From NCBI RefSeq assembly GCF_003100395.1, contig NZ_CP029210.1, forward strand, positions 2,108,001 through 2,172,000: a DNA stretch of 64,000 nucleotides, given 5' to 3'. Below, piece by piece: positions 1 through 64,000 of the stretch (its first letter is position 1; every line of letters begins with the position of its first letter). The position numbers and the translations under genes are program-made. Below the pieces are notes generated by a model that was not told the origin of the DNA, searched no databases, and worked only from the letters and a program-made list of their open reading frames with translations. The stretch is from Aquabacterium olei. GTDB lineage: Bacteria > Pseudomonadota > Gammaproteobacteria > Burkholderiales > Burkholderiaceae_C.

Positions 1-644
1 CGGCCGTGACGATCAAGGTGTTCCAGGGCGAGCGCGAGATGGCTTCGGGCAACAAGATGCTGGGCGAGTTCAACCTCGAAGGCATCCCGCCCGCACCGCG
101 TGGCGTGCCGCAGATCGAGGTGGCCTTCGACATCGACGCCAACGGCATCCTGCACGTGAGCGCCAAGGACAAGGGCACGGGCAAGGAAAACAAGATCACC
201 ATCAAGGCCAACTCGGGTCTGTCGGAAGACGAGATCCAGAAGATGGTGAAGGACGCCGAGCTGAACGCCGCCGAAGACAAGAAGAAGTTGGAGATCGTGC
301 AGGCCAAGAACCAGGGCGACGCCATGGTGCACAGCGTGCGCAAGTCGCTGACCGAGTACGGCGACAAGCTGGAAGCCGGCGAGAAGGAAAAGATCGAGGC
401 CGCGATCAAGGACGTCGAGGAAGCGCTCAAGGGCGAAGACAAGGACGACATCGAAGCCAAGACCAACGCCCTGATGACCGCCAGCCAGAAACTCGGTGAG
501 AAGATGTACGCCGACATGCAGGCCGCCCAGGGTGCTGCTGGCGCAGCCGGTGCCGCAGGTGCCGATGCCGCTGGTGCAGCCGACAGCAAGCCTGCCGACG
601 ACAACGTGGTCGACGCCGAGTTCAAGGAAGTCAAGAAGGACTGA
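1..644 (+). CDS. dnaK: Chaperone DnaK (Hsp70), C-terminal part
   Basis: The last ~213 residues of the cytoplasmic Hsp70 chaperone; the ATPase domain lies before the window. The reading frame is open from base 3. It shows the end of the beta-sandwich substrate-binding domain ([20 protein letters not shown]), the helical lid ([20 protein letters not shown]), an Ala/Gly-rich linker and the usual acidic DnaK tail ending [10 protein letters not shown]. DnaK works with DnaJ, encoded next, and GrpE in protein folding and heat shock. No frameshift is visible. The identification is firm; only the 5' end is missing. Confidence 0.97.
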
Positions 645-650
645 TCGGGA

Positions 651-720
651 TCGGGCCTCGGCCCGAGCGTCGGCAGGGCACAGGCCGTGTGAGCACCGCG
701 CTCGCACCCTGTGCCTTTGT
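651..720 (+). promoter_or_regulatory. Two tandem hairpins between dnaK and dnaJ (attenuator- or terminator-like)
   Basis: Hairpin 1 pairs 651-657 with 660-666. Hairpin 2 pairs 677-684 with 708-715 (8 perfect pairs). After a CC bulge it continues 687-694 with 700-707 (8 pairs, one G-U) and closes on a 5-base loop, ACCGC. TTTGT follows directly, as in an intrinsic terminator. It may partly stop transcription or protect the dnaK end of a processed mRNA, keeping DnaK in excess over DnaJ. The pairing is read from sequence; the role is inferred. Confidence 0.6.
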
Positions 721-782
721 CGAATCCGGGGCCTTGCGGCAATCTGCTGCCTGGGCCACCTTCGCCACCGCCTGGAATCCAC

Positions 783-1916
<1,134 letters not shown>

Positions 1917-1943
1917 CGCAGAGGCCTCCCCCCTGCTCCATCC

Positions 1944-1970
1944 ACGGCGCCTTTACGGCGCCGTTTTTCT
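1944..1970 (+). terminator. Intrinsic terminator after dnaJ
   Basis: ACGGCGCC (1944-1951), loop TTTAC, GGCGCCGT (1957-1964), followed by a T-rich tract. An 8-pair GC-rich stem plus T tract 28 bases after the dnaJ stop is a classical rho-independent terminator ending the dnaK-dnaJ unit. Confidence 0.85.
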
Positions 1971-2114
1971 TTGTGAAACGACGCCCGCATTTCCCAGCCC
2001 TCAAGTTCCATTTCAGCATGCCGAAAAACAGACCGTGGTAGCCCGGGCGGGCGTTCCGCCCATTGGCATGGCGCGCGGCCACAGGCGTGCCGGCGCAGAC
2101 GAGAGAGTGCCCCT

Positions 2115-3755
2115 ATGGCGATCGTGACCCCCTACTCCCACCTCACCGCACTGATCGTGGACGACATGTCGACGCAGCAGACCACGCTGCGCGGCCAGTT
2201 GAACCAGATCGGCATCGGCAAGGCCGACGTGGCCGCGAACGCCGAGGATGCCACGCGGCTGATCCGCAGCCGCCGCTACAACCTCATCCTGTGCGACTTC
2301 AACCTCAACCACAAGTCCGACGGACAGCAGTGGTTCGAGTACCTGCGCGATCAGAACCTGCTGCCGGCAGACTGCCTGTTCTTCATGGTGACGGCCGAGA
2401 GCGCCTATGCCCAGGTCGCGGCGGCGACCGAGCATCACCCAGACGCCTACCTGCTCAAGCCCATCACGGCCAGCGACATCGAGGATCGGCTGAAGTCGCA
2501 GCTGGAAAAGCGCGAGGCCCTCCTGCCCATCCACCAGTGCCTCTCGAAGGAAGACCTGACCGGTGCGGTGGCCGCGTGCGACCGCATTCTGGCGCAGCGC
2601 AGCCGCTGGGCCATGGCGGCGCTGCAGGCCAAGGGCAAAGCCCTGCTGCAACTCGGGCGCCATGAAGACGCCAAGCAGGTCTACCGCATGGCCCTGGAAC
2701 ACCGCCCGGGCCTGATCTGGGCCCAGCTGGGGCTGGCCCGCGCGCACAAGGCCGCAGGGCAGTTCGAGGAGGCCCGCCAGATCGCCCAGGAAATCATCCA
2801 CTCGCCAGAAGGCGAAAAGAACGTGGCGGCCTACGACGTGGTGGCCGAGGCGCTGGAGGCGCAGGGTGACCCCAGTGGCGCCCTGTGGGTGCTGCGAGAC
2901 GCGGCAGCCGTGGTGCCCTCTGCGCGGCGTCAGCGGCTCGTGGGCGAAAGCGCCTACCGCAACGGCGACCTGGACACCGCCAAGGAGTGCATGCAGAAGG
3001 TGGCCAAGGCCACCAAAGGATCGGTGATCGCGCAGCCGCAGGACACCCTGCTGCTGGCTCAGGCGCTGGTAGACAAGGGCGAGGCGGCAGATGCGCTCAA
3101 GGTACTGAGCGAGGGCGACAGCACCTACCGGACCAACCCCGCTTTCGGCAGCGTCTCCATGGCCATCCAGACCCAGGCCCACATCCGCAACGGCAATGCC
3201 ATCGAGGCCGAGAAGACCATGCGCCGGGCGCGTGAGACCTTGCGCAAGGGCAAGGCCGACTTCGCGACCATTGCCCTTGCCAAGGCAGAGCTGATGGCCG
3301 GCAACGAAGAGGCCGGCCTGAAGTTGCTCGAGTCTGCCGTGTCGGCGGACCACGAAAACCCGCGAGTCAAGCAGATGATCGGCAACGCGCTGCGCGATAC
3401 GGGCCATGAAGACAAGGTGGAGCAGCTGATTGCCGGCGCGGCGGCGGCCCTCGAGAACAAGGTCAAGGACGCCCGCAAGCTGCTGCGCGACAGCCAGGTC
3501 GACGAGGCCGTGCTGGCCATCGAGGAGGCGGTGAAGGACTACCCGGAGAACACCGGGGTGCTGCTGCAGGCGGCGCAGATCAACTGCATGGCGCTGCGCC
3601 TGAAGAAGGAGTTGAACCCGGCCCGTGTCGACAAGGTGCGTCTCTACCTCAGCCGGCTGGAGAAGTTGATGCCCGCCAACGACCGTGTCACCATGATGCG
3701 CCGTTACTTCCGCGAGACCGTGAGTGCCCTGGAAGGTGGCGGTCTCCCTCGCTGA
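2115..3755 (+). CDS. Response regulator with receiver domain and TPR repeats
   Basis: A 546-residue cytoplasmic protein. Residues 8-130 are a complete receiver domain: acidic pair D16-D17, phospho-acceptor D61 (LILCDFNL), switch T93 and K115 (LLKPIT). The remaining ~400 residues are helical and repeat-like with TPR features (ALLQLGRHEDAKQVYRMALE, RPGLIWAQLGLARAHKAAGQ). There is no DNA-binding, GGDEF or EAL output domain, so the output is probably protein-protein contact through the TPR array. The next gene, 5 bases downstream, encodes a small histidine kinase, its obvious candidate partner. The target process is unknown. Confidence 0.88.
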   Translation: MAIVTPYSHLTALIVDDMSTQQTTLRGQLNQIGIGKADVAANAEDATRLIRSRRYNLILCDFNLNHKSDGQQWFEYLRDQNLLPADCLFFMVTAESAYAQVAAATEHHPDAYLLKPITASDIEDRLKSQLEKREALLPIHQCLSKEDLTGAVAACDRILAQRSRWAMAALQAKGKALLQLGRHEDAKQVYRMALEHRPGLIWAQLGLARAHKAAGQFEEARQIAQEIIHSPEGEKNVAAYDVVAEALEAQGDPSGALWVLRDAAAVVPSARRQRLVGESAYRNGDLDTAKECMQKVAKATKGSVIAQPQDTLLLAQALVDKGEAADALKVLSEGDSTYRTNPAFGSVSMAIQTQAHIRNGNAIEAEKTMRRARETLRKGKADFATIALAKAELMAGNEEAGLKLLESAVSADHENPRVKQMIGNALRDTGHEDKVEQLIAGAAAALENKVKDARKLLRDSQVDEAVLAIEEAVKDYPENTGVLLQAAQINCMALRLKKELNPARVDKVRLYLSRLEKLMPANDRVTMMRRYFRETVSALEGGGLPR

Positions 3756-3760
3756 ATGCC

Positions 3761-4384
3761 ATGAGCACGCCCCTCGCACTGATTGCCCACGACCTCAAGA
3801 ATGCCTTGGGGGTGCTCGAGTGCGAGCTGGCGGCCATGATCGACGACCCCACACCCGTGGGCGCCGAGACGGCTCACCAGCACTGCGCAGACCTGAGGCG
3901 CCAGTTCACCCAATTCCTGACGTTGTACAGCGCCGAGTCGGGTCAGTTGCATGCGTTGTGTGAGGACGAGTCGCCTTCCGACCTGCTGAAGTACCTGCAA
4001 CAGGTCTGGCAGCTCAAGGCGAACGCGGAAGGACGACCGGTCGAGTTCAGCATCGACGCCGATCCACTCGCTCCGCCCTTCTGGTATTTCGATCGCCGCC
4101 TGGTGCAGTTGGCGCTCGATGCCGCCCTTCACAACGCCTTGCGGTTTGCCACGCGCGCCGTAAGGCTCAGTGTCGCCGAGGAATCCGGCTGGCTGGTCTG
4201 GCGCATTCGTGACGACGGGGCAGGGCTCAGCGCGGGCGACCCGGGCGCTTCGCATGCCACGGGTCTCGGCACCGCCCTCAGCCGCGCCGTGGCCGAGGCA
4301 CACCGCAGCGGCGAGCGCCAGGGTCAGGTCGCCCTCACCCCCGACGCGGCCGGGGGCGCCGCCTTCACGCTGCGCCTGCCCTGA
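3761..4384 (+). CDS. Minimal histidine kinase-like protein without a sensor domain
   Basis: 207 residues, cytoplasmic, no signal peptide or membrane segment. The first residues hold an H-box (AHDLKNALGVLE, H10). The C-terminal half is a GHKL ATPase domain with an N-box (LDAALHNALRF), a G1 box (RDDGAGL) and a G2-like GLGTALSRAV. It is therefore a dimerisation/phosphotransfer helix fused directly to a catalytic domain, with no input module. Only 5 bases separate it from the REC-TPR gene, implying translation from one mRNA and partnership. It could instead be a phosphotransfer protein with a degenerate ATPase, but the ATP-binding boxes look intact. Confidence 0.8.
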   Translation: MSTPLALIAHDLKNALGVLECELAAMIDDPTPVGAETAHQHCADLRRQFTQFLTLYSAESGQLHALCEDESPSDLLKYLQQVWQLKANAEGRPVEFSIDADPLAPPFWYFDRRLVQLALDAALHNALRFATRAVRLSVAEESGWLVWRIRDDGAGLSAGDPGASHATGLGTALSRAVAEAHRSGERQGQVALTPDAAGGAAFTLRLP

Positions 4385-4390
4385 TGTGCC

Positions 4391-6655
4391 TCAGCCTTCG
4401 GCCTTGACGCAATCCACGTAGTAGCGTCGCGCGCCGCCCGGCAGCTCTTCCGACACCAGGCCGTGCACGTCCGTGGCAAAGCCGGGGAAGGCCACATTGA
4501 AGCTCTGCGTGAACTTCAGGAAGTCGACGATCTTGCGGTTGAAGCGCTCGCCCGGGATCAGCAGGGGGATGCCCGGCGGATAAGGCGTCAGCAGCGCGGT
4601 CGTGATGCGGCCTTCCAGCTGGTCGATGTCCACGCGCTCGGTCTGGCGGCGGGCAATGCAGGCATAGGCGTCGCTCGGCTTCATCGCCGGCTCCAGGCCC
4701 GACAGGTACACGTCCGTCGTCAGGCGTGCGATGTCGCCCTTGGCATAGGCCTCGTGCACGGCCTGACACAGGTCGCGCAGGCCCATGCGCTCGTACATCG
4801 GATACTTCTGGCAGAACTCGGGCAGCACGCGCCACATCGGCTGGTTGCGGTCGTAGTCGTCCTTGAACTGCTGCAGCGCGGTCAGCATCGTGTTCCAGCG
4901 GCCCTTGGTGATGCCGATGGTGAACATGATGAAGAACGAGTACAGGCCCGTCTTCTCGACCACCACGCCGTGCTCGGCCAGGTACTTGGTGACGATGCTC
5001 GCCGGGATGCCGCTCTTGGCGAACTTGCCCGACATGTCGAGGCCCGGCGTGACGATGGTCGACTTGATCGGGTCGAGCATGTTGAAGCCTTCGGCCAGGT
5101 TGCCGAAGCCATGCCACTTCTCATTGGCCTTGAGCACCCAGTCCGACGGCTTGCCGATGTCTTCTGCCACCAGCTTGTCCGGGCCCCAGACCTTGAACCA
5201 CCAGTCCTTGCCGTAGTCCTTGTCGACCTTGCGCATGGCGCGGCGGAAGTCCAGCGCTTCCTTGATCGACTCTTCCACCAGCGCCGTGCCGCCCGGGGGC
5301 TCCATCATCGCCGCGGCCACGTCACAGCTCGCGATGATCGCGTACTGCGGCGAGGTCGAGGTGTGCATCAGGTAGGCCTCGTTGAACAGGTGGCGGTCCA
5401 GCGGCACCGTCTGCGAGTCCTGCACCAGCACGTGCGAGGCCTGCGAGATGCCGGCCAGCAGCTTGTGGGTCGACTGCGTGGCGTACACCACCGAGGTCTT
5501 GGGGCGCGCGCGGCCCTTGCCCATGGCGTGGTACATGCCATAGAACTTGTGGAAGGCGGCATGCGGCAACCAGGCTTCGTCGAAGTGCAGGTTGTCGATC
5601 CAGCCGTCCAGCATGCCCTTGATGGTCTCGGTGTTGTAGAGCACGCCGTCGTAGGTGCTCTGCGTGATCGTCAGGATGCGCGGCTTGGCCTTCTTGGCGT
5701 CCACACCCTTCAGCAGCGGGTTCGCGGCAATCTTCTTGCGGATGGTGTCCGGCTCGAACTCGCTCTTCGGAATCGGGCCGATGATGCCGAGGTGGTTGCG
5801 CGTGGGCGTCAGGAACACGGGGATGGCCCCGGTCATGATGATGCTGTGCAGGATGGACTTGTGGCAGTTGCGGTCCACCACGACGATGTCACCGGGGGCC
5901 ACGGTGTGGTGCCACACCATCTTGTTCGAGGTCGACGTGCCGTTGGTGACGAAGAAGCAATGGTCGGCGTTGAAGATGCGCGCGGCGTTCTTCTCCGACT
6001 CGGCCACCGGGCCGGTGTGGTCCAGCAGCTGGCCCAGCTCTTCCACGGCGTTGCACACGTCGGCGCGCAGCATGTTCTCGCCGAAGAACTGGTGGAACAT
6101 CTGGCCCACCGGGCTCTTCAGGAACGCCACGCCACCCGAGTGCCCCGGGCAGTGCCAGGAATACGAGCCGTCCTGGGCGTAGTCCATCAGCGCCTTGAAG
6201 AACGGCGGCGCCAGGCCGTCGAGGTAGCTCTTGGCTTCGCGGATGATGTGACGCGCCACGAACTCGGGCGTGTCCTCGAACATGTGGATGAAGCCGTGCA
6301 GCTCACGCAGGATGTCGTTCGGAAGGTGCTCCGAGGTGCGCGTCTCGCCGTACAGATAGATGGGGATGTCCGCGTTCTTGAAGCGGATTTCCTCGATGAA
6401 CTTGCGCAGGTTCAAGACCGCCGGGTCGAGCTCGGGGCCGGGCGTGAACTCTTCGTCGTCGATCGACAGGATGAAAGCGCTGGCGCGGCTTTGCTGCTGC
6501 GCGAACTGTGACAGGTCGCCATAGCTGGTCACGCCCAGCACCTCAAAGCCTTCCTTCTGGATGGCGTCAGCCAGGGCACGGATGCCCAGACCCGAGGTGT
6601 TCTCGGAGCGGAAGTCCTCGTCAATGATGACGATCGGAAAGCGGAAACGCAGCAT
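4391..6655 (-). CDS. PLP-dependent Orn/Lys/Arg decarboxylase (AdiA-like)
   Basis: 754 residues, the length of the large fold-type I basic amino-acid decarboxylases. An N-terminal wing domain (about 1-130) precedes the PLP domain. Visible motifs are SWHCPGHSGG, VVVDRNCHKS, LHFDEAWLPHA (the PLP-contacting Asp region) and TQSTHKLLAG, whose lysine should form the Schiff base. Layout and C-terminus resemble E. coli arginine decarboxylase AdiA more than CadA, but the same family includes ornithine and lysine enzymes in Burkholderiales. Substrate is therefore open. The product would be a polyamine or precursor. It converges on the histidine kinase gene with 6 bases between. Confidence 0.88.
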   Translation of the reverse strand: MLRFRFPIVIIDEDFRSENTSGLGIRALADAIQKEGFEVLGVTSYGDLSQFAQQQSRASAFILSIDDEEFTPGPELDPAVLNLRKFIEEIRFKNADIPIYLYGETRTSEHLPNDILRELHGFIHMFEDTPEFVARHIIREAKSYLDGLAPPFFKALMDYAQDGSYSWHCPGHSGGVAFLKSPVGQMFHQFFGENMLRADVCNAVEELGQLLDHTGPVAESEKNAARIFNADHCFFVTNGTSTSNKMVWHHTVAPGDIVVVDRNCHKSILHSIIMTGAIPVFLTPTRNHLGIIGPIPKSEFEPDTIRKKIAANPLLKGVDAKKAKPRILTITQSTYDGVLYNTETIKGMLDGWIDNLHFDEAWLPHAAFHKFYGMYHAMGKGRARPKTSVVYATQSTHKLLAGISQASHVLVQDSQTVPLDRHLFNEAYLMHTSTSPQYAIIASCDVAAAMMEPPGGTALVEESIKEALDFRRAMRKVDKDYGKDWWFKVWGPDKLVAEDIGKPSDWVLKANEKWHGFGNLAEGFNMLDPIKSTIVTPGLDMSGKFAKSGIPASIVTKYLAEHGVVVEKTGLYSFFIMFTIGITKGRWNTMLTALQQFKDDYDRNQPMWRVLPEFCQKYPMYERMGLRDLCQAVHEAYAKGDIARLTTDVYLSGLEPAMKPSDAYACIARRQTERVDIDQLEGRITTALLTPYPPGIPLLIPGERFNRKIVDFLKFTQSFNVAFPGFATDVHGLVSEELPGGARRYYVDCVKAEG

Positions 6656-6799
6656 GGGCGGCCCCTTCAGGATGGAACGGCGGAAAATCCGGAAAAGCGC
6701 GAAGTGTAGGGGCGATTGAAGGTGCTGCGTATGTCAGGCGCGGCGAATTTGCGCCAGCACACATCCCCGGGGGGCTGGCCTTGCACGCAACCGGCGCGC

Positions 6800-6842
6800 T
6801 GGCACCGTCACACGCCCGTACTACACTCGGTTGCAACGGGAG
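6800..6842 (+). promoter_or_regulatory. Candidate promoter and strong ribosome binding site of the nfeD-like gene
   Basis: TGGCAC (6800-6805), 16-base spacer, TACACT (6822-6827), then GGGAG (6839-6843 region) about 10 bases before the ATG at 6852. The -10 and ribosome binding site are good, the -35 moderate. The rest of the 196-base gap back to the decarboxylase start holds no other feature I can support. Confidence 0.5.
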
Positions 6843-6851
6843 AGTTGACGC

Positions 6852-7289
6852 ATGGGTGACGTGACGATGTGGTGGATTCTGGCCGGCCTGCTCGTGGGCG
6901 CCGAGCTGCTCAGCGGCACGCTCTACCTGCTGATGCTGGCCCTGGGTGCCGCCGTCGGCGGGGTGGCCGCGTGGCTGGGCATCGGCCTGGTCGCACAGAT
7001 CGTGGTGGCCGCCTGCGCGGGCGGTGCGGCCGCGCTTGCCTGGTATGCGCGTCAACGCCATCGCGCCACGCGCCCGGCCGACAGCGACGCGCCGCCGCCG
7101 GGGCTGGGCCATCTGGATGTGGGCGAGCAGGTGCAGGTGTCGCACTGGCACGCCGACGGCACCGCCCGGGTCCACCATCGTGGCTCGGAATGGCGCGCCC
7201 GCCTGGCCGACCCGCAAGGTGCCCCGCAGACCGGCCCGCACCGCATCTGCGCCATCGAGCGCAACCAGCTCGTGCTGGAAAAGATCTGA
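6852..7289 (+). CDS. NfeD-like membrane protein
   Basis: 145 residues of the short NfeD type. The first ~65 residues form two to three membrane helices (WWILAGLLVGAELLSGTLYL, then a second Ala/Gly/Val-rich pair). Residues 85-145 form a soluble OB-fold-like domain (DVGEQVQVSHWHADGTARV). NfeD proteins are typically encoded beside SPFH/stomatin proteins and are thought to work with them in membrane organisation. Here the SPFH gene starts 25 bases downstream, which supports the call. There is no serine protease domain as in long NfeD. Confidence 0.88.
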   Translation: MGDVTMWWILAGLLVGAELLSGTLYLLMLALGAAVGGVAAWLGIGLVAQIVVAACAGGAAALAWYARQRHRATRPADSDAPPPGLGHLDVGEQVQVSHWHADGTARVHHRGSEWRARLADPQGAPQTGPHRICAIERNQLVLEKI

Positions 7290-7314
7290 ACCGATCAACG
7301 AGGAAAGCCCCGTC

Positions 7315-8241
7315 ATGGAACTCGCCGTCGTCCTGCTCGTCATCGCCGTCATCTTCGTCGCCAAGGCCGTCAAGGTCGTGCCGCAACAGAGCGCCTGGGT
7401 GGTCGAGCGGCTGGGCAAATACCACGGCGTGCTGACGCCCGGTCTGAACGTGCTCGTGCCCTTCGTCGACCGCCTGGCCTACCAGCACTCGCTCAAGGAA
7501 ATCGCGCTCGACGTGCCGAGCCAGGTCTGCATCACGCGCGACAACACGCAGCTGCAGGTTGACGGCATCCTCTACTTCCAGGTGACCGACCCGATGCGGG
7601 CCAGCTACGGCTCGGCCGATTACGTCGTGGCCATCACGCAGCTGGCCCAGACCACGCTGCGCAGCGTGATCGGTCGGATGGAGTTGGACCGCACCTTCGA
7701 GGAGCGCGAGGTGATCAATTCGGCCGTGGTGGCCGCGCTGGACGAGGCCGCGCTGAACTGGGGTGTCAAGGTGCTGCGCTATGAAATCAAGGACCTGACG
7801 CCGCCCAACGAGATCCTGCGCTCCATGCAGCAGCAGATCACCGCCGAGCGCGACAAACGCGCCCGCATTGCCGAATCCGAAGGCCGCAAGCTCGAACAGA
7901 TCAACCTGGCCAACGGCGAGCGCGAGTCGTTCATCGCGAAGTCCGAGGGCGAGAAACAGGCCGAGATCAACCGCGCCATGGGTGAGGCAGCGGCCATCGC
8001 GGCCGTGGCCGATGCGACCGCCGAGGCCATCCGCAAGATTGCCGCGGCCATCAGCGCGCCGGGGGGCCAGGAGGCCGTGAACCTGAAGGTGGCCGAGAAG
8101 GCCGTCGAGGCCTATGCCCAGCTGGCGCGCACGAACAACACGATGATCGTGCCGGGCAACATGAGCGAGGTGTCGTCGCTGATCGGCACGGCCATGACCC
8201 TGATCCAGCGCGGTGGGCCGCACACGCCGCCCAAGGCCTGA
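7315..8241 (+). CDS. qmcA: SPFH/band 7 (stomatin, QmcA-like) membrane protein
   Basis: 308 residues: one N-terminal membrane anchor (MELAVVLLVIAVIFVAKAV), then the SPFH core beginning VVPQQSAWVVERLGKYHGVL. A long Ala/Glu-rich coiled coil (ITAERDKRARIAESEGRK to about 245) is followed by a hydrophobic oligomerisation segment and an NNTMIVP tail. Prokaryotic stomatins form large membrane-bound rings and associate with NfeD proteins or FtsH. The start chosen is the ATG whose product begins with the membrane anchor; a longer in-frame extension overlaps the upstream gene and has no support. Confidence 0.9.
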   Translation: MELAVVLLVIAVIFVAKAVKVVPQQSAWVVERLGKYHGVLTPGLNVLVPFVDRLAYQHSLKEIALDVPSQVCITRDNTQLQVDGILYFQVTDPMRASYGSADYVVAITQLAQTTLRSVIGRMELDRTFEEREVINSAVVAALDEAALNWGVKVLRYEIKDLTPPNEILRSMQQQITAERDKRARIAESEGRKLEQINLANGERESFIAKSEGEKQAEINRAMGEAAAIAAVADATAEAIRKIAAAISAPGGQEAVNLKVAEKAVEAYAQLARTNNTMIVPGNMSEVSSLIGTAMTLIQRGGPHTPPKA

Positions 8242-8271
8242 CCGCCCTCACCTCCACGCAACGCCAAGACC

Positions 8272-11869
<3,598 letters not shown>

Positions 11870-11877
11870 GAGGGTCC

Positions 11878-14800
11878 TCAGGCTTGGGCCATGCCCAGTG
11901 CCGCTTCCATGTCGACGGCCACGATGCGCGAGACGCCTTGCTCCTGCATGGTCACGCCCACCAGTTGCTCGGCCATCTCCATCGCGATCTTGTTGTGCGA
12001 GATGAACAGGAACTGGGTGCCGCTGGACATGCTCTTGACCAGGCGGGCGTAACGTTCGGTGTTGGCGTCGTCCAGCGGCGCATCGACTTCGTCGAGCAGG
12101 CAGAACGGGGCGGGGTTGAGCTGGAAGATGGCGAACACCAGGGCGATGGCGGTCAGCGCCTTCTCGCCACCGGAGAGCAGGTGGATGGTGCTGTTCTTCT
12201 TGCCCGGCGGGTGGGCCATGACCTGCACGCCGGCATCGAGGATCTCGTCGCCGGTCATGACCAGTTTGGCACTGCCTCCACCGAACAGGCTGGGGAACAT
12301 GCGCCCGAAGTGTTCGTTGACGGTGTTGAAGGTAGAGCCCAGCAGGTCACGGGTCTCCAGGTCGATCTTGTGAATGGCGTCCTCGAGCGTCTGGATGGCG
12401 TCCATCAGGTCGGCCATCTGCGAATCGAGGAAGCCCTTGCGCTCGCGGGCGGCGGTCAGCTCTTCCAGCGCGGCCAGGTTGACGGCACCCAGCGCATTGA
12501 TCTCGCGCTGGATCCGGTCGATCTCGGTCTGCAGGCCGTAGAGCTTGACGCCATCGCGCTCGATGCCTTCGGCCAGCACGGCCAGGTCGACACCGGCGGC
12601 GTTGAGCTGCTCCATGAACTGTGCGCCACCCAGCGAGGCCGCCTGCAATTCGAGCTGCAGCTTGGTGATCTCGTCGCGCAGCGGTTGCAGGCTGCGTTCG
12701 AAGCCCATGCGTTGCTCGTCGGCACGGCGAAGCTGCGCGGACAGGTCGTCGTAATGCTGGCGTGCCGCACCGAGCGCCTTTTCCTTTTCCACACGCACCG
12801 CCAGCGCCTCATCCAGCCCGGCGCTGGCCGTCGACTCACTGAGCTTCGCGAGCTCGTCGTTCAGCTGTGCGGCAGACGCCTCGTTGGCGGCAATCTGCTG
12901 ACGGGCGGTTTCGATGCCGCGCTGCAGTTCACCGCGGCGCGCCACCATCGACCGGGCGCTGAACTGCGCCTCCTGAGCCTGGCGCTCGAGCGTACGGGCC
13001 TGCTCGCGCGCCTGCGACAGCTTGCGCTCTGCTTCGATCACGCTCTCTTCCAGCTGCGCGTGCTTTTCCTGGGCCTCACCCAGGCTGACGTCGAGCTCCT
13101 CGAAGCGGGCCTCGCCGGTGGCGCGGCGTTCCTGCAGCTCGTCGAGCTGCGCGTCGATCTCGGTCAGTTCTTCGGTGATCTGCCCGCGCCGGCTCGATGT
13201 CTGCTCGGCCTGTTGCGTCAACCGCAACACCTCGACCTGGAGGGCGTGCGTGCGCTGCTGCGCTTCGCTCGTTTCACGCCGGGACACGGCCAGGCGTTGC
13301 GAGGCGTCGGTGTAGGCCGCTTCGGCACGGATCAGCGCAGCCCGGGCATCGTCCCCCATCAGCGCCTGAGCCTTGACCTGCTTGTCGAGGTTCTCGATTT
13401 CCTGGGCGCGCGCCAGCATGCCGGCCTGCTCGGAGTCCGGCGCATAGAACGTGACGGCGAACTGGCTCACGGCATGACCGGCCCGCGTCAGGATCAGCTC
13501 GCCATGGGTCAGTTTGCTGCGGCTGGCCAGCGCCTCTTCCAGGCTGGCGGCGGTGTAGACGCCCTCCAGCCAGTCGTTCATCATCGCCTTCAGGCCCGGC
13601 TCGGTCAGGCGCAGCAGGTCACTCAGACGGGGCAAGGTGGCGTGGGTGTTCGCAATCTCGTCCGACGGCAGGCTGTAGAACGCCAGGCGTGCGGGTGGCG
13701 CATCCTGCTCGAACGCGCGCACGGTCTCGACCCGACCGACCTCGAGCGCCGACAGACGTTCGCGCAAGGCCGCTTCCAGGGCGTTCTCCCAACCGGGCTC
13801 GATGTGCACGCGGGTCCACAACCCGGGCAAGCCATCCAGCCCGTGCTTGGCCAGCCAGGGTTTGAGCTTGCCCTCGGTCTGCACCTTTTCCTGCAAGGCC
13901 TTCAGGGCCTCCAGCCTCGCGGCCAGTTCAGCCTGGCGCGCGGCCTGCGCATTGGCCTCGTTCTGGCGCGCCTTGCGCTGCTCGTCCAGCGTGGGCACGG
14001 TGTCGGTCAGGTCGCCCAGGCGGGCTTCCAGCACAGCCAGGGCCTCCTGCCCCTCGTCCAGCTGGGCTTTCAGTTCATGCAGGCGAGCGTCGTCGGTCGA
14101 AGTCAGGTTCTGCCGCTCGGCCACCAGGCGCTCGCGCCGCATGTTGAACTGGCGCGTCTGTTCGTCGATGCTGCGCGACTCGGCCGCCAGCAGCTGGATC
14201 TGCTGCTGCACCTGCTGTGCGGCCCCGCGCTGGGCGTTGGCGCGCTGGGTGGCGGCCCGCACGGCGTCTTCCAGGGCAGGCACGTTGCCGGCCAGCTCTT
14301 CGGCCTGCGCCGCCAGGATCTCGGCCTGCTCCTCGGCGGCCATCATCTTCTCGGCCAGCTCTTCCAGCTCGATCTCGGCCGCGGCAGCGCGCTCAGCCCA
14401 CTGATCGTTGTGTGCCTTCAGTTCCGCCAGACGCTGCTCGGTGCGCTGACGGCCCTCCACCACATAGCGGATGCGCTCTTCCAGCCGGCTCACTTCCAGG
14501 TTGGCATCGGCCAGCGCGCCCTGGGCCACATGGAGCGCATCGCTCGATGCATAGTGGTCCTGACGCACGTGCTCCAGCTCGGCCTCCACCGACCGCAGCT
14601 CGGCCATGCGGGCCTCCAGCGCGTTGGTGGCCTCAGCGACCGCCAGCCGGATGCGGCTTTCCTCGCTCGTGGCATCGCGGTGCTTGAGGAACCACAGCTG
14701 ATGCAGCTTCAGCGTGCCCTGCTCCTGCAGCCCGTGGTAGCGCGAAGCCACCTCGGCCTGCCGCTCCAGGCGCTCCAGGTTGTTGTTCAGCTCCCGGAGG

Positions 14801-15390
14801 ATGTCTTCTACCCGCGTCAGGTTCTCGCGCGTGTCCTTCAACCGGTTCTCGGTCTCGCGACGGCGCTCCTTGTACTTCGAGACCCCGGCCGCCTCTTCCA
14901 GAAACAGCCGCAACTCTTCCGGGCGAGACTCGATGATGCGGCTGATGGTGCCCTGTCCGATGATGGCGTAGGCGCGCGGCCCCAGGCCGGTGCCGAGGAA
15001 CACGTCCTGCACATCGCGACGGCGCACGGGCTGGTTGTTGATGTAGTAGCTCGACGTACCGTCGCGCGTGAGGACACGCTTGACGGCGATTTCGGCGAAC
15101 TGGTTCCACTGCCCACCTGCGCGGCCCGACTCATTGCTGAAGACGAGTTCGACGCTGGCGCGGCTGGCCGGCTTGCGGTTGCCCGAGCCGTTGAAGATCA
15201 CGTCCTGCATGGACTCGCCACGCAGCTCGGACGCCTTGGACTCGCCCAGCACCCAGCGCACGGCATCCATGATGTTGGACTTGCCGCAGCCATTGGGGCC
15301 CACCACGCCGACCAGCTGCCCGGGCAGCTGGAAGTGCGTGTGTTCCGCGAAGGATTTGAAGCCGGACAGCTTGATCGAATTCAGACGCAT
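11878..15390 (-). CDS. smc: Chromosome segregation protein SMC
   Basis: 1170-residue condensin ATPase that compacts and segregates chromosomes with ScpA/ScpB. It has the Walker A GPNGCGKSN (31-39), two long Ala/Glu/Arg-rich coiled-coil arms (about 170-500 and 670-1000), a hinge (about 505-670, LKPWLAKHGLDGLPGLWTRV) and a C-terminal head with the ABC signature LLSGGEKALTA and Walker B FCLLDEVDAPLDD. The start MRLNSIKLSGFKSF is the conserved SMC N-terminus. It heads the smc-zipA-ligA unit. Confidence 0.97.
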   Translation of the reverse strand: MRLNSIKLSGFKSFAEHTHFQLPGQLVGVVGPNGCGKSNIMDAVRWVLGESKASELRGESMQDVIFNGSGNRKPASRASVELVFSNESGRAGGQWNQFAEIAVKRVLTRDGTSSYYINNQPVRRRDVQDVFLGTGLGPRAYAIIGQGTISRIIESRPEELRLFLEEAAGVSKYKERRRETENRLKDTRENLTRVEDILRELNNNLERLERQAEVASRYHGLQEQGTLKLHQLWFLKHRDATSEESRIRLAVAEATNALEARMAELRSVEAELEHVRQDHYASSDALHVAQGALADANLEVSRLEERIRYVVEGRQRTEQRLAELKAHNDQWAERAAAAEIELEELAEKMMAAEEQAEILAAQAEELAGNVPALEDAVRAATQRANAQRGAAQQVQQQIQLLAAESRSIDEQTRQFNMRRERLVAERQNLTSTDDARLHELKAQLDEGQEALAVLEARLGDLTDTVPTLDEQRKARQNEANAQAARQAELAARLEALKALQEKVQTEGKLKPWLAKHGLDGLPGLWTRVHIEPGWENALEAALRERLSALEVGRVETVRAFEQDAPPARLAFYSLPSDEIANTHATLPRLSDLLRLTEPGLKAMMNDWLEGVYTAASLEEALASRSKLTHGELILTRAGHAVSQFAVTFYAPDSEQAGMLARAQEIENLDKQVKAQALMGDDARAALIRAEAAYTDASQRLAVSRRETSEAQQRTHALQVEVLRLTQQAEQTSSRRGQITEELTEIDAQLDELQERRATGEARFEELDVSLGEAQEKHAQLEESVIEAERKLSQAREQARTLERQAQEAQFSARSMVARRGELQRGIETARQQIAANEASAAQLNDELAKLSESTASAGLDEALAVRVEKEKALGAARQHYDDLSAQLRRADEQRMGFERSLQPLRDEITKLQLELQAASLGGAQFMEQLNAAGVDLAVLAEGIERDGVKLYGLQTEIDRIQREINALGAVNLAALEELTAARERKGFLDSQMADLMDAIQTLEDAIHKIDLETRDLLGSTFNTVNEHFGRMFPSLFGGGSAKLVMTGDEILDAGVQVMAHPPGKKNSTIHLLSGGEKALTAIALVFAIFQLNPAPFCLLDEVDAPLDDANTERYARLVKSMSSGTQFLFISHNKIAMEMAEQLVGVTMQEQGVSRIVAVDMEAALGMAQA

Positions 15391-15646
15391 GCTTGGGGCT
15401 CAACCGGGACCGATGCCTGCGGGCCGGACCGCGGGCACACCCGACGCAAATTCGAGGCAAGCCACCCGCTAAGTCGTTGATTTCTCTATCAAAACCCGCC
15501 GTTTTGAGGGCGAGAGACAATCAGGGATGATACCATTGGCATTTGCTGTGCAAGCCTGCCTCCGCGCACGGCCCTAAGGTCGCGTGGTGGCTTGCACCTC
15601 CTCCTCCAGACCCGCGCGCCACCGCGTGCACTGCTTCAATCCCCGC
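15391..15646. promoter_or_regulatory. Divergent smc/queF intergenic region with several hairpins
   Basis: 256 bases carrying control signals for both genes. Overlapping small inverted repeats lie at 15477-15492 (TTGAT/ATCAA) and 15490-15506 (CAAAAC/GTTTTG). A perfect 9-pair stem, 15548-15556 with 15589-15597 (GTGCAAGCC/GGCTTGCAC), encloses 32 bases and ends 49 bases before the queF ATG. I find no clear -35/-10 pair and no Shine-Dalgarno sequence before queF. The structure does not match the preQ1 riboswitch patterns I know, so no class is assigned. Confidence 0.5.
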
Positions 15647-16174
15647 ATGGCCAAGAAAGCCTCTTCCACCGCCGCGAAGGCCCCTGCCCGCGCCCGCAAG
15701 ACCGCCCCGACCGAAGCCGATCTGGTCGTCGGTGAGCGCACCGCCCCCGCGGTGCCCCCCTCGGTGCCGTCGCGCCAGCTGGACGTGTTCCCCAACCCGG
15801 CCCCCCAGCGCGACTACGTCATCCAGTTCCAGGTGCCCGAGTTCACCTGCTTCTGCCCGCTGACCAAGCAGCCCGACTTCGCGCACTTCACGATCGACTG
15901 CATCGCCGACGAACTCTGCGTCGAACTCAAGAGCCTGAAGATGTACATGTGGAGCTACCGCAACGAAGGCGCGTTCCACGAGAAGGTCACCAACGACATT
16001 CTGGAAGACATCGTCAAGGCCATCGACCCGCGCTACCTGCGGATCACGGCCAAGTGGTACGTGCGCGGCGGCATCTACACCAACGTGGTCGTCGAGCACC
16101 GCAAGAAGGGCTGGAAGCCGGCCCCGCGCGTGGAACTGCCGCAGCACAACGCCGAGACCGGCCTGCTGGGCTGA
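15647..16174 (+). CDS. queF: NADPH-dependent 7-cyano-7-deazaguanine reductase QueF
   Basis: Reduces preQ0 to preQ1 in the queuosine tRNA-modification pathway. 175 residues, the short single-domain type. It shows the nitrile-attacking cysteine in EFTCFCPLTKQPDF (C70, with D77) and the substrate/NADPH motif ELKSLKMYMWSYRNEGAFHE. Residues 1-40 are a Lys/Ala/Pro-rich extension before the conserved core. The start is uncertain because no ribosome binding site precedes this ATG; an in-frame GTG at 15584 is the alternative. A CbiM-like gene follows after 26 bases. Confidence 0.95.
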   Translation: MAKKASSTAAKAPARARKTAPTEADLVVGERTAPAVPPSVPSRQLDVFPNPAPQRDYVIQFQVPEFTCFCPLTKQPDFAHFTIDCIADELCVELKSLKMYMWSYRNEGAFHEKVTNDILEDIVKAIDPRYLRITAKWYVRGGIYTNVVVEHRKKGWKPAPRVELPQHNAETGLLG

Positions 16175-16200
16175 GCCCCTGATCCACCGGGCAGCGAGCA

Positions 16201-16950
16201 ATGACCTTCTCGGACGGGGCGCTGCCCGCGATCGAATGGGTGATGGTGCTTGGCTGCCTCGCGGCCACCCTGCCGTTCAAGCCCTGGTTGCCGCTGCGCC
16301 ACCGCGAACTGCAGAGTCCTTGGCTCGGCGCCATGGTGATCCTGCCCTTTGCCTGGTGGACACGGCATCTGCTGCCCTCCGGGCTGGCCTTGCATGTCAG
16401 CGGCGCCTGCCTGCTCGTGCTGATGTTCGGCTGGCCGCTGGCCGTGTGGAGCATCACGCTCGTCGGCGTGCTGACGGCCGCGCTGGAGGCCTTCACCCCC
16501 CCGCGTCTGAACGCGCATCAGCGTTGGATGAACGAGGCCTTGCCCGCCATCCAGGGCGTAACGGATCTGGGCCCCCGGTTGCTCCATCAGGCCGATGCCA
16601 TCGCCGCGCAGGTGGCGTGGCTCGGCGTGCTGCCGGCCACACTGGGCCTGCTGCTGGGGTTGGCTGTCCGGCGGTTCATGCCCGCCCACCTCTTCGTCTT
16701 CATTCTCGGGCGGGGCTTCATCGTCACGGCCCTGTCCGTCACGCTCGCCGGGCTCGCCGCGGCGGCCATCGGGCGCGTGCCAGAAGGCATCGACACCGGT
16801 GAATGGTTGCTGGCGCACTGGCTGCTCGGGTGGGGCGAAGCCATCAGCACGGGCATGCTGACTGCCATCTTCGTGGCATTCAAGCCGCACTGGATGCTGA
16901 CGTATTCGGACCAGCGCTATCTCGCCGGCCCCCATCGCCCGGGCCCATGA
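16201..16950 (+). CDS. CbiM-like multi-pass membrane protein (ECF-permease family)
   Basis: 249 residues with about six or seven hydrophobic helices. The N-terminus MTFSDGALP resembles the CbiM/NikM start, where Met-His and a following Gly build the Co/Ni site, and later parts fit the same predicted-permease family. The key second-position His is replaced by Thr, and no CbiQ, CbiO or CbiN partner lies nearby. A cobalt or nickel role is therefore doubtful. Being 26 bases downstream of queF, it may move a queuosine-related compound, but that is speculation. Confidence 0.6.
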   Translation: MTFSDGALPAIEWVMVLGCLAATLPFKPWLPLRHRELQSPWLGAMVILPFAWWTRHLLPSGLALHVSGACLLVLMFGWPLAVWSITLVGVLTAALEAFTPPRLNAHQRWMNEALPAIQGVTDLGPRLLHQADAIAAQVAWLGVLPATLGLLLGLAVRRFMPAHLFVFILGRGFIVTALSVTLAGLAAAAIGRVPEGIDTGEWLLAHWLLGWGEAISTGMLTAIFVAFKPHWMLTYSDQRYLAGPHRPGP

Positions 16951-17055
16951 CGTCATCCGGCGGCCAATGTTCCCCGCCACGCACTGAACTGGCGTAAACG
17001 TCGGGAGTCCGGGCGCTTGCGGCCGATATCCTGCGGCATCAGGCCTGATGTACCG

Positions 17056-18264
17056 ATGCCGCCACTGCCCTCACCCCGGTTTCCCTCCTTCGCGAATGCC
17101 CTGCTGGGCCGCCATCCCCGGCGGCGGCGGCATGTGCTGTTCGTGCTGGCCACGGGGCCTCTCTACGCGGTCAGCATGGCCGTGGCCATCCAGTCGTCGG
17201 CATTCGGGTTGCTGGCCCCGTCCCTTGCGCTGATCCTGGCCGGCACCAGCCTGGCCGTCTTCACGCTGGTGTACGCGCTGGTGCGCAGCGGCTGGTCGGC
17301 CCGCCTCAGCGATCCGGTGCTCACGTTTCCCCACGCCATGGCGTGCATCGTGCTGTCCATGGCCGCCTACGTGGCGCTCGGCTCCGACCGCGGCAACGTG
17401 ATCATCCTCATCGCGCAGACCATCGTCGCCGCCATGTTCCGCCTGCGCCCCCTCCAGGTTCTGGCGCTGGGTTGCGCCTCCGTGCTGCTGCTCGCAGCGG
17501 CGGTGACGGGGCTGCACCACCATGACCCCGCCAGCTTCCCCGCGCCCGTCGGGTGGCTGCATTTGTCAGTGGGGGGCTCCACCATCCTGCTGCTGTCGCT
17601 GGTTGCCAAGTGGGTGAGCGACATCCGGGTGCGCCTTGACCGTCAGGCCCGGGAGCTGAAGGACGCCCTGACCACGGTGCAGCAGCTGGCCACCACCGAC
17701 ATGCTGACCGGGCTGATGAACCGGCGGATGATGACGGAAATCCTCGAGCGTGAAATTCGCCAGAGCCTGCGGCATGACACGCCGATGTGCGTGGCGCTGA
17801 TCGACATCGACCACTTCAAGCACGTGAACGACCGCCACGGCCATGCCGCCGGCGATGAGGTGCTGAAGGCTCTGGCTGCACTCGGTCGCAAGGACCTCCG
17901 CCAGGTGGACCTGCTTGCACGCTGGGGCGGCGAGGAGTTTCTGCTGCTGCTGCCCCGCGTGCCCCTGGCCGATGCGCTCGTTGCGCTTGATCGTCTGCGA
18001 CTCCAGGCACAGCAACTGGCGGTGCCGGGCCACCCGTCGGTGCACATCAGCGTGTCGGCCGGTGTGGCGCAACTGCGTGAGGACGAGACGCTGGATGCCC
18101 TGCTCGACCGGGCGGACACCGCACTGTACGAAGCAAAACGCACGGGCCGAAACCGGTGCGTGGCAGCCGTACCGCGCAGCGGTGAGCCTGCCGCCCAGGC
18201 AGAAGGCAGCGCCCTGCTGATCGACCTGCGCAGCGTGGCTCGCCTTCAGGAGGACGGGGCATGA
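17056..18264 (+). CDS. Membrane-anchored diguanylate cyclase (GGDEF)
   Basis: 402 residues. About six N-terminal membrane helices (to ~195) form the sensor part, then a short coiled linker (RQARELKDALTTVQQLATTD) leads into a GGDEF domain. The catalytic motif is GGEEF near residue 290, preceded at the right spacing by an RxxD inhibitory site (RQVD), so c-di-GMP synthesis with product feedback is expected. DMLTGLMNRR and DIDHFKHVNDRHGH complete the metal/GTP motifs. The ATG at 17056 was chosen over a TTG further upstream. Its stop overlaps the start of a second, related cyclase. Confidence 0.92.
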   Translation: MPPLPSPRFPSFANALLGRHPRRRRHVLFVLATGPLYAVSMAVAIQSSAFGLLAPSLALILAGTSLAVFTLVYALVRSGWSARLSDPVLTFPHAMACIVLSMAAYVALGSDRGNVIILIAQTIVAAMFRLRPLQVLALGCASVLLLAAAVTGLHHHDPASFPAPVGWLHLSVGGSTILLLSLVAKWVSDIRVRLDRQARELKDALTTVQQLATTDMLTGLMNRRMMTEILEREIRQSLRHDTPMCVALIDIDHFKHVNDRHGHAAGDEVLKALAALGRKDLRQVDLLARWGGEEFLLLLPRVPLADALVALDRLRLQAQQLAVPGHPSVHISVSAGVAQLREDETLDALLDRADTALYEAKRTGRNRCVAAVPRSGEPAAQAEGSALLIDLRSVARLQEDGA

Positions 18265-19430
18265 GCGGCAACCCGGCCACCAGCTTCGCGGAAGAGCATG
18301 ACCCCATCATCGAGGCCATCAGCCGGCTGGCCGCCTTCGTGTTCGGGCCCGACCGCGCCACCAGGCTGCGCACGGCGGCGATTCTGCTCTGCGCGGTGAT
18401 GTACTTGATCTGCTGCCTGGCCGCGCGGATGGCGGCCGACATCGGCGTCATGCGCAGCTTCGCGCCGGCCTGGCTGGCGTGGACCAGCCTGCCCGCCTAT
18501 GTGGTGTTCTTCCTGCTCGTGCGCAGCGGCCGCACGCGCCGCCTGAAGGACCCGACGCTGATGATCCCGCAGAACGTGTTTGCCTTGCTGGCCATCGCGT
18601 TCGCCTACACGGCCGTCGGGCCGCATGACCGGGGCCTAGTGCTTGTGTTGCTGGCACTGGTCACCGTCTTCGGCATGTACACGCACACTCCCAAACAGTC
18701 TGCCGCGATCGGGATCGTCGCCACACTGGTGCTGGCGGCCACCATGGGCATCCTGTCCTGGCTGGACCCGGTCTACTACCCGCCCGCCCACGAGCTGATC
18801 CGGTTCGAGCTGCTCGCCGGCTCGATGCCCGTGGTCGTGCTGTCGGCCTACCGGCTTTCGACCTGGCGTGAGCGCGTCGCCACGCAGCGACGGGATCTGC
18901 GGGCCGCGCTGGAGCAGGTTCAGAAGCTCGCCGTGCGCGACGTGTTGACGGGCCTGTACAACCGCCGCTTCATGCAGGAGAAGCTCGACCAGAGCGTCAA
19001 GCGCTTCGATCGCTACGGCGAGCGCTTTGCGGTGGTGCTGATCGACCTGGATCACTTCAAGCAGGTGAACGACCAGCATGGCCACAAGGTGGGCGATGAG
19101 GCGCTGCAGGCCTTTGCGTCCGCCGCCATGCTGGTGCTGCGCGAGACCGACACGGTGGCGCGCTGGGGTGGCGAGGAGTTCCTGGTGGTGCTGCCCAACG
19201 CGACGGCAGGCAAGGCCGCCATCGCCATGCGCCGGCTGCGCGAGGCCCTGAGCCACGCCCCGGTGTCGGCCTCGGCCCCGGGACTGCGTGTGCGCTTTTC
19301 GTCCGGCATCGCCGTGCACGAAGCGCCGGGCAATGTCGCCCAGATCCTGGAGCGGGCCGACAAGGCGCTGTACCAGGCCAAGCGGAGCGGCCGGGACCGT
19401 GACGCCCTCGCCGCGCGCACGGGCACATGA
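18261..19430 (+). CDS. Second membrane-anchored diguanylate cyclase (GGDEF)
   Basis: 389 residues with the same plan: about six membrane helices to ~195, a coiled linker and a GGDEF domain with GGEEF (about residue 302) and an RETD inhibitory site just before it. The membrane region shares a signature with its neighbour (LLVRSGRTRRLKDP here, ALVRSGWSARLSDP there), pointing to tandem duplication. The ATG overlaps the preceding stop by 4 bases, so the two are translationally coupled. Both catalytic sites look active. The signal sensed is unknown. Confidence 0.92.
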   Translation: MSGNPATSFAEEHDPIIEAISRLAAFVFGPDRATRLRTAAILLCAVMYLICCLAARMAADIGVMRSFAPAWLAWTSLPAYVVFFLLVRSGRTRRLKDPTLMIPQNVFALLAIAFAYTAVGPHDRGLVLVLLALVTVFGMYTHTPKQSAAIGIVATLVLAATMGILSWLDPVYYPPAHELIRFELLAGSMPVVVLSAYRLSTWRERVATQRRDLRAALEQVQKLAVRDVLTGLYNRRFMQEKLDQSVKRFDRYGERFAVVLIDLDHFKQVNDQHGHKVGDEALQAFASAAMLVLRETDTVARWGGEEFLVVLPNATAGKAAIAMRRLREALSHAPVSASAPGLRVRFSSGIAVHEAPGNVAQILERADKALYQAKRSGRDRDALAARTGT

Positions 19431-19475
19431 CACATCCCGAGGCCGACAAGGCGCAGTCCGAGCCCCACCACGGGC

Positions 19476-19481
19476 GATAAT
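19476..19481 (+). promoter_or_regulatory. Candidate -10 element (GATAAT) immediately upstream of dapC
   Basis: GATAAT is followed by only 8 bases before the dapC ATG at 19490, and no ribosome binding site is present. Transcription from it would start at or within two bases of the start codon. The -35 region is weak. Confidence 0.4.
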
Positions 19482-19489
19482 CGCGCCCC

Positions 19490-20719
19490 ATGAATCCCCT
19501 GCTTTCCAAACTGCAGCCCTACCCCTTCGAGCGCCTTCGTCAGCTGACGGCCGGGGTGGTGCCGAACCCGGCCTACCGGGCGATCAGCCTGGGCATTGGC
19601 GAGCCGAAGCACCCGACGCCTGCCTTCATCAAGGACGCCCTGACCGCCGCGCTCGACGGCCTGGCCGCTTACCCTGCCACGGCAGGTGAGCCCGCCCTGC
19701 GCGAAGCCTGTGCGGCCTGGGTACAGCGTCGCTACGGCCTGTCGCTCGATCCTGCCACGCAGATCCTGCCGGTCAACGGCTCGCGCGAGGCGCTGTTCGC
19801 GTTGGCGCAGACGGTGATCGACCCGACGCAGCACGCCGAAGCAGGCGGCCCGGCGGTGGTCTGCCCCAACCCTTTTTATCAGATCTACGAAGGCGCGGCC
19901 CTGCTGGCCGGCGCGCGTGTGGTGTTCGCCAATTCCGACCCGGCGCGCAACTTCGCGGCGGATTGGTCCAGCATTCCCGACGCCGTGTGGGCCACGACCC
20001 AGCTGCTGTACGTGTGCTCGCCGGGCAACCCGACGGGTGCCGTGATGCCGCTGGAAGAATGGCAGCGCCTGTTCGAATTGAGCGACCGCCACGGCTTCGT
20101 GATCGCGTCGGACGAGTGCTACTCCGAGATCTACTTCCGCGAAGGCCCCGATGCCGCGCCCCTGGGTGGCCTGGAAGCCGCCGCGAAACTGGGCTGCTCC
20201 GATTTCCGCAACCTTGTGGCCCTCACCAGCCTCTCCAAGCGCTCGAACGTGCCGGGGCTGCGGTCGGGCTTCGTCATGGGCGATGCGAAGCTCATGAAGG
20301 CCTTTCTGCTCTACCGCACTTACCACGGCAGCGCAGTGGGCCCCGCCGTGCAGCGCGCCAGCGTCGCCGCCTGGAACGACGAGGCCCACGTGGTGGAAAA
20401 CCGCCGCCTGTACCGCGAGAAGTTCGAGAAGGTCACGCCCATCCTGGCTTCGGTCATGGACGTGGCCCTGCCGGACGCCAGCTTCTACCTGTGGGCCAAG
20501 GTGCCCGACACCGTCTGTGGTGGCAGCGACGAGGCCTTCGCCCGTGAACTGCTGGCTCAATACAATGTCGCGGTACTGCCCGGCAGCTACCTGGCCCGCG
20601 AGGCCCAGGGCGTGAACCCAGGTGCCGGTCGCGTGCGCATGGCCCTGGTGGCCGGCGTCGAAGAATGTGTGGAAGCGGCTGAACGCATCAAGGCCTTCAT
20701 CCTTTCCCAGTCGAAGTGA
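19490..20719 (+). CDS. dapC: Succinyldiaminopimelate transaminase DapC
   Basis: PLP-dependent class I/II aminotransferase of the succinylase branch of lysine and meso-diaminopimelate synthesis. 409 residues with an N-terminal [15 protein letters not shown] typical of proteobacterial DapC. PLP-site motifs are [21 protein letters not shown] and [12 protein letters not shown] (the Schiff-base lysine), plus a conserved C-terminal Arg region (RVRMALV). Downstream are dapD and dapE, giving a near-complete pathway block, which supports DapC over a general aspartate aminotransferase. Confidence 0.93.
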
Positions 20720-20741
20720 ACCCTCCCCCGAAAGACACAAG

Positions 20742-21572
20742 ATGACCCAAGCTCTGCAAACCGTGATCGAGAACGCGTGGGAAGCCCGCGCCGAGCTGTC
20801 CGTGGCCAGCGCCCCCGCCGAGATCCGTGACGCCGTCAACCACATCATCGACCAGCTCGACAGCGGCAAGGCCCGCGTGGCCGAGAAGATCGACGGCAAC
20901 TGGGTCGTGCACCAGTGGATCAAGAAGGCCGTGCTGCTGAGCTTCCGCCTGAACGACAACGTGCCGATGGGCGAAGGCCCGCTGACCTTCTTCGACAAAG
21001 TGCCCAGCAAGTACGGTTCGATGACGCCCGAGCAGCTCAAGGCCACCGGCGTGCGCGTGGTGCCGCCGGCCGTCGCCCGTCGTGGCAGCTTCCAGGCCAG
21101 GAACGTGATCCTGATGCCGTCGTACGTGAACATCGGTGCCTACGTCGATGAAGGCACGATGGTCGACACCTGGGCCACCGTGGGCTCGTGCGCCCAGATC
21201 GGCAAGAACGTTCACCTGTCTGGCGGCGTGGGCATCGGCGGCGTGCTGGAGCCCCTGCAGGCCAACCCCACCATCATTGAAGACAACTGCTTCGTCGGCG
21301 CCCGCTCGGAAGTGGTCGAAGGCGTGATCGTCGAAGAGAACTCGGTGCTGGGCATGGGCGTGTACCTGGGCCAGAGCACCCCGATCTTCAACCGCGAAAC
21401 CGGCGAGATCACCTACGGCCGCGTGCCCTCGGGCTCGGTGGTGGTGTCGGGCAACCTGCCCAAGAAGACCGCCGCCGGCCAGGACTACAGCCTGTACGCC
21501 GCCGTGATCGTCAAGCGCGTCGATGCCCAGACTCGCTCGAAGACCAGCATCAACGACCTGCTGCGCGCCTGA
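20742..21572 (+). CDS. dapD: Tetrahydrodipicolinate N-succinyltransferase DapD
   Basis: Transfers succinyl from succinyl-CoA to tetrahydrodipicolinate, one step before DapC. 276 residues, the family's normal size. An N-terminal helical domain ([15 protein letters not shown]) leads to a left-handed beta-helix of hexapeptide repeats ([40 protein letters not shown]) and ends [11 protein letters not shown]. The protein is a cytoplasmic trimer. It starts 22 bases after dapC and is surely in the same operon; the start follows the conserved [11 protein letters not shown]-terminus. Confidence 0.97.
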
Positions 21573-21651
21573 TCGGCCCAACAGTGTCAACCGGCCGGGC
21601 GCCTGAGCGGGCCCCGGCCCTGACTGAGATACCAAACCCCGGGAGCGCAGG

Positions 21652-24917
<3,266 letters not shown>

Positions 24918-24921
<4 letters not shown>

Positions 24922-26873
24922 TCGTCCTGAAGAACGTCTCCCTGCTGCGAGGCGTGAAGCCCGTGCTGGACCAGGCCAGCGCCACCATCCACCCTGGCGA
25001 AAAGGTCGGCCTCATCGGCCGCAACGGCGCGGGCAAGTCCTCGCTGTTCTCGCTGCTGGCCGGGCGCCTCCACCCCGATGCCGGCGACGTCGAGATCCCG
25101 CCCAGCTGGCTGCAGCCCGGCGGCATGGCCGAGGTCGCGCAGAACATGCCCGAAACCGACGAGCCGGCCACCGAGTTCGTGCTGCAGGGCGACGGCCGCC
25201 TGATGGCAGCGCGACAGGCCCTGATCGAGGCCGAAGCCAGCGGCGACGGCCACGCCATGGCCGAGGCCCACGCCGCGCTGGCCGAGGCCGGCCACTTCGA
25301 TGCACCTGCCCGCGCCCAGGCGCTGCTGCTGGGCCTGGGCTTCCAGCTCGCGCAGACCATGGCGCCCGTCAACAGCTTTTCCGGTGGCTGGCGGATGCGG
25401 CTGCAGCTCGCCCGCGCGCTGATGTGTCCCGCCCGCCTGCTGCTGCTCGACGAACCCACCAACCACCTGGACCTCGACGCGCTGGTCTGGCTGGAAGGCT
25501 GGCTGCAGCGCTACGAAGGCACGCTGATCATCATCAGCCATGACCGAGAGTTTCTCGACGCCATCACCCGCGTCACGTTGCACCTCGAAGACGGCACCCT
25601 GACCCGCTACACCGGCGGCTACACCGCGTTCGAGGCCATGCGGGCCGAGCGGCTCACGCAGCACCAGGCTGCGTTCGAAAAGCAGCAGGACCGCATCGCC
25701 CACCTGCAGAAGTTCATCGACCGATTCAAGGCCCAGGCCACCAAGGCCCGCCAGGCGCAAAGCCGCGTCAAGGCGCTGGAACGGATGGAGAAGCTCGCCC
25801 CCGTGCTCACGGCCAGCGACTTCGAGTTCGAGTTTCCGGCCCCGGCCAGCCTGCCCAACCCGATGCTGGTCATGAAAGACCTGCAGTGTGGCTACCCGAG
25901 GGAGGGCGACACCCCGCTGACCATCGTGCAGGGCGTGAACCGCTCGGTGCTGCCGGCGCAACGCATCGGCATCCTGGGCGCCAACGGGCAGGGCAAGTCC
26001 ACATTGGTCAAGACGCTGGCTCACATGCTGCAGCCGGTGGGCGGCACCGTCACCGAAGGCAAAGGCCTGAGCATCGGCTACTTCGCGCAGCAGGAACTCG
26101 ACGTCCTGCGGCCGGACGAAGGCCCGCTCGCCCACATGATCCGCCTGGCTAAGGAAGTCAGCCCACAGGCCCGCGAGCAGGAACTGCGCGACTTCCTGGG
26201 GCGCTTCCGCTTCACGGGCGACATGGTCATGCAACCCGTCGGCCAGTTCAGCGGAGGCGAGAAGGCCAGGCTGGTGCTGGCCTTGGTGGTCTGGCAGCGC
26301 CCCAACTTGCTGCTGCTCGACGAACCCACCAACCACCTCGACCTCACCACCCGCGAGGCGCTCAGCATCGCGCTCAACGAGTTCGAAGGCACGGTGATGC
26401 TGGTCAGCCACGACCGGGCCCTGCTGCGCGAGGTGTGCGACGAGTTCTGGCTCGTCACGCGAGGCGGTGTCAGCACCTTCGACGGCGACCTCGACGACTA
26501 CCAGCGCTGGCTGCAGGAGCAGGCACGCGAGGTCGCGCTGGCCGCGCGCGCAGCCCGCGACGCTGACAAGGCGATCGCTCCGGGTGAAGCCCCGGCCAAC
26601 CGCAAGGAAGACCGCAAAGCGGCAGCACAGGCCCGTCAGCGACTGGCCGAGCAGGCCAAACCGCTGAAAGCCGAGCTCAAGAAGATCGACGACCGCCTGG
26701 CCCATGCCGCCCGCGAGCAGACGGAACTGACGGAAGCACTCGGCGGCCCGGATCTCACTGGTGCCGAGCGGGCCGAACAGGGCAAACGGCTCAAGGCCCT
26801 GGGCGACGAGATCGAAACACTGGAATCCCGGTGGCTTGAACTCACCGACGCCATCGAGCAACTCAGCGCCTGA
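24918..26873 (+). CDS. yheS: ABC-F family ATPase (YheS-like ribosome-associated factor)
   Basis: 651 residues with two ABC domains in tandem and no membrane segments, as in ribosome-acting ABC-F proteins. Domain 1 has Walker A GRNGAGKSS, signature NSFSGGWRMRLQLA and Walker B LLLLDEPTNHLDLD. The linker (about 240-320, FIDRFKAQATKARQAQSR) is the P-site tRNA interaction motif. Domain 2 has GANGQGKST, GQFSGGEKARLVLA and LLLLDEPTNHLDLT. A C-terminal coiled coil (about 540-651) follows. The N-terminus MIVLKNVSLLRGVKP fits YheS better than Uup. The ATG overlaps the prmB stop by 4 bases. Confidence 0.88.
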
Positions 26874-26886
26874 CCCATCCGGGCGT

Positions 26887-26918
26887 CATCGCCGCGGCGC
26901 TCAGTGCCCGCGGCGATG
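26887..26918. terminator. Hairpin at the ABC-F / DksA-like convergent junction
   Basis: A perfect 11-pair stem (26887-26897 with 26908-26918) has a 10-base loop holding the stop codon of the minus-strand gene. With no T tract on either side it is a weak intrinsic terminator. It may still block or process transcripts arriving from either direction. Confidence 0.5.
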
Positions 26919-27305
26919 CTCCGCGACGTCCTGACAGGCAATGCAGAGTTCCGCCTGAGGCAGGGCCTTGAGTCGGGCCACCCCGACCTCTTCACCACAT
27001 CCGGTACACCATCCATAGGTGCCATCGGCCATGCGCGCCAGCGCAGCGTCCACGGCCGCGAGTTCGGCGTCATCGTGGTGCAGCATGGCGATCACCTCGT
27101 CATCGGCTTCTGCCGCAGCCCCGCCTTCGACACCGGCCACGAACGTGTTCGCGGTGGCCGCATCTTCGGCCGCCAGGCGTGCGCGCAGCTGCCCTTCCCG
27201 CCCCAGCAGATCCATCCGGTGCGCCTGCAGGCGGGCCTTCAGTTCGCCGAGGGTGTCGACATCGAGTCCAGCTTGCGCGCGCAGCGGGGCTTCCACGGAA
27301 TTCAT
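26901..27305 (-). CDS. DksA/TraR-type zinc finger protein
   Basis: 134 residues. The C-terminal half carries the DksA-like TYGWCTGCGEEVGVARLKAL motif followed by LCIACQ, four cysteines that bind zinc. The N-terminal half is helical (GELKARLQAHRMDLLGREGQ), as in the coiled-coil tip that enters the RNA polymerase secondary channel. It is shorter than E. coli DksA (151), so a DksA paralogue or YbiI-like protein is possible. A good ribosome binding site (AGGAG) fixes the start. It diverges from ohrR across a 145-base gap. Confidence 0.85.
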   Translation of the reverse strand: MNSVEAPLRAQAGLDVDTLGELKARLQAHRMDLLGREGQLRARLAAEDAATANTFVAGVEGGAAAEADDEVIAMLHHDDAELAAVDAALARMADGTYGWCTGCGEEVGVARLKALPQAELCIACQDVAEHRRGH

Positions 27306-27438
27306 GCATGTCTCCTTGTGACGTGTCGGCTGGAACGCCGCGGCCATCCGGGCTGCGGCCAGCGCACCGTTCAGGATAGAAAGCTCGCAGCACCATCGCC
27401 TTGCTGCACGTCAACTGAGCACGCCTGCCGCGGGCGTC

Positions 27439-27444
27439 TACCAT
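27439..27444 (+). promoter_or_regulatory. Candidate -10 element (TACCAT) abutting the ohrR start
   Basis: TACCAT is followed by 6 bases and then the ohrR ATG at 27451. A weak TGAGCA lies 17 bases upstream (27416-27421). No ribosome binding site is present. If used, the ohrR mRNA would begin at its start codon. Confidence 0.35.
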
Positions 27445-27450
27445 GCGGCC

Positions 27451-27945
27451 ATGCCTGAGACCCGCCCATCGCCGCCCGAGCCCCGACCCGACACCGCACC
27501 CGACGCCCTGCTGTCGCTCGACAACCAGTTGTGCTTCTCGCTCTACGCCAGCTCGCTGGCCATGACGAAACTCTACAAGCCGCTGCTGTCCCCGCTCGGG
27601 CTGACCTACCCTCAGTACCTGGTCATGCTGGTGCTGTGGGAGCACGGGCGTCTCAGCGTCAACCAGATCGGCCACACGCTGCACCTCGATTCCGGCACGC
27701 TGACCCCGCTGCTCAAGCGCATGGCAAACGCCGGCCTGATCCTCCGACAGCGTGACCATGCTGACGAACGCCGCGTTCTGGTGGAGCCAACAGAAGCCGG
27801 GCGCACGCTCCAGCACGCTGCACAGGATGTGCCCCGCACGCTGCTGTGCCGGATGGGTCTTTCACCAGATGAAGTGGCCTCCCTGCAAGATACGTTGGGC
27901 AAGCTCCGTCAGCGCCTGCACGGCCTGCCGCCGGAACCCCTGTAG
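27451..27945 (+). CDS. ohrR: MarR-family organic peroxide sensor OhrR
   Basis: 164-residue winged-helix repressor. The core begins LDNQLCFSLYASSLAMTKLY, the OhrR signature with peroxide-sensing cysteine C28, and the helix-turn-helix lies in GRLSVNQIGHTLHLDSGTLT followed by the wing (RQRDHADERRVLVEPTEAG). Organic hydroperoxide oxidises C28 and releases DNA, inducing ohr. The ohr gene is 91 bases downstream in the same direction, the classical pairing. An extra ~22-residue Pro-rich N-terminus precedes the conserved core. Confidence 0.95.
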   Translation: MPETRPSPPEPRPDTAPDALLSLDNQLCFSLYASSLAMTKLYKPLLSPLGLTYPQYLVMLVLWEHGRLSVNQIGHTLHLDSGTLTPLLKRMANAGLILRQRDHADERRVLVEPTEAGRTLQHAAQDVPRTLLCRMGLSPDEVASLQDTLGKLRQRLHGLPPEPL

Positions 27946-28002
27946 GCACCGGGGGTTATGAAGGCGACGCGTGATACCACAGCGTCTTTACCGCAAAATA
28001 CA

Positions 28003-28012
28003 TTGCACGCAA
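28003..28012. promoter_or_regulatory. Candidate OhrR operator half-palindrome upstream of ohr
   Basis: TTGCACGCAA is an inverted repeat (TTGC, 2 bases, GCAA) inside the AT-rich region 25-34 bases before the ohr ATG, followed by an imperfect second TTAATTGC. The position suits repression by OhrR. Specificity is doubtful because the same decamer occurs at 6781-6790, far from any ohr gene. Confidence 0.35.
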
Positions 28013-28036
28013 CTTAATTGCCTGAAAGGAAAATCC

Positions 28037-28459
28037 ATGGCACTCGACAAAGTTCTCTACGTCGCCCACGCCACCTCGAGCGGTGGTCGCGACGGTCGCT
28101 CCGTGAGCGATGACGGTCATCTCGATGTCGCCCTCGCCCGGCCCAAGGAAATGGGCGGACAAGGCAACGGTACCAACCCGGAACAGCTGTTCGCCGCAGG
28201 GTACTCCGCCTGCTTCCTGGGCGCCATGGGTTTCGTCGCCGGGCAGCAGCGCAAGGCCCTGCCCGCGGGCACCGAGATCACTGCCGACGTCGGCATCGGG
28301 CCGATTCCGGCTGGCTTCGGCATCGAGGTCACGCTGAACATCACCCTGCCCGGCATGGACAGGACCGAGGCCCAGGCCCTGATCGATGCAGCCCATCAGG
28401 TGTGCCCCTACTCCAATGCCACCCGCGGCAACATCGACGTGCGCCTCGTGCTGCGCTGA
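28037..28459 (+). CDS. ohr: Organic hydroperoxide resistance protein Ohr
   Basis: 140-residue cytoplasmic thiol peroxidase of the OsmC/Ohr family that reduces organic and fatty-acid hydroperoxides with lipoylated partners. Both catalytic cysteines are present: C59 in GYSACFLGAM and C123 in HQVCPYSNATRGN, at the family's spacing. The start is the ATG after GAAAGGAAAATCC, a usable ribosome binding site, and gives the normal Ohr length. It lies downstream of ohrR and is presumably repressed by it. Confidence 0.97.
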   Translation: MALDKVLYVAHATSSGGRDGRSVSDDGHLDVALARPKEMGGQGNGTNPEQLFAAGYSACFLGAMGFVAGQQRKALPAGTEITADVGIGPIPAGFGIEVTLNITLPGMDRTEAQALIDAAHQVCPYSNATRGNIDVRLVLR

Positions 28460-28478
28460 GCACCTGACCCTTCGGCGC

Positions 28479-28506
28479 CCCGGTTTTCCGGCCAGTGAAA
28501 ACCGGG
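28479..28506 (+). terminator. Hairpin terminator-like element after ohr
   Basis: CCCGGTTTTC (28479-28488), 8-base loop, GAAAACCGGG (28497-28506): a perfect 10-pair stem 19 bases after the ohr stop. Only two T follow, so termination efficiency is uncertain. Confidence 0.6.
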
Positions 28507-28555
28507 TTGCACGGAGATTCGGTGCTAATCTCGCGTTATCACCGACTTTCCAAGG

Positions 28556-28584
28556 TTGACGTCCGGCGTCTTCCTGCCTACGCT
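28556..28584 (+). promoter_or_regulatory. Sigma-70-type promoter of the NlpC/P60 gene
   Basis: TTGACG (28556-28561), exactly 17 bases, TACGCT (28579-28584), then 8 bases to the ATG at 28593. This is the best-spaced promoter seen in the window. With no ribosome binding site and about one base of leader, the mRNA should be effectively leaderless. Confidence 0.65.
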
Positions 28585-28592
28585 TGCGCCCC

Positions 28593-29306
28593 ATGCGTTT
28601 TGAAATCCGCCCAGGTGGCGGCTCCTCTCCGGGTCTGCGTGCGCTGAAGCAACGCCTTGCTTCCCTGACCACCGTCGTCGCCCTGGTGCTCGTGTCGGTC
28701 ACGGCCTCGCTCACAGTGACCCCTGCATCGCACGCGCAGTCCATCGTGGCGCCTGCCCAGGCCGCCTCGGCGCCCGCGCGCACCGAGAGCGAAGACCCGG
28801 TCTCCCGCTTCCTGTCCGACCGAGGGCTCCTGCCCAATACCCGCCCGGTGGTCGACTTCGCCCAGCAAATGCGCGGCAAGGCCTCCGACATGGCATCCGA
28901 GCTCGTCCTCTCGGCCATGAACTTCCTCGGCGTGCCCTACCGTCGCGGCGGCCAATCGCGTGAGCAGGGCTTCGACTGCAGCGGCTTCACCCGCCACGTC
29001 TTCGAGAACAGCGTCGGCCTGATCCTGCCGCGCCGCGCCATCGAACAGGCCAACTCGCCCGACCTGATCCCCGTGCAGCAGAGCGAACTGAAGCCCGGCG
29101 ACCTTGTCTTCTTCAACACGCTGCGCCACACCTTCTCCCACGTCGGCATCTACATCGGTGACAACAAGTTCATCCATTCCCCGCGCGCCGGCGGTGCCGT
29201 GCGTGTCGAAGACATGCGCGTGAGCTACTGGCAGCAACGCTTCGATGGTGCCCGCCGGGCCCCCGCGATGGTGGCGCGTCCGCCAGGCATCGAAGCCCCT
29301 AAGTAA
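28593..29306 (+). CDS. Exported NlpC/P60 (C40) peptidoglycan hydrolase
   Basis: 237 residues. The N-terminal signal peptide has a basic segment, a hydrophobic core (TTVVALVLVSVTASL) and likely cleavage after residue 48 in SHA-QS. A short linker leads to the C40 peptidase domain with catalytic C129 (GFDCSGFTRHVF), H183 (FSHVGIYIGDNKF) and a third polar residue near H195 (IHSPRAGG). Such enzymes cut peptide stems in the periplasm. It stands between ohr and moaA with its own promoter. Confidence 0.92.
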   Translation: MRFEIRPGGGSSPGLRALKQRLASLTTVVALVLVSVTASLTVTPASHAQSIVAPAQAASAPARTESEDPVSRFLSDRGLLPNTRPVVDFAQQMRGKASDMASELVLSAMNFLGVPYRRGGQSREQGFDCSGFTRHVFENSVGLILPRRAIEQANSPDLIPVQQSELKPGDLVFFNTLRHTFSHVGIYIGDNKFIHSPRAGGAVRVEDMRVSYWQQRFDGARRAPAMVARPPGIEAPK

Positions 29307-29354
29307 GTCCGGCCTTGTGCCCGCGCATACCGGGTCACCCTGACCCGCGCCACA

Positions 29355-30503
29355 ATGTGCGCCATGCGTCTGCCAGACCCGCTTGTCGCCCCACGCCGCA
29401 CCATCCCGCTTGTGCCCGACGCTCCGGATGCAGGCCGGGTGCTGCCCCTGCCCCCGCGTGAGCGGGCCGGCATCGCCGTCAACGGTGCACTGACCGACAC
29501 CCGAGGCCGCGCACTGCGCGATCTGCGCATCTCCGTGACCGACCGGTGCAACTTCCGCTGCGGCTACTGCATGCCGCGCGAAGCCTTTGGCCGCGACCAC
29601 GCTTTCCTGCCGCAAGGCGCCCTGCTGAGCTTCGAAGAAATCACCCGCAGTGCGCAGCTGTTCCTGTCGCTGGGCGTCCGCACATTGCGCCTCACTGGCG
29701 GGGAACCCCTGCTGCGCAAGGATCTCGAGCGCCTGGTGGCCCAACTGGCCGGCCTGAAGACGATCGAGGGCACGCCGCCCGACATCGCCCTCACCACCAA
29801 CGGCTCCCTGCTGCGTCGAAAGGCGCAAGCCCTTCGTGACGCTGGCCTTCGCCGCGTGACGGTCAGCCTCGATGCACTGGATCCGAGCCTTTTTGCCCGC
29901 ATGAGCGACAGCGCGATCACCGTGCATGAAGTGCTCGACGGCATCGATGCCGCCCGCGAGGCCGGCCTCGGCCCCGTCAAAGTCAACATGGTGGTCCAGC
30001 GCGGCATCAACGACACCGAGGTCGTGTCCATGGCACGCCACTTCCGCCACAGCGGGGTCGAGCTCCGTTTCATCGAGTTCATGGACGTGGGCAAGACCAA
30101 CGCCTGGCAGCGGGATGTCGTCCTTGCGTCCGATGCCGTGCGCGCCCGCATTGCGGCCGAATGGCCTCTTCAACCCGCCGAAGCGCCGCGCCCTGGCGCC
30201 ACGGCCGAGCGCTGGGCCTACGCCGATGGCGCGGGGCATGTCGGTTTCATTTCGAGCGTCACCGCCCCCTTCTGCGGCGACTGCACCCGGCTGCGCCTCT
30301 CGACCGACGGCCGCCTCTACACCTGCCTGTTCGCGGACCGCGGCCATGATCTGCGCGCCCTGCTGCGCGGGGGCGAGCCGGATGACGCCATCCGCGATCG
30401 ACTGACTGCACTGTGGCAGCAGCGCAGCGACCGCTACTCGGAACTGCGCGGCCGCGCACCGGCCGCCCCTGAACGCATTGAAATGAGCTTCATCGGTGGC
30501 TGA
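29355..30503 (+). CDS. moaA: GTP 3',8-cyclase MoaA
   Basis: Radical-SAM enzyme for the first step of molybdenum cofactor synthesis. 382 residues. The N-terminal [4Fe-4S] motif is [12 protein letters not shown] (CxxxCxxC), the C-terminal cluster cysteines are in [20 protein letters not shown], and the protein ends FIGG, the essential Gly-Gly. Two ATGs are possible, here and at 29364; neither has a ribosome binding site. A CACAAT hexamer at 29351-29356 would favour the second as a leaderless start. mobA overlaps its end by 8 bases. Confidence 0.96.
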
Positions 30504-31155
30504 ACGGATCGTGGCGTGTGCCGGCTGGCTGCTGGCGGGGGGAGAGGGCCGACGTGTCGGCGGCCAGGACAAGGGACTGCTTCCGTGGCGGGGTCGCCCC
30601 ATGGGTGACCACGTTCTGGCCGCGATGGCACCGCAGGTAGGCGGGCTGGGCATCGTCGCCAATCGGCATGCAGACCGCTACCGCGCCCTCCTGACGCACC
30701 ACGCGTCAGGCACCGCCCATCCCGTGGCAGAACCGCCGGCACCGACCTCGTTGGGCGTCCACGCCGACGATCCCGGGCTCCCGCCCTTCAGCGGTCCGCT
30801 GGCCGGCATGCTCACCGCGATGACCGCGACGCCCCAGGAATGGATCTGGTTTCTGCCATGCGACATGCCGCGCCTTCCGGGTGACGTGCTTGCGACATTG
30901 TGGCGCGCAGCGCACCGGGATGGGGCAGACGTGGCTGTACCATGCACACCCGACGGCTTGGACGGCTCGCGCCACCACTGGGTGTGCGCGCTGATGCACA
31001 AGCGCGTGCTCCCGACGCTGCAGACCGCCTTCATCTCGGGGGAACGCAAAGTCGGGCATCTGATTGCCAGATGCAAATGGACCAGCGTATCCTTTGCCGA
31101 CGCGGCAGGATTCGCGAACTTCAACACCCTGGAGACTGAGCATGGTGGTGACTGA
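30496..31155 (+). CDS. mobA: Molybdenum cofactor guanylyltransferase MobA
   Basis: Joins GMP to molybdopterin to form the bis-MGD cofactor. 219 residues with the nucleotide-binding start [19 protein letters not shown], a substrate loop around [13 protein letters not shown], and the metal-binding [10 protein letters not shown] motif. The start is GTG, overlapping the moaA stop, so the two are translationally coupled. This pairing, with mogA elsewhere in the window, implies molybdoenzymes of the DMSO-reductase type in the cell. Confidence 0.93.
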
Positions 31156-31687
31156 TTCACCAGTGCGCTTGTCGCGGATCGCCCCCGCCGACCTGAGCGC
31201 TTACAAGAACCTGCGTGATGAAGGTCTCCGCCTCTATCCCGATGCCTTCGACGCCGACATCGAAAGCGAACAGGCCCGGCCGCCCGAGAGCTACCTCGGC
31301 AAGCTGGGCCTCACCGAACCCCTGGGCGGGACGTTCCTGATCGGTGCCTGGGAAGGCCGGGACATGATCGGCATGGTCGGGCTGGAGCGCCAGTCCCTCC
31401 ACAAGCTCAGACACTGTGCCGAGCTCAACAGCATGATGGTCCGACCCTCGCACACCGGCAAGGGCGTCGGCATCGCGCTGGTCGAAGCCGCCGTGGCCGA
31501 AGCCCGCAAGGCCATCGGCCTGGAACAGATCGTCCTGCGCGTCAGCACCGCCAGCACATCGGCCATCAATCTGTACGAGCGCGCAGGCTTCCGCGGCTGC
31601 GGCGTCCTGCCCCACGCAATCCGTCTGGTCGACGCGCCGGGCCAGATCCGCTACTTCGACAAGCTCACCATGGTGCTCGTGCTCTGA
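31142..31687 (+). CDS. GNAT-family N-acetyltransferase
   Basis: 181 residues with the GNAT fold. The acetyl-CoA loop is visible in LNSMMVRPSHTGKGVGIALV (the Q/RxxGxG/A region), followed by EAAVAEARKAIGLEQIVLRV and the C-terminal SAINLYERAGFRGCGVLP. The substrate, a protein N-terminus or small amine, cannot be told. The ATG is preceded by GGAGA and lies inside the mobA end (14-base overlap), so it belongs to the moaA-mobA transcript even though a link to molybdenum is not evident. Confidence 0.88.
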   Translation: MVVTDSPVRLSRIAPADLSAYKNLRDEGLRLYPDAFDADIESEQARPPESYLGKLGLTEPLGGTFLIGAWEGRDMIGMVGLERQSLHKLRHCAELNSMMVRPSHTGKGVGIALVEAAVAEARKAIGLEQIVLRVSTASTSAINLYERAGFRGCGVLPHAIRLVDAPGQIRYFDKLTMVLVL

Positions 31688-31710
31688 GCACCACCGCCAG
31701 CGAGCCCGGG

Positions 31711-31730
31711 CCTCAACGGGCCTCAACGGG
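31711..31730. repeat. Tandem 10-base direct repeat at the rnhA stop codon
   Basis: CCTCAACGGG occurs twice in a row. The rnhA stop codon (TCA on this strand) is in the second copy. It looks like a small local duplication and no function is evident. Confidence 0.7.
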
Positions 31731-32172
31731 CCTCGGCTGCGCCCCGGTTTGCCAGGCCGTCGGCGCGCTCGTTGCCCGGGTCGCCGTTGTGGCCGCGCAC
31801 CCAGCGCCAGTCCACGTCGTGCTGGGCCGCCATGGCTTCCAGCTCACGCCACAACTCGGCGTTCTTCACCGGCTTGTTGTCAGCGGTCTTCCAGCCCCGG
31901 CGCTTCCAGCCGTGTATCCATTCGGTGATGCCTTTGCGCACGTATTCGCTGTCGGTGTAGATCACCACCTTGCAGCGCCGCTTGAGCGACTTCAGCGTCT
32001 CGATCACCGCCGTCAGTTCCATGCGGTTGTTCGTCGTGTTCAACTCGCCGCCCCACATTTCCCGTTCGTGCGGGCCGCTCACCATCCACACCCCCCAGCC
32101 ACCTCGGCCCGGGTTGCCCTTGCAGGCCCCATCGGTATAGGCCACCACTGCAGGTGCTGCCGTTTCAGTCAT
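31723..32172 (-). CDS. rnhA: Ribonuclease HI
   Basis: Cuts RNA in RNA:DNA hybrids, for example R-loops and primers. 149 residues, the normal length. The catalytic acidic residues are D14 ([11 protein letters not shown]), E52 ([13 protein letters not shown]), D74 (YTDSEYV) and D138 ([10 protein letters not shown]), and the basic handle KRRGWKT is present. Its ATG overlaps the stop of the upstream methyltransferase gene by 4 bases, the same gene pair as yafS-rnhA of E. coli. Confidence 0.97.
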
Positions 32173-32999
32173 CCATTCACATCCTGTTGATACGGTGCCC
32201 GCACCGGATGGCGCTGGGTCACCACGGCCGGTTGCGCCGCAGCGGGCAACCGGGTCTTGCGGATCTTGCCCACGAGGTGCATGCCGCGCACCCGCTTGAC
32301 GGCCACCACGACGTACACGGCGCCGAGCACCGGCCACCAGCGTTCGCCAGCGCGCTCCATCCACGCGAGCCGCTGCCACCAGGCTTCGGTGCCAACCATG
32401 GGGCGCCAGCAACCGAAGCTGCCCGTCTCGACTTCGAGGTCGAGCAGACGCAGCCAGTCGCGCAGGCGCCAGTAGCCGATGAACTCGCCCTGTGGCAGCA
32501 CCTTGGCCGAGGCACCCCGGCCACGTCCCATGCGCTGGCGCGTGCCCCACAGGCTCATCGGGTTGAAGCCGATGATGAGCGCCTTGCCCTCGGGCACCAG
32601 CACGCGCTCCACCTCACGCAGCGTGTCGTGCGGATCGCGTGCCAACTCCAGGGCGTGTGGCAACACCACCAGATCGAGGCTGTTGCTGGCAAACGGCAGC
32701 GACTCGAAATCGCACCGCAGGCCGAGCGGCGCACTCGACAGCGAAGGCCCCTCTTCCAGCGGTGAGGCGTTCGAGGCCGGCGACCACCGCTGGTACGCTG
32801 CGTCGAGAGCCAGCCAACGATGGGGCATGCGATTGGTGCGCAGGCCGTCCAGTTCCGGCAGCCCGAGCTGCAAGGCATGGAAGCCGAACATGTCGCTCAC
32901 CAGCGCATCGATGCGGGCCTGCTCCCACGCCAGCAGGGCCTGACCGCTCGGCAGGCCCAACCAGGGGTGCAACTCTATAATCGGCCCGACTTTCGACAT
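32169..32999 (-). CDS. Class I SAM-dependent methyltransferase (YafS-like)
   Basis: 276 residues. The methyltransferase type 11 core shows [20 protein letters not shown] and [20 protein letters not shown], while the glycine-rich SAM loop is less typical. The C-terminus has basic and hydrophobic stretches. The substrate is unknown. It lies between rnhA and a divergent gloB, as yafS does in E. coli, which is the best clue to family. Its ATG overlaps the gloB ATG on the other strand within one CATG. Confidence 0.85.
32976..32981 (+). promoter_or_regulatory. Candidate -10 element (TATAAT) of gloB inside the methyltransferase gene
   Basis: A perfect TATAAT lies 16 bases before the gloB ATG, within the first codons of the opposite-strand gene. 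The -35 region is poor. Because the divergent start codons overlap, each gene's promoter must lie inside the other gene. Confidence 0.45.
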
Positions 33000-33774
33000 G
33001 AAACTTTCAGCCCTGCCCGCCTTCGCCGACAACTACATCTGGATGCTGCACGATGGCCGCAAGGCCGTGGTGGTGGATCCGGGAGAGGCCGCGCCGGTGC
33101 AGGACGCCTTGCAGCGCCTGGGCTTGACCCTGGCCGCCATTCTAGTGACGCATCGCCACGCCGACCATGTCGGCGGTCTGGCAGCGCTGCAGACCGGGGA
33201 GATCCCCGTGTACGGCCCGCGACACGAGGCCATTCCCGGTGTGACGCATGCAGTGGCCGGTGGTGAGGACATCGAGGCCCTGGGGGCGCGCTTTCAGGTC
33301 ATCAACGCGCCGGGGCACACAGCCGGTCACGTGCTTTACATGCTGCCCGACGGGCTGGATGAGCTGACCCCCTCGCCTGTAGCCTTCGTCGGCGATACAC
33401 TGTTTTCCGCGGGTTGCGGGCGCGTGTTCGATGGCACGATGACCCAACTGCAACACAGCGTCGCCCAGATGGCCCGGTGGCCCGACTCGACCGTGCTGTG
33501 TCCCGCCCACGAGTACACGCTCGGCAATCTGCGTTTCGCGCAGGCGGTCGAACCCGATAACGAAGACATCCGGGGCCATCTGGCCCATTGCCAAGGTCTG
33601 CGCGCGCAGGACCTGCCCACCCTGCCCACCACGGTGCATCTGGAACGGAAGATCAACCCCTTCCTGCGGTGCACCGAGGCGGCGGTCATCCAGGCTGCAC
33701 GCCATCACGGCGCCCTGGATGACAGCCCCGAGGCGGTCTTTGCCGCGCTTCGCCTGTGGAAAAACACCTTCTGA
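32998..33774 (+). CDS. gloB: Hydroxyacylglutathione hydrolase (glyoxalase II)
   Basis: Hydrolyses S-lactoylglutathione to lactate and glutathione in methylglyoxal detoxification. 258 residues of the metallo-beta-lactamase fold with the di-metal motif THRHADH (51-57), further metal ligands in HTAGHV and VGDTLFSAGCGRVF, and the C-terminal glutathione-binding domain (HEYTLGNLRFAQAVEPDN, then ERKINPFLRC). The N-terminus KLSALPAFADNYIW is typical. mltD follows after 2 bases, the same order as in E. coli. Confidence 0.96.
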   Translation: MKLSALPAFADNYIWMLHDGRKAVVVDPGEAAPVQDALQRLGLTLAAILVTHRHADHVGGLAALQTGEIPVYGPRHEAIPGVTHAVAGGEDIEALGARFQVINAPGHTAGHVLYMLPDGLDELTPSPVAFVGDTLFSAGCGRVFDGTMTQLQHSVAQMARWPDSTVLCPAHEYTLGNLRFAQAVEPDNEDIRGHLAHCQGLRAQDLPTLPTTVHLERKINPFLRCTEAAVIQAARHHGALDDSPEAVFAALRLWKNTF

Positions 33775-33776
33775 CG

Positions 33777-35507
33777 ATGACGATCGCCTCTCCCTTGCAC
33801 CGCGGCCTGCGCCTGGCGCTGACGCTGCTGGCTTCGGCCAGCCTGTGGGCATGCAGCAGCACCCCCACCGACCCGCGCATGGCCGAACTGAGCCTGCGCA
33901 CCTCTGACCACCTGCAACCCCGCCCGGCTGATGCACGGCAGCCCGGCCTTCCCCGACTTGACGTCGCCGGCGGCACGGTGGCCACGCCCTCGCCTCTGCG
34001 GCCTGCCGTCACGCTGCAGCAGGCCCGTCCGGCGGAGGACGAAGGCAAGGATGCGGTCGGGATGGCGACCGATCCCCTGAGCCCGGATACCACCGTCGAC
34101 CTGGACGACAGCGGCGCCACGCAGGATCTCTGGAGCCGCATCCGCAAGGGTTTCACCCTACCCGAACTCGATTCCGATCTTGTGGCCGAGCACCGTCGCT
34201 GGTACACAGCCCGGCCGGACTACGTGCAGCGAATGACCGACCGGGGCAGCCGCTACCTTTTCCATGTTGTCGAGGAAATCGAGCGGCGCGGCATGCCGAT
34301 GGAACTGGCCCTGCTGCCTTTCATCGAGAGCGCCTTCAATCCGCAGGCCATGTCCAGCGCCCGTGCATCCGGCATGTGGCAGTTCATGCCCGCCACGGGC
34401 AAGGACTTCCGCCTGAAGCAGAACCTGTTCCGCGACGACCGCCGTGACGTGCTCGCCTCCACGCGGGCGGCGCTGGATTACCTGCAACGCCTGCACCGCA
34501 TGTTCGGTGACTGGCAGCTGGCCCTGGCGGCGTACAACTGGGGCGAAGGCAATGTGCAGCGGGCCATCGCCCGCAATCAGCGCCAGGGCCTGCCGACCGA
34601 CTACCTCAGCCTCAGCATGCCGGTCGAGACCCGACACTATGTGCCCAAGCTGTATGCGGTGCGGCAACTCGTCGCCCAGCCGGAGGCGTACAACCTGACG
34701 CTGACGCCGGTCGACAACCACCCCTATTTCGTCAGCGTGCCGATCCAGCGGGACATGGACGTGAACCTGGCCGCACGGCTGGCCGGCCTGCCCATCGAGG
34801 AGTTCAAGGCACTCAACCCGTCCCTGAACAAGCCGGTGATCCTCGCGGCCGGTACACCGCAGTTGCTGCTGCCCTACGACAACGCCAGCCTGTTCGTGCA
34901 CAACCTGAAGGCCCACAAGGGCCGCCTGGCCAGCTGGACCGCGTGGGTGGTGCCCCGCACCATGCGCCCGACGGACGCGGCGCGCGAAGTCGGCATGCCC
35001 GAATCCAGCCTGCGCGAGCTCAACCACATCCCGCCGAAGATGCTGGTGAAGGCCGGCTCGACGTTGCTGGTGCCGCGTTCCGAGCAGCGCATGCAGGACG
35101 TGTCCGAGGTGCTGGCCGACAACGCCATGATGACGCTGGCCCCCGACGTGCCCCCGTTGCGTCGCATCAGCGTCAAGGCCGGCAAGCGGGACACGGTGGC
35201 CTCGCTGGCGCGGCGCTACAAGGTCGCACCGCAGCAAGTGGCCCAATGGAACAAGGTGGCCGCCAGCGCCACCTTCCGCAAGGGTCAGACGATCGCGATC
35301 TATGTGCCGGCTGCCCGTGCGGACAGCAAGCGTGCGGTGTCGACAGTGGCTTCGGCATCGAAGAGCAAGACCGGCAAGAAGGCCGTGGTGGTGGCCAGCA
35401 ACCGGGTCAGCAAGTCGGAGAGCCGTGGCAACCGCAACGCTGCCGGTTCCAGCCGCAACACGCCTCGCAGCAGCAAGACCAAGGTCCGCGTCGCCAGCGC
35501 CCGCTGA
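33777..35507 (+). CDS. mltD: Membrane-bound lytic murein transglycosylase D-like lipoprotein
   Basis: 576 residues. The lipoprotein signal has lipobox LWAC (C26), so it is probably anchored to the outer membrane. The transglycosylase domain (about 150-280) carries the catalytic Glu in LLPFIESAFNPQAMS, then ARASGMWQFMPATGKDF and LALAAYNWGEGNVQRA. Two LysM-like peptidoglycan-binding repeats follow (around 390-435 and 460-510), then a Ser/Lys/Arg-rich tail. It cuts glycan strands to 1,6-anhydro ends. It lies 2 bases after gloB. Confidence 0.94.
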   Translation: MTIASPLHRGLRLALTLLASASLWACSSTPTDPRMAELSLRTSDHLQPRPADARQPGLPRLDVAGGTVATPSPLRPAVTLQQARPAEDEGKDAVGMATDPLSPDTTVDLDDSGATQDLWSRIRKGFTLPELDSDLVAEHRRWYTARPDYVQRMTDRGSRYLFHVVEEIERRGMPMELALLPFIESAFNPQAMSSARASGMWQFMPATGKDFRLKQNLFRDDRRDVLASTRAALDYLQRLHRMFGDWQLALAAYNWGEGNVQRAIARNQRQGLPTDYLSLSMPVETRHYVPKLYAVRQLVAQPEAYNLTLTPVDNHPYFVSVPIQRDMDVNLAARLAGLPIEEFKALNPSLNKPVILAAGTPQLLLPYDNASLFVHNLKAHKGRLASWTAWVVPRTMRPTDAAREVGMPESSLRELNHIPPKMLVKAGSTLLVPRSEQRMQDVSEVLADNAMMTLAPDVPPLRRISVKAGKRDTVASLARRYKVAPQQVAQWNKVAASATFRKGQTIAIYVPAARADSKRAVSTVASASKSKTGKKAVVVASNRVSKSESRGNRNAAGSSRNTPRSSKTKVRVASAR

Positions 35508-35518
35508 GTCCACTGACC

Positions 35519-35534
35519 GCCCTCTCCCGAGGGC
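35519..35534. terminator. Hairpin between convergent mltD and recR
   Basis: GCCCTC, TCCC loop, GAGGGC: six pairs in the 36-base gap between the two stops. There is no clear T tract. It could serve both strands. Confidence 0.45.
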
Positions 35535-35543
35535 AGGCCGGCC

Positions 35544-36131
35544 TCAGCGCCGGTCCATGAAGGCGTGCGCGATGGTGCCGAGGTCGACGTACTCGAGTTC
35601 GCTGCCCACCGGCACGCCACGCGCCAGCCGGGTCACCTTCAGGCCACGGGCCTTCAGTTGCTCACCGAGCACATGGGCCGTGGCCTCGCCTTCTGCATTG
35701 AAGTTGGTGGCAAGAATCACCTCCTCCACCACACCATCGCTTGCCCGGGTCAGCAACGCCGACAGGCCGATGTCGCGGGCCCCAAGTCCATCCAGCGGGC
35801 TCAGCCGCCCCAGCAGCACGAAGTACTGCCCCTTGTAGCTGCCCGTGCGTTCAAGGGCCGCCTGGTCTGCCGGCGTCTCGACCACGCACAGCAACCGCGC
35901 ATCACGCGTCGAATCTGCACACAGGTCACACAACTCGGCGCGACTGAAGGTATGGCATCGGGCGCAGTGCCCGATCTCGTTGACGGCACCATCCAGCGCG
36001 CGCGCCAGCTTCAGGGCGCCAGCGCGATCATGTTGCAGCAGGTGGTAGGCCATTCGCTGCGCCGACTTCTGCCCGACACCGGGCAGGCAACGCAGGGCTT
36101 CGACCAGCCCGTCCAGCGCCGGATCTGCCAT
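35544..36131 (-). CDS. recR: Recombination mediator protein RecR
   Basis: Part of RecFOR, which loads RecA on gapped DNA. 195 residues: helix-hairpin-helix ([20 protein letters not shown]), a four-cysteine zinc finger ([16 protein letters not shown]), a Toprim domain ([20 protein letters not shown] to [19 protein letters not shown]) and a C-terminal Walker-B-like part ([16 protein letters not shown]). It follows ybaB by 13 bases in the conserved dnaX-ybaB-recR unit. Confidence 0.97.
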
Positions 36132-36144
36132 GGTGCAATCCCGT

Positions 36145-36471
36145 TCAGAACGGGAACTTCATGCCGGGGGGCATGGGCATCCCGGCCGTCAGCTTGCCCA
36201 TCTTCTCCGAGCTGGTCGCCTCGGCACGACGCACGGCATCGTTGAACGCCGCGGCCACGAGGTCCTCAAGCATGTCCTTGTCGTCGGCCAGCAGGCTCGG
36301 GTCGATCGTCACCCGCTTCACATCGTTCTTGCAGGTCATCACGACCTTGACCAGGCCCGCACCGGACTGACCTTCCACCTCGATCTGGGCCAGCTCTTCC
36401 TGGGCCTTCTTGAGGTTGTCCTGCATTTGCTGGGCCTGTTTCATCAGGCCGGCGAGTTGTCCTTTGAGCAT
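36145..36471 (-). CDS. ybaB: YbaB/EbfC nucleoid-associated protein
   Basis: 108-residue DNA-binding protein acting as a dimer. It starts [20 protein letters not shown] and has the family core [20 protein letters not shown], with a Met/Pro/Gly-rich C-terminus. It coats DNA as a nucleoid-associated factor and is almost always encoded between dnaX and recR, as here. It lies 63 bases after dnaX. Confidence 0.95.
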
Positions 36472-36534
36472 GGCTCATCCTTTCTTGCGCAAAACATGAT
36501 TGTCGCCGCGTTCAACGGCGACGCGGTCGGCCGC

Positions 36535-38703
36535 TCAGATCGGCCTGATGGAAGCCGGGACGATGCGCGCCCCGGGATGCTGCAGCAACAACGACTGCAC
36601 CAGCGGATCACTCTGGATCAAGGCTTCGGCATCGCGCTGGCGCTGCTCGCGGGCAGCCTGATCGCGCTGAGCCGGCGTGTTGAACGCCGCCCCGCGCTCC
36701 ACGGTGACCGACACCGGTCGCTGCAAGTGCTGCGTGAGGGCCTGCGTGAGCCGGTCCTGCAACGCTGCGGTGATGAGGCTTTCACGCTCGACACGGAGCG
36801 TGCCTGCGATGCCCTCACCTTGTTCCTGCCACGCCACGCACTGCGCCTGCATGGCCAGTTCGCGCACCAGCGCGGCGATCAAGCCCTGCCCGGCCATCGC
36901 CGTCACGAGGTCAGCCCATTCATCGGAAAGCGGATCCGCCCCGCGAGGGGGCAAGGTCGGCGTCACCGAGGGACGCGCCTCGGGGGGCACCTCGGCGGGA
37001 GGCGATGAGACCGAGGCGCCCGGACGGGCCGATGTCCGCATGGGCTCCGACGGGCCCCGACGAGGGCGGGATGTCGACACCGAATCCGGCACGTCGTCGG
37101 GCACGTCCATCCAGGCGGGCTCGTCCGGCATGGCGGCCGGGGCCGCATCCCATTCATTGGCTTCCGGCGGCAGCGCTTCCCATGGGGGAATGCCGCCGCC
37201 GTCCCGTGCCTCCTGAGGCGCGGTACGGGGCGCAGGGGCAGCGGCTGGCGAAGCAGCCGGGGCAGCCACCACAGGCGGATGAGGCGCCGACGCTGCCTCC
37301 GGCGACGGGGCGACGGGGCGCACGGGTGCCACCGGTGGCGCCACAGGGTCGAGGGTGCGGGCCGGCTCCGCCCGCGCCTCGGCAACAACGGGCACCGGCG
37401 CGGCGATGCCACCGCTGACGGGCACTCGTGCGCTGGCCTGAGCGACGGCAGTGTTGCCGGAAGCCGACGCCCCGGACGCCGAAATGGGCCGCGCAGCTGC
37501 ACCCGCCGGCGCGGCCGCTGCCTGCGTCACCGGCGTGCGACGGGGCTCGACGGCGTCAGGCTGCGCCGCCGAGCCCAACGCTTTTGGGCCTGGGCCGCCC
37601 CCCTGTCCGGGCTTGAAGGCAAGCAGGCGAAGCAGCAGCATCAGCAAGCCGGCGTACTCGTCGGGTGCCAGTGCCAGCTCGGCGCGCCCTTGCAGGCACA
37701 GGCTGTAGAAGAGTTGCGTTTCATCGGGCGCCAACAGCGGCGCCAGCGCCGCCCAGGTGGCCGCGTCCGGGTCTTCCAGGTCGAGTGCCTGGGGCACGGC
37801 CTGCAGCACGGCCATCCGCTGCAGTGCGGAAGCCATTTCCTCCAGCGTGCCGGCTGCAGACAGCCCCATCTGGCGCAGCGTATCCACCGCTGCCACGAGC
37901 GCGGCACCATCACACGCCGCCACCGCCTCGATGATCCGCTGCACATGCGCCCGGTCCACCGAGCCCAGCATCTGCCTCACCCCGGCCTCGTCAAGAAGCC
38001 CGGCACCAAAGGCAATGGCCTGGTCCGTCAACGACAGCGCATCGCGCATGGAACCGCGCGCGGCCCGCGACAACAGACGCAAGGCACCCGGTTCGGCCTC
38101 AATGCCCTCGGCCTGCAGCACACTGCCCAGGTGCTCGAACACGGTTTCCGCCGCCATGGGCCGCAAGTTGAACTGCAGGCAGCGCGACAGCACCGTCACG
38201 GGCACCTTTTGCGGGTCGGTGGTGGCGAGCACGAACTTCAGGTAGTCGGGCGGCTCCTCCAGCGTCTTCAGCATGGCGTTGAACGCCGTGTTCGACAGCA
38301 TGTGCACTTCGTCGATCATGTAGACCTTGAAGCGCCCGACCACCGGTTTGTAGACCGCCTGCTCCAGCAGTTGCGAGATTTCCTCGACACCGCGGTTGGA
38401 AGCCGCATCGAGTTCAACGTAATCGACAAATCGTCCACTGTCGATGTCACGGCAGGGCTGGCACTGCCCGCACGGGCTGGCCGTGATACCGCCTTGTCCG
38501 TCGGGCCCGACGCAATTCAGCGATTTGGCCAGAATGCGCGACACAGTGGTCTTGCCCACCCCCCGGGTGCCGGTGAACAGGTAGGCGTGGTGCAGGCGCT
38601 GCTGGGTCAGGGCGTTGCCCAATGCCTGAACCACATGCCCCTGGCCGACCATGCTGTCGAAACCTTTGGGGCGGTATTTGCGCGCGAGTACCGTCGAAGT
38701 CAT
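36535..38703 (-). CDS. dnaX: DNA polymerase III subunits tau/gamma
   Basis: Clamp-loader ATPase. 722 residues: AAA+ domain with Walker A GTRGVGKT (45-52), zinc cysteines (CGQCQPC), Walker B MIDEVHML and the arginine-finger SRC motif, and domains II-III to about 365. A long Pro/Ala-rich linker (about 365-600) and the tau-specific C-terminal domain follow. A possible -1 frameshift site at residues 367-369 would give a 382-residue gamma-like form. No ribosome binding site precedes the ATG, and a TAGAAT hexamer ends 6 bases before it. Confidence 0.97.
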   Translation of the reverse strand: MTSTVLARKYRPKGFDSMVGQGHVVQALGNALTQQRLHHAYLFTGTRGVGKTTVSRILAKSLNCVGPDGQGGITASPCGQCQPCRDIDSGRFVDYVELDAASNRGVEEISQLLEQAVYKPVVGRFKVYMIDEVHMLSNTAFNAMLKTLEEPPDYLKFVLATTDPQKVPVTVLSRCLQFNLRPMAAETVFEHLGSVLQAEGIEAEPGALRLLSRAARGSMRDALSLTDQAIAFGAGLLDEAGVRQMLGSVDRAHVQRIIEAVAACDGAALVAAVDTLRQMGLSAAGTLEEMASALQRMAVLQAVPQALDLEDPDAATWAALAPLLAPDETQLFYSLCLQGRAELALAPDEYAGLLMLLLRLLAFKPGQGGGPGPKALGSAAQPDAVEPRRTPVTQAAAAPAGAAARPISASGASASGNTAVAQASARVPVSGGIAAPVPVVAEARAEPARTLDPVAPPVAPVRPVAPSPEAASAPHPPVVAAPAASPAAAPAPRTAPQEARDGGGIPPWEALPPEANEWDAAPAAMPDEPAWMDVPDDVPDSVSTSRPRRGPSEPMRTSARPGASVSSPPAEVPPEARPSVTPTLPPRGADPLSDEWADLVTAMAGQGLIAALVRELAMQAQCVAWQEQGEGIAGTLRVERESLITAALQDRLTQALTQHLQRPVSVTVERGAAFNTPAQRDQAAREQRQRDAEALIQSDPLVQSLLLQHPGARIVPASIRPI
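37556..37603 (-). promoter_or_regulatory. Candidate -1 frameshift signal within dnaX
   Basis: On the coding strand, reading down from 37603: GGGGGGC (37603-37597), in frame as G GGG GGC. A 7-base spacer follows, then the perfect hairpin GCCCAA-AAGCG-TTGGGC (37589-37573). In the -1 frame the next stop is TGA at 37558-37556, 13 codons on. The slip would end the protein at 382 residues, just after domain III. The arrangement matches dnaX frameshift elements in other bacteria in kind, not in sequence. Confidence 0.55.
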
Positions 38704-38982
38704 CGCGCGATTCTAGTCGCGCCATTGGCCCCCTCAGCCAAGGGGGAAGGCATTCAACCTGCCGTGATATCCGGTGACATACCGCCCTGGAAAGTCGCTT
38801 CCATGCCGCGAAATGGTCTGTTCACCGTAGACGGCGAGACTTACAATGCACTCGTGATGCGAAGGGTGAAATGCACTTCGATCAGGCTGGGAAATTCCCC
38901 GATGCCATCCGGTTGACTCGCTTGGCCCCGGCCCGGGCAAAGAGAGTGCAGTCGCCGACAACCTTGAATGGGCCACGTAGTG
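38704..38982. promoter_or_regulatory. Divergent dnaX/rhlE intergenic region
   Basis: 279 bases without a gene. The minus strand has TAGAAT (38715-38710) 6 bases before the dnaX ATG. A hairpin CCCCCT/AGGGGG lies at 38729-38746. The plus strand has a weak promoter candidate, TTCACC (38821-38826), 15 bases, TACAAT (38842-38847), giving rhlE a leader of about 130 bases. I see nothing else in it. Confidence 0.4.
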
Positions 38983-40329
38983 ATGTCGTTTGAAAATCTG
39001 GGGTTGGCAGAACCTCTCCTGAAGGCCGTTTCGGAGGCCGGATACGCCACCCCCACGCCGATCCAGGCACAGGCCATTCCGGCCGTCCTGAACGGCGGAG
39101 ACCTCCTTGCCGGCGCACAGACCGGCACCGGCAAGACCGCCGGGTTCACGCTGCCGCTGTTGCACATGCTGGCCGCCACGGCCAAGCCGGCCTCGGGTGG
39201 GCGTCGTCCTATCCGCGCCCTGATCCTGACTCCCACGCGCGAACTGGCCGCCCAGGTCGAAGAGTGCGTGCGTCTCTACGGCAAGTACCTGCCGATCCGC
39301 TCGATGGTGATGTTCGGTGGTGTGGGCATGAACCCGCAGATCGAAGCCCTGAAGCGCGGCGTCGACATCCTGGTCGCCACGCCGGGCCGCCTGCTGGACC
39401 ACCACCAGCAGGGCACACTCGACCTGAGTCACGTCGAATACTTCGTGCTGGACGAGGCCGACCGCATGCTGGACATGGGCTTCATCCATGACATCCGCCG
39501 CGTGCTGGCCATCCTGCCCCCGCGCAAGCAGAGCCTGCTGTTCTCGGCCACCTTCTCCGACGAGATCAAGGCCCTGGCCGAGCGCCTGCTCGACAAGCCT
39601 CAGGTGATCGAGGTGGCCCGCCGCAACGCGACCGCCGACACCATCGCGCAGAAGGTGCACCCGGTCGACCGTGATCGCAAGAAAGAGCTGCTCACCCACC
39701 TGATCCAGTCGAACAACTGGCACCAGGTGCTGGTCTTCACGCGGATGAAGCACGGCGCCAACCGGCTGGTCGAGTTCCTGCTCAAGCAGAACATCACGGC
39801 CATGGCGATCCACGGCAACAAGAGTCAGAGCGCGCGCACGCGGGCGCTGGCCGATTTCAAGTCCGGCGAATTGCAGGTCCTTGTGGCCACCGACATTGCG
39901 GCGCGCGGCATCGACATCGACCAGCTGCCGCACGTGGTGAACTTCGAGCTGCCCAACGTGGCCGAAGACTACGTGCACCGCATTGGCCGCACCGGCCGCG
40001 CTGGCGCCGACGGCGAGGCCGTTTCGCTGGTGTGCGTTGACGAGGAAGGCTTCCTCGCCGACATCGAGAAGCTGATCAAGCGCCCGATCCCGCGCGAGGT
40101 GGTGGCCGGCTTCGAACCCGACCCGAATGCCCGCCCGGAGCCCATCCAACTCGGCCGCCGTGTCTTGCATGGAAACACCGGCTCGCGTTCGGGCGGCGGT
40201 GGCCGTCCCGCGGGTGGCGGTGGTGGGGGTCAGCGAGGTGGCCGCGGCCCGTCGTCGGGTCGCCAGGATGGCCGCATGGAACGCGGACCGCGCGATCAAT
40301 CTGGCGCGGGTCGCCCCCGCAGTCGGTGA
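38983..40329 (+). CDS. rhlE: DEAD-box RNA helicase RhlE-like
   Basis: 448 residues. The ordered helicase motifs are Q motif (TPIQAQAIP), I ([11 protein letters not shown]), Ia (TPTRELAAQ), II (DEAD in [13 protein letters not shown]), III (SATF), IV ([13 protein letters not shown]), V ([12 protein letters not shown]) and VI ([10 protein letters not shown]). The tail from about 395 is Gly/Arg-rich (RGG-like), as expected for RNA binding. It unwinds structured RNA in ribosome assembly or turnover. The start [13 protein letters not shown] is the usual RhlE N-terminus; a further ATG 15 bases upstream is less likely. Confidence 0.94.
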
Positions 40330-40339
40330 CCGGCTGAAC

Positions 40340-40395
40340 CGGTCAGCCCGCGCGCTGACCGCCCCCCCCGAAACGGAGCCCATGGGCTCCGTTTC
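40340..40395. terminator. Tandem hairpins forming a bidirectional terminator
   Basis: Hairpin 1 pairs 40340-40347 with 40354-40361 (8 pairs, CCGCGC loop). Hairpin 2 is a perfect 26-base palindrome at 40370-40395, flanked by TGCTTTC on the right. Both lie in the 71-base gap between the convergent rhlE and hydroxylase genes, so they probably end both transcripts. Confidence 0.7.
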
Positions 40396-40400
40396 TGCTT

Positions 40401-41258
40401 TCAGGCGAAGGTGCCCTCCCGCAACCACTTGGTCGCCACCCACTTTTCGCCCGCGATGACGGGGGCGCCGCCATGCAGCGTGCGCGTGGCGGGGTCGGGC
40501 CGGTCATACGAGAAGAACACGGCGTGGCCGGCCACGGCATGCACCGTGAGCCCGGCTTCCGGAAAGGTGGTGGCCCCGCCCTCTTCCGGCGTATTGAGGT
40601 ACATCACCAACGTGGCCACGCGTTGCCCCCCGCGCTGCAGGATGCGGCTGCTGCCCGGCAGGTCGGGATCGAAATAGTCGTGGTGAGGACGATATTGCGC
40701 GCCCGGCCCATAGCGCAGCACCTGCAGCCCCTCGCCGTGCGACACCGGCCACGACAGCAAGGCCGCGATGCGGGCCTCGATGCGCTGACACAGCTCGGAC
40801 TCACCCCGACCGAAGAACATGCCCTCGCTGGTCCGGGCGACATTCACCTCACTGCCGCCGGTATCGCCCACCACGGTCTCGGAGGGCTTCAGGCGCGCAC
40901 GGGCCTCCTCGATGAGGCCCGTGCATTCGGCAGGCGTGAGGAACCCGCCCAGGACCACCAGCTGCGGGCAATCGCAGTGCACCAGGATGTCCACGTCATG
41001 GCCGGCCACGGTGACACGCCCGCGCTCGAGCGCCCCGGGCGGGAGGCCGGGCGCGCGCACTCGGTCCGGGCCGAGCCCGGGCCATGCACCCCGGCCCGCG
41101 ACCTCCTCGACTTCTGCGCCGAGGACGGACAGGGCCACATCGCGGCTCCAGCCGCTGTCCAGCATGGCGCGCAACAGCACCGCGGCCGGCTGGCCGGCCG
41201 CCAGTTGCGCGACCGCCCAGTCGCGCAGCTCGGGGCTCACGCGCTGCGTCACGGTCAA
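40401..41258 (-). CDS. 2-oxoglutarate/Fe(II) oxygenase (prolyl 4-hydroxylase-like)
   Basis: 285 residues. The C-terminal P4H-type domain has the Fe(II) ligands H192-x-D194 (PHHDYFD) and H262 (TLHGGAP) and the 2-oxoglutarate-binding K272. The catalytic set is therefore complete. The N-terminal ~90 residues form a separate helical region. The target could be a protein prolyl residue or another substrate. The ATG overlaps the yaaA stop by 4 bases, so it is coupled to a peroxide/iron stress gene. Confidence 0.9.
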
Positions 41259-42031
41259 GCGGCCACCTTGCGGCGGAACACCAGCCGGTCCGCCTCCGAG
41301 GCTGCCGGATCGTGGGCATACCCTTCGGCTGAAAAATCAAGCAGATCGGCCGTGCTCCGCGCCCGCTTGAGCACCGCGTGACGGGCCATCAGCCCGCGGG
41401 CCCGCTTGGCATGGAAGCTGATGATCTTCCACTGCCCGGCCTTCCAGTCCTCGAACACGCACTCCACCACGCGGGCCTTCAGGGCCTTGCGCTTGACCGA
41501 CTTGAAGTACTCCTGCGAGGCCAGGTTGATGACGAGGTCATCACCTTGCTCGGCCAGGCGCCGGTTCAGGTACTCGGCCAGCGCGTCACCCCACCAGGCG
41601 TAGAGGTCCTTGCCACGCGGGTTGGCCAGCCGGGTGCCCATTTCCAGGCGATACGGCTGCATCCAGTCCAGCGGCCGCAGCACACCATACAGCCCGCTGA
41701 GGATGCCGATGTGCGCCTGCGCCCAGTCCAGATCCGCGGGCTTGAGCGAGGTGGCATCCAGGCCCTCGTACACATCGCCGTTGAAGGCGAGGATGGCCTG
41801 CTTGCTGTTGGCCGCCGTGAACTTGGGCGACCAGGCGGCATACCGCGCCACGTTCAGCGTGGCCAGCGGGTCGCTCAGGTCCATCAGCGAGGCAATCTGG
41901 GCCGGGGTGTAGGGACGCAGCACGTCGATCAGCGCAGCGGCCTCGTCGGCGAACTCGGGCAGCGTGTGGCGGTCGGTGACGGGCGGGGCCTCGTAATCAA
42001 GGCTCTTGGCGGGGGACAGCAGGAGGAGCAT
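41255..42031 (-). CDS. yaaA: Peroxide stress protein YaaA
   Basis: 258 residues of the UPF0246/YaaA family, which limits free intracellular iron and so protects DNA and protein during H2O2 stress. Conserved pieces are [68 protein letters not shown] and [12 protein letters not shown]. The conserved N-terminus fixes the start at 42031; the longer open frame is rejected. It is the first gene of a pair with the 2-oxoglutarate/iron oxygenase. Confidence 0.95.
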
Positions 42032-42170
42032 AAGGTGGTCAACGCACCATTGAAAAGCAATGGTACCGATCATAGGTGGAGCTTTGGCCCCGCGCCAACC
42101 GCGGCAGGCCAAGCCGCCTAGAATCAAGCCCTCCCCAACAGCCCCCCGCGCCGCGTCGCGCGCCCGTGCC

Positions 42171-42719
42171 ATGGCCGTCTACCGCATCAAGGACCAGGTT
42201 CCACAGCTGCACCCCAGCGCCTTCGTCGCCGAATCGGCCGACGTCATGGGCCAGGTGATCCTGTCCGAAGGCAGCAGCGTGTGGCCGCAGGCCGTGCTGC
42301 GCGGGGACAACGAGCCCATCACGCTGGGCGAACGCTCGAACGTGCAGGAAGGCGCCGTGCTGCACACTGACATCGGCTTTCCGCTCACCATCGGTGCCGA
42401 CGTGACCGTCGGTCACCAGGCCATGCTGCACGGCTGCACCATCGGTGACGGTGCGCTGATCGGCATCCAGGCCGTCGTGCTCAACGGCGCGGTGATCGGC
42501 AAGGAGTGCCTGGTCGGTGCGGGCGCCCTCGTCACCGAAGGCAAGGTGTTCGAGGACGGCATGCTGATCCTCGGTCAGCCCGCCAAGGCCGTGCGGCCAC
42601 TGAACGACGCCGAGCGCATGCGCATGCGCATCGGCACCGCGCTCTATGTCACCAAGAGCGCCCAATACAAGACCGACCTGGTGCGCATCGACGTGCCGGG
42701 CACCCCTTCCCATGAATGA
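42171..42719 (+). CDS. Gamma-class carbonic anhydrase family protein
   Basis: 182 residues forming a left-handed beta-helix of hexapeptide repeats ([40 protein letters not shown]). The histidines of HTD, GHQ and LHGC are placed as the trimer's metal ligands. Many members have no measured anhydrase activity (YrdA type), so the reaction is not certain. The preceding 139-base gap contains TAGAAT at 42119-42124, a possible -10 element. hslO overlaps its end by 8 bases. Confidence 0.92.
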
Positions 42720-43695
42720 ATTGCACAAGTTCCTGTTCGAAGGCCTGCCGGTTCGCGGCATGCTGGTCCGCCTGACCGACAGCTGGCAGACCCTCCTGGC
42801 CCGCCGCAGCGAAGGCGAAGCGCTGGACGCCCCGGTGCGCAAGCTGCTGGGCGAAATGAGCGCCGCGGGCGTGCTGCTGCAGGCCAACATCAAGTTCAAC
42901 GGCGCGGTGGTGCTGCAGGTGTTCGGCGATGGCCCGGTGAAGCTGGCCGTGACCGAAGTGCAGCCCGACCTGTCGTTCCGCAGCACGGCCAAGGTGATCG
43001 GCGAGCTGCCGGGCACCGACGACGGCCACCTGCCGCTGGAGGTGATGGTGAACGTCGCCGGTGGCGGGCGCTGCGCCATCACCCTCGACCCGAAGGACCG
43101 TCTGCCCGGTCAGCAGCCCTACCAGGGCATCGTGCCACTGCACGGTGACGCCGGCGAGCCGCTGCACCAACTGAGCGACGTGCTGGCGCACTACATGCTG
43201 CAGTCCGAGCAGCTCGACACGCGCCTGGTGCTGGCCGCCAACGACGAGGTGGCCGCAGGCCTGCTCATCCAGCGTCTGCCGGTGGAGGGTGAAGGGAACC
43301 TGGCGGGCACGCAGCGCAACGAAGACGAGATCGGCCTCAACGAGCACTTCAACCGCATCGCACACCTGGCGGCCACGCTGAAACAGGAAGAGCTGCTGAC
43401 GCTGGACGTGGACACCATCCTGCGTCGCCTGTTCTGGGAAGAGGACCTGCGCCGCTTCGAGCCACAAGCCGGCCCCACCGGCCCGCGCTTCGCATGCACC
43501 TGCTCGCGCGAGAAGGTCTCCAACATGCTGCGCAGCCTGGGTGTCGATGAAGTCGAGAGCATCCTGGCCGAGCAGGGTCAGGTCGACATCGGCTGCGACT
43601 TCTGCGGCATGCACTACACCTTCGATCCGGTGGATGCTGCCGCGCTGTTCACGGGCGGGGCCGAATCACCGCCGAGTTCGGGCAGCCTTCAGTAA
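42712..43695 (+). CDS. hslO: Redox-regulated chaperone Hsp33
   Basis: Holdase chaperone activated by oxidative unfolding. 327 residues. The N-terminal substrate domain begins [20 protein letters not shown]. The C-terminal redox switch has the four zinc cysteines CTC...CDFC in FACTCSREKVSNMLRSLG and GCDFCGMHYTFD. All four are intact. It overlaps the end of the carbonic anhydrase-like gene and shares its transcript. Confidence 0.96.
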   Translation: MNELHKFLFEGLPVRGMLVRLTDSWQTLLARRSEGEALDAPVRKLLGEMSAAGVLLQANIKFNGAVVLQVFGDGPVKLAVTEVQPDLSFRSTAKVIGELPGTDDGHLPLEVMVNVAGGGRCAITLDPKDRLPGQQPYQGIVPLHGDAGEPLHQLSDVLAHYMLQSEQLDTRLVLAANDEVAAGLLIQRLPVEGEGNLAGTQRNEDEIGLNEHFNRIAHLAATLKQEELLTLDVDTILRRLFWEEDLRRFEPQAGPTGPRFACTCSREKVSNMLRSLGVDEVESILAEQGQVDIGCDFCGMHYTFDPVDAAALFTGGAESPPSSGSLQ

Positions 43696-43710
43696 GGCCT
43701 TGCGTAGGGC

Positions 43711-44457
43711 TCAGTCGCCCCACTGCCAGGCTTCGCTGCGGATCAACGCAGCCCAATCGGGGTTCAGCACCGCCGCGTCCGGATGATCCGGATGCCAGGG
43801 CGAATGAAAGCGCATCGGCTGCCCGGTCATCGGGTGGCTCAGAGCAAGTTCCGCGGCGTGCAGCCACAGGCGCTGCACACCCAGACGTTCGGCCCACCAG
43901 CGGTTATGCGCCCCCTTGCCATGCGTGGCATCGCCGATCAACGGGTACGACAGGTGCTTGAGGTGGCGACGGATCTGGTGGCGACGTCCGGTTTCCGGCT
44001 CGGCCTGCACCAGGCTGACACGCGTGGTGTCATAGCGGTCGACCGGAATCGGGAGGCTGAGCCGGGCGAGGCGGCGGATGTGCGTGCGTGCGGGCTGCGC
44101 CGGGGTGCCCTCGGGAGACTCGTCGGGCACGAGTGGATGGTCCACCGTGGTGGCTTCGGAGGCCCAACCGCGCACCATGGCCACATACAGCTTGCGCACG
44201 GCGCCTTCATGCCAGGCGCCACCCAGCCGGCCTGCCACCTCTGAGTTCAGCGCCATCAACAGCACGCCCGAGGTGCCCTTGTCCAGCCGGTGCACGGGAT
44301 AAACGTGTCGCCCGATCTGGTCGCGCAAGGCCTGCAGCACCACGCGGGACTCGTCTGCATCCAGGCCGGTGCGGTGCACCAGCCAGCCGGGTGGCTTGTG
44401 CAGCGCCACGAGGTGTTCGTCGCGCCACAGGATGGGCAACGGCGCCGAGGTGGTCAT
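43711..44457 (-). CDS. truC: tRNA pseudouridine synthase TruC-like
   Basis: 248 residues of the RluA/TruC family, making pseudouridine in tRNA (position 65 for TruC). The catalytic aspartate is in YPVHRLDKGTSGVLLMAL. Family motifs are LYVAMVRG, PETGRRHQIRRHLKHLSYPL and WLHAAELALSHP. There is no S4 domain and the length fits TruC. Substrate is inferred from family only. The ATG overlaps the stop of the upstream nicotinamide riboside kinase gene by 4 bases. Confidence 0.9.
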   Translation of the reverse strand: MTTSAPLPILWRDEHLVALHKPPGWLVHRTGLDADESRVVLQALRDQIGRHVYPVHRLDKGTSGVLLMALNSEVAGRLGGAWHEGAVRKLYVAMVRGWASEATTVDHPLVPDESPEGTPAQPARTHIRRLARLSLPIPVDRYDTTRVSLVQAEPETGRRHQIRRHLKHLSYPLIGDATHGKGAHNRWWAERLGVQRLWLHAAELALSHPMTGQPMRFHSPWHPDHPDAAVLNPDWAALIRSEAWQWGD

Positions 44458-45095
44458 GGCGCCGGCCGGGGTAGCCAGTGCTGCTCGCACTCGCCGTCGT
44501 CGCAGTCAGCACACACCCAGCGCCACCGAGGGCGCAGTGACTGCTCAGCCTGCCTGCGGGGCCGTTCCAGCTCGTGCTCGATGAGGCTGAGCGCCAGCGC
44601 AGTGCGGGCTTCGCCCTGCCCTGTGACGACGGCATACGCCGCCTGCATGCGCGCCAGCGCCTGGCGCACGAGGGTGTCGACCGGTTCGCGCACGTGGGCG
44701 CCGTCGCGCTGCAGACCATCGGCCACCCAGGCCAGATCGAGCCCGGTCAGCAGCGTCAGGGCCACCTCGGCGTGGGCCTGGTCGGCCACAGCGTACAGAC
44801 TCTGGTCATCGAACAGGTGGTGGCTGTAGACCGCGGTCATCAGGGCCGTCGTGTCGGCCAGCACAAGCGCATGGCGGGCAGCGGCCTCGCGGATGTGCGC
44901 GGTCTGCCTCTCGGCGATGACGCGCTGCTCATGCGGCGCCGGCGTGCGGCCCTCGGCCTCACACCATGTGCGCAGGTACTCCGGCACCACGACGGCATCG
45001 CGGCCGGATGCGCACAAGCGCTGTGCCAGCTCGCGCGCAAGCGTGGTCTTGCCTGTGCTTTCCGCGCCCACCAGGGCAATCACCAGGCCGCTCAT
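44454..45095 (-). CDS. Nicotinamide riboside kinase (NadR C-terminal kinase domain type)
   Basis: 213 residues with P-loop GAESTGKTT (10-18), VVVPEYLRTWCEAEGR and ALVLADTTALMTAVYSHHLF, as in the ribosylnicotinamide kinase domain of NadR. The NadR DNA-binding and adenylyltransferase domains are absent. pnuC, the riboside transporter, lies directly upstream with a 4-base overlap, making uptake-plus-phosphorylation the natural reading. The C-terminus carries C195-x2-C198-x4-C203-x2-H206, a zinc-knuckle-like tail not expected in NadR. Confidence 0.88.
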   Translation of the reverse strand: MSGLVIALVGAESTGKTTLARELAQRLCASGRDAVVVPEYLRTWCEAEGRTPAPHEQRVIAERQTAHIREAAARHALVLADTTALMTAVYSHHLFDDQSLYAVADQAHAEVALTLLTGLDLAWVADGLQRDGAHVREPVDTLVRQALARMQAAYAVVTGQGEARTALALSLIEHELERPRRQAEQSLRPRWRWVCADCDDGECEQHWLPRPAP

Positions 45096-45745
45096 GCGCG
45101 GGCCTCCCGAACGCGTTGGTGCCAGGCACGCCAGCCGAATACCGACAGCATGGCGAACAGCCCATACAGGATCACCGTGAGCCAGAGCCCTTTGTGGGCA
45201 AACAGCGCCATGCTCGCGACGTTGACCACCAGCCAGCAAGGCCAGTTCTCGACCAGCTTGCGCGCCAGCAGCCACTGGCCAAGCAGGCTCAACGCCGTCG
45301 GAAACGCGTCGGCAAAGGCGACATCGGAATCGGTGGCGTGTTGCAGCACCAGACCGATCACGGGCCACAGCGCCAGACCTGCCGCGGCAGCCAGCCGCCG
45401 CTGCGTCGCCGTCAGGCTGCGCACACCGGCGTCGGCATCGGCTTGCGCCGGATCACGCCACCAGCGCCACCAACCCCATGCCGACAAGGCGATGAACACC
45501 AGCTGGAGGCTTGCCTCGCCATACAGACGTGAGCGCGCAAACAACAGCCCGTACAGCGCCGAACTGACGATGGCCAGCGGCCAGGCGCCCACGTGCACAC
45601 GCAGGTTGAGGCCGACCATGACCAGGGACAGCACAAAGGCCAGGGCCTCCAGGCGACTCGCTGGCACACCCCAGGCGGTGAACCAGGGAGCCAGCCACGG
45701 GTCGAGCCAGACCAGGCTGTCGGCCAACGACAAGGGGGCGGTCAT
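45092..45745 (-). CDS. pnuC: Nicotinamide riboside transporter PnuC
   Basis: 217-residue inner-membrane protein with about seven helices. Typical PnuC pieces are SSALYGLLFARSRLYGEASL, FIALSAWGWWRWW (the Trp-rich substrate motif) and WLLARKLVENWPCWLVVNV. It admits nicotinamide riboside by facilitated diffusion, and trapping depends on the kinase encoded next. It starts 21 bases after ftsB. Together they form a compact NAD salvage module. Confidence 0.93.
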   Translation of the reverse strand: MTAPLSLADSLVWLDPWLAPWFTAWGVPASRLEALAFVLSLVMVGLNLRVHVGAWPLAIVSSALYGLLFARSRLYGEASLQLVFIALSAWGWWRWWRDPAQADADAGVRSLTATQRRLAAAAGLALWPVIGLVLQHATDSDVAFADAFPTALSLLGQWLLARKLVENWPCWLVVNVASMALFAHKGLWLTVILYGLFAMLSVFGWRAWHQRVREARA

Positions 45746-45766
45746 GAACGACGAGCGCGAGGTGGA

Positions 45767-46081
45767 TCAGGGCGTGGCCGGCGCGGGCGGTGGCTCGGTG
45801 ATCTGCGGCAGTTGCGAGGTCAGCTGCACGTAGATCTCGTCAGGCTTGACCATGCCCAGCTCGGTTCGCGCCTTCTCTTCCACCATCTCCAGGCCCTCCT
45901 GGAGATCGCGCACTTCGGCCGCGAGCTGCTCATTGCGCGCCGTGGCCTGGGCGTTCGCCTTCTGCTGCACGCGCAGCTCGGCACGCAGGGCCGACACGCG
46001 CGGCACACCGCCCTTGCCGAACCACAGCTCGGCATGCACGACGGCCAGGCAGACAAGAAGAAAGACGGCTGCAAAACGCAT
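45767..46081 (-). CDS. ftsB: Cell division protein FtsB
   Basis: 104-residue bitopic divisome protein. A short cytoplasmic start and one membrane helix (FAAVFLLVCLAVVHAELWF) are followed by the conserved Gly-containing GKGGVP and a periplasmic coiled coil (ALRAELRVQQKANAQATARN to EEKARTELGMVKPDEIYVQL). It links FtsQ and FtsL to septal synthesis. A terminator lies just upstream, so expression needs read-through from eno or a promoter in the last bases before the ATG. Confidence 0.93.
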   Translation of the reverse strand: MRFAAVFLLVCLAVVHAELWFGKGGVPRVSALRAELRVQQKANAQATARNEQLAAEVRDLQEGLEMVEEKARTELGMVKPDEIYVQLTSQLPQITEPPPAPATP

Positions 46082-46111
46082 GGTGAAAGCTTAACAGATC
46101 GTGTCCAGCGC

Positions 46112-46139
46112 AAGAAAAAGGGCCCCGTGCTGGAGCCCT
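46112..46139 (-). terminator. Intrinsic terminator between eno and ftsB
   Basis: On the minus strand AGGGCTCC, loop AGCAC, GGGGCCCT (one mismatch) is followed by TTTTCTTG. It lies 50-77 bases after the eno stop and 31 bases before the ftsB start. Confidence 0.75.
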
Positions 46140-46155
46140 TGCATCTTGTGCCGCA

Positions 46156-46177
46156 CCGGCGTGACGCGTCACGCCGG
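46156..46177. repeat. Perfect 22-base palindrome downstream of eno
   Basis: The two 11-base arms are exact reverse complements (CCGGCGTGACG / CGTCACGCCGG), centred 22 bases after the eno stop. It may act as a hairpin protecting or ending the eno mRNA together with the next hairpin, or as a protein-binding site. Confidence 0.7.
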
Positions 46178-46188
46178 AAGGCCACCGA

Positions 46189-48475
<2,287 letters not shown>

Positions 48476-48496
48476 GGTGGTGTCCTTCGGCCCGGA

Positions 48497-50347
<1,851 letters not shown>

Positions 50348-51100
50348 GTGCTGTTTGCCCTGCGCATGCTGCTGCTGAGCGTGCACTTCGTCGTGGCCAC
50401 GCTCGCTGGCCTGACCGTCTGCATCCTGCGTCCATTCAACCCCGAGAACACGCCCCTGTGCGCGCGGTTGTACGCCCTGCCAGCCCTGCGCATCCTGGGG
50501 CTGCGCGTGCGTCTGGATCCGAGCGTGGTGGCAGACCAGCCCCGGCCGGCGGTCATCGTGGCCAACCATCTGTCCAACCACGACCTGTTCGTCTTCGGGC
50601 AGGTGGTGCCGCACCGCACCGTGAGTCTGGGCAAGCAGAGCCTGAAGTGGCTGCCGCTGTTCGGTCAGCTGTACTGGCTGGCCGGCAATGTGCTGATCCA
50701 GCGGGGCAATGCGGTTCGCGCCCGCCAGGCCATGACGCAACTGAACGACACGCTGCATGCGCGCGATATCTCGATCTGGATCTTTGCCGAAGGCACGCGC
50801 AGCCACGGGCGGGGGCTGGGGCCGTTCAAGAAAGGCGCCTTCCAGCTGGCCATCAATGCCGGCGTGCCCATCGTTCCGATCTGCAGCAACAACTATGTGC
50901 GGCAGATGCGCCTGAACCGCTGGCACAGCGGCGACGTGATCCTCAAGGCCTTGCCGCCCATCTCGACGGAAGGGCTCGGTGCGGACGACGTGCCCGCCCT
51001 GATGGCCCGCTGCCACGCAGAGATGGCTGCCTGCATTGCCGAGCTCGACCGGCAGGCCAGCAGCGAGCCGGCCACCGACCGGAACGCCACGCCAGCGTGA
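50348..51100 (+). CDS. 1-acyl-glycerol-3-phosphate acyltransferase (PlsC-like)
   Basis: 250 residues. An N-terminal membrane helix (MLLLSVHFVVATLAGLTVCI) is followed by the acyltransferase motifs NHLSNHD (NHx4D, catalytic), the FAEGTRSHGRG glycerophosphate motif and the VPIVPIC block. It converts lysophosphatidate to phosphatidate at the inner membrane. The GTG start is chosen because GGAG stands 5 bases before it; ATG at 50366 is the alternative. Its end converges on the Anbu-type gene with 3 bases between. Confidence 0.93.
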   Translation: MLFALRMLLLSVHFVVATLAGLTVCILRPFNPENTPLCARLYALPALRILGLRVRLDPSVVADQPRPAVIVANHLSNHDLFVFGQVVPHRTVSLGKQSLKWLPLFGQLYWLAGNVLIQRGNAVRARQAMTQLNDTLHARDISIWIFAEGTRSHGRGLGPFKKGAFQLAINAGVPIVPICSNNYVRQMRLNRWHSGDVILKALPPISTEGLGADDVPALMARCHAEMAACIAELDRQASSEPATDRNATPA

Positions 51101-51103
51101 TGC

Positions 51104-51928
51104 TCACGCCTGGGGCGCGTTGATCTTGCTCAGCGGGTTCATCGCCTGGTGCTGGGGCACCACGTTGGCGGCCAGATCGGGCTGGTCGCCATTCCAGGTC
51201 GGATCCGGGATGGAGTCGAACACCTGGCGCAGGCGTTGGCCCCAGCTGCTGCGGATCATGCGGAAGTAGGCATTCGACTCGTCGATGTGGATCAGCTTGT
51301 CGACCTGCAGGCTGTCGGCCTCGTAGACCATGAGGTCGAGCGGCAGGCCCACCGACAGGTTGGACTTGAGCGTCGAATCCATGGAGATCAGCGCGCACTT
51401 GGCCGCCTCTTCCAGCGGCGTGCTGGGCGTGACCACGCGGTCGATCACCGGCTTGCCGTACTTGGATTCGCCGATCTGGAAGTAGCAGACGCCGTCGATG
51501 CCTGCCTCGACGAAGTTGCCCGCCGCGTAGACATTGAACAGGCGCATGGTCTCGCCCTTGATCTGCCCGCCGATCGTGAGGTTGCAGTTGAAGTCGATGC
51601 CGTGCTTCTTCAGCGCGTCGGCGTCCCGGGCGTGGACCTTGCGCACGGCGCTGCCCACGATGCGCGCCACGTCGAACAGGCTCTTGGCCGTCCAGATCGT
51701 GACCGGCTCGCCGTCGGAGCCCTCGATGGTCTCGTTGCCCAACAACTGCTTCACCGCCTGGGTGATGGCCAGGTTGCCGGCCGTCATCAGCACGAGCACG
51801 CGGTCGCCCGGCTTCTCGTAGACCGACATCTTGCGGAAGGTGCTGATCTGGTCCATGCCTGCGTTGGTGCGCGAGTCGGACAGGAACACAAGACCGGCGT
51901 TGAGCCGCATGGCAACACAGTAGGTCAT
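51104..51928 (-). CDS. Proteasome-type peptidase of the Anbu family
   Basis: 274 residues with the Ntn-hydrolase fold of bacterial proteasome-like proteins. It begins [20 protein letters not shown], so the nucleophile would be T2 after Met removal. [14 protein letters not shown] and [20 protein letters not shown] fit Anbu (ancestral beta subunit) rather than HslV. It is about 90 residues longer than HslV. The usual Anbu companions (alpha-E, ATP-grasp and transglutaminase-like genes) are absent here. The ATG overlaps the mutS stop by 4 bases. Substrates are unknown. Confidence 0.87.
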
Positions 51929-54636
51929 GATGAGAACACCGCTTTGAGTTTGTAGAGCGCGTCCAGCGCCTCACGAGGAGTCAGGGTATCGGGGTCGATG
52001 CCGGCAAGCAAGGTCAGGGCCTGCGCTTCCGCCGGGCTCAGGGTTTCGCCAGCCGGGCTGGCCAGGGCCGCGCCCTGCGCGGCCACCGCGTCCGCGTCAA
52101 AACCGCCCGCATCGGCCGCAGCAAACAGGTCGATCTGCTGCTCGTGCTGGCGTTGCTGGGCCTCGAGCGACTCGAGCGTGGCGCGCGCCTGGCGGATCAG
52201 GGTGTGCGGCATGCCGGCCAGGCGCGCCACCTGCACGCCGTAGCTGCGGCTGGCGGGGCCATGCTGCAGTTCGTGCAGGAAGACGATGTCGTCGCCCGAT
52301 TCGGCCACACCCACGTGCACGTTGAGCGCGCGCGGGTGCTTTTCGGGCAGCGCGGTCAACTCGAAATAGTGCGTGGCGAACAGGGTGAAGGCCTTGTTCC
52401 TGTCGTGCAGGTGGCTGGCAATGGCGCCGGCCAGCGACAGGCCGTCGAACGTGGAGGTGCCCCGGCCGATCTCGTCCATCAGCACGAGCGAATGCTCGGT
52501 GGCGGTGTGCACGATGGCGGCCGCCTCGGTCATCTCCATCATGAAGGTGGATTGGGCGTTGGCCAGGTCGTCTGCCGCGCCGATGCGGGTGTGGATGGCG
52601 TCGATCGGGCCCAGTCGGCACCCGGCGGCCGGCACGTAGGCCCCCATTGAGGCCAGCAGCACGATCAGCGCCACCTGGCGCATGAAGGTCGACTTACCAC
52701 CCATGTTCGGGCCGGTGATGATCATCATGCGGCGGTTGGCGTCGAAGCGGCAGTCATTCGGGATGAAGGCCGTACCGGTCGTCTCCATCAGGCGCGCCTC
52801 GACCACGGGGTGGCGCCCCTTCTCGATCTCGATGCAGGGGTGGGTGCAGAACTCGGGGCGGGACCAGCCCAGCGTCTGTGCGCGTTCGGCCAGGGCCGCC
52901 AGCGCATCCAGCGTGGACAGCGCCCGGGCCAGCGCCCCGAGCACGGCGATGTGCTGCTGCAGGAAGTCGATCAGCGCGTCGTACAGCGCCTTCTCGCGGG
53001 CCAGCGCACGCTCCTGCGCCGACAGGGCCTTGTCTTCGAAGGCCTTGAGTTCGGGCGTGATGAAGCGCTCGGCGTTCTTCAGCGTCTGGCGGCGCTGGTA
53101 GTCGAGCGGCACCTTGTCGGCGTGGCTTTGCGTGACCTCGATGTAGAAGCCGTGCACCTTGTTGAACTGCACGCGCAGGTTGGAGATGCCGGTGCGGGCG
53201 CGCTCGCGGGCCTCGAGTTCGAGCAGGAAGGCGTCGCAGTTCTCCGAGATGGCCCGCAGCTCGTCGAGGTCGGCATCGAAGCCGGTCGCGATCACGCCAC
53301 CGTCGCGCAACAGCACGGCGGGCGTTTCCATCAGCATGGCCTGCAGCCGCTGGGCGATGGCCGGATCGGGCTGCAGCGCCGTGGCAAGTTGCGCCAGCAA
53401 GGGTGCGCCTTCGGGCACGCGCTCACGCAGCGCAGGCAGGCCCAGCAGCGTATCGCGCAGGCCGGCCAGCTCGCGCGGGCGCACCTGGCGCAGCGCCACG
53501 CGGGCGTTGATGCGCTCGACGTCACTCATCTGGCGCAGGGCCTCGCGCAGGGCTTCGTGGCCCTGTTCGTGGTGCGGGGGCACCAGCAGCGTGGCGATGG
53601 CATCGAGCCGGGCGCGGGCCACGGCCCGGTCGCGCAGCGGCTGCGTGAGCCACTGGCGCAGCGCGCGGCTGCCCATGCCGGTGCGGCAGGTGTCGATCAG
53701 CGACAGCAGCGTGGGCGCGTCTTCGCCACGCAGCGTCTGCACCAGTTCGAGGTTGCGCAGGGTGGCGGGCGGCAGGTCGAGCAGCTCGCTGGTGTGCGGC
53801 ACTTCGAGCGTGGCCACGTGCGACAGCGCCCTGCCCTGCGTGTGTTCGGCAAAGCTCAGGAGCGCGGCGGCGGCGCTGTGCGCCAGCGGCATCTCCTGCG
53901 CGCCCCAGCTTTGCAGGTGGCCGACCTGAAGCTGCTCGCACAGCTTGCGCAGGCCCAGGCCGGCATCGAACTGCCAGGTGGGGCGGCTCGTGAGCGCGGT
54001 GGCTCGACCGCCTTGCGACAGCATGGCCTGAACTGTGGGCGGGACACGTTCGCGGTCAAACAGGATCTCGGCGGGCTGCAGACGGGCCAGCCAGCCGGCC
54101 AGCTCGCGCTCGGTGCATTCGGTCAGGCCCAGCTTGCCGCTGGACAGACCCAGCCAGGCCAGCCCGCAGGGCACCGCGTGCTCGGCATGGCGGCCGCGCT
54201 TGTCCATCACCACGGCCAGCAGCAGCGCGTCCGAGCGCTCGGACAGCAGTTCGGTGTCGGTCAGCGTGCCGGGGGTGACCACGCGCACCACCTTGCGCTC
54301 GACCGGGCCCTTGGTGGCACCGACCTCGCCCACCTGCTCGGCAATCGCCACCGACTCGCCCAGGCGGATCAGCTTGGCCAGGTAGGTTTCGACCGCGTGC
54401 ACGGGCACGCCGGCCATCACCACCGGCTCGCCGGCCGACTGGCCCCGCACCGTCAGCGTGATGTCGATCAGCCGGTTGGCCTTGCGGGCGTCGTCGTAGA
54501 AGAGCTCGTAGAAATCCCCCATGCGGTAGAACACGAGGGTGTCGGGGTGCTCGGCCTTGATGCGCAGATACTGCGCCATCATCGGCGTGTGAGCGCTGAA
54601 GTCGGTCGCGGTGGGCGGCACGGGGGCTCCGGACAT
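51925..54636 (-). CDS. mutS: DNA mismatch repair protein MutS
   Basis: Mismatch-recognising ATPase. 903 residues. The mismatch-reading Phe-x-Glu is in [15 protein letters not shown] near the N-terminus, the core/lever/clamp domains occupy the middle, and the C-terminal ATPase has Walker [34 protein letters not shown] and [15 protein letters not shown]. The C-terminal tail ends in the helical tetramerisation-like region. The ATG at 54636 is preferred over a TTG 9 bases upstream. It is followed with overlap by the Anbu gene. Confidence 0.97.
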
Positions 54637-54678
54637 CGGCTGCAAGGACTCGGGGTCGCCAGGTGGGCGTTGAAATCA

Positions 54679-54704
54679 GGCCGAGCGCGGGGGTGCGCTC
54701 AGCC
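54679..54704 (-). terminator. Hairpin after suhB
   Basis: A 10-pair stem with one wobble (54679-54688 with 54695-54704, loop of six) lies 5 bases after the suhB stop, in the 73-base gap before mutS. The T tract is weak (TGATTT), so termination may be partial. Confidence 0.5.
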
Positions 54705-54709
54705 CCGCA

Positions 54710-55777
54710 TCAGAACGGTGCGTCGTCGCGGCGGGCCGGGCGGCCAGGTCGCTTCGGCTCGCGCTCGGCGGCCTCGCGCACTTCCTGGGCCTTGGCGGCT
54801 GCGGTGATGCGCTTGCGCTGGGGCTTCTCGGCCTCGGCCGGCTGCTGCGCCACCTTCTCGGCCTGGGCGGCGTCTTCGGCCGCCTGCAGTTGCTGGATCA
54901 GGGCGTCGTCTTCAGGGTCGCTCTCGCCTTCGTCGGCGTCCAGCGCGGCGTCGGCCTTCGGATCTTCCGTGATCACGCGGGTGTACGGCGCCAGGGTCTT
55001 GACCAGCTGGCCGTAAATGCGCGGGTTGCCGGCCACGATTTCACGCTGGTACAGGAAGTCGGGCTCGCCGGTGAAGTTGCCCACCAGGCCGCCGGCCTCG
55101 GTGATCATCAGCGAACCCGCGGCGATGTCCCAGGGGCTCAGGCCGGTCTCGAAGAAGCCGTCGTAGAAGCCGGCAGCCACGTAGCACAGGTCGAGCGCGG
55201 CAGCACCCGGGCGACGCACGCCGGCGCACTGGACCATCACCTCTTCGAACATCTTGAGGTAGCGCTGGAAGTTGTCGCCCTTGCGGAAGGGGAAGCCGGT
55301 GCCGATCAGGCACTCGAGCATGCGGGTGCGCTTCGAGACGCGGATGCGGCGGTCGTTCATGTAAGCGCCCTTGCCCTTGGACGCGTAGAACAGGTCGTTG
55401 CGGGCCGGGTCGTACACGACAGCCTGCTGGACCTGGCCGCGGAAGGACAGCGCGATCGAGACCGCGTAGACCGGGAAGCCGTGGATGAAGTTGGTGGTGC
55501 CGTCGAGCGGATCGATGATCCAGACGTAATCGCTGTGGCGGGCGCCATGCTCGCGGCCCGACTCTTCAGCCAGGATGCCGTGGCCCGGGTAGGCCTCGAG
55601 GATGGTCGCGATGATCGCGTCTTCTGCTGCCTTGTCCACCTCGGTGACGAAGTCGTTGTGCGACTTGGCCGTCACGGTCAGGCGCTCGATGTCGAGCGAC
55701 GCCCGGTTGATGATCGCCCCGGCTGCGCGTGCAGCTTTGATGGCGATGTTGAGCATGGGGTGCAGGGCTTGAGACAT
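54710..55777 (-). CDS. suhB: Inositol monophosphatase family protein SuhB with a long C-terminal tail
   Basis: 355 residues. The IMPase core (1-267) carries the Mg-binding motifs EESG (71-74), DPLDGTT (89-95) and [17 protein letters not shown] (215-230), all intact. E. coli SuhB also acts in rRNA transcription antitermination through NusA. Residues ~268-355 are an added, probably disordered tail: an acidic stretch then a basic, Pro/Arg-rich end ([18 protein letters not shown]). A TAGAAT at 55978-55973 suggests a leader of about 190 bases. It diverges from trmJ. Confidence 0.95.
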
Positions 55778-56052
55778 GGATATGAGCGTTTCAACGTTGG
55801 GCGACGGGGGACGCGGGGCACGGCGGGCACCCACCGCCCCGGCAAGCAAGGTCCGGACGGGCATCGGGCGCGGGCCACGCACGGCGTCCGGCAGCGGGTT
55901 CACATGAACCCACGGCGCAAGCGCGTCGCAGACAGGCAGCAGCAGTGATCAAAGAACGAGCGAGAATCGCGCATTCTAGCCAAGCGCTGGTTTTTTTGCA
56001 CCACTTTTCGGGTGTTCCCTTGTTGACGCCGCCACCGCGGCCTTTCTTCCCC
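55778..56052. promoter_or_regulatory. Divergent suhB/trmJ intergenic region
   Basis: 275 bases without a gene. The minus strand has TAGAAT (55978-55973) with an A-rich tract just upstream (complement of TTTTTTT at 55991-55997) but a weak -35. For trmJ I see only an isolated TTGACG (56023-56028 region). Nothing else is supportable. Confidence 0.4.
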
Positions 56053-56805
56053 ATGAACGCAGCCCCGCCGCCCCATCGCCCTGCTGATCCGACCCGCTTC
56101 GTGCTGATCGGCACCAGCCATCCTGGCAACGTGGGCGCCACGGCCCGCGCCATGAAGGTGATGGGCTTCTCGGAACTGGTGCTGGTGCGGCCGCGCTTTG
56201 ACGATGTGCTGATTCAGGAAGAGACGGTGGCCATGGCCAGCGGCGCCGCCGACATCCTGGTGCGCGCCCGGATCGTCGACACGCTGGCCGAGGCCCTGCA
56301 CGGCGTGACATATGCGCTGGCCACGGCCATGACGCCGCGGGACTTCGGCCCGCCCACGCTGTCGCCGCGCGAGGGGCTGGCGGCGCTGGCGCAGGCACCG
56401 GAGCCGCACAAAGTCGCCTTCGTGTTCGGCAGCGAGCGCTACGGCATGGCCAACGAAGACGTATACCGATGCCACGCGGTGCTCAGCATCCCCACCAACC
56501 CGGACTACGGCTCGCTGAACCTCTCACAGGCCGTGCAGTTGCTTTCCTATGAATGGCGGCAGGCGCTGGGTGGATTCGACGTGGCGCCGCGCACACCCGA
56601 GCCCGCGCTGGCCTCGGGGCAGGCCGTTCAGGGCGTGCTCGACCACTGGGAGCAGGCGCTGACGGCCATCGGCTTTCTGGATCCGGCCGCGCCCAAGAAG
56701 CTGATGCCCCGACTGAACCAGTTGCTCAACCGCGCCCAACTGCGTCAGGAGGAAATCCACATCCTGCGCGGCATTGCGAAGGCCATGCTCGACCGCCGGA
56801 CCTGA
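56053..56805 (+). CDS. trmJ: tRNA (cytidine/uridine-2'-O-)-methyltransferase TrmJ
   Basis: SPOUT-class enzyme methylating ribose 2'-O at tRNA position 32. 250 residues. The knot shows FVLIGTSHPGNVGATARAMK near the N-terminus, LVRPRFDD, VFGSERYGMANEDVYRCHAV and IPTNPDYGSLNLSQAVQLLS. A C-terminal helical extension (LMPRLNQLLNRAQLRQEEIH) fits TrmJ over TrmL. The start at MNAAPPPH leaves a 15-residue lead before the fold. It is divergent from suhB and followed by cysE after 66 bases. Confidence 0.93.
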   Translation: MNAAPPPHRPADPTRFVLIGTSHPGNVGATARAMKVMGFSELVLVRPRFDDVLIQEETVAMASGAADILVRARIVDTLAEALHGVTYALATAMTPRDFGPPTLSPREGLAALAQAPEPHKVAFVFGSERYGMANEDVYRCHAVLSIPTNPDYGSLNLSQAVQLLSYEWRQALGGFDVAPRTPEPALASGQAVQGVLDHWEQALTAIGFLDPAAPKKLMPRLNQLLNRAQLRQEEIHILRGIAKAMLDRRT

Positions 56806-56871
56806 TTCACGCCGGGTTTTTGACCCGCGGCTACACTCGCCTGCCCTACTCGAAAACGCATAAGCCTGTTC

Positions 56872-57672
56872 ATGCTGTTTGCCCGACTCAGAGAAGACAT
56901 CGCCTGCATCGTGGAGCGCGACCCCGCGGCCCGCTCCGCCTGGGAGGTGCTGACCTGTTATCCCGGCCTGCATGCACTGGCTCTGCATCGGCTGGCCCAC
57001 CGGTGCTGGACGCGCGGCTTCAAGTGGCTGGGTCGCTGGATCTCGCATTGGGGCCGCTTCCTCACGGGCATCGAGATCCACCCCGGCGCGAAGATGGGCC
57101 GCCGCGTATTCATCGACCACGGCATGGGCGTCGTGATCGGCGAGACCGCCGAGGTGGGTGACGACTGCACCATCTACCAGGGCGTCACGCTGGGCGGCAC
57201 CTCGCTGTCGCGCGGGGCCAAGCGCCACCCCACCCTGGGCCGCGGTGTGATCGTCGGTGCCAACGCGCAGGTGCTGGGCGGCTTCACGGTGGGTGACGGC
57301 GCCCGCGTGGGTTCGAACGCGGTGGTGACCAAGCCGGTGCCACCGGGCGCCACCGCCGTGGGCAACCCGGCGCGCATCATCGTGGCCAGGCAGACGCTGA
57401 TGGACGAGAAGCAGGCCGAGCGCGAGGCCGTGGCCGCACGCATGGGCTTCTCGGCCTATGGCGTGACGGAAGGCGACGACCCGCTGTCGCAGGCGCTGCG
57501 CGGGCTGATCGACAACGCGGCCGGCCAGGGGCACCAGATCACGATGCTGTGGCAGGCGGTGGAAAAGCTGGCCCAGTGCGCGCAGAGCGAATCCGCGCGC
57601 GACTGCATGCCCACCGACGCGCAGCGCACCGAGTGCTTCGACGCCGACAGCCTGAACCGTCTGGTCAAGTGA
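56872..57672 (+). CDS. cysE: Serine O-acetyltransferase CysE
   Basis: Makes O-acetylserine, the first committed step of cysteine synthesis. 266 residues. The N-terminal helical domain starts [20 protein letters not shown]. The left-handed beta-helix contains [20 protein letters not shown], the active-site His/Asp region, and [21 protein letters not shown] ~60-residue C-terminal extension follows. It lacks the full N-terminal domain of E. coli CysE, matching the shorter type found in many bacteria. Confidence 0.94.
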
Positions 57673-57701
57673 TCGGGCCCGTGCGGGCGCTCCCAACGAA
57701 A

Positions 57702-57729
57702 AAGCCCGCCTGATGGCGGGCTTTGTTCT
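57702..57729 (+). terminator. Intrinsic terminator after cysE
   Basis: AAGCCCGCC (57702-57710), loop TGAT, GGCGGGCTT (57715-57723), then TGTTCTT. The A-rich 5' side (GAAAAAGC) lets it serve the convergent SDR gene too. It is a strong rho-independent terminator 30 bases after the cysE stop. Confidence 0.88.
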
Positions 57730-57764
57730 TGGCGCACGGCCGATGAGGGCCGTGCCCGCTCACG

Positions 57765-58535
57765 TCACGCCAGCAGGTAGCCGCCGTCCACATTCAGGCA
57801 GGCGCCGGTCGTGTAGCTGGCCGCATCGGAAGCCAGGTACAGCGCCGCCCCGGCCATTTCCGACGGGTCGGCCACGCGGTTCATCGGCACGTGGGCCAGC
57901 ACCGACTTGAGGATCATCTCGTTGCTGGTCAGCGCCGAGGCGAACTTGGTGTCGGTGGCACCGGGCAGGATGGCATTCACGCGCACCTTCATCGGCGCGC
58001 ATTCCTTGGCGAAGGCGTGCGTCATCGAGATCACCGCGGCCTTGGTGATCGAGTAGATGCCCTGCGCCATGCCCGGGATCACGCCGTTGACCGAGGCGAT
58101 GTTGACGATGGCGCCGCCGCCGTTCTTCGCCATCAGCTTGGCGCCCTTCGAGCACATGAAGAAGTAGCCACGGATGTTGACGTCCACGGTCTTCTGGAAG
58201 GCGCCCGCATCGGTGTCGGTGATGTGGCCGAAGTACGGGTTGGCCGCGGCGTTGTTGATCAGGATGTCGATGCGACCGAACTGCTGCTCGATGGCGGCAA
58301 AGACGGCGTCGATCTGATCGAGTTCGCCGACGTGGCACGCCAGCACGGAGGCCTTGCCGCCTGCTTCGCGGATCGACGCAGCGACCGCTTCACAGGGTTC
58401 GGCCTTGCGGCTGGAGATGATGACGTGCGCGCCGTGCGCGGCCAGCAAGCGGGCGATGGCCTCGCCAATGCCGCGGCTGGAGCCGGTGACGAGGGCGATC
58501 TTGCCGGTGAGATCGAAGGTGGCGGGTTGGCTCAT
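57765..58535 (-). CDS. Short-chain dehydrogenase/reductase (SDR)
   Basis: 256 residues of the classical SDR family. The cofactor motif is TGSSRGIG, then NNAAANPYFG, and the catalytic Ser/Tyr/Lys set is in VNIASVNG and YSITKAAV; it ends with NVDGGYLLA. The basic Arg and the SRKAEPCEAVA motif suggest NADP(H). Substrate is not evident. It lies 26 bases after a phosphotransferase gene on the same strand, a pair I associate with acyl-CoA or alcohol catabolism, and a LysR gene faces away from the pair. Confidence 0.9.
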   Translation of the reverse strand: MSQPATFDLTGKIALVTGSSRGIGEAIARLLAAHGAHVIISSRKAEPCEAVAASIREAGGKASVLACHVGELDQIDAVFAAIEQQFGRIDILINNAAANPYFGHITDTDAGAFQKTVDVNIRGYFFMCSKGAKLMAKNGGGAIVNIASVNGVIPGMAQGIYSITKAAVISMTHAFAKECAPMKVRVNAILPGATDTKFASALTSNEMILKSVLAHVPMNRVADPSEMAGAALYLASDAASYTTGACLNVDGGYLLA

Positions 58536-58561
58536 CAGGTGATCCTCTTGAGTTGGGAACG

Positions 58562-59635
58562 TCACAGCGACGAGGCTGCGATGATTTGCTGGCAGCGCTG
58601 TTCGAGGTAGCACACGAACGGCCCGAACGTGGCGAACGTCGGGTTGCGCGCGTTGCCGGCCTTGAAGCGCTGGTAGATCTGCTGGGCGATGCCGGCCAGG
58701 CGGAACAGGCCGAACACCGTGTAGAAATCGAAGTTGTCGACGCTGATGCCGGTCTGCTCGCTGTAGTAGCGCACGACCTCGTCGCGCGTCAGCATGCCGG
58801 GCGCGTTGGTCGGCTGGCGACGCGAGCCCTTCATGAACATGTCGTCGTCGGCCTGCACCCAGTAGGCCAGCGCGCTGCCCAGGTCCATCAGCGGGTCGCC
58901 CAGCGTGGCCATTTCCCAGTCCAGCACGCCGATCACCTTCAGCGGGTCGTTCTCGTCAAGCACCACGTTGTCGAAGCGGAAGTCGTTGTGGATCAGGCGG
59001 ATGGCCACCTCGTGCTTCGGCTGCTTCTCGGCCAGCCAGGCCATCACGGCTTCGAAATCGCCCACGTCGTCGGTGCGGGCGGCACGGAAACGCTTGCTCC
59101 AGCCCTCCACCTGACGGGCCACATAGCCTTCGCCCTTGCCCAGGTCGGCCAGGCCCGCCGCAGCCGGATCCAGCTTGTGCAGGTTGATCAGCGTGTCGAG
59201 CACGTTGAGGCACAACTGGCGGGTGCGCTCGGGCGTGAGACCCAGCTCGGGCGGCAGGTTCTGGCGCGGGATGACGCCCACCAAGCGCTCCATCACGTAG
59301 AACGGGGCACCGATCACCTCGGTGTCTTCGCAGATGGCGTAGACCTCGGGCACCGTCGGGTAGACGGGCTTGAGCTTGCGCATGATGGTGGCCTCGCGCA
59401 CCACGTCGTGCGCCGACTTGGCGATGTGACCGAACGGCGGCCGACGCAGGATCAGGTCCTTGTTCGGGTATCGCAGCAGGTAAGTCAGGTTGGAAGCCCC
59501 ACCGGGATACTGCTTGAGCTCCGGCTCGCCCTCGAGCGTCAGGCCCTGGCTCTGCAGCCAGGCGGTCACGCGCGGCAGGTCGACTTCTTCACCGGCACGC
59601 ACCTGGCCTGCATCGTCGATCAAGGACTTCTCCAT
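58562..59635 (-). CDS. Phosphotransferase family protein (APH / ACAD10-like)
   Basis: 357 residues with a protein-kinase-like fold. YPGGASNLTYLLRYPNKDLI forms the nucleotide loop, the catalytic Brenner motif is LIHNDFRFDNVVLDE and the metal-binding motif is VIGVLDWEMATLGDPLMDLG. It resembles the kinase domain fused to acyl-CoA dehydrogenases (ACAD10/11), which phosphorylates hydroxyacyl-CoAs, rather than antibiotic kinases. Substrate remains a guess. It leads the operon with the SDR gene and is divergent from the LysR gene. Confidence 0.87.
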   Translation of the reverse strand: MEKSLIDDAGQVRAGEEVDLPRVTAWLQSQGLTLEGEPELKQYPGGASNLTYLLRYPNKDLILRRPPFGHIAKSAHDVVREATIMRKLKPVYPTVPEVYAICEDTEVIGAPFYVMERLVGVIPRQNLPPELGLTPERTRQLCLNVLDTLINLHKLDPAAAGLADLGKGEGYVARQVEGWSKRFRAARTDDVGDFEAVMAWLAEKQPKHEVAIRLIHNDFRFDNVVLDENDPLKVIGVLDWEMATLGDPLMDLGSALAYWVQADDDMFMKGSRRQPTNAPGMLTRDEVVRYYSEQTGISVDNFDFYTVFGLFRLAGIAQQIYQRFKAGNARNPTFATFGPFVCYLEQRCQQIIAASSL

Positions 59636-59686
59636 GGGGCTCTCTCCTTCGGTAGATGGCGCGGCAGTGTAGAAACGCACAGATAA

Positions 59687-59721
59687 TGAATCAAGTGCAT
59701 TCTTTGAATCTACATCCATTC
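59687..59721. promoter_or_regulatory. Candidate LysR-type operator array (GAAT/ATTC repeats)
   Basis: Four half-sites alternate between the divergent genes: GAAT (59688), ATTC (59699), GAAT (59706), ATTC (59718). They form two dyads, GAAT-N7-ATTC and GAAT-N8-ATTC. The first also contains the LysR T-N11-A pattern (59687-59699). The array ends 6 bases before the LysR GTG start, so autorepression is plausible along with control of the phosphotransferase-SDR operon. Confidence 0.55.
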
Positions 59722-59726
59722 GCATC

Positions 59727-60707
59727 GTGAATCTCGGCAAGATTGATCTGAACCTGTTTCTGGTGTTCGATGCCATCGTGCAGACCGGCTCGCTGACTGC
59801 CGCCGCGCGCGACCTGCACCTGAGCCAACCCGCCGTCAGCCACGCACTGGCCCGCCTGCGCGACGCGCTGGGCGACCCGCTGTTCACGCGCCAGGGGCGG
59901 CGCATGCTGGCCACGCCGTATGCGCGGACGTTGACACCGGCGGTGCGGCAGGCGCTCGCCACGCTGCAGGCGGGCATCAAGGGGCCGCAGCAGGGTTTCG
60001 AGCCGGCCGCCGCCGAGCGCAGCTTCACGCTGGGCATGCGCGACATCCTGGAGGCGCTCACCCTGCCCGGTCTGATGGCCCACATCCGCGAACACGCGCC
60101 CGGCGTCACGGTCAACAGCATCCAGGTGGAGCGCCACGACATTGCCGACGCGCTGCGCCAGGGCCGGGTCGATGCCGCCGTCGACATCGCGCTGCCGGTG
60201 TCGCCCGAGGTCAACCACACCCGGCTGGTGCTGGATCGGCTGGTGGTCGTGGCCCGCCGTGGGCACCCCGCCCTGCGCGGCGGCGCCCTGCATCTGGACG
60301 ACTACCTGGCCGGCACGCACGTGCTGGTGTCGGCACGCCGGCAGGGGCTGGGCCTGGAAGATTTCGAGCTGAGCCGGCAGGGTCTGCGCCGCCACATCGG
60401 CCTGCGCTGCCGCCACTACTTCGCGGCCTGCCGCGTGGTGAGCCAGACGGACATGCTGCTGACCATGCCGCAGCAGTACGCACGCGTGGCCAACCAGCAC
60501 TTCGACAACACGCTGCACGACTTCCCGCTGAGCCCGGCCCAGCTGGACGCCCACCTCTACTGGCACGCGGCCATGGAAGACGACCCCGCCAACCAGTGGC
60601 TACGCGCCCGCATCATCGCGGCCGTGCAGCTTGAACTGGCCCGCCTCGGGCTGCCGAAAGCCGACAACGACGCGCCGCCCGTGATCAGCCCGCCAGACGT
60701 CGACTGA
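59727..60707 (+). CDS. LysR-family transcriptional regulator
   Basis: 326 residues. An N-terminal winged helix-turn-helix (LDAIVQTGSLTAAARDLHLS-like region, residues ~8-65, with LSQPAVSHALARLRDALGDP) is followed by a periplasmic-binding-protein-like effector domain (about 95-300). The sequence resembles the NodD/PcpR-like group, suggesting an aromatic or acyl effector, but this is only an impression. The start is GTG; no ATG is suitably placed. It probably controls the divergent phosphotransferase-SDR operon. Its end overlaps the convergent membrane-protein gene by 23 bases. Confidence 0.93.
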   Translation: MNLGKIDLNLFLVFDAIVQTGSLTAAARDLHLSQPAVSHALARLRDALGDPLFTRQGRRMLATPYARTLTPAVRQALATLQAGIKGPQQGFEPAAAERSFTLGMRDILEALTLPGLMAHIREHAPGVTVNSIQVERHDIADALRQGRVDAAVDIALPVSPEVNHTRLVLDRLVVVARRGHPALRGGALHLDDYLAGTHVLVSARRQGLGLEDFELSRQGLRRHIGLRCRHYFAACRVVSQTDMLLTMPQQYARVANQHFDNTLHDFPLSPAQLDAHLYWHAAMEDDPANQWLRARIIAAVQLELARLGLPKADNDAPPVISPPDVD

Positions 60708-61902
60708 TCCAGCCGCCCGCCTTGCCAGCCCAGCCTGCACCCACGTCGGCCTCACAACAGGTGGGCAGGTGCCAGAACAGCGGCCACGCCAGGCACAGCA
60801 CAAGCAGCAGTGCCCCCCAGCCTGATCGCTGCCACGGGAAGCGCGGCTGCGACAGCGTGGCCATGGAGGGCGGCTCGTCGGCCAATGGCAGGCGGCGCAG
60901 CGCCAGGGCCAGCACCAGGGCCAGCGACACCACGTGAACCTGAATGAAGCGCCCCCAGTCCTGCGCCAGTGCAAAGAGGGGCAGGCTCCACAGCACACAG
61001 GCCAGGCTGCCCCAGGCCACGCGACCGACATGCTCACCCGGATAGCGACGCCACCACAGGATCACAGGCAGCGCCGCGCACACCAGGCTGGCTGGATAGA
61101 CACGCACGTAGTCGTAGTGGATGACCGTGAGCCAGGTGTTGTGCAAGGCCCCTTCAATGTCCTGAATGGGCCACAGCACGATGCCCTGGCACAGGCTGGC
61201 CGAGTGTCCGGCGGCCAGCAGGCTGGCACAGAAGCCGGTCCCGTCCAGAGGGCGAGCCCAGAGCCACAGGGCAGCTGCCGCCCCCAGAGACGTCAGCAGC
61301 ATGGCCGCCGCGGTCAGGCGCCACACGCGGGGCGTCTGCCAGGACACGAAGGTCGCGAGGCAGAAGTACGGCGCGTAGAACACCAGCATCTCGTGCGACA
61401 GCACGAGCAGGCCCGCCGACGCGATGGCCAGCACGGCCAGGAACGGATGCCAGATACGCCGATGCAGGCACCACACCACGGCGGCCAGCAAGGCGAAGTG
61501 CAGCACCTCCTTGCGCGCCACCTCCGCCAGCGAAAAGTAAGGAAAGGCGAGCGCCGCCGGCGACGCCAGCCACAGCAGGTACCACACCGGCTTGCATCGA
61601 CGGGCCAGCACAGCGGCCAGCGCCGTCAGCATGACGGCATAGGCAAGCGTGGCCACGGCCGCCGCCCACACCGTCACCGGCACGTGACTCCATCGGGCCA
61701 GCGGCCACAGCATCGCGCCCATGGCGCCCCGGCGCGTGAAGCCCTGGCGATAATCCAGCACCCAGTCACCCAGCACGAAGCCGTTGTCGGCTCGCACGTG
61801 GTAAGCCAGCAGGCCACACCAGACGAGCAGCATGCCGACCATGACGGTCACCACAGGCCACTGGCGCCCGTCACGGGCCCAGACCGCCCTGCTTTCCTCC
61901 AT
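60685..61902 (-). CDS. Unrecognised multi-pass membrane protein
   Basis: 405 residues with roughly ten hydrophobic helices. The first helix is VVTVMVGMLLVWCGLLAYHV; a short loop then has DNGFVLGDWVLDYRQGFTRR. SLAEVARKEVLHFALLAAVV and LSHEMLVFYAPYFCLATFV are further recognisable stretches. Polar motifs DYRQGFTRRG and ARKEVL look functional. The topology recalls integral-membrane glycosyltransferase or polysaccharide-polymerase-like proteins, but I do not recognise a family. The ATG at 61902 has a strong GGGAGAGGG ribosome binding site. It overlaps the LysR gene's end. Confidence 0.75.
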   Translation of the reverse strand: MEESRAVWARDGRQWPVVTVMVGMLLVWCGLLAYHVRADNGFVLGDWVLDYRQGFTRRGAMGAMLWPLARWSHVPVTVWAAAVATLAYAVMLTALAAVLARRCKPVWYLLWLASPAALAFPYFSLAEVARKEVLHFALLAAVVWCLHRRIWHPFLAVLAIASAGLLVLSHEMLVFYAPYFCLATFVSWQTPRVWRLTAAAMLLTSLGAAAALWLWARPLDGTGFCASLLAAGHSASLCQGIVLWPIQDIEGALHNTWLTVIHYDYVRVYPASLVCAALPVILWWRRYPGEHVGRVAWGSLACVLWSLPLFALAQDWGRFIQVHVVSLALVLALALRRLPLADEPPSMATLSQPRFPWQRSGWGALLLVLCLAWPLFWHLPTCCEADVGAGWAGKAGGWISRRLAG

Positions 61903-61950
61903 GCCCTCTCCCTTTTTGATCGTCAACAGCGATTCTGTGGAGGAGCAAGC

Positions 61951-61980
61951 CGGGAAAGAAAGGCCCCGTGCGGGGGGCCT
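61951..61980 (-). terminator. Intrinsic terminator after mogA
   Basis: On the minus strand AGGCCCC, loop CCGCAC, GGGGCCT (61980-61961) is followed by TTCTTTCCCG. It lies about 43 bases after the mogA stop and separates the darP-mogA unit from the membrane-protein gene. Confidence 0.8.
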
Positions 61981-62022
61981 GTGCGTCCGTACGCCCCCAG
62001 ACAGAGGGGGCGGCGCACCCAG

Positions 62023-62640
62023 TCAGGCTGACGTGCCGGGGAGGGGCCGTCGCGCTGACTTCGGTCGAAAGGCATCGCAGACCGCCGGATCGGTCTCGAT
62101 GTAGGGGCCGCCGATGAGGTCAATGCAGTACGGGACCGCCGCGAAGATGCCGGGCACCACGGCGCGCCCTTCCGCGTCCCGCAGGCCTTCCAGCGTTTCG
62201 GCGATCGACTTCGGCTGCCCGGGCAGGTTGAGGACCAGGGCCTGCTTGCGGATGACCGCCGTCTGCCGCGACAGGATGGCCGTCGGCACGAAGCGCAGGC
62301 TGATCTGGCGCATCTGCTCCCCAAAGCCCGGCATTTCCTTGTCGGCCACATCCAGCGTGGCCTCGGGCGTCACATCCCGCGGCGCGGGCCCGGTGCCACC
62401 AGTCGTCAGCACCAGGTGGCAGCCTTCGACGTCCACCAGCTCGCGCAGCGTCTGGGCGATCAGGTCGCGTTCGTCGGCGATCAGGCGAGGTACCCAGGTG
62501 ACCGGGTTGCGCACGGCACGACCCAGCCAGTCCTGCAGGGCCGGCAGACCCTTGTCTTCGTAGACCCCTGTGCTGGCGCGGTCGCTGACTGACACCACCC
62601 CGATCCGCACGGGCTCGAAACCGGACTGCGGGCTGCTCAT
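62023..62640 (-). CDS. mogA: Molybdopterin adenylyltransferase MogA
   Basis: Adenylates molybdopterin before molybdate insertion. 205 residues, trimeric cytoplasmic enzyme. It shows IGVVSVSDRASTGVYEDKGL, the MoCF signature LVLTTGGTGPAPRDVTPEAT and LVLNLPGQPKSIAETLEGLR. Together with moaA and mobA at 29-31 kb it gives a substantial part of the cofactor pathway. Its ATG overlaps the darP stop by 4 bases. Confidence 0.95.
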   Translation of the reverse strand: MSSPQSGFEPVRIGVVSVSDRASTGVYEDKGLPALQDWLGRAVRNPVTWVPRLIADERDLIAQTLRELVDVEGCHLVLTTGGTGPAPRDVTPEATLDVADKEMPGFGEQMRQISLRFVPTAILSRQTAVIRKQALVLNLPGQPKSIAETLEGLRDAEGRAVVPGIFAAVPYCIDLIGGPYIETDPAVCDAFRPKSARRPLPGTSA

Positions 62641-63245
62641 GCGTCGTCCGATTCGTCGCCCGCGTCGGACGACATCGAGGGAGCCGGGGGCTCGCCAGCA
62701 TCCGCCATCATCGCGTGCTTGATGAACTGGAACAGCTCACGGTAGGCCCGGCCGTTGCGCTTTTCGGGCGCCGCAGCCTGGTCCTTGCGTGCATTGCGCA
62801 CCAGGGCGCGCAGTTGCTGCACGTCGGTGTCGGGATGCGCCGCCACCCACCGGGTCACCACGTCCTTGTCTTCGCTCAGCAGCTCGGTGCGCCAGCGTTC
62901 GGCCTGATGCAGTTCTAGCGCGTTGCGGGCGTGGCCCAGCTGGAACTCGGCCACGGCTTCGCGCAGCGGCTCCGCGTCGACCTCACGCATCACCTTGCCG
63001 ATGAACTGCAGCTGGCGCCGCTTGCCCTCGAAGGATCGCGTGGATTTGTAGTTGGCCAGCGCGTCGCGCAACCGCTCGGGCATGGCGATGTCGTTCAGGC
63101 GGGCATCGGGCATTTCCAGCAGCTGCTTGCCCAGGGCCTGCAGGTCGTGGCTCATGCGCTTGAGCGCGCTCTTGCTCGGACGGCCGCCGAACGGGTCGTC
63201 GCCACCGTCCACGCCGTCGTCTTGATCAAAATGTTTCGGATTCAT
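62637..63245 (-). CDS. darP: Ribosome biogenesis factor DarP (YjgA, DUF615)
   Basis: 202 residues, mostly helical. The DUF615 core is visible in RPSKSALKRMSHDLQALGKQ, RRQLQFIGKVMREVDAEPLR and RNARKDQAAAPEKRNGRAYR, followed by ELFQFIKHAM. It associates with late 50S precursors. An acidic start (FDQDDGVDGGDDPFGG) and acidic tail flank the core. It is divergent from pmbA, the same neighbour pair as in E. coli, across a 42-base gap. Confidence 0.95.
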   Translation of the reverse strand: MNPKHFDQDDGVDGGDDPFGGRPSKSALKRMSHDLQALGKQLLEMPDARLNDIAMPERLRDALANYKSTRSFEGKRRQLQFIGKVMREVDAEPLREAVAEFQLGHARNALELHQAERWRTELLSEDKDVVTRWVAAHPDTDVQQLRALVRNARKDQAAAPEKRNGRAYRELFQFIKHAMMADAGEPPAPSMSSDAGDESDDA

Positions 63246-63287
63246 GTGGTCGCTATGATACGGGGGCCCTCTTCACCAGACCACAAC

Positions 63288-64000
63288 ATGGCCGCCAAGA
63301 ACAGCACGTCCTCCTCCGGCAAGACCCCCGCTTTGCAGTCCAACGGCTTCGCCTACAGCCGCGAGCACTTCCAGCAGCTGATTGAAGACACGCTGGGGCT
63401 CGCCGGGAAGCTGGGCGCCACCGATGCCGCGGCCGAGGTCTCCGAAGGCATGGGCCTGTCGGTGTCGGTGCGCAAGGGCAAGCTCGAGAACGTCGAGCGC
63501 AACCGCGACAAGACCATCGGCGTGACGGTTTACGTGGGCCAGCGCCGCGGCAACGCCAGCACCTCCGATTTCTCGCCGCAGGCGCTGGAGCAGACCGTGC
63601 GCGCCGCCTACGACATCGCCCGCTACACCGCCGAAGACCCGGCCGCCGGCCTGCCCGACGCCGAGGACCTGGCCCTGGGTCGCGCCGCCAAGCGGGATCT
63701 GGACCTGTTCCACCCCTGGGCCATCGACGCCGAGGGAGCCGCTGAACTGGCCCGCCGATGCGAAGACGCCGCCCTGGTGGTCGACAAGCGCATCACCAAC
63801 TCCGAAGGCGCAGGCGTGTCGGCGCAGCAGTCTCACTTCTTTGCCGGCAACACGCGCGGCTTCCGCGGCGGTTATGCCAGCTCGCGCCATTCGCTGTCGG
63901 TGTCGCCCATTGCCGGCCGCGGCAACGACATGCAGCGCGACTTCTGGTACACGTCCGAGCGCGATGCGCGCGACATGGCCCGGCCTGAAGCCGTGGGCCG
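63288..64000 (+). CDS. pmbA: Metalloprotease regulator PmbA/TldE, N-terminal part
   Basis: The first ~237 residues of a TldD/PmbA-family protein; the window ends inside the gene. It begins with a Ser/Lys/Ala-rich lead, then REHFQQLIEDTLGLAGKLGA, SEGMGLSVSVRKGKLENVER and RDKTIGVTVYVGQRRGNAST, typical of PmbA. TldE and TldD form a heterodimeric protease that processes some peptides and antitoxins. It is divergent from darP, the conserved arrangement. Confidence 0.95.
   Translation, partial: MAAKNSTSSSGKTPALQSNGFAYSREHFQQLIEDTLGLAGKLGATDAAAEVSEGMGLSVSVRKGKLENVERNRDKTIGVTVYVGQRRGNASTSDFSPQALEQTVRAAYDIARYTAEDPAAGLPDAEDLALGRAAKRDLDLFHPWAIDAEGAAELARRCEDAALVVDKRITNSEGAGVSAQQSHFFAGNTRGFRGGYASSRHSLSVSPIAGRGNDMQRDFWYTSERDARDMARPEAVG

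Follow-up and report, generated by a model that had tools for sequence, protein, structure and literature searches.

The question raised by this locus is whether its dnaX gene yields, beside full-length tau, a shorter gamma-like product by -1 frameshifting, and at which bases the ribosome would slip. The DNA analyzed, referred to here as the window, is a stretch of 64,000 nucleotides from Aquabacterium olei, and all positions are counted from its first letter. The dnaX gene (tau, 722 aa) was placed at 36535..38703 on the minus strand from its open reading frame and the Pfam domains of its product, which were DNA_pol3_delta2, DNAX_ATPase_lid, DNA_pol3_gamma3 (residues 238-362) and DNA_pol3_tau_5 (residues 593-706). 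The last two mark domain III and the tau C-terminal domain, so a shift near residue 370 would yield a gamma-like product. The gene is followed by two open reading frames at 35544-36131 (-) and 36145-36471 (-); we take these to resemble recR and ybaB/EbfC, presumably in the order usual in bacteria.

A sequence-only reading of this stretch had proposed that dnaX undergoes programmed -1 frameshifting and so yields a product of gamma size, ending beyond domain III, and the sequence supports that much. All of the letters on which it was built are present on the minus strand within dnaX: G_GGG_GGC is in frame at 37603-37597, GCCCAA (37589-37584) and TTGGGC (37578-37573) are separated by a 5-base loop, and a -1 frame UGA is found at 37558-37556. 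Sequence evidence supports well the conclusion that dnaX makes a gamma-like protein by -1 frameshifting, but the slip site and hairpin had been misassigned. A second slippery heptamer, C_CCA_AAA, lies in frame at 37582..37588 (-), 15 bases on from G_GGG_GGC and sitting within the 5' arm of the proposed hairpin. Its codons, 373 (Pro) and 374 (Lys), are beyond the end of the domain III match at residue 362. The -1 frame UGA (37556..37558, -) is at codon index 10 after the slip, and the predicted short product of 382 residues (374 plus the tail SVGLGGAA) would retain domains I-III without the tau domain (593-706).

The genus search covered 42 genomes and returned a dnaX match in 41; the genus name Aquabacterium is used because the named relatives of the clade are mostly so called. 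C_CCA_AAA was found in frame in the linker after domain III in 39 of the 41 same-genus genomes, in 39 distinct cassettes. The reading of the window as an isolated oddity was rejected, the cassette being common to these 39. Among these relatives it is C_CCA_AAA that was kept, and not the G run, which was kept in 2/41. Two genomes among the 41 that are labelled as the same genus, G010 and G012, are without C_CCA_AAA. In a tree of DnaX domains I-III they fall outside the main clade, on long branches and with unsure placement. The C_CCA_AAA genes form one clade in that tree (40 rows, support 100/100), in which one further row, L016, also carries the heptamer.

The codons of the heptamer are fixed to a degree not seen elsewhere in the gene. 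The slip-site lysine is AAA in 39/39 cassettes, compared with 22% of lysines elsewhere in dnaX (n = 455) and 6/67 within residues 300-480, and the slip-site proline is CCA in 39/39, compared with 12% elsewhere (n = 2130). At invariant columns of domains I-III, AAA reached a frequency of at most 0.69 (8 Lys columns) and CCA at most 0.15 (10 Pro columns); a single codon was fixed in 10 of 201 invariant columns, in every case a codon ending in C or G and never in A. A synonymous null was generated from 200 random synonymous-codon draws per genome for the 39 genomes. The heptamer arose in a mean of 0.68/39 genomes, against 39 observed, and the combination of heptamer, Shine-Dalgarno-like stretch and stem of at least 7 pairs in a mean of 0.10/39 (maximum 2), again against 39 observed; for the window alone, this combination arose in 1% of draws. 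Since the 39 cassettes are related and their counts are not independent draws, no P value is given. C_CCA_AAA and the stem at 37576-37564/37555-37543 are, because of their conservation, far beyond chance. For 401 bases around the site, Rfam returned four matches, none of them anywhere near the threshold of its family, and a family-wide pattern scan with CCCAAAANNTGA was unspecific, matching many unrelated places.

Upstream of the heptamer, the sequence AGGGGGGC (37597..37604, -) ends 8 nt before the slip site and is predicted to pair with the 16S tail at -10.1 kcal/mol; the G run is better read as this Shine-Dalgarno-like stimulator. Across the 39 cassettes, predicted pairing with the 16S tail peaks for 8-mers ending 8 nt upstream of the heptamer. 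Pairing of -6 kcal/mol or better within 4-14 nt was found in 39/39, whereas control positions reached it in 16-19% of cases and shuffles in 36%, and the synonymous null gave 22.6/39 at this cutoff against the observed 39. In the window itself the stretch follows from the encoded residues, being present in 200/200 synonymous draws.

Downstream, a 5-nt spacer (37577..37581, -), of the same length as in the E. coli dnaX control, leads from the heptamer to a stem with the 5' arm GGGCTCGGCGGCG (37564..37576, -) and the 3' arm CGCCGTCGAGCCC (37543..37555, -), both arms being assigned from the alignment fold, covariation and folding. The 8-nt loop (37556..37563, -) holds the -1 frame UGA. The stem begins 3-7 nt past the heptamer in the 39 cassettes (mode 6, window 5) and has 7-14 contiguous pairs (window 13). 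Stems of at least 9 pairs were found in 31/39, compared with 4.5% at other places in the same genes, and stems of at least 7 pairs in 39/39, compared with 34% elsewhere and with 9.9/39 under the synonymous null. RNAalifold recovered the stem unaided from the 39-sequence alignment, with changes on both sides in 5/9 pairs. Alignment cells of the stem were paired in 96.0% of cases, compared with 86.6% when shuffled and at most 49.3% when slid, and the covariation score was 0.325 compared with 0.140. Among the compensatory changes, five genomes have C-G in place of U-A at columns 17/45, and five standard pair types occur at columns 21/41.

An early -1 stop had also been part of the earlier proposal. 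It is the rule in the genus, where the stop is at index 3 (CCC AAA nnn UGA) in 32/39 cassettes, at index 10 in 5/39 and at index 13 in 2/39; the window itself departs from that rule in stopping at index 10. Under the synonymous null a -1 stop within index 3 arose in 11.7/39 (maximum 17), against 32 observed, and at random linker codons a stop at index 3 was found in 9%. The window, one of the five with an index-10 stop, has GCG TTG where most have GCT GA(A/G); by this comparison it appears to have lost the index-3 stop, and its next -1 UGA is the one in the predicted stem loop. Stops at index 10-13 are unremarkable, since a stop follows within 10 codons at 24% of random linker codons. The seven genomes without a near stop all retain the heptamer, the Shine-Dalgarno-like stretch and a stem of 8-13 pairs, which suggests that the frameshift signal is still in use in them. 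In the +1 frame, just 3/39 genus members have a stop within 10 codons.

Taken together, these features are strong evidence for a programmed -1 frameshift in the window dnaX, and the gene very probably carries a three-part -1 ribosomal frameshift cassette at C_CCA_AAA. The parts are in place, their conservation exceeds the demands of the protein, the stem shows covariation, and the layout resembles E. coli dnaX. That slippage occurs, how frequent it is, and the use or role of gamma in Aquabacterium are what we infer from them. In the proposed mechanism, the ribosome would decode CCA AAA while the Shine-Dalgarno-like stretch upstream and the stem-loop downstream hold it at the slip site; tRNA-Pro and tRNA-Lys would re-pair to CCC AAA, and translation would stop at the nearby -1 frame UGA. 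The outcome would be gamma (374 residues plus SVGLGGAA) beside full-length tau.

Three other explanations were weighed against this one. Slippage at G_GGG_GGC, aided by the GCCCAA/TTGGGC hairpin, would use letters that are present, in frame and followed by the same -1 stop, and the hairpin (37573..37589, -) can fold alone at -7.6 kcal/mol (z -2.36, 4/200 shuffles as good). The letters are, however, weak evidence for a slip site: in-frame GGGGGGC occurs 4 times in the 48 long open reading frames of the window and CCCAAAA twice, dnaX being counted in both. Among the 41 same-genus dnaX genes, the in-frame G_GGG_GGC of the window recurs in just one other, that of its nearest relative G057, against C_CCA_AAA in 39/41, and the G run was rejected as slip site; two others, G003 and G044, have G_GGG_GGA. 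The hairpin was likewise judged not to be the stimulator. It overlaps the conserved slip site, its A-U pairs need the TTG codon that is found in just 1/39 cassettes, and its 3' arm is common to the conserved longer stem, with which it is mutually exclusive. That stem has much the greater stability: a segment of 46 nt starting with the C_CCA_AAA heptamer folds at -28.2 kcal/mol (z -4.44, 0/200 shuffles as good), and the predicted fold of 81 nt contains the longer stem (z -1.49, 15/200 shuffles as good). GGN codons were also on average less shift-prone in E. coli, according to the available text of PMC4066793, and slippage at the G run is considered highly improbable.

It is equally improbable that PKAEGS/PKALGS is merely a conserved peptide of the tau linker from which the DNA pattern follows; the peptide is indeed conserved within an otherwise variable linker, but its codons are fixed against usage (AAA and CCA, each 39/39), the stem covaries, and synonymous draws that preserve the peptide yield just 0.68/39 heptamers. 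Least probable of the three is that gamma in Aquabacterium arises by transcriptional rather than ribosomal slippage. Such slippage is likely in those relatives within the family that have a run of nine As (A9) at the site, as described below; the C3A4 of the genus is, however, without a long homopolymer, and its +1 frame is closed within 10 codons in 3/39 compared with 68/70 of the A9/A10 genes. The Shine-Dalgarno-like stretch and the stem are present in Aquabacterium, while pairing of -6 kcal/mol or better was found in 21% of A9/A10 genes and stems of at least 7 pairs in 11/70 of them, compared with 29% at control places. By stop layout, Shine-Dalgarno-like pairing and stem, the genus and the A9 groups differ as ribosomal and transcriptional slippage should, and ribosomal slippage at C_CCA_AAA is the preferred reading for the genus.

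The wider family was surveyed in 160 genomes, 154 of which had a match. Of these, 151 lay outside the genus, and the site was read in 107 of them, using 27 loci and 80 fetched fragments from 97 genera. The dnaX linker (L144-L250) had an in-frame A9 in 69 of the 107, A10 in one and A_AAA_AAG in one (G155); 35 had neither an A run nor A_AAA_AAG, and one had an ambiguous base (G208). No genus that was read more than once was mixed in site type. The A9 genera, we infer, are for the most part those that NCBI places in Comamonadaceae. Among the 70 A9/A10 genes, the +1 frame was closed within 10 codons in 68 and the -1 frame in 65; both were closed in 63/70, compared with 4.7% of control positions. 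Nine As cause transcriptional slippage in Thermus thermophilus dnaX, as reported in the accessible part of PMC1088944, and slippage of the Thermus kind is probable in these family genes from their layout. In one of them, L240 (G180), the A9 run stands directly before a C_CCA_AAA that is in frame and is followed by a -1 stop at index 5, an arrangement that may be chance or an intermediate.

A scan of the 35 signal-less family genes for efficient heptamers yielded no case in which a -1 stop follows within 15 codons. Named loci with no A run or efficient heptamer with an early -1 stop include L045 (Roseateles), L029 (Rhizobacter), L033 (Leptothrix) and L025 (Sphaerotilus). Caulobacter gamma arises by proteolysis, according to the available portion of PMC5009743, and in the signal-less genomes gamma may be absent or proteolytic in the same way. 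The A_AAA_AAG gene of G155 (L169) is nested in the clade formed by the 4 A9 rows that the tree contained; here a possible hairpin comes after the heptamer, and the mechanism appears to have changed once more. Deeper forks of the tree are weak (93/65, 98/79), and for this reason no ancestral state is claimed. An order search covered 60 genomes, of which 58 matched, and 28/56 outside the family were read: the linker of 2 (L262, L280) has an in-frame A9, one (L261) has C_CCA_AAG and reaches a -1 stop at index 11, and 12 further named loci outside the family had none of these signals.

From the differing site types, the route to gamma appears to have been turned over inside one family. We think it likely, though with less assurance than for the cassette itself, that this route was replaced while the product was kept, with A9 transcriptional slippage in 62/97 genera, ribosomal slippage at C_CCA_AAA in Aquabacterium and at A_AAA_AAG in one lineage that branches within the A9 clade, and 32 genera where no signal is visible. 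If true, selection on gamma would be strong enough for different decoding tricks to have preserved or re-invented it, and the family would be a natural test both of the purpose of gamma and of the replacement of one decoding mechanism by another. The importance of gamma was long disputed. The available text of PMC5009743 now links E. coli gamma with UV resistance and Pol IV mutagenesis, and that of PMC13220808 is similar; in Chlorobium-type dnaX genes it is tau that needs the shift (PMC5009743, same portion).

As far as could be seen, the cassette is known in kind and new in its heptamer and host genus. Shifting in dnaX is not new among the betaproteobacteria, since Neisseria belongs to that class as well. 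The dnaX entries of Recode-2 that appear in the accessible part of PMC3711429 are from Escherichia, Neisseria, Salmonella and Vibrio, and the site logo, drawn from nine genera, is an A run. C_CCA_AAA would add to the dnaX signals a heptamer other than an A run, in a GC-rich genome. Within the available parts of the open-licence literature, no report was found of C_CCA_AAA in dnaX or of A9 in dnaX of the family of Aquabacterium, nor any natural dnaX example with this C_CCA_AAA heptamer.

Among known systems, Thermus thermophilus has the same gene and the same product pair as the window (PMC1088944, available part), and most of the 70 A9/A10 family genes share its layout. The window differs from Thermus in having C3A4 and no A run, and its genus has as a rule one closed frame. 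The heptamer itself is of a class that shifts in E. coli reporters. In the text available from PMC4066793, C_CC.A_AA.A is one of 18 motifs listed as giving more than 0.10% shifting in E. coli when no stimulator is present, V_VV.A_AA.R is given as one of the most efficient classes, and AAN and UUN codons shifted more on average than GGN and CCN; the strongest motif was C_CC.A_AA.G, not C_CC.A_AA.A. Both of these heptamers were also seen there to shift with IS911 or IS3 stimulators, in reporters that, unlike Aquabacterium dnaX, are artificial constructs.

The closest comparison is with E. coli K-12 dnaX, which was analyzed as a positive control with the same script as the genus cassettes. The control returned A_AAA_AAG at codon 429, a Shine-Dalgarno 8-mer ending 9 nt upstream (-7.4 kcal/mol), a stem of 6 contiguous pairs at offset 5, and stops at index 3 in the -1 frame and index 13 in the +1 frame; its values of 9, 5 and 3 for Shine-Dalgarno distance, stem offset and stop index compare with modes of 8, 6 and 3 in the genus. 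Unlike E. coli, the genus has a different stem sequence with 7-14 contiguous pairs, and the window has its slip at codons 373-374 rather than 429-430 and its -1 stop at index 10 rather than 3. The heptamer is C_CCA_AAA, not A_AAA_AAG, and the cassette is therefore filed as a variant and not as the same signal. Like E. coli dnaX, it has an in-frame X_XXY_YYZ heptamer in the linker after domain III and before the tau-specific part, a Shine-Dalgarno-like stretch 8-9 nt upstream, a stem 5-6 nt downstream (window offset 5), and an early -1 stop that would give a shorter product without the tau C-terminal domain.
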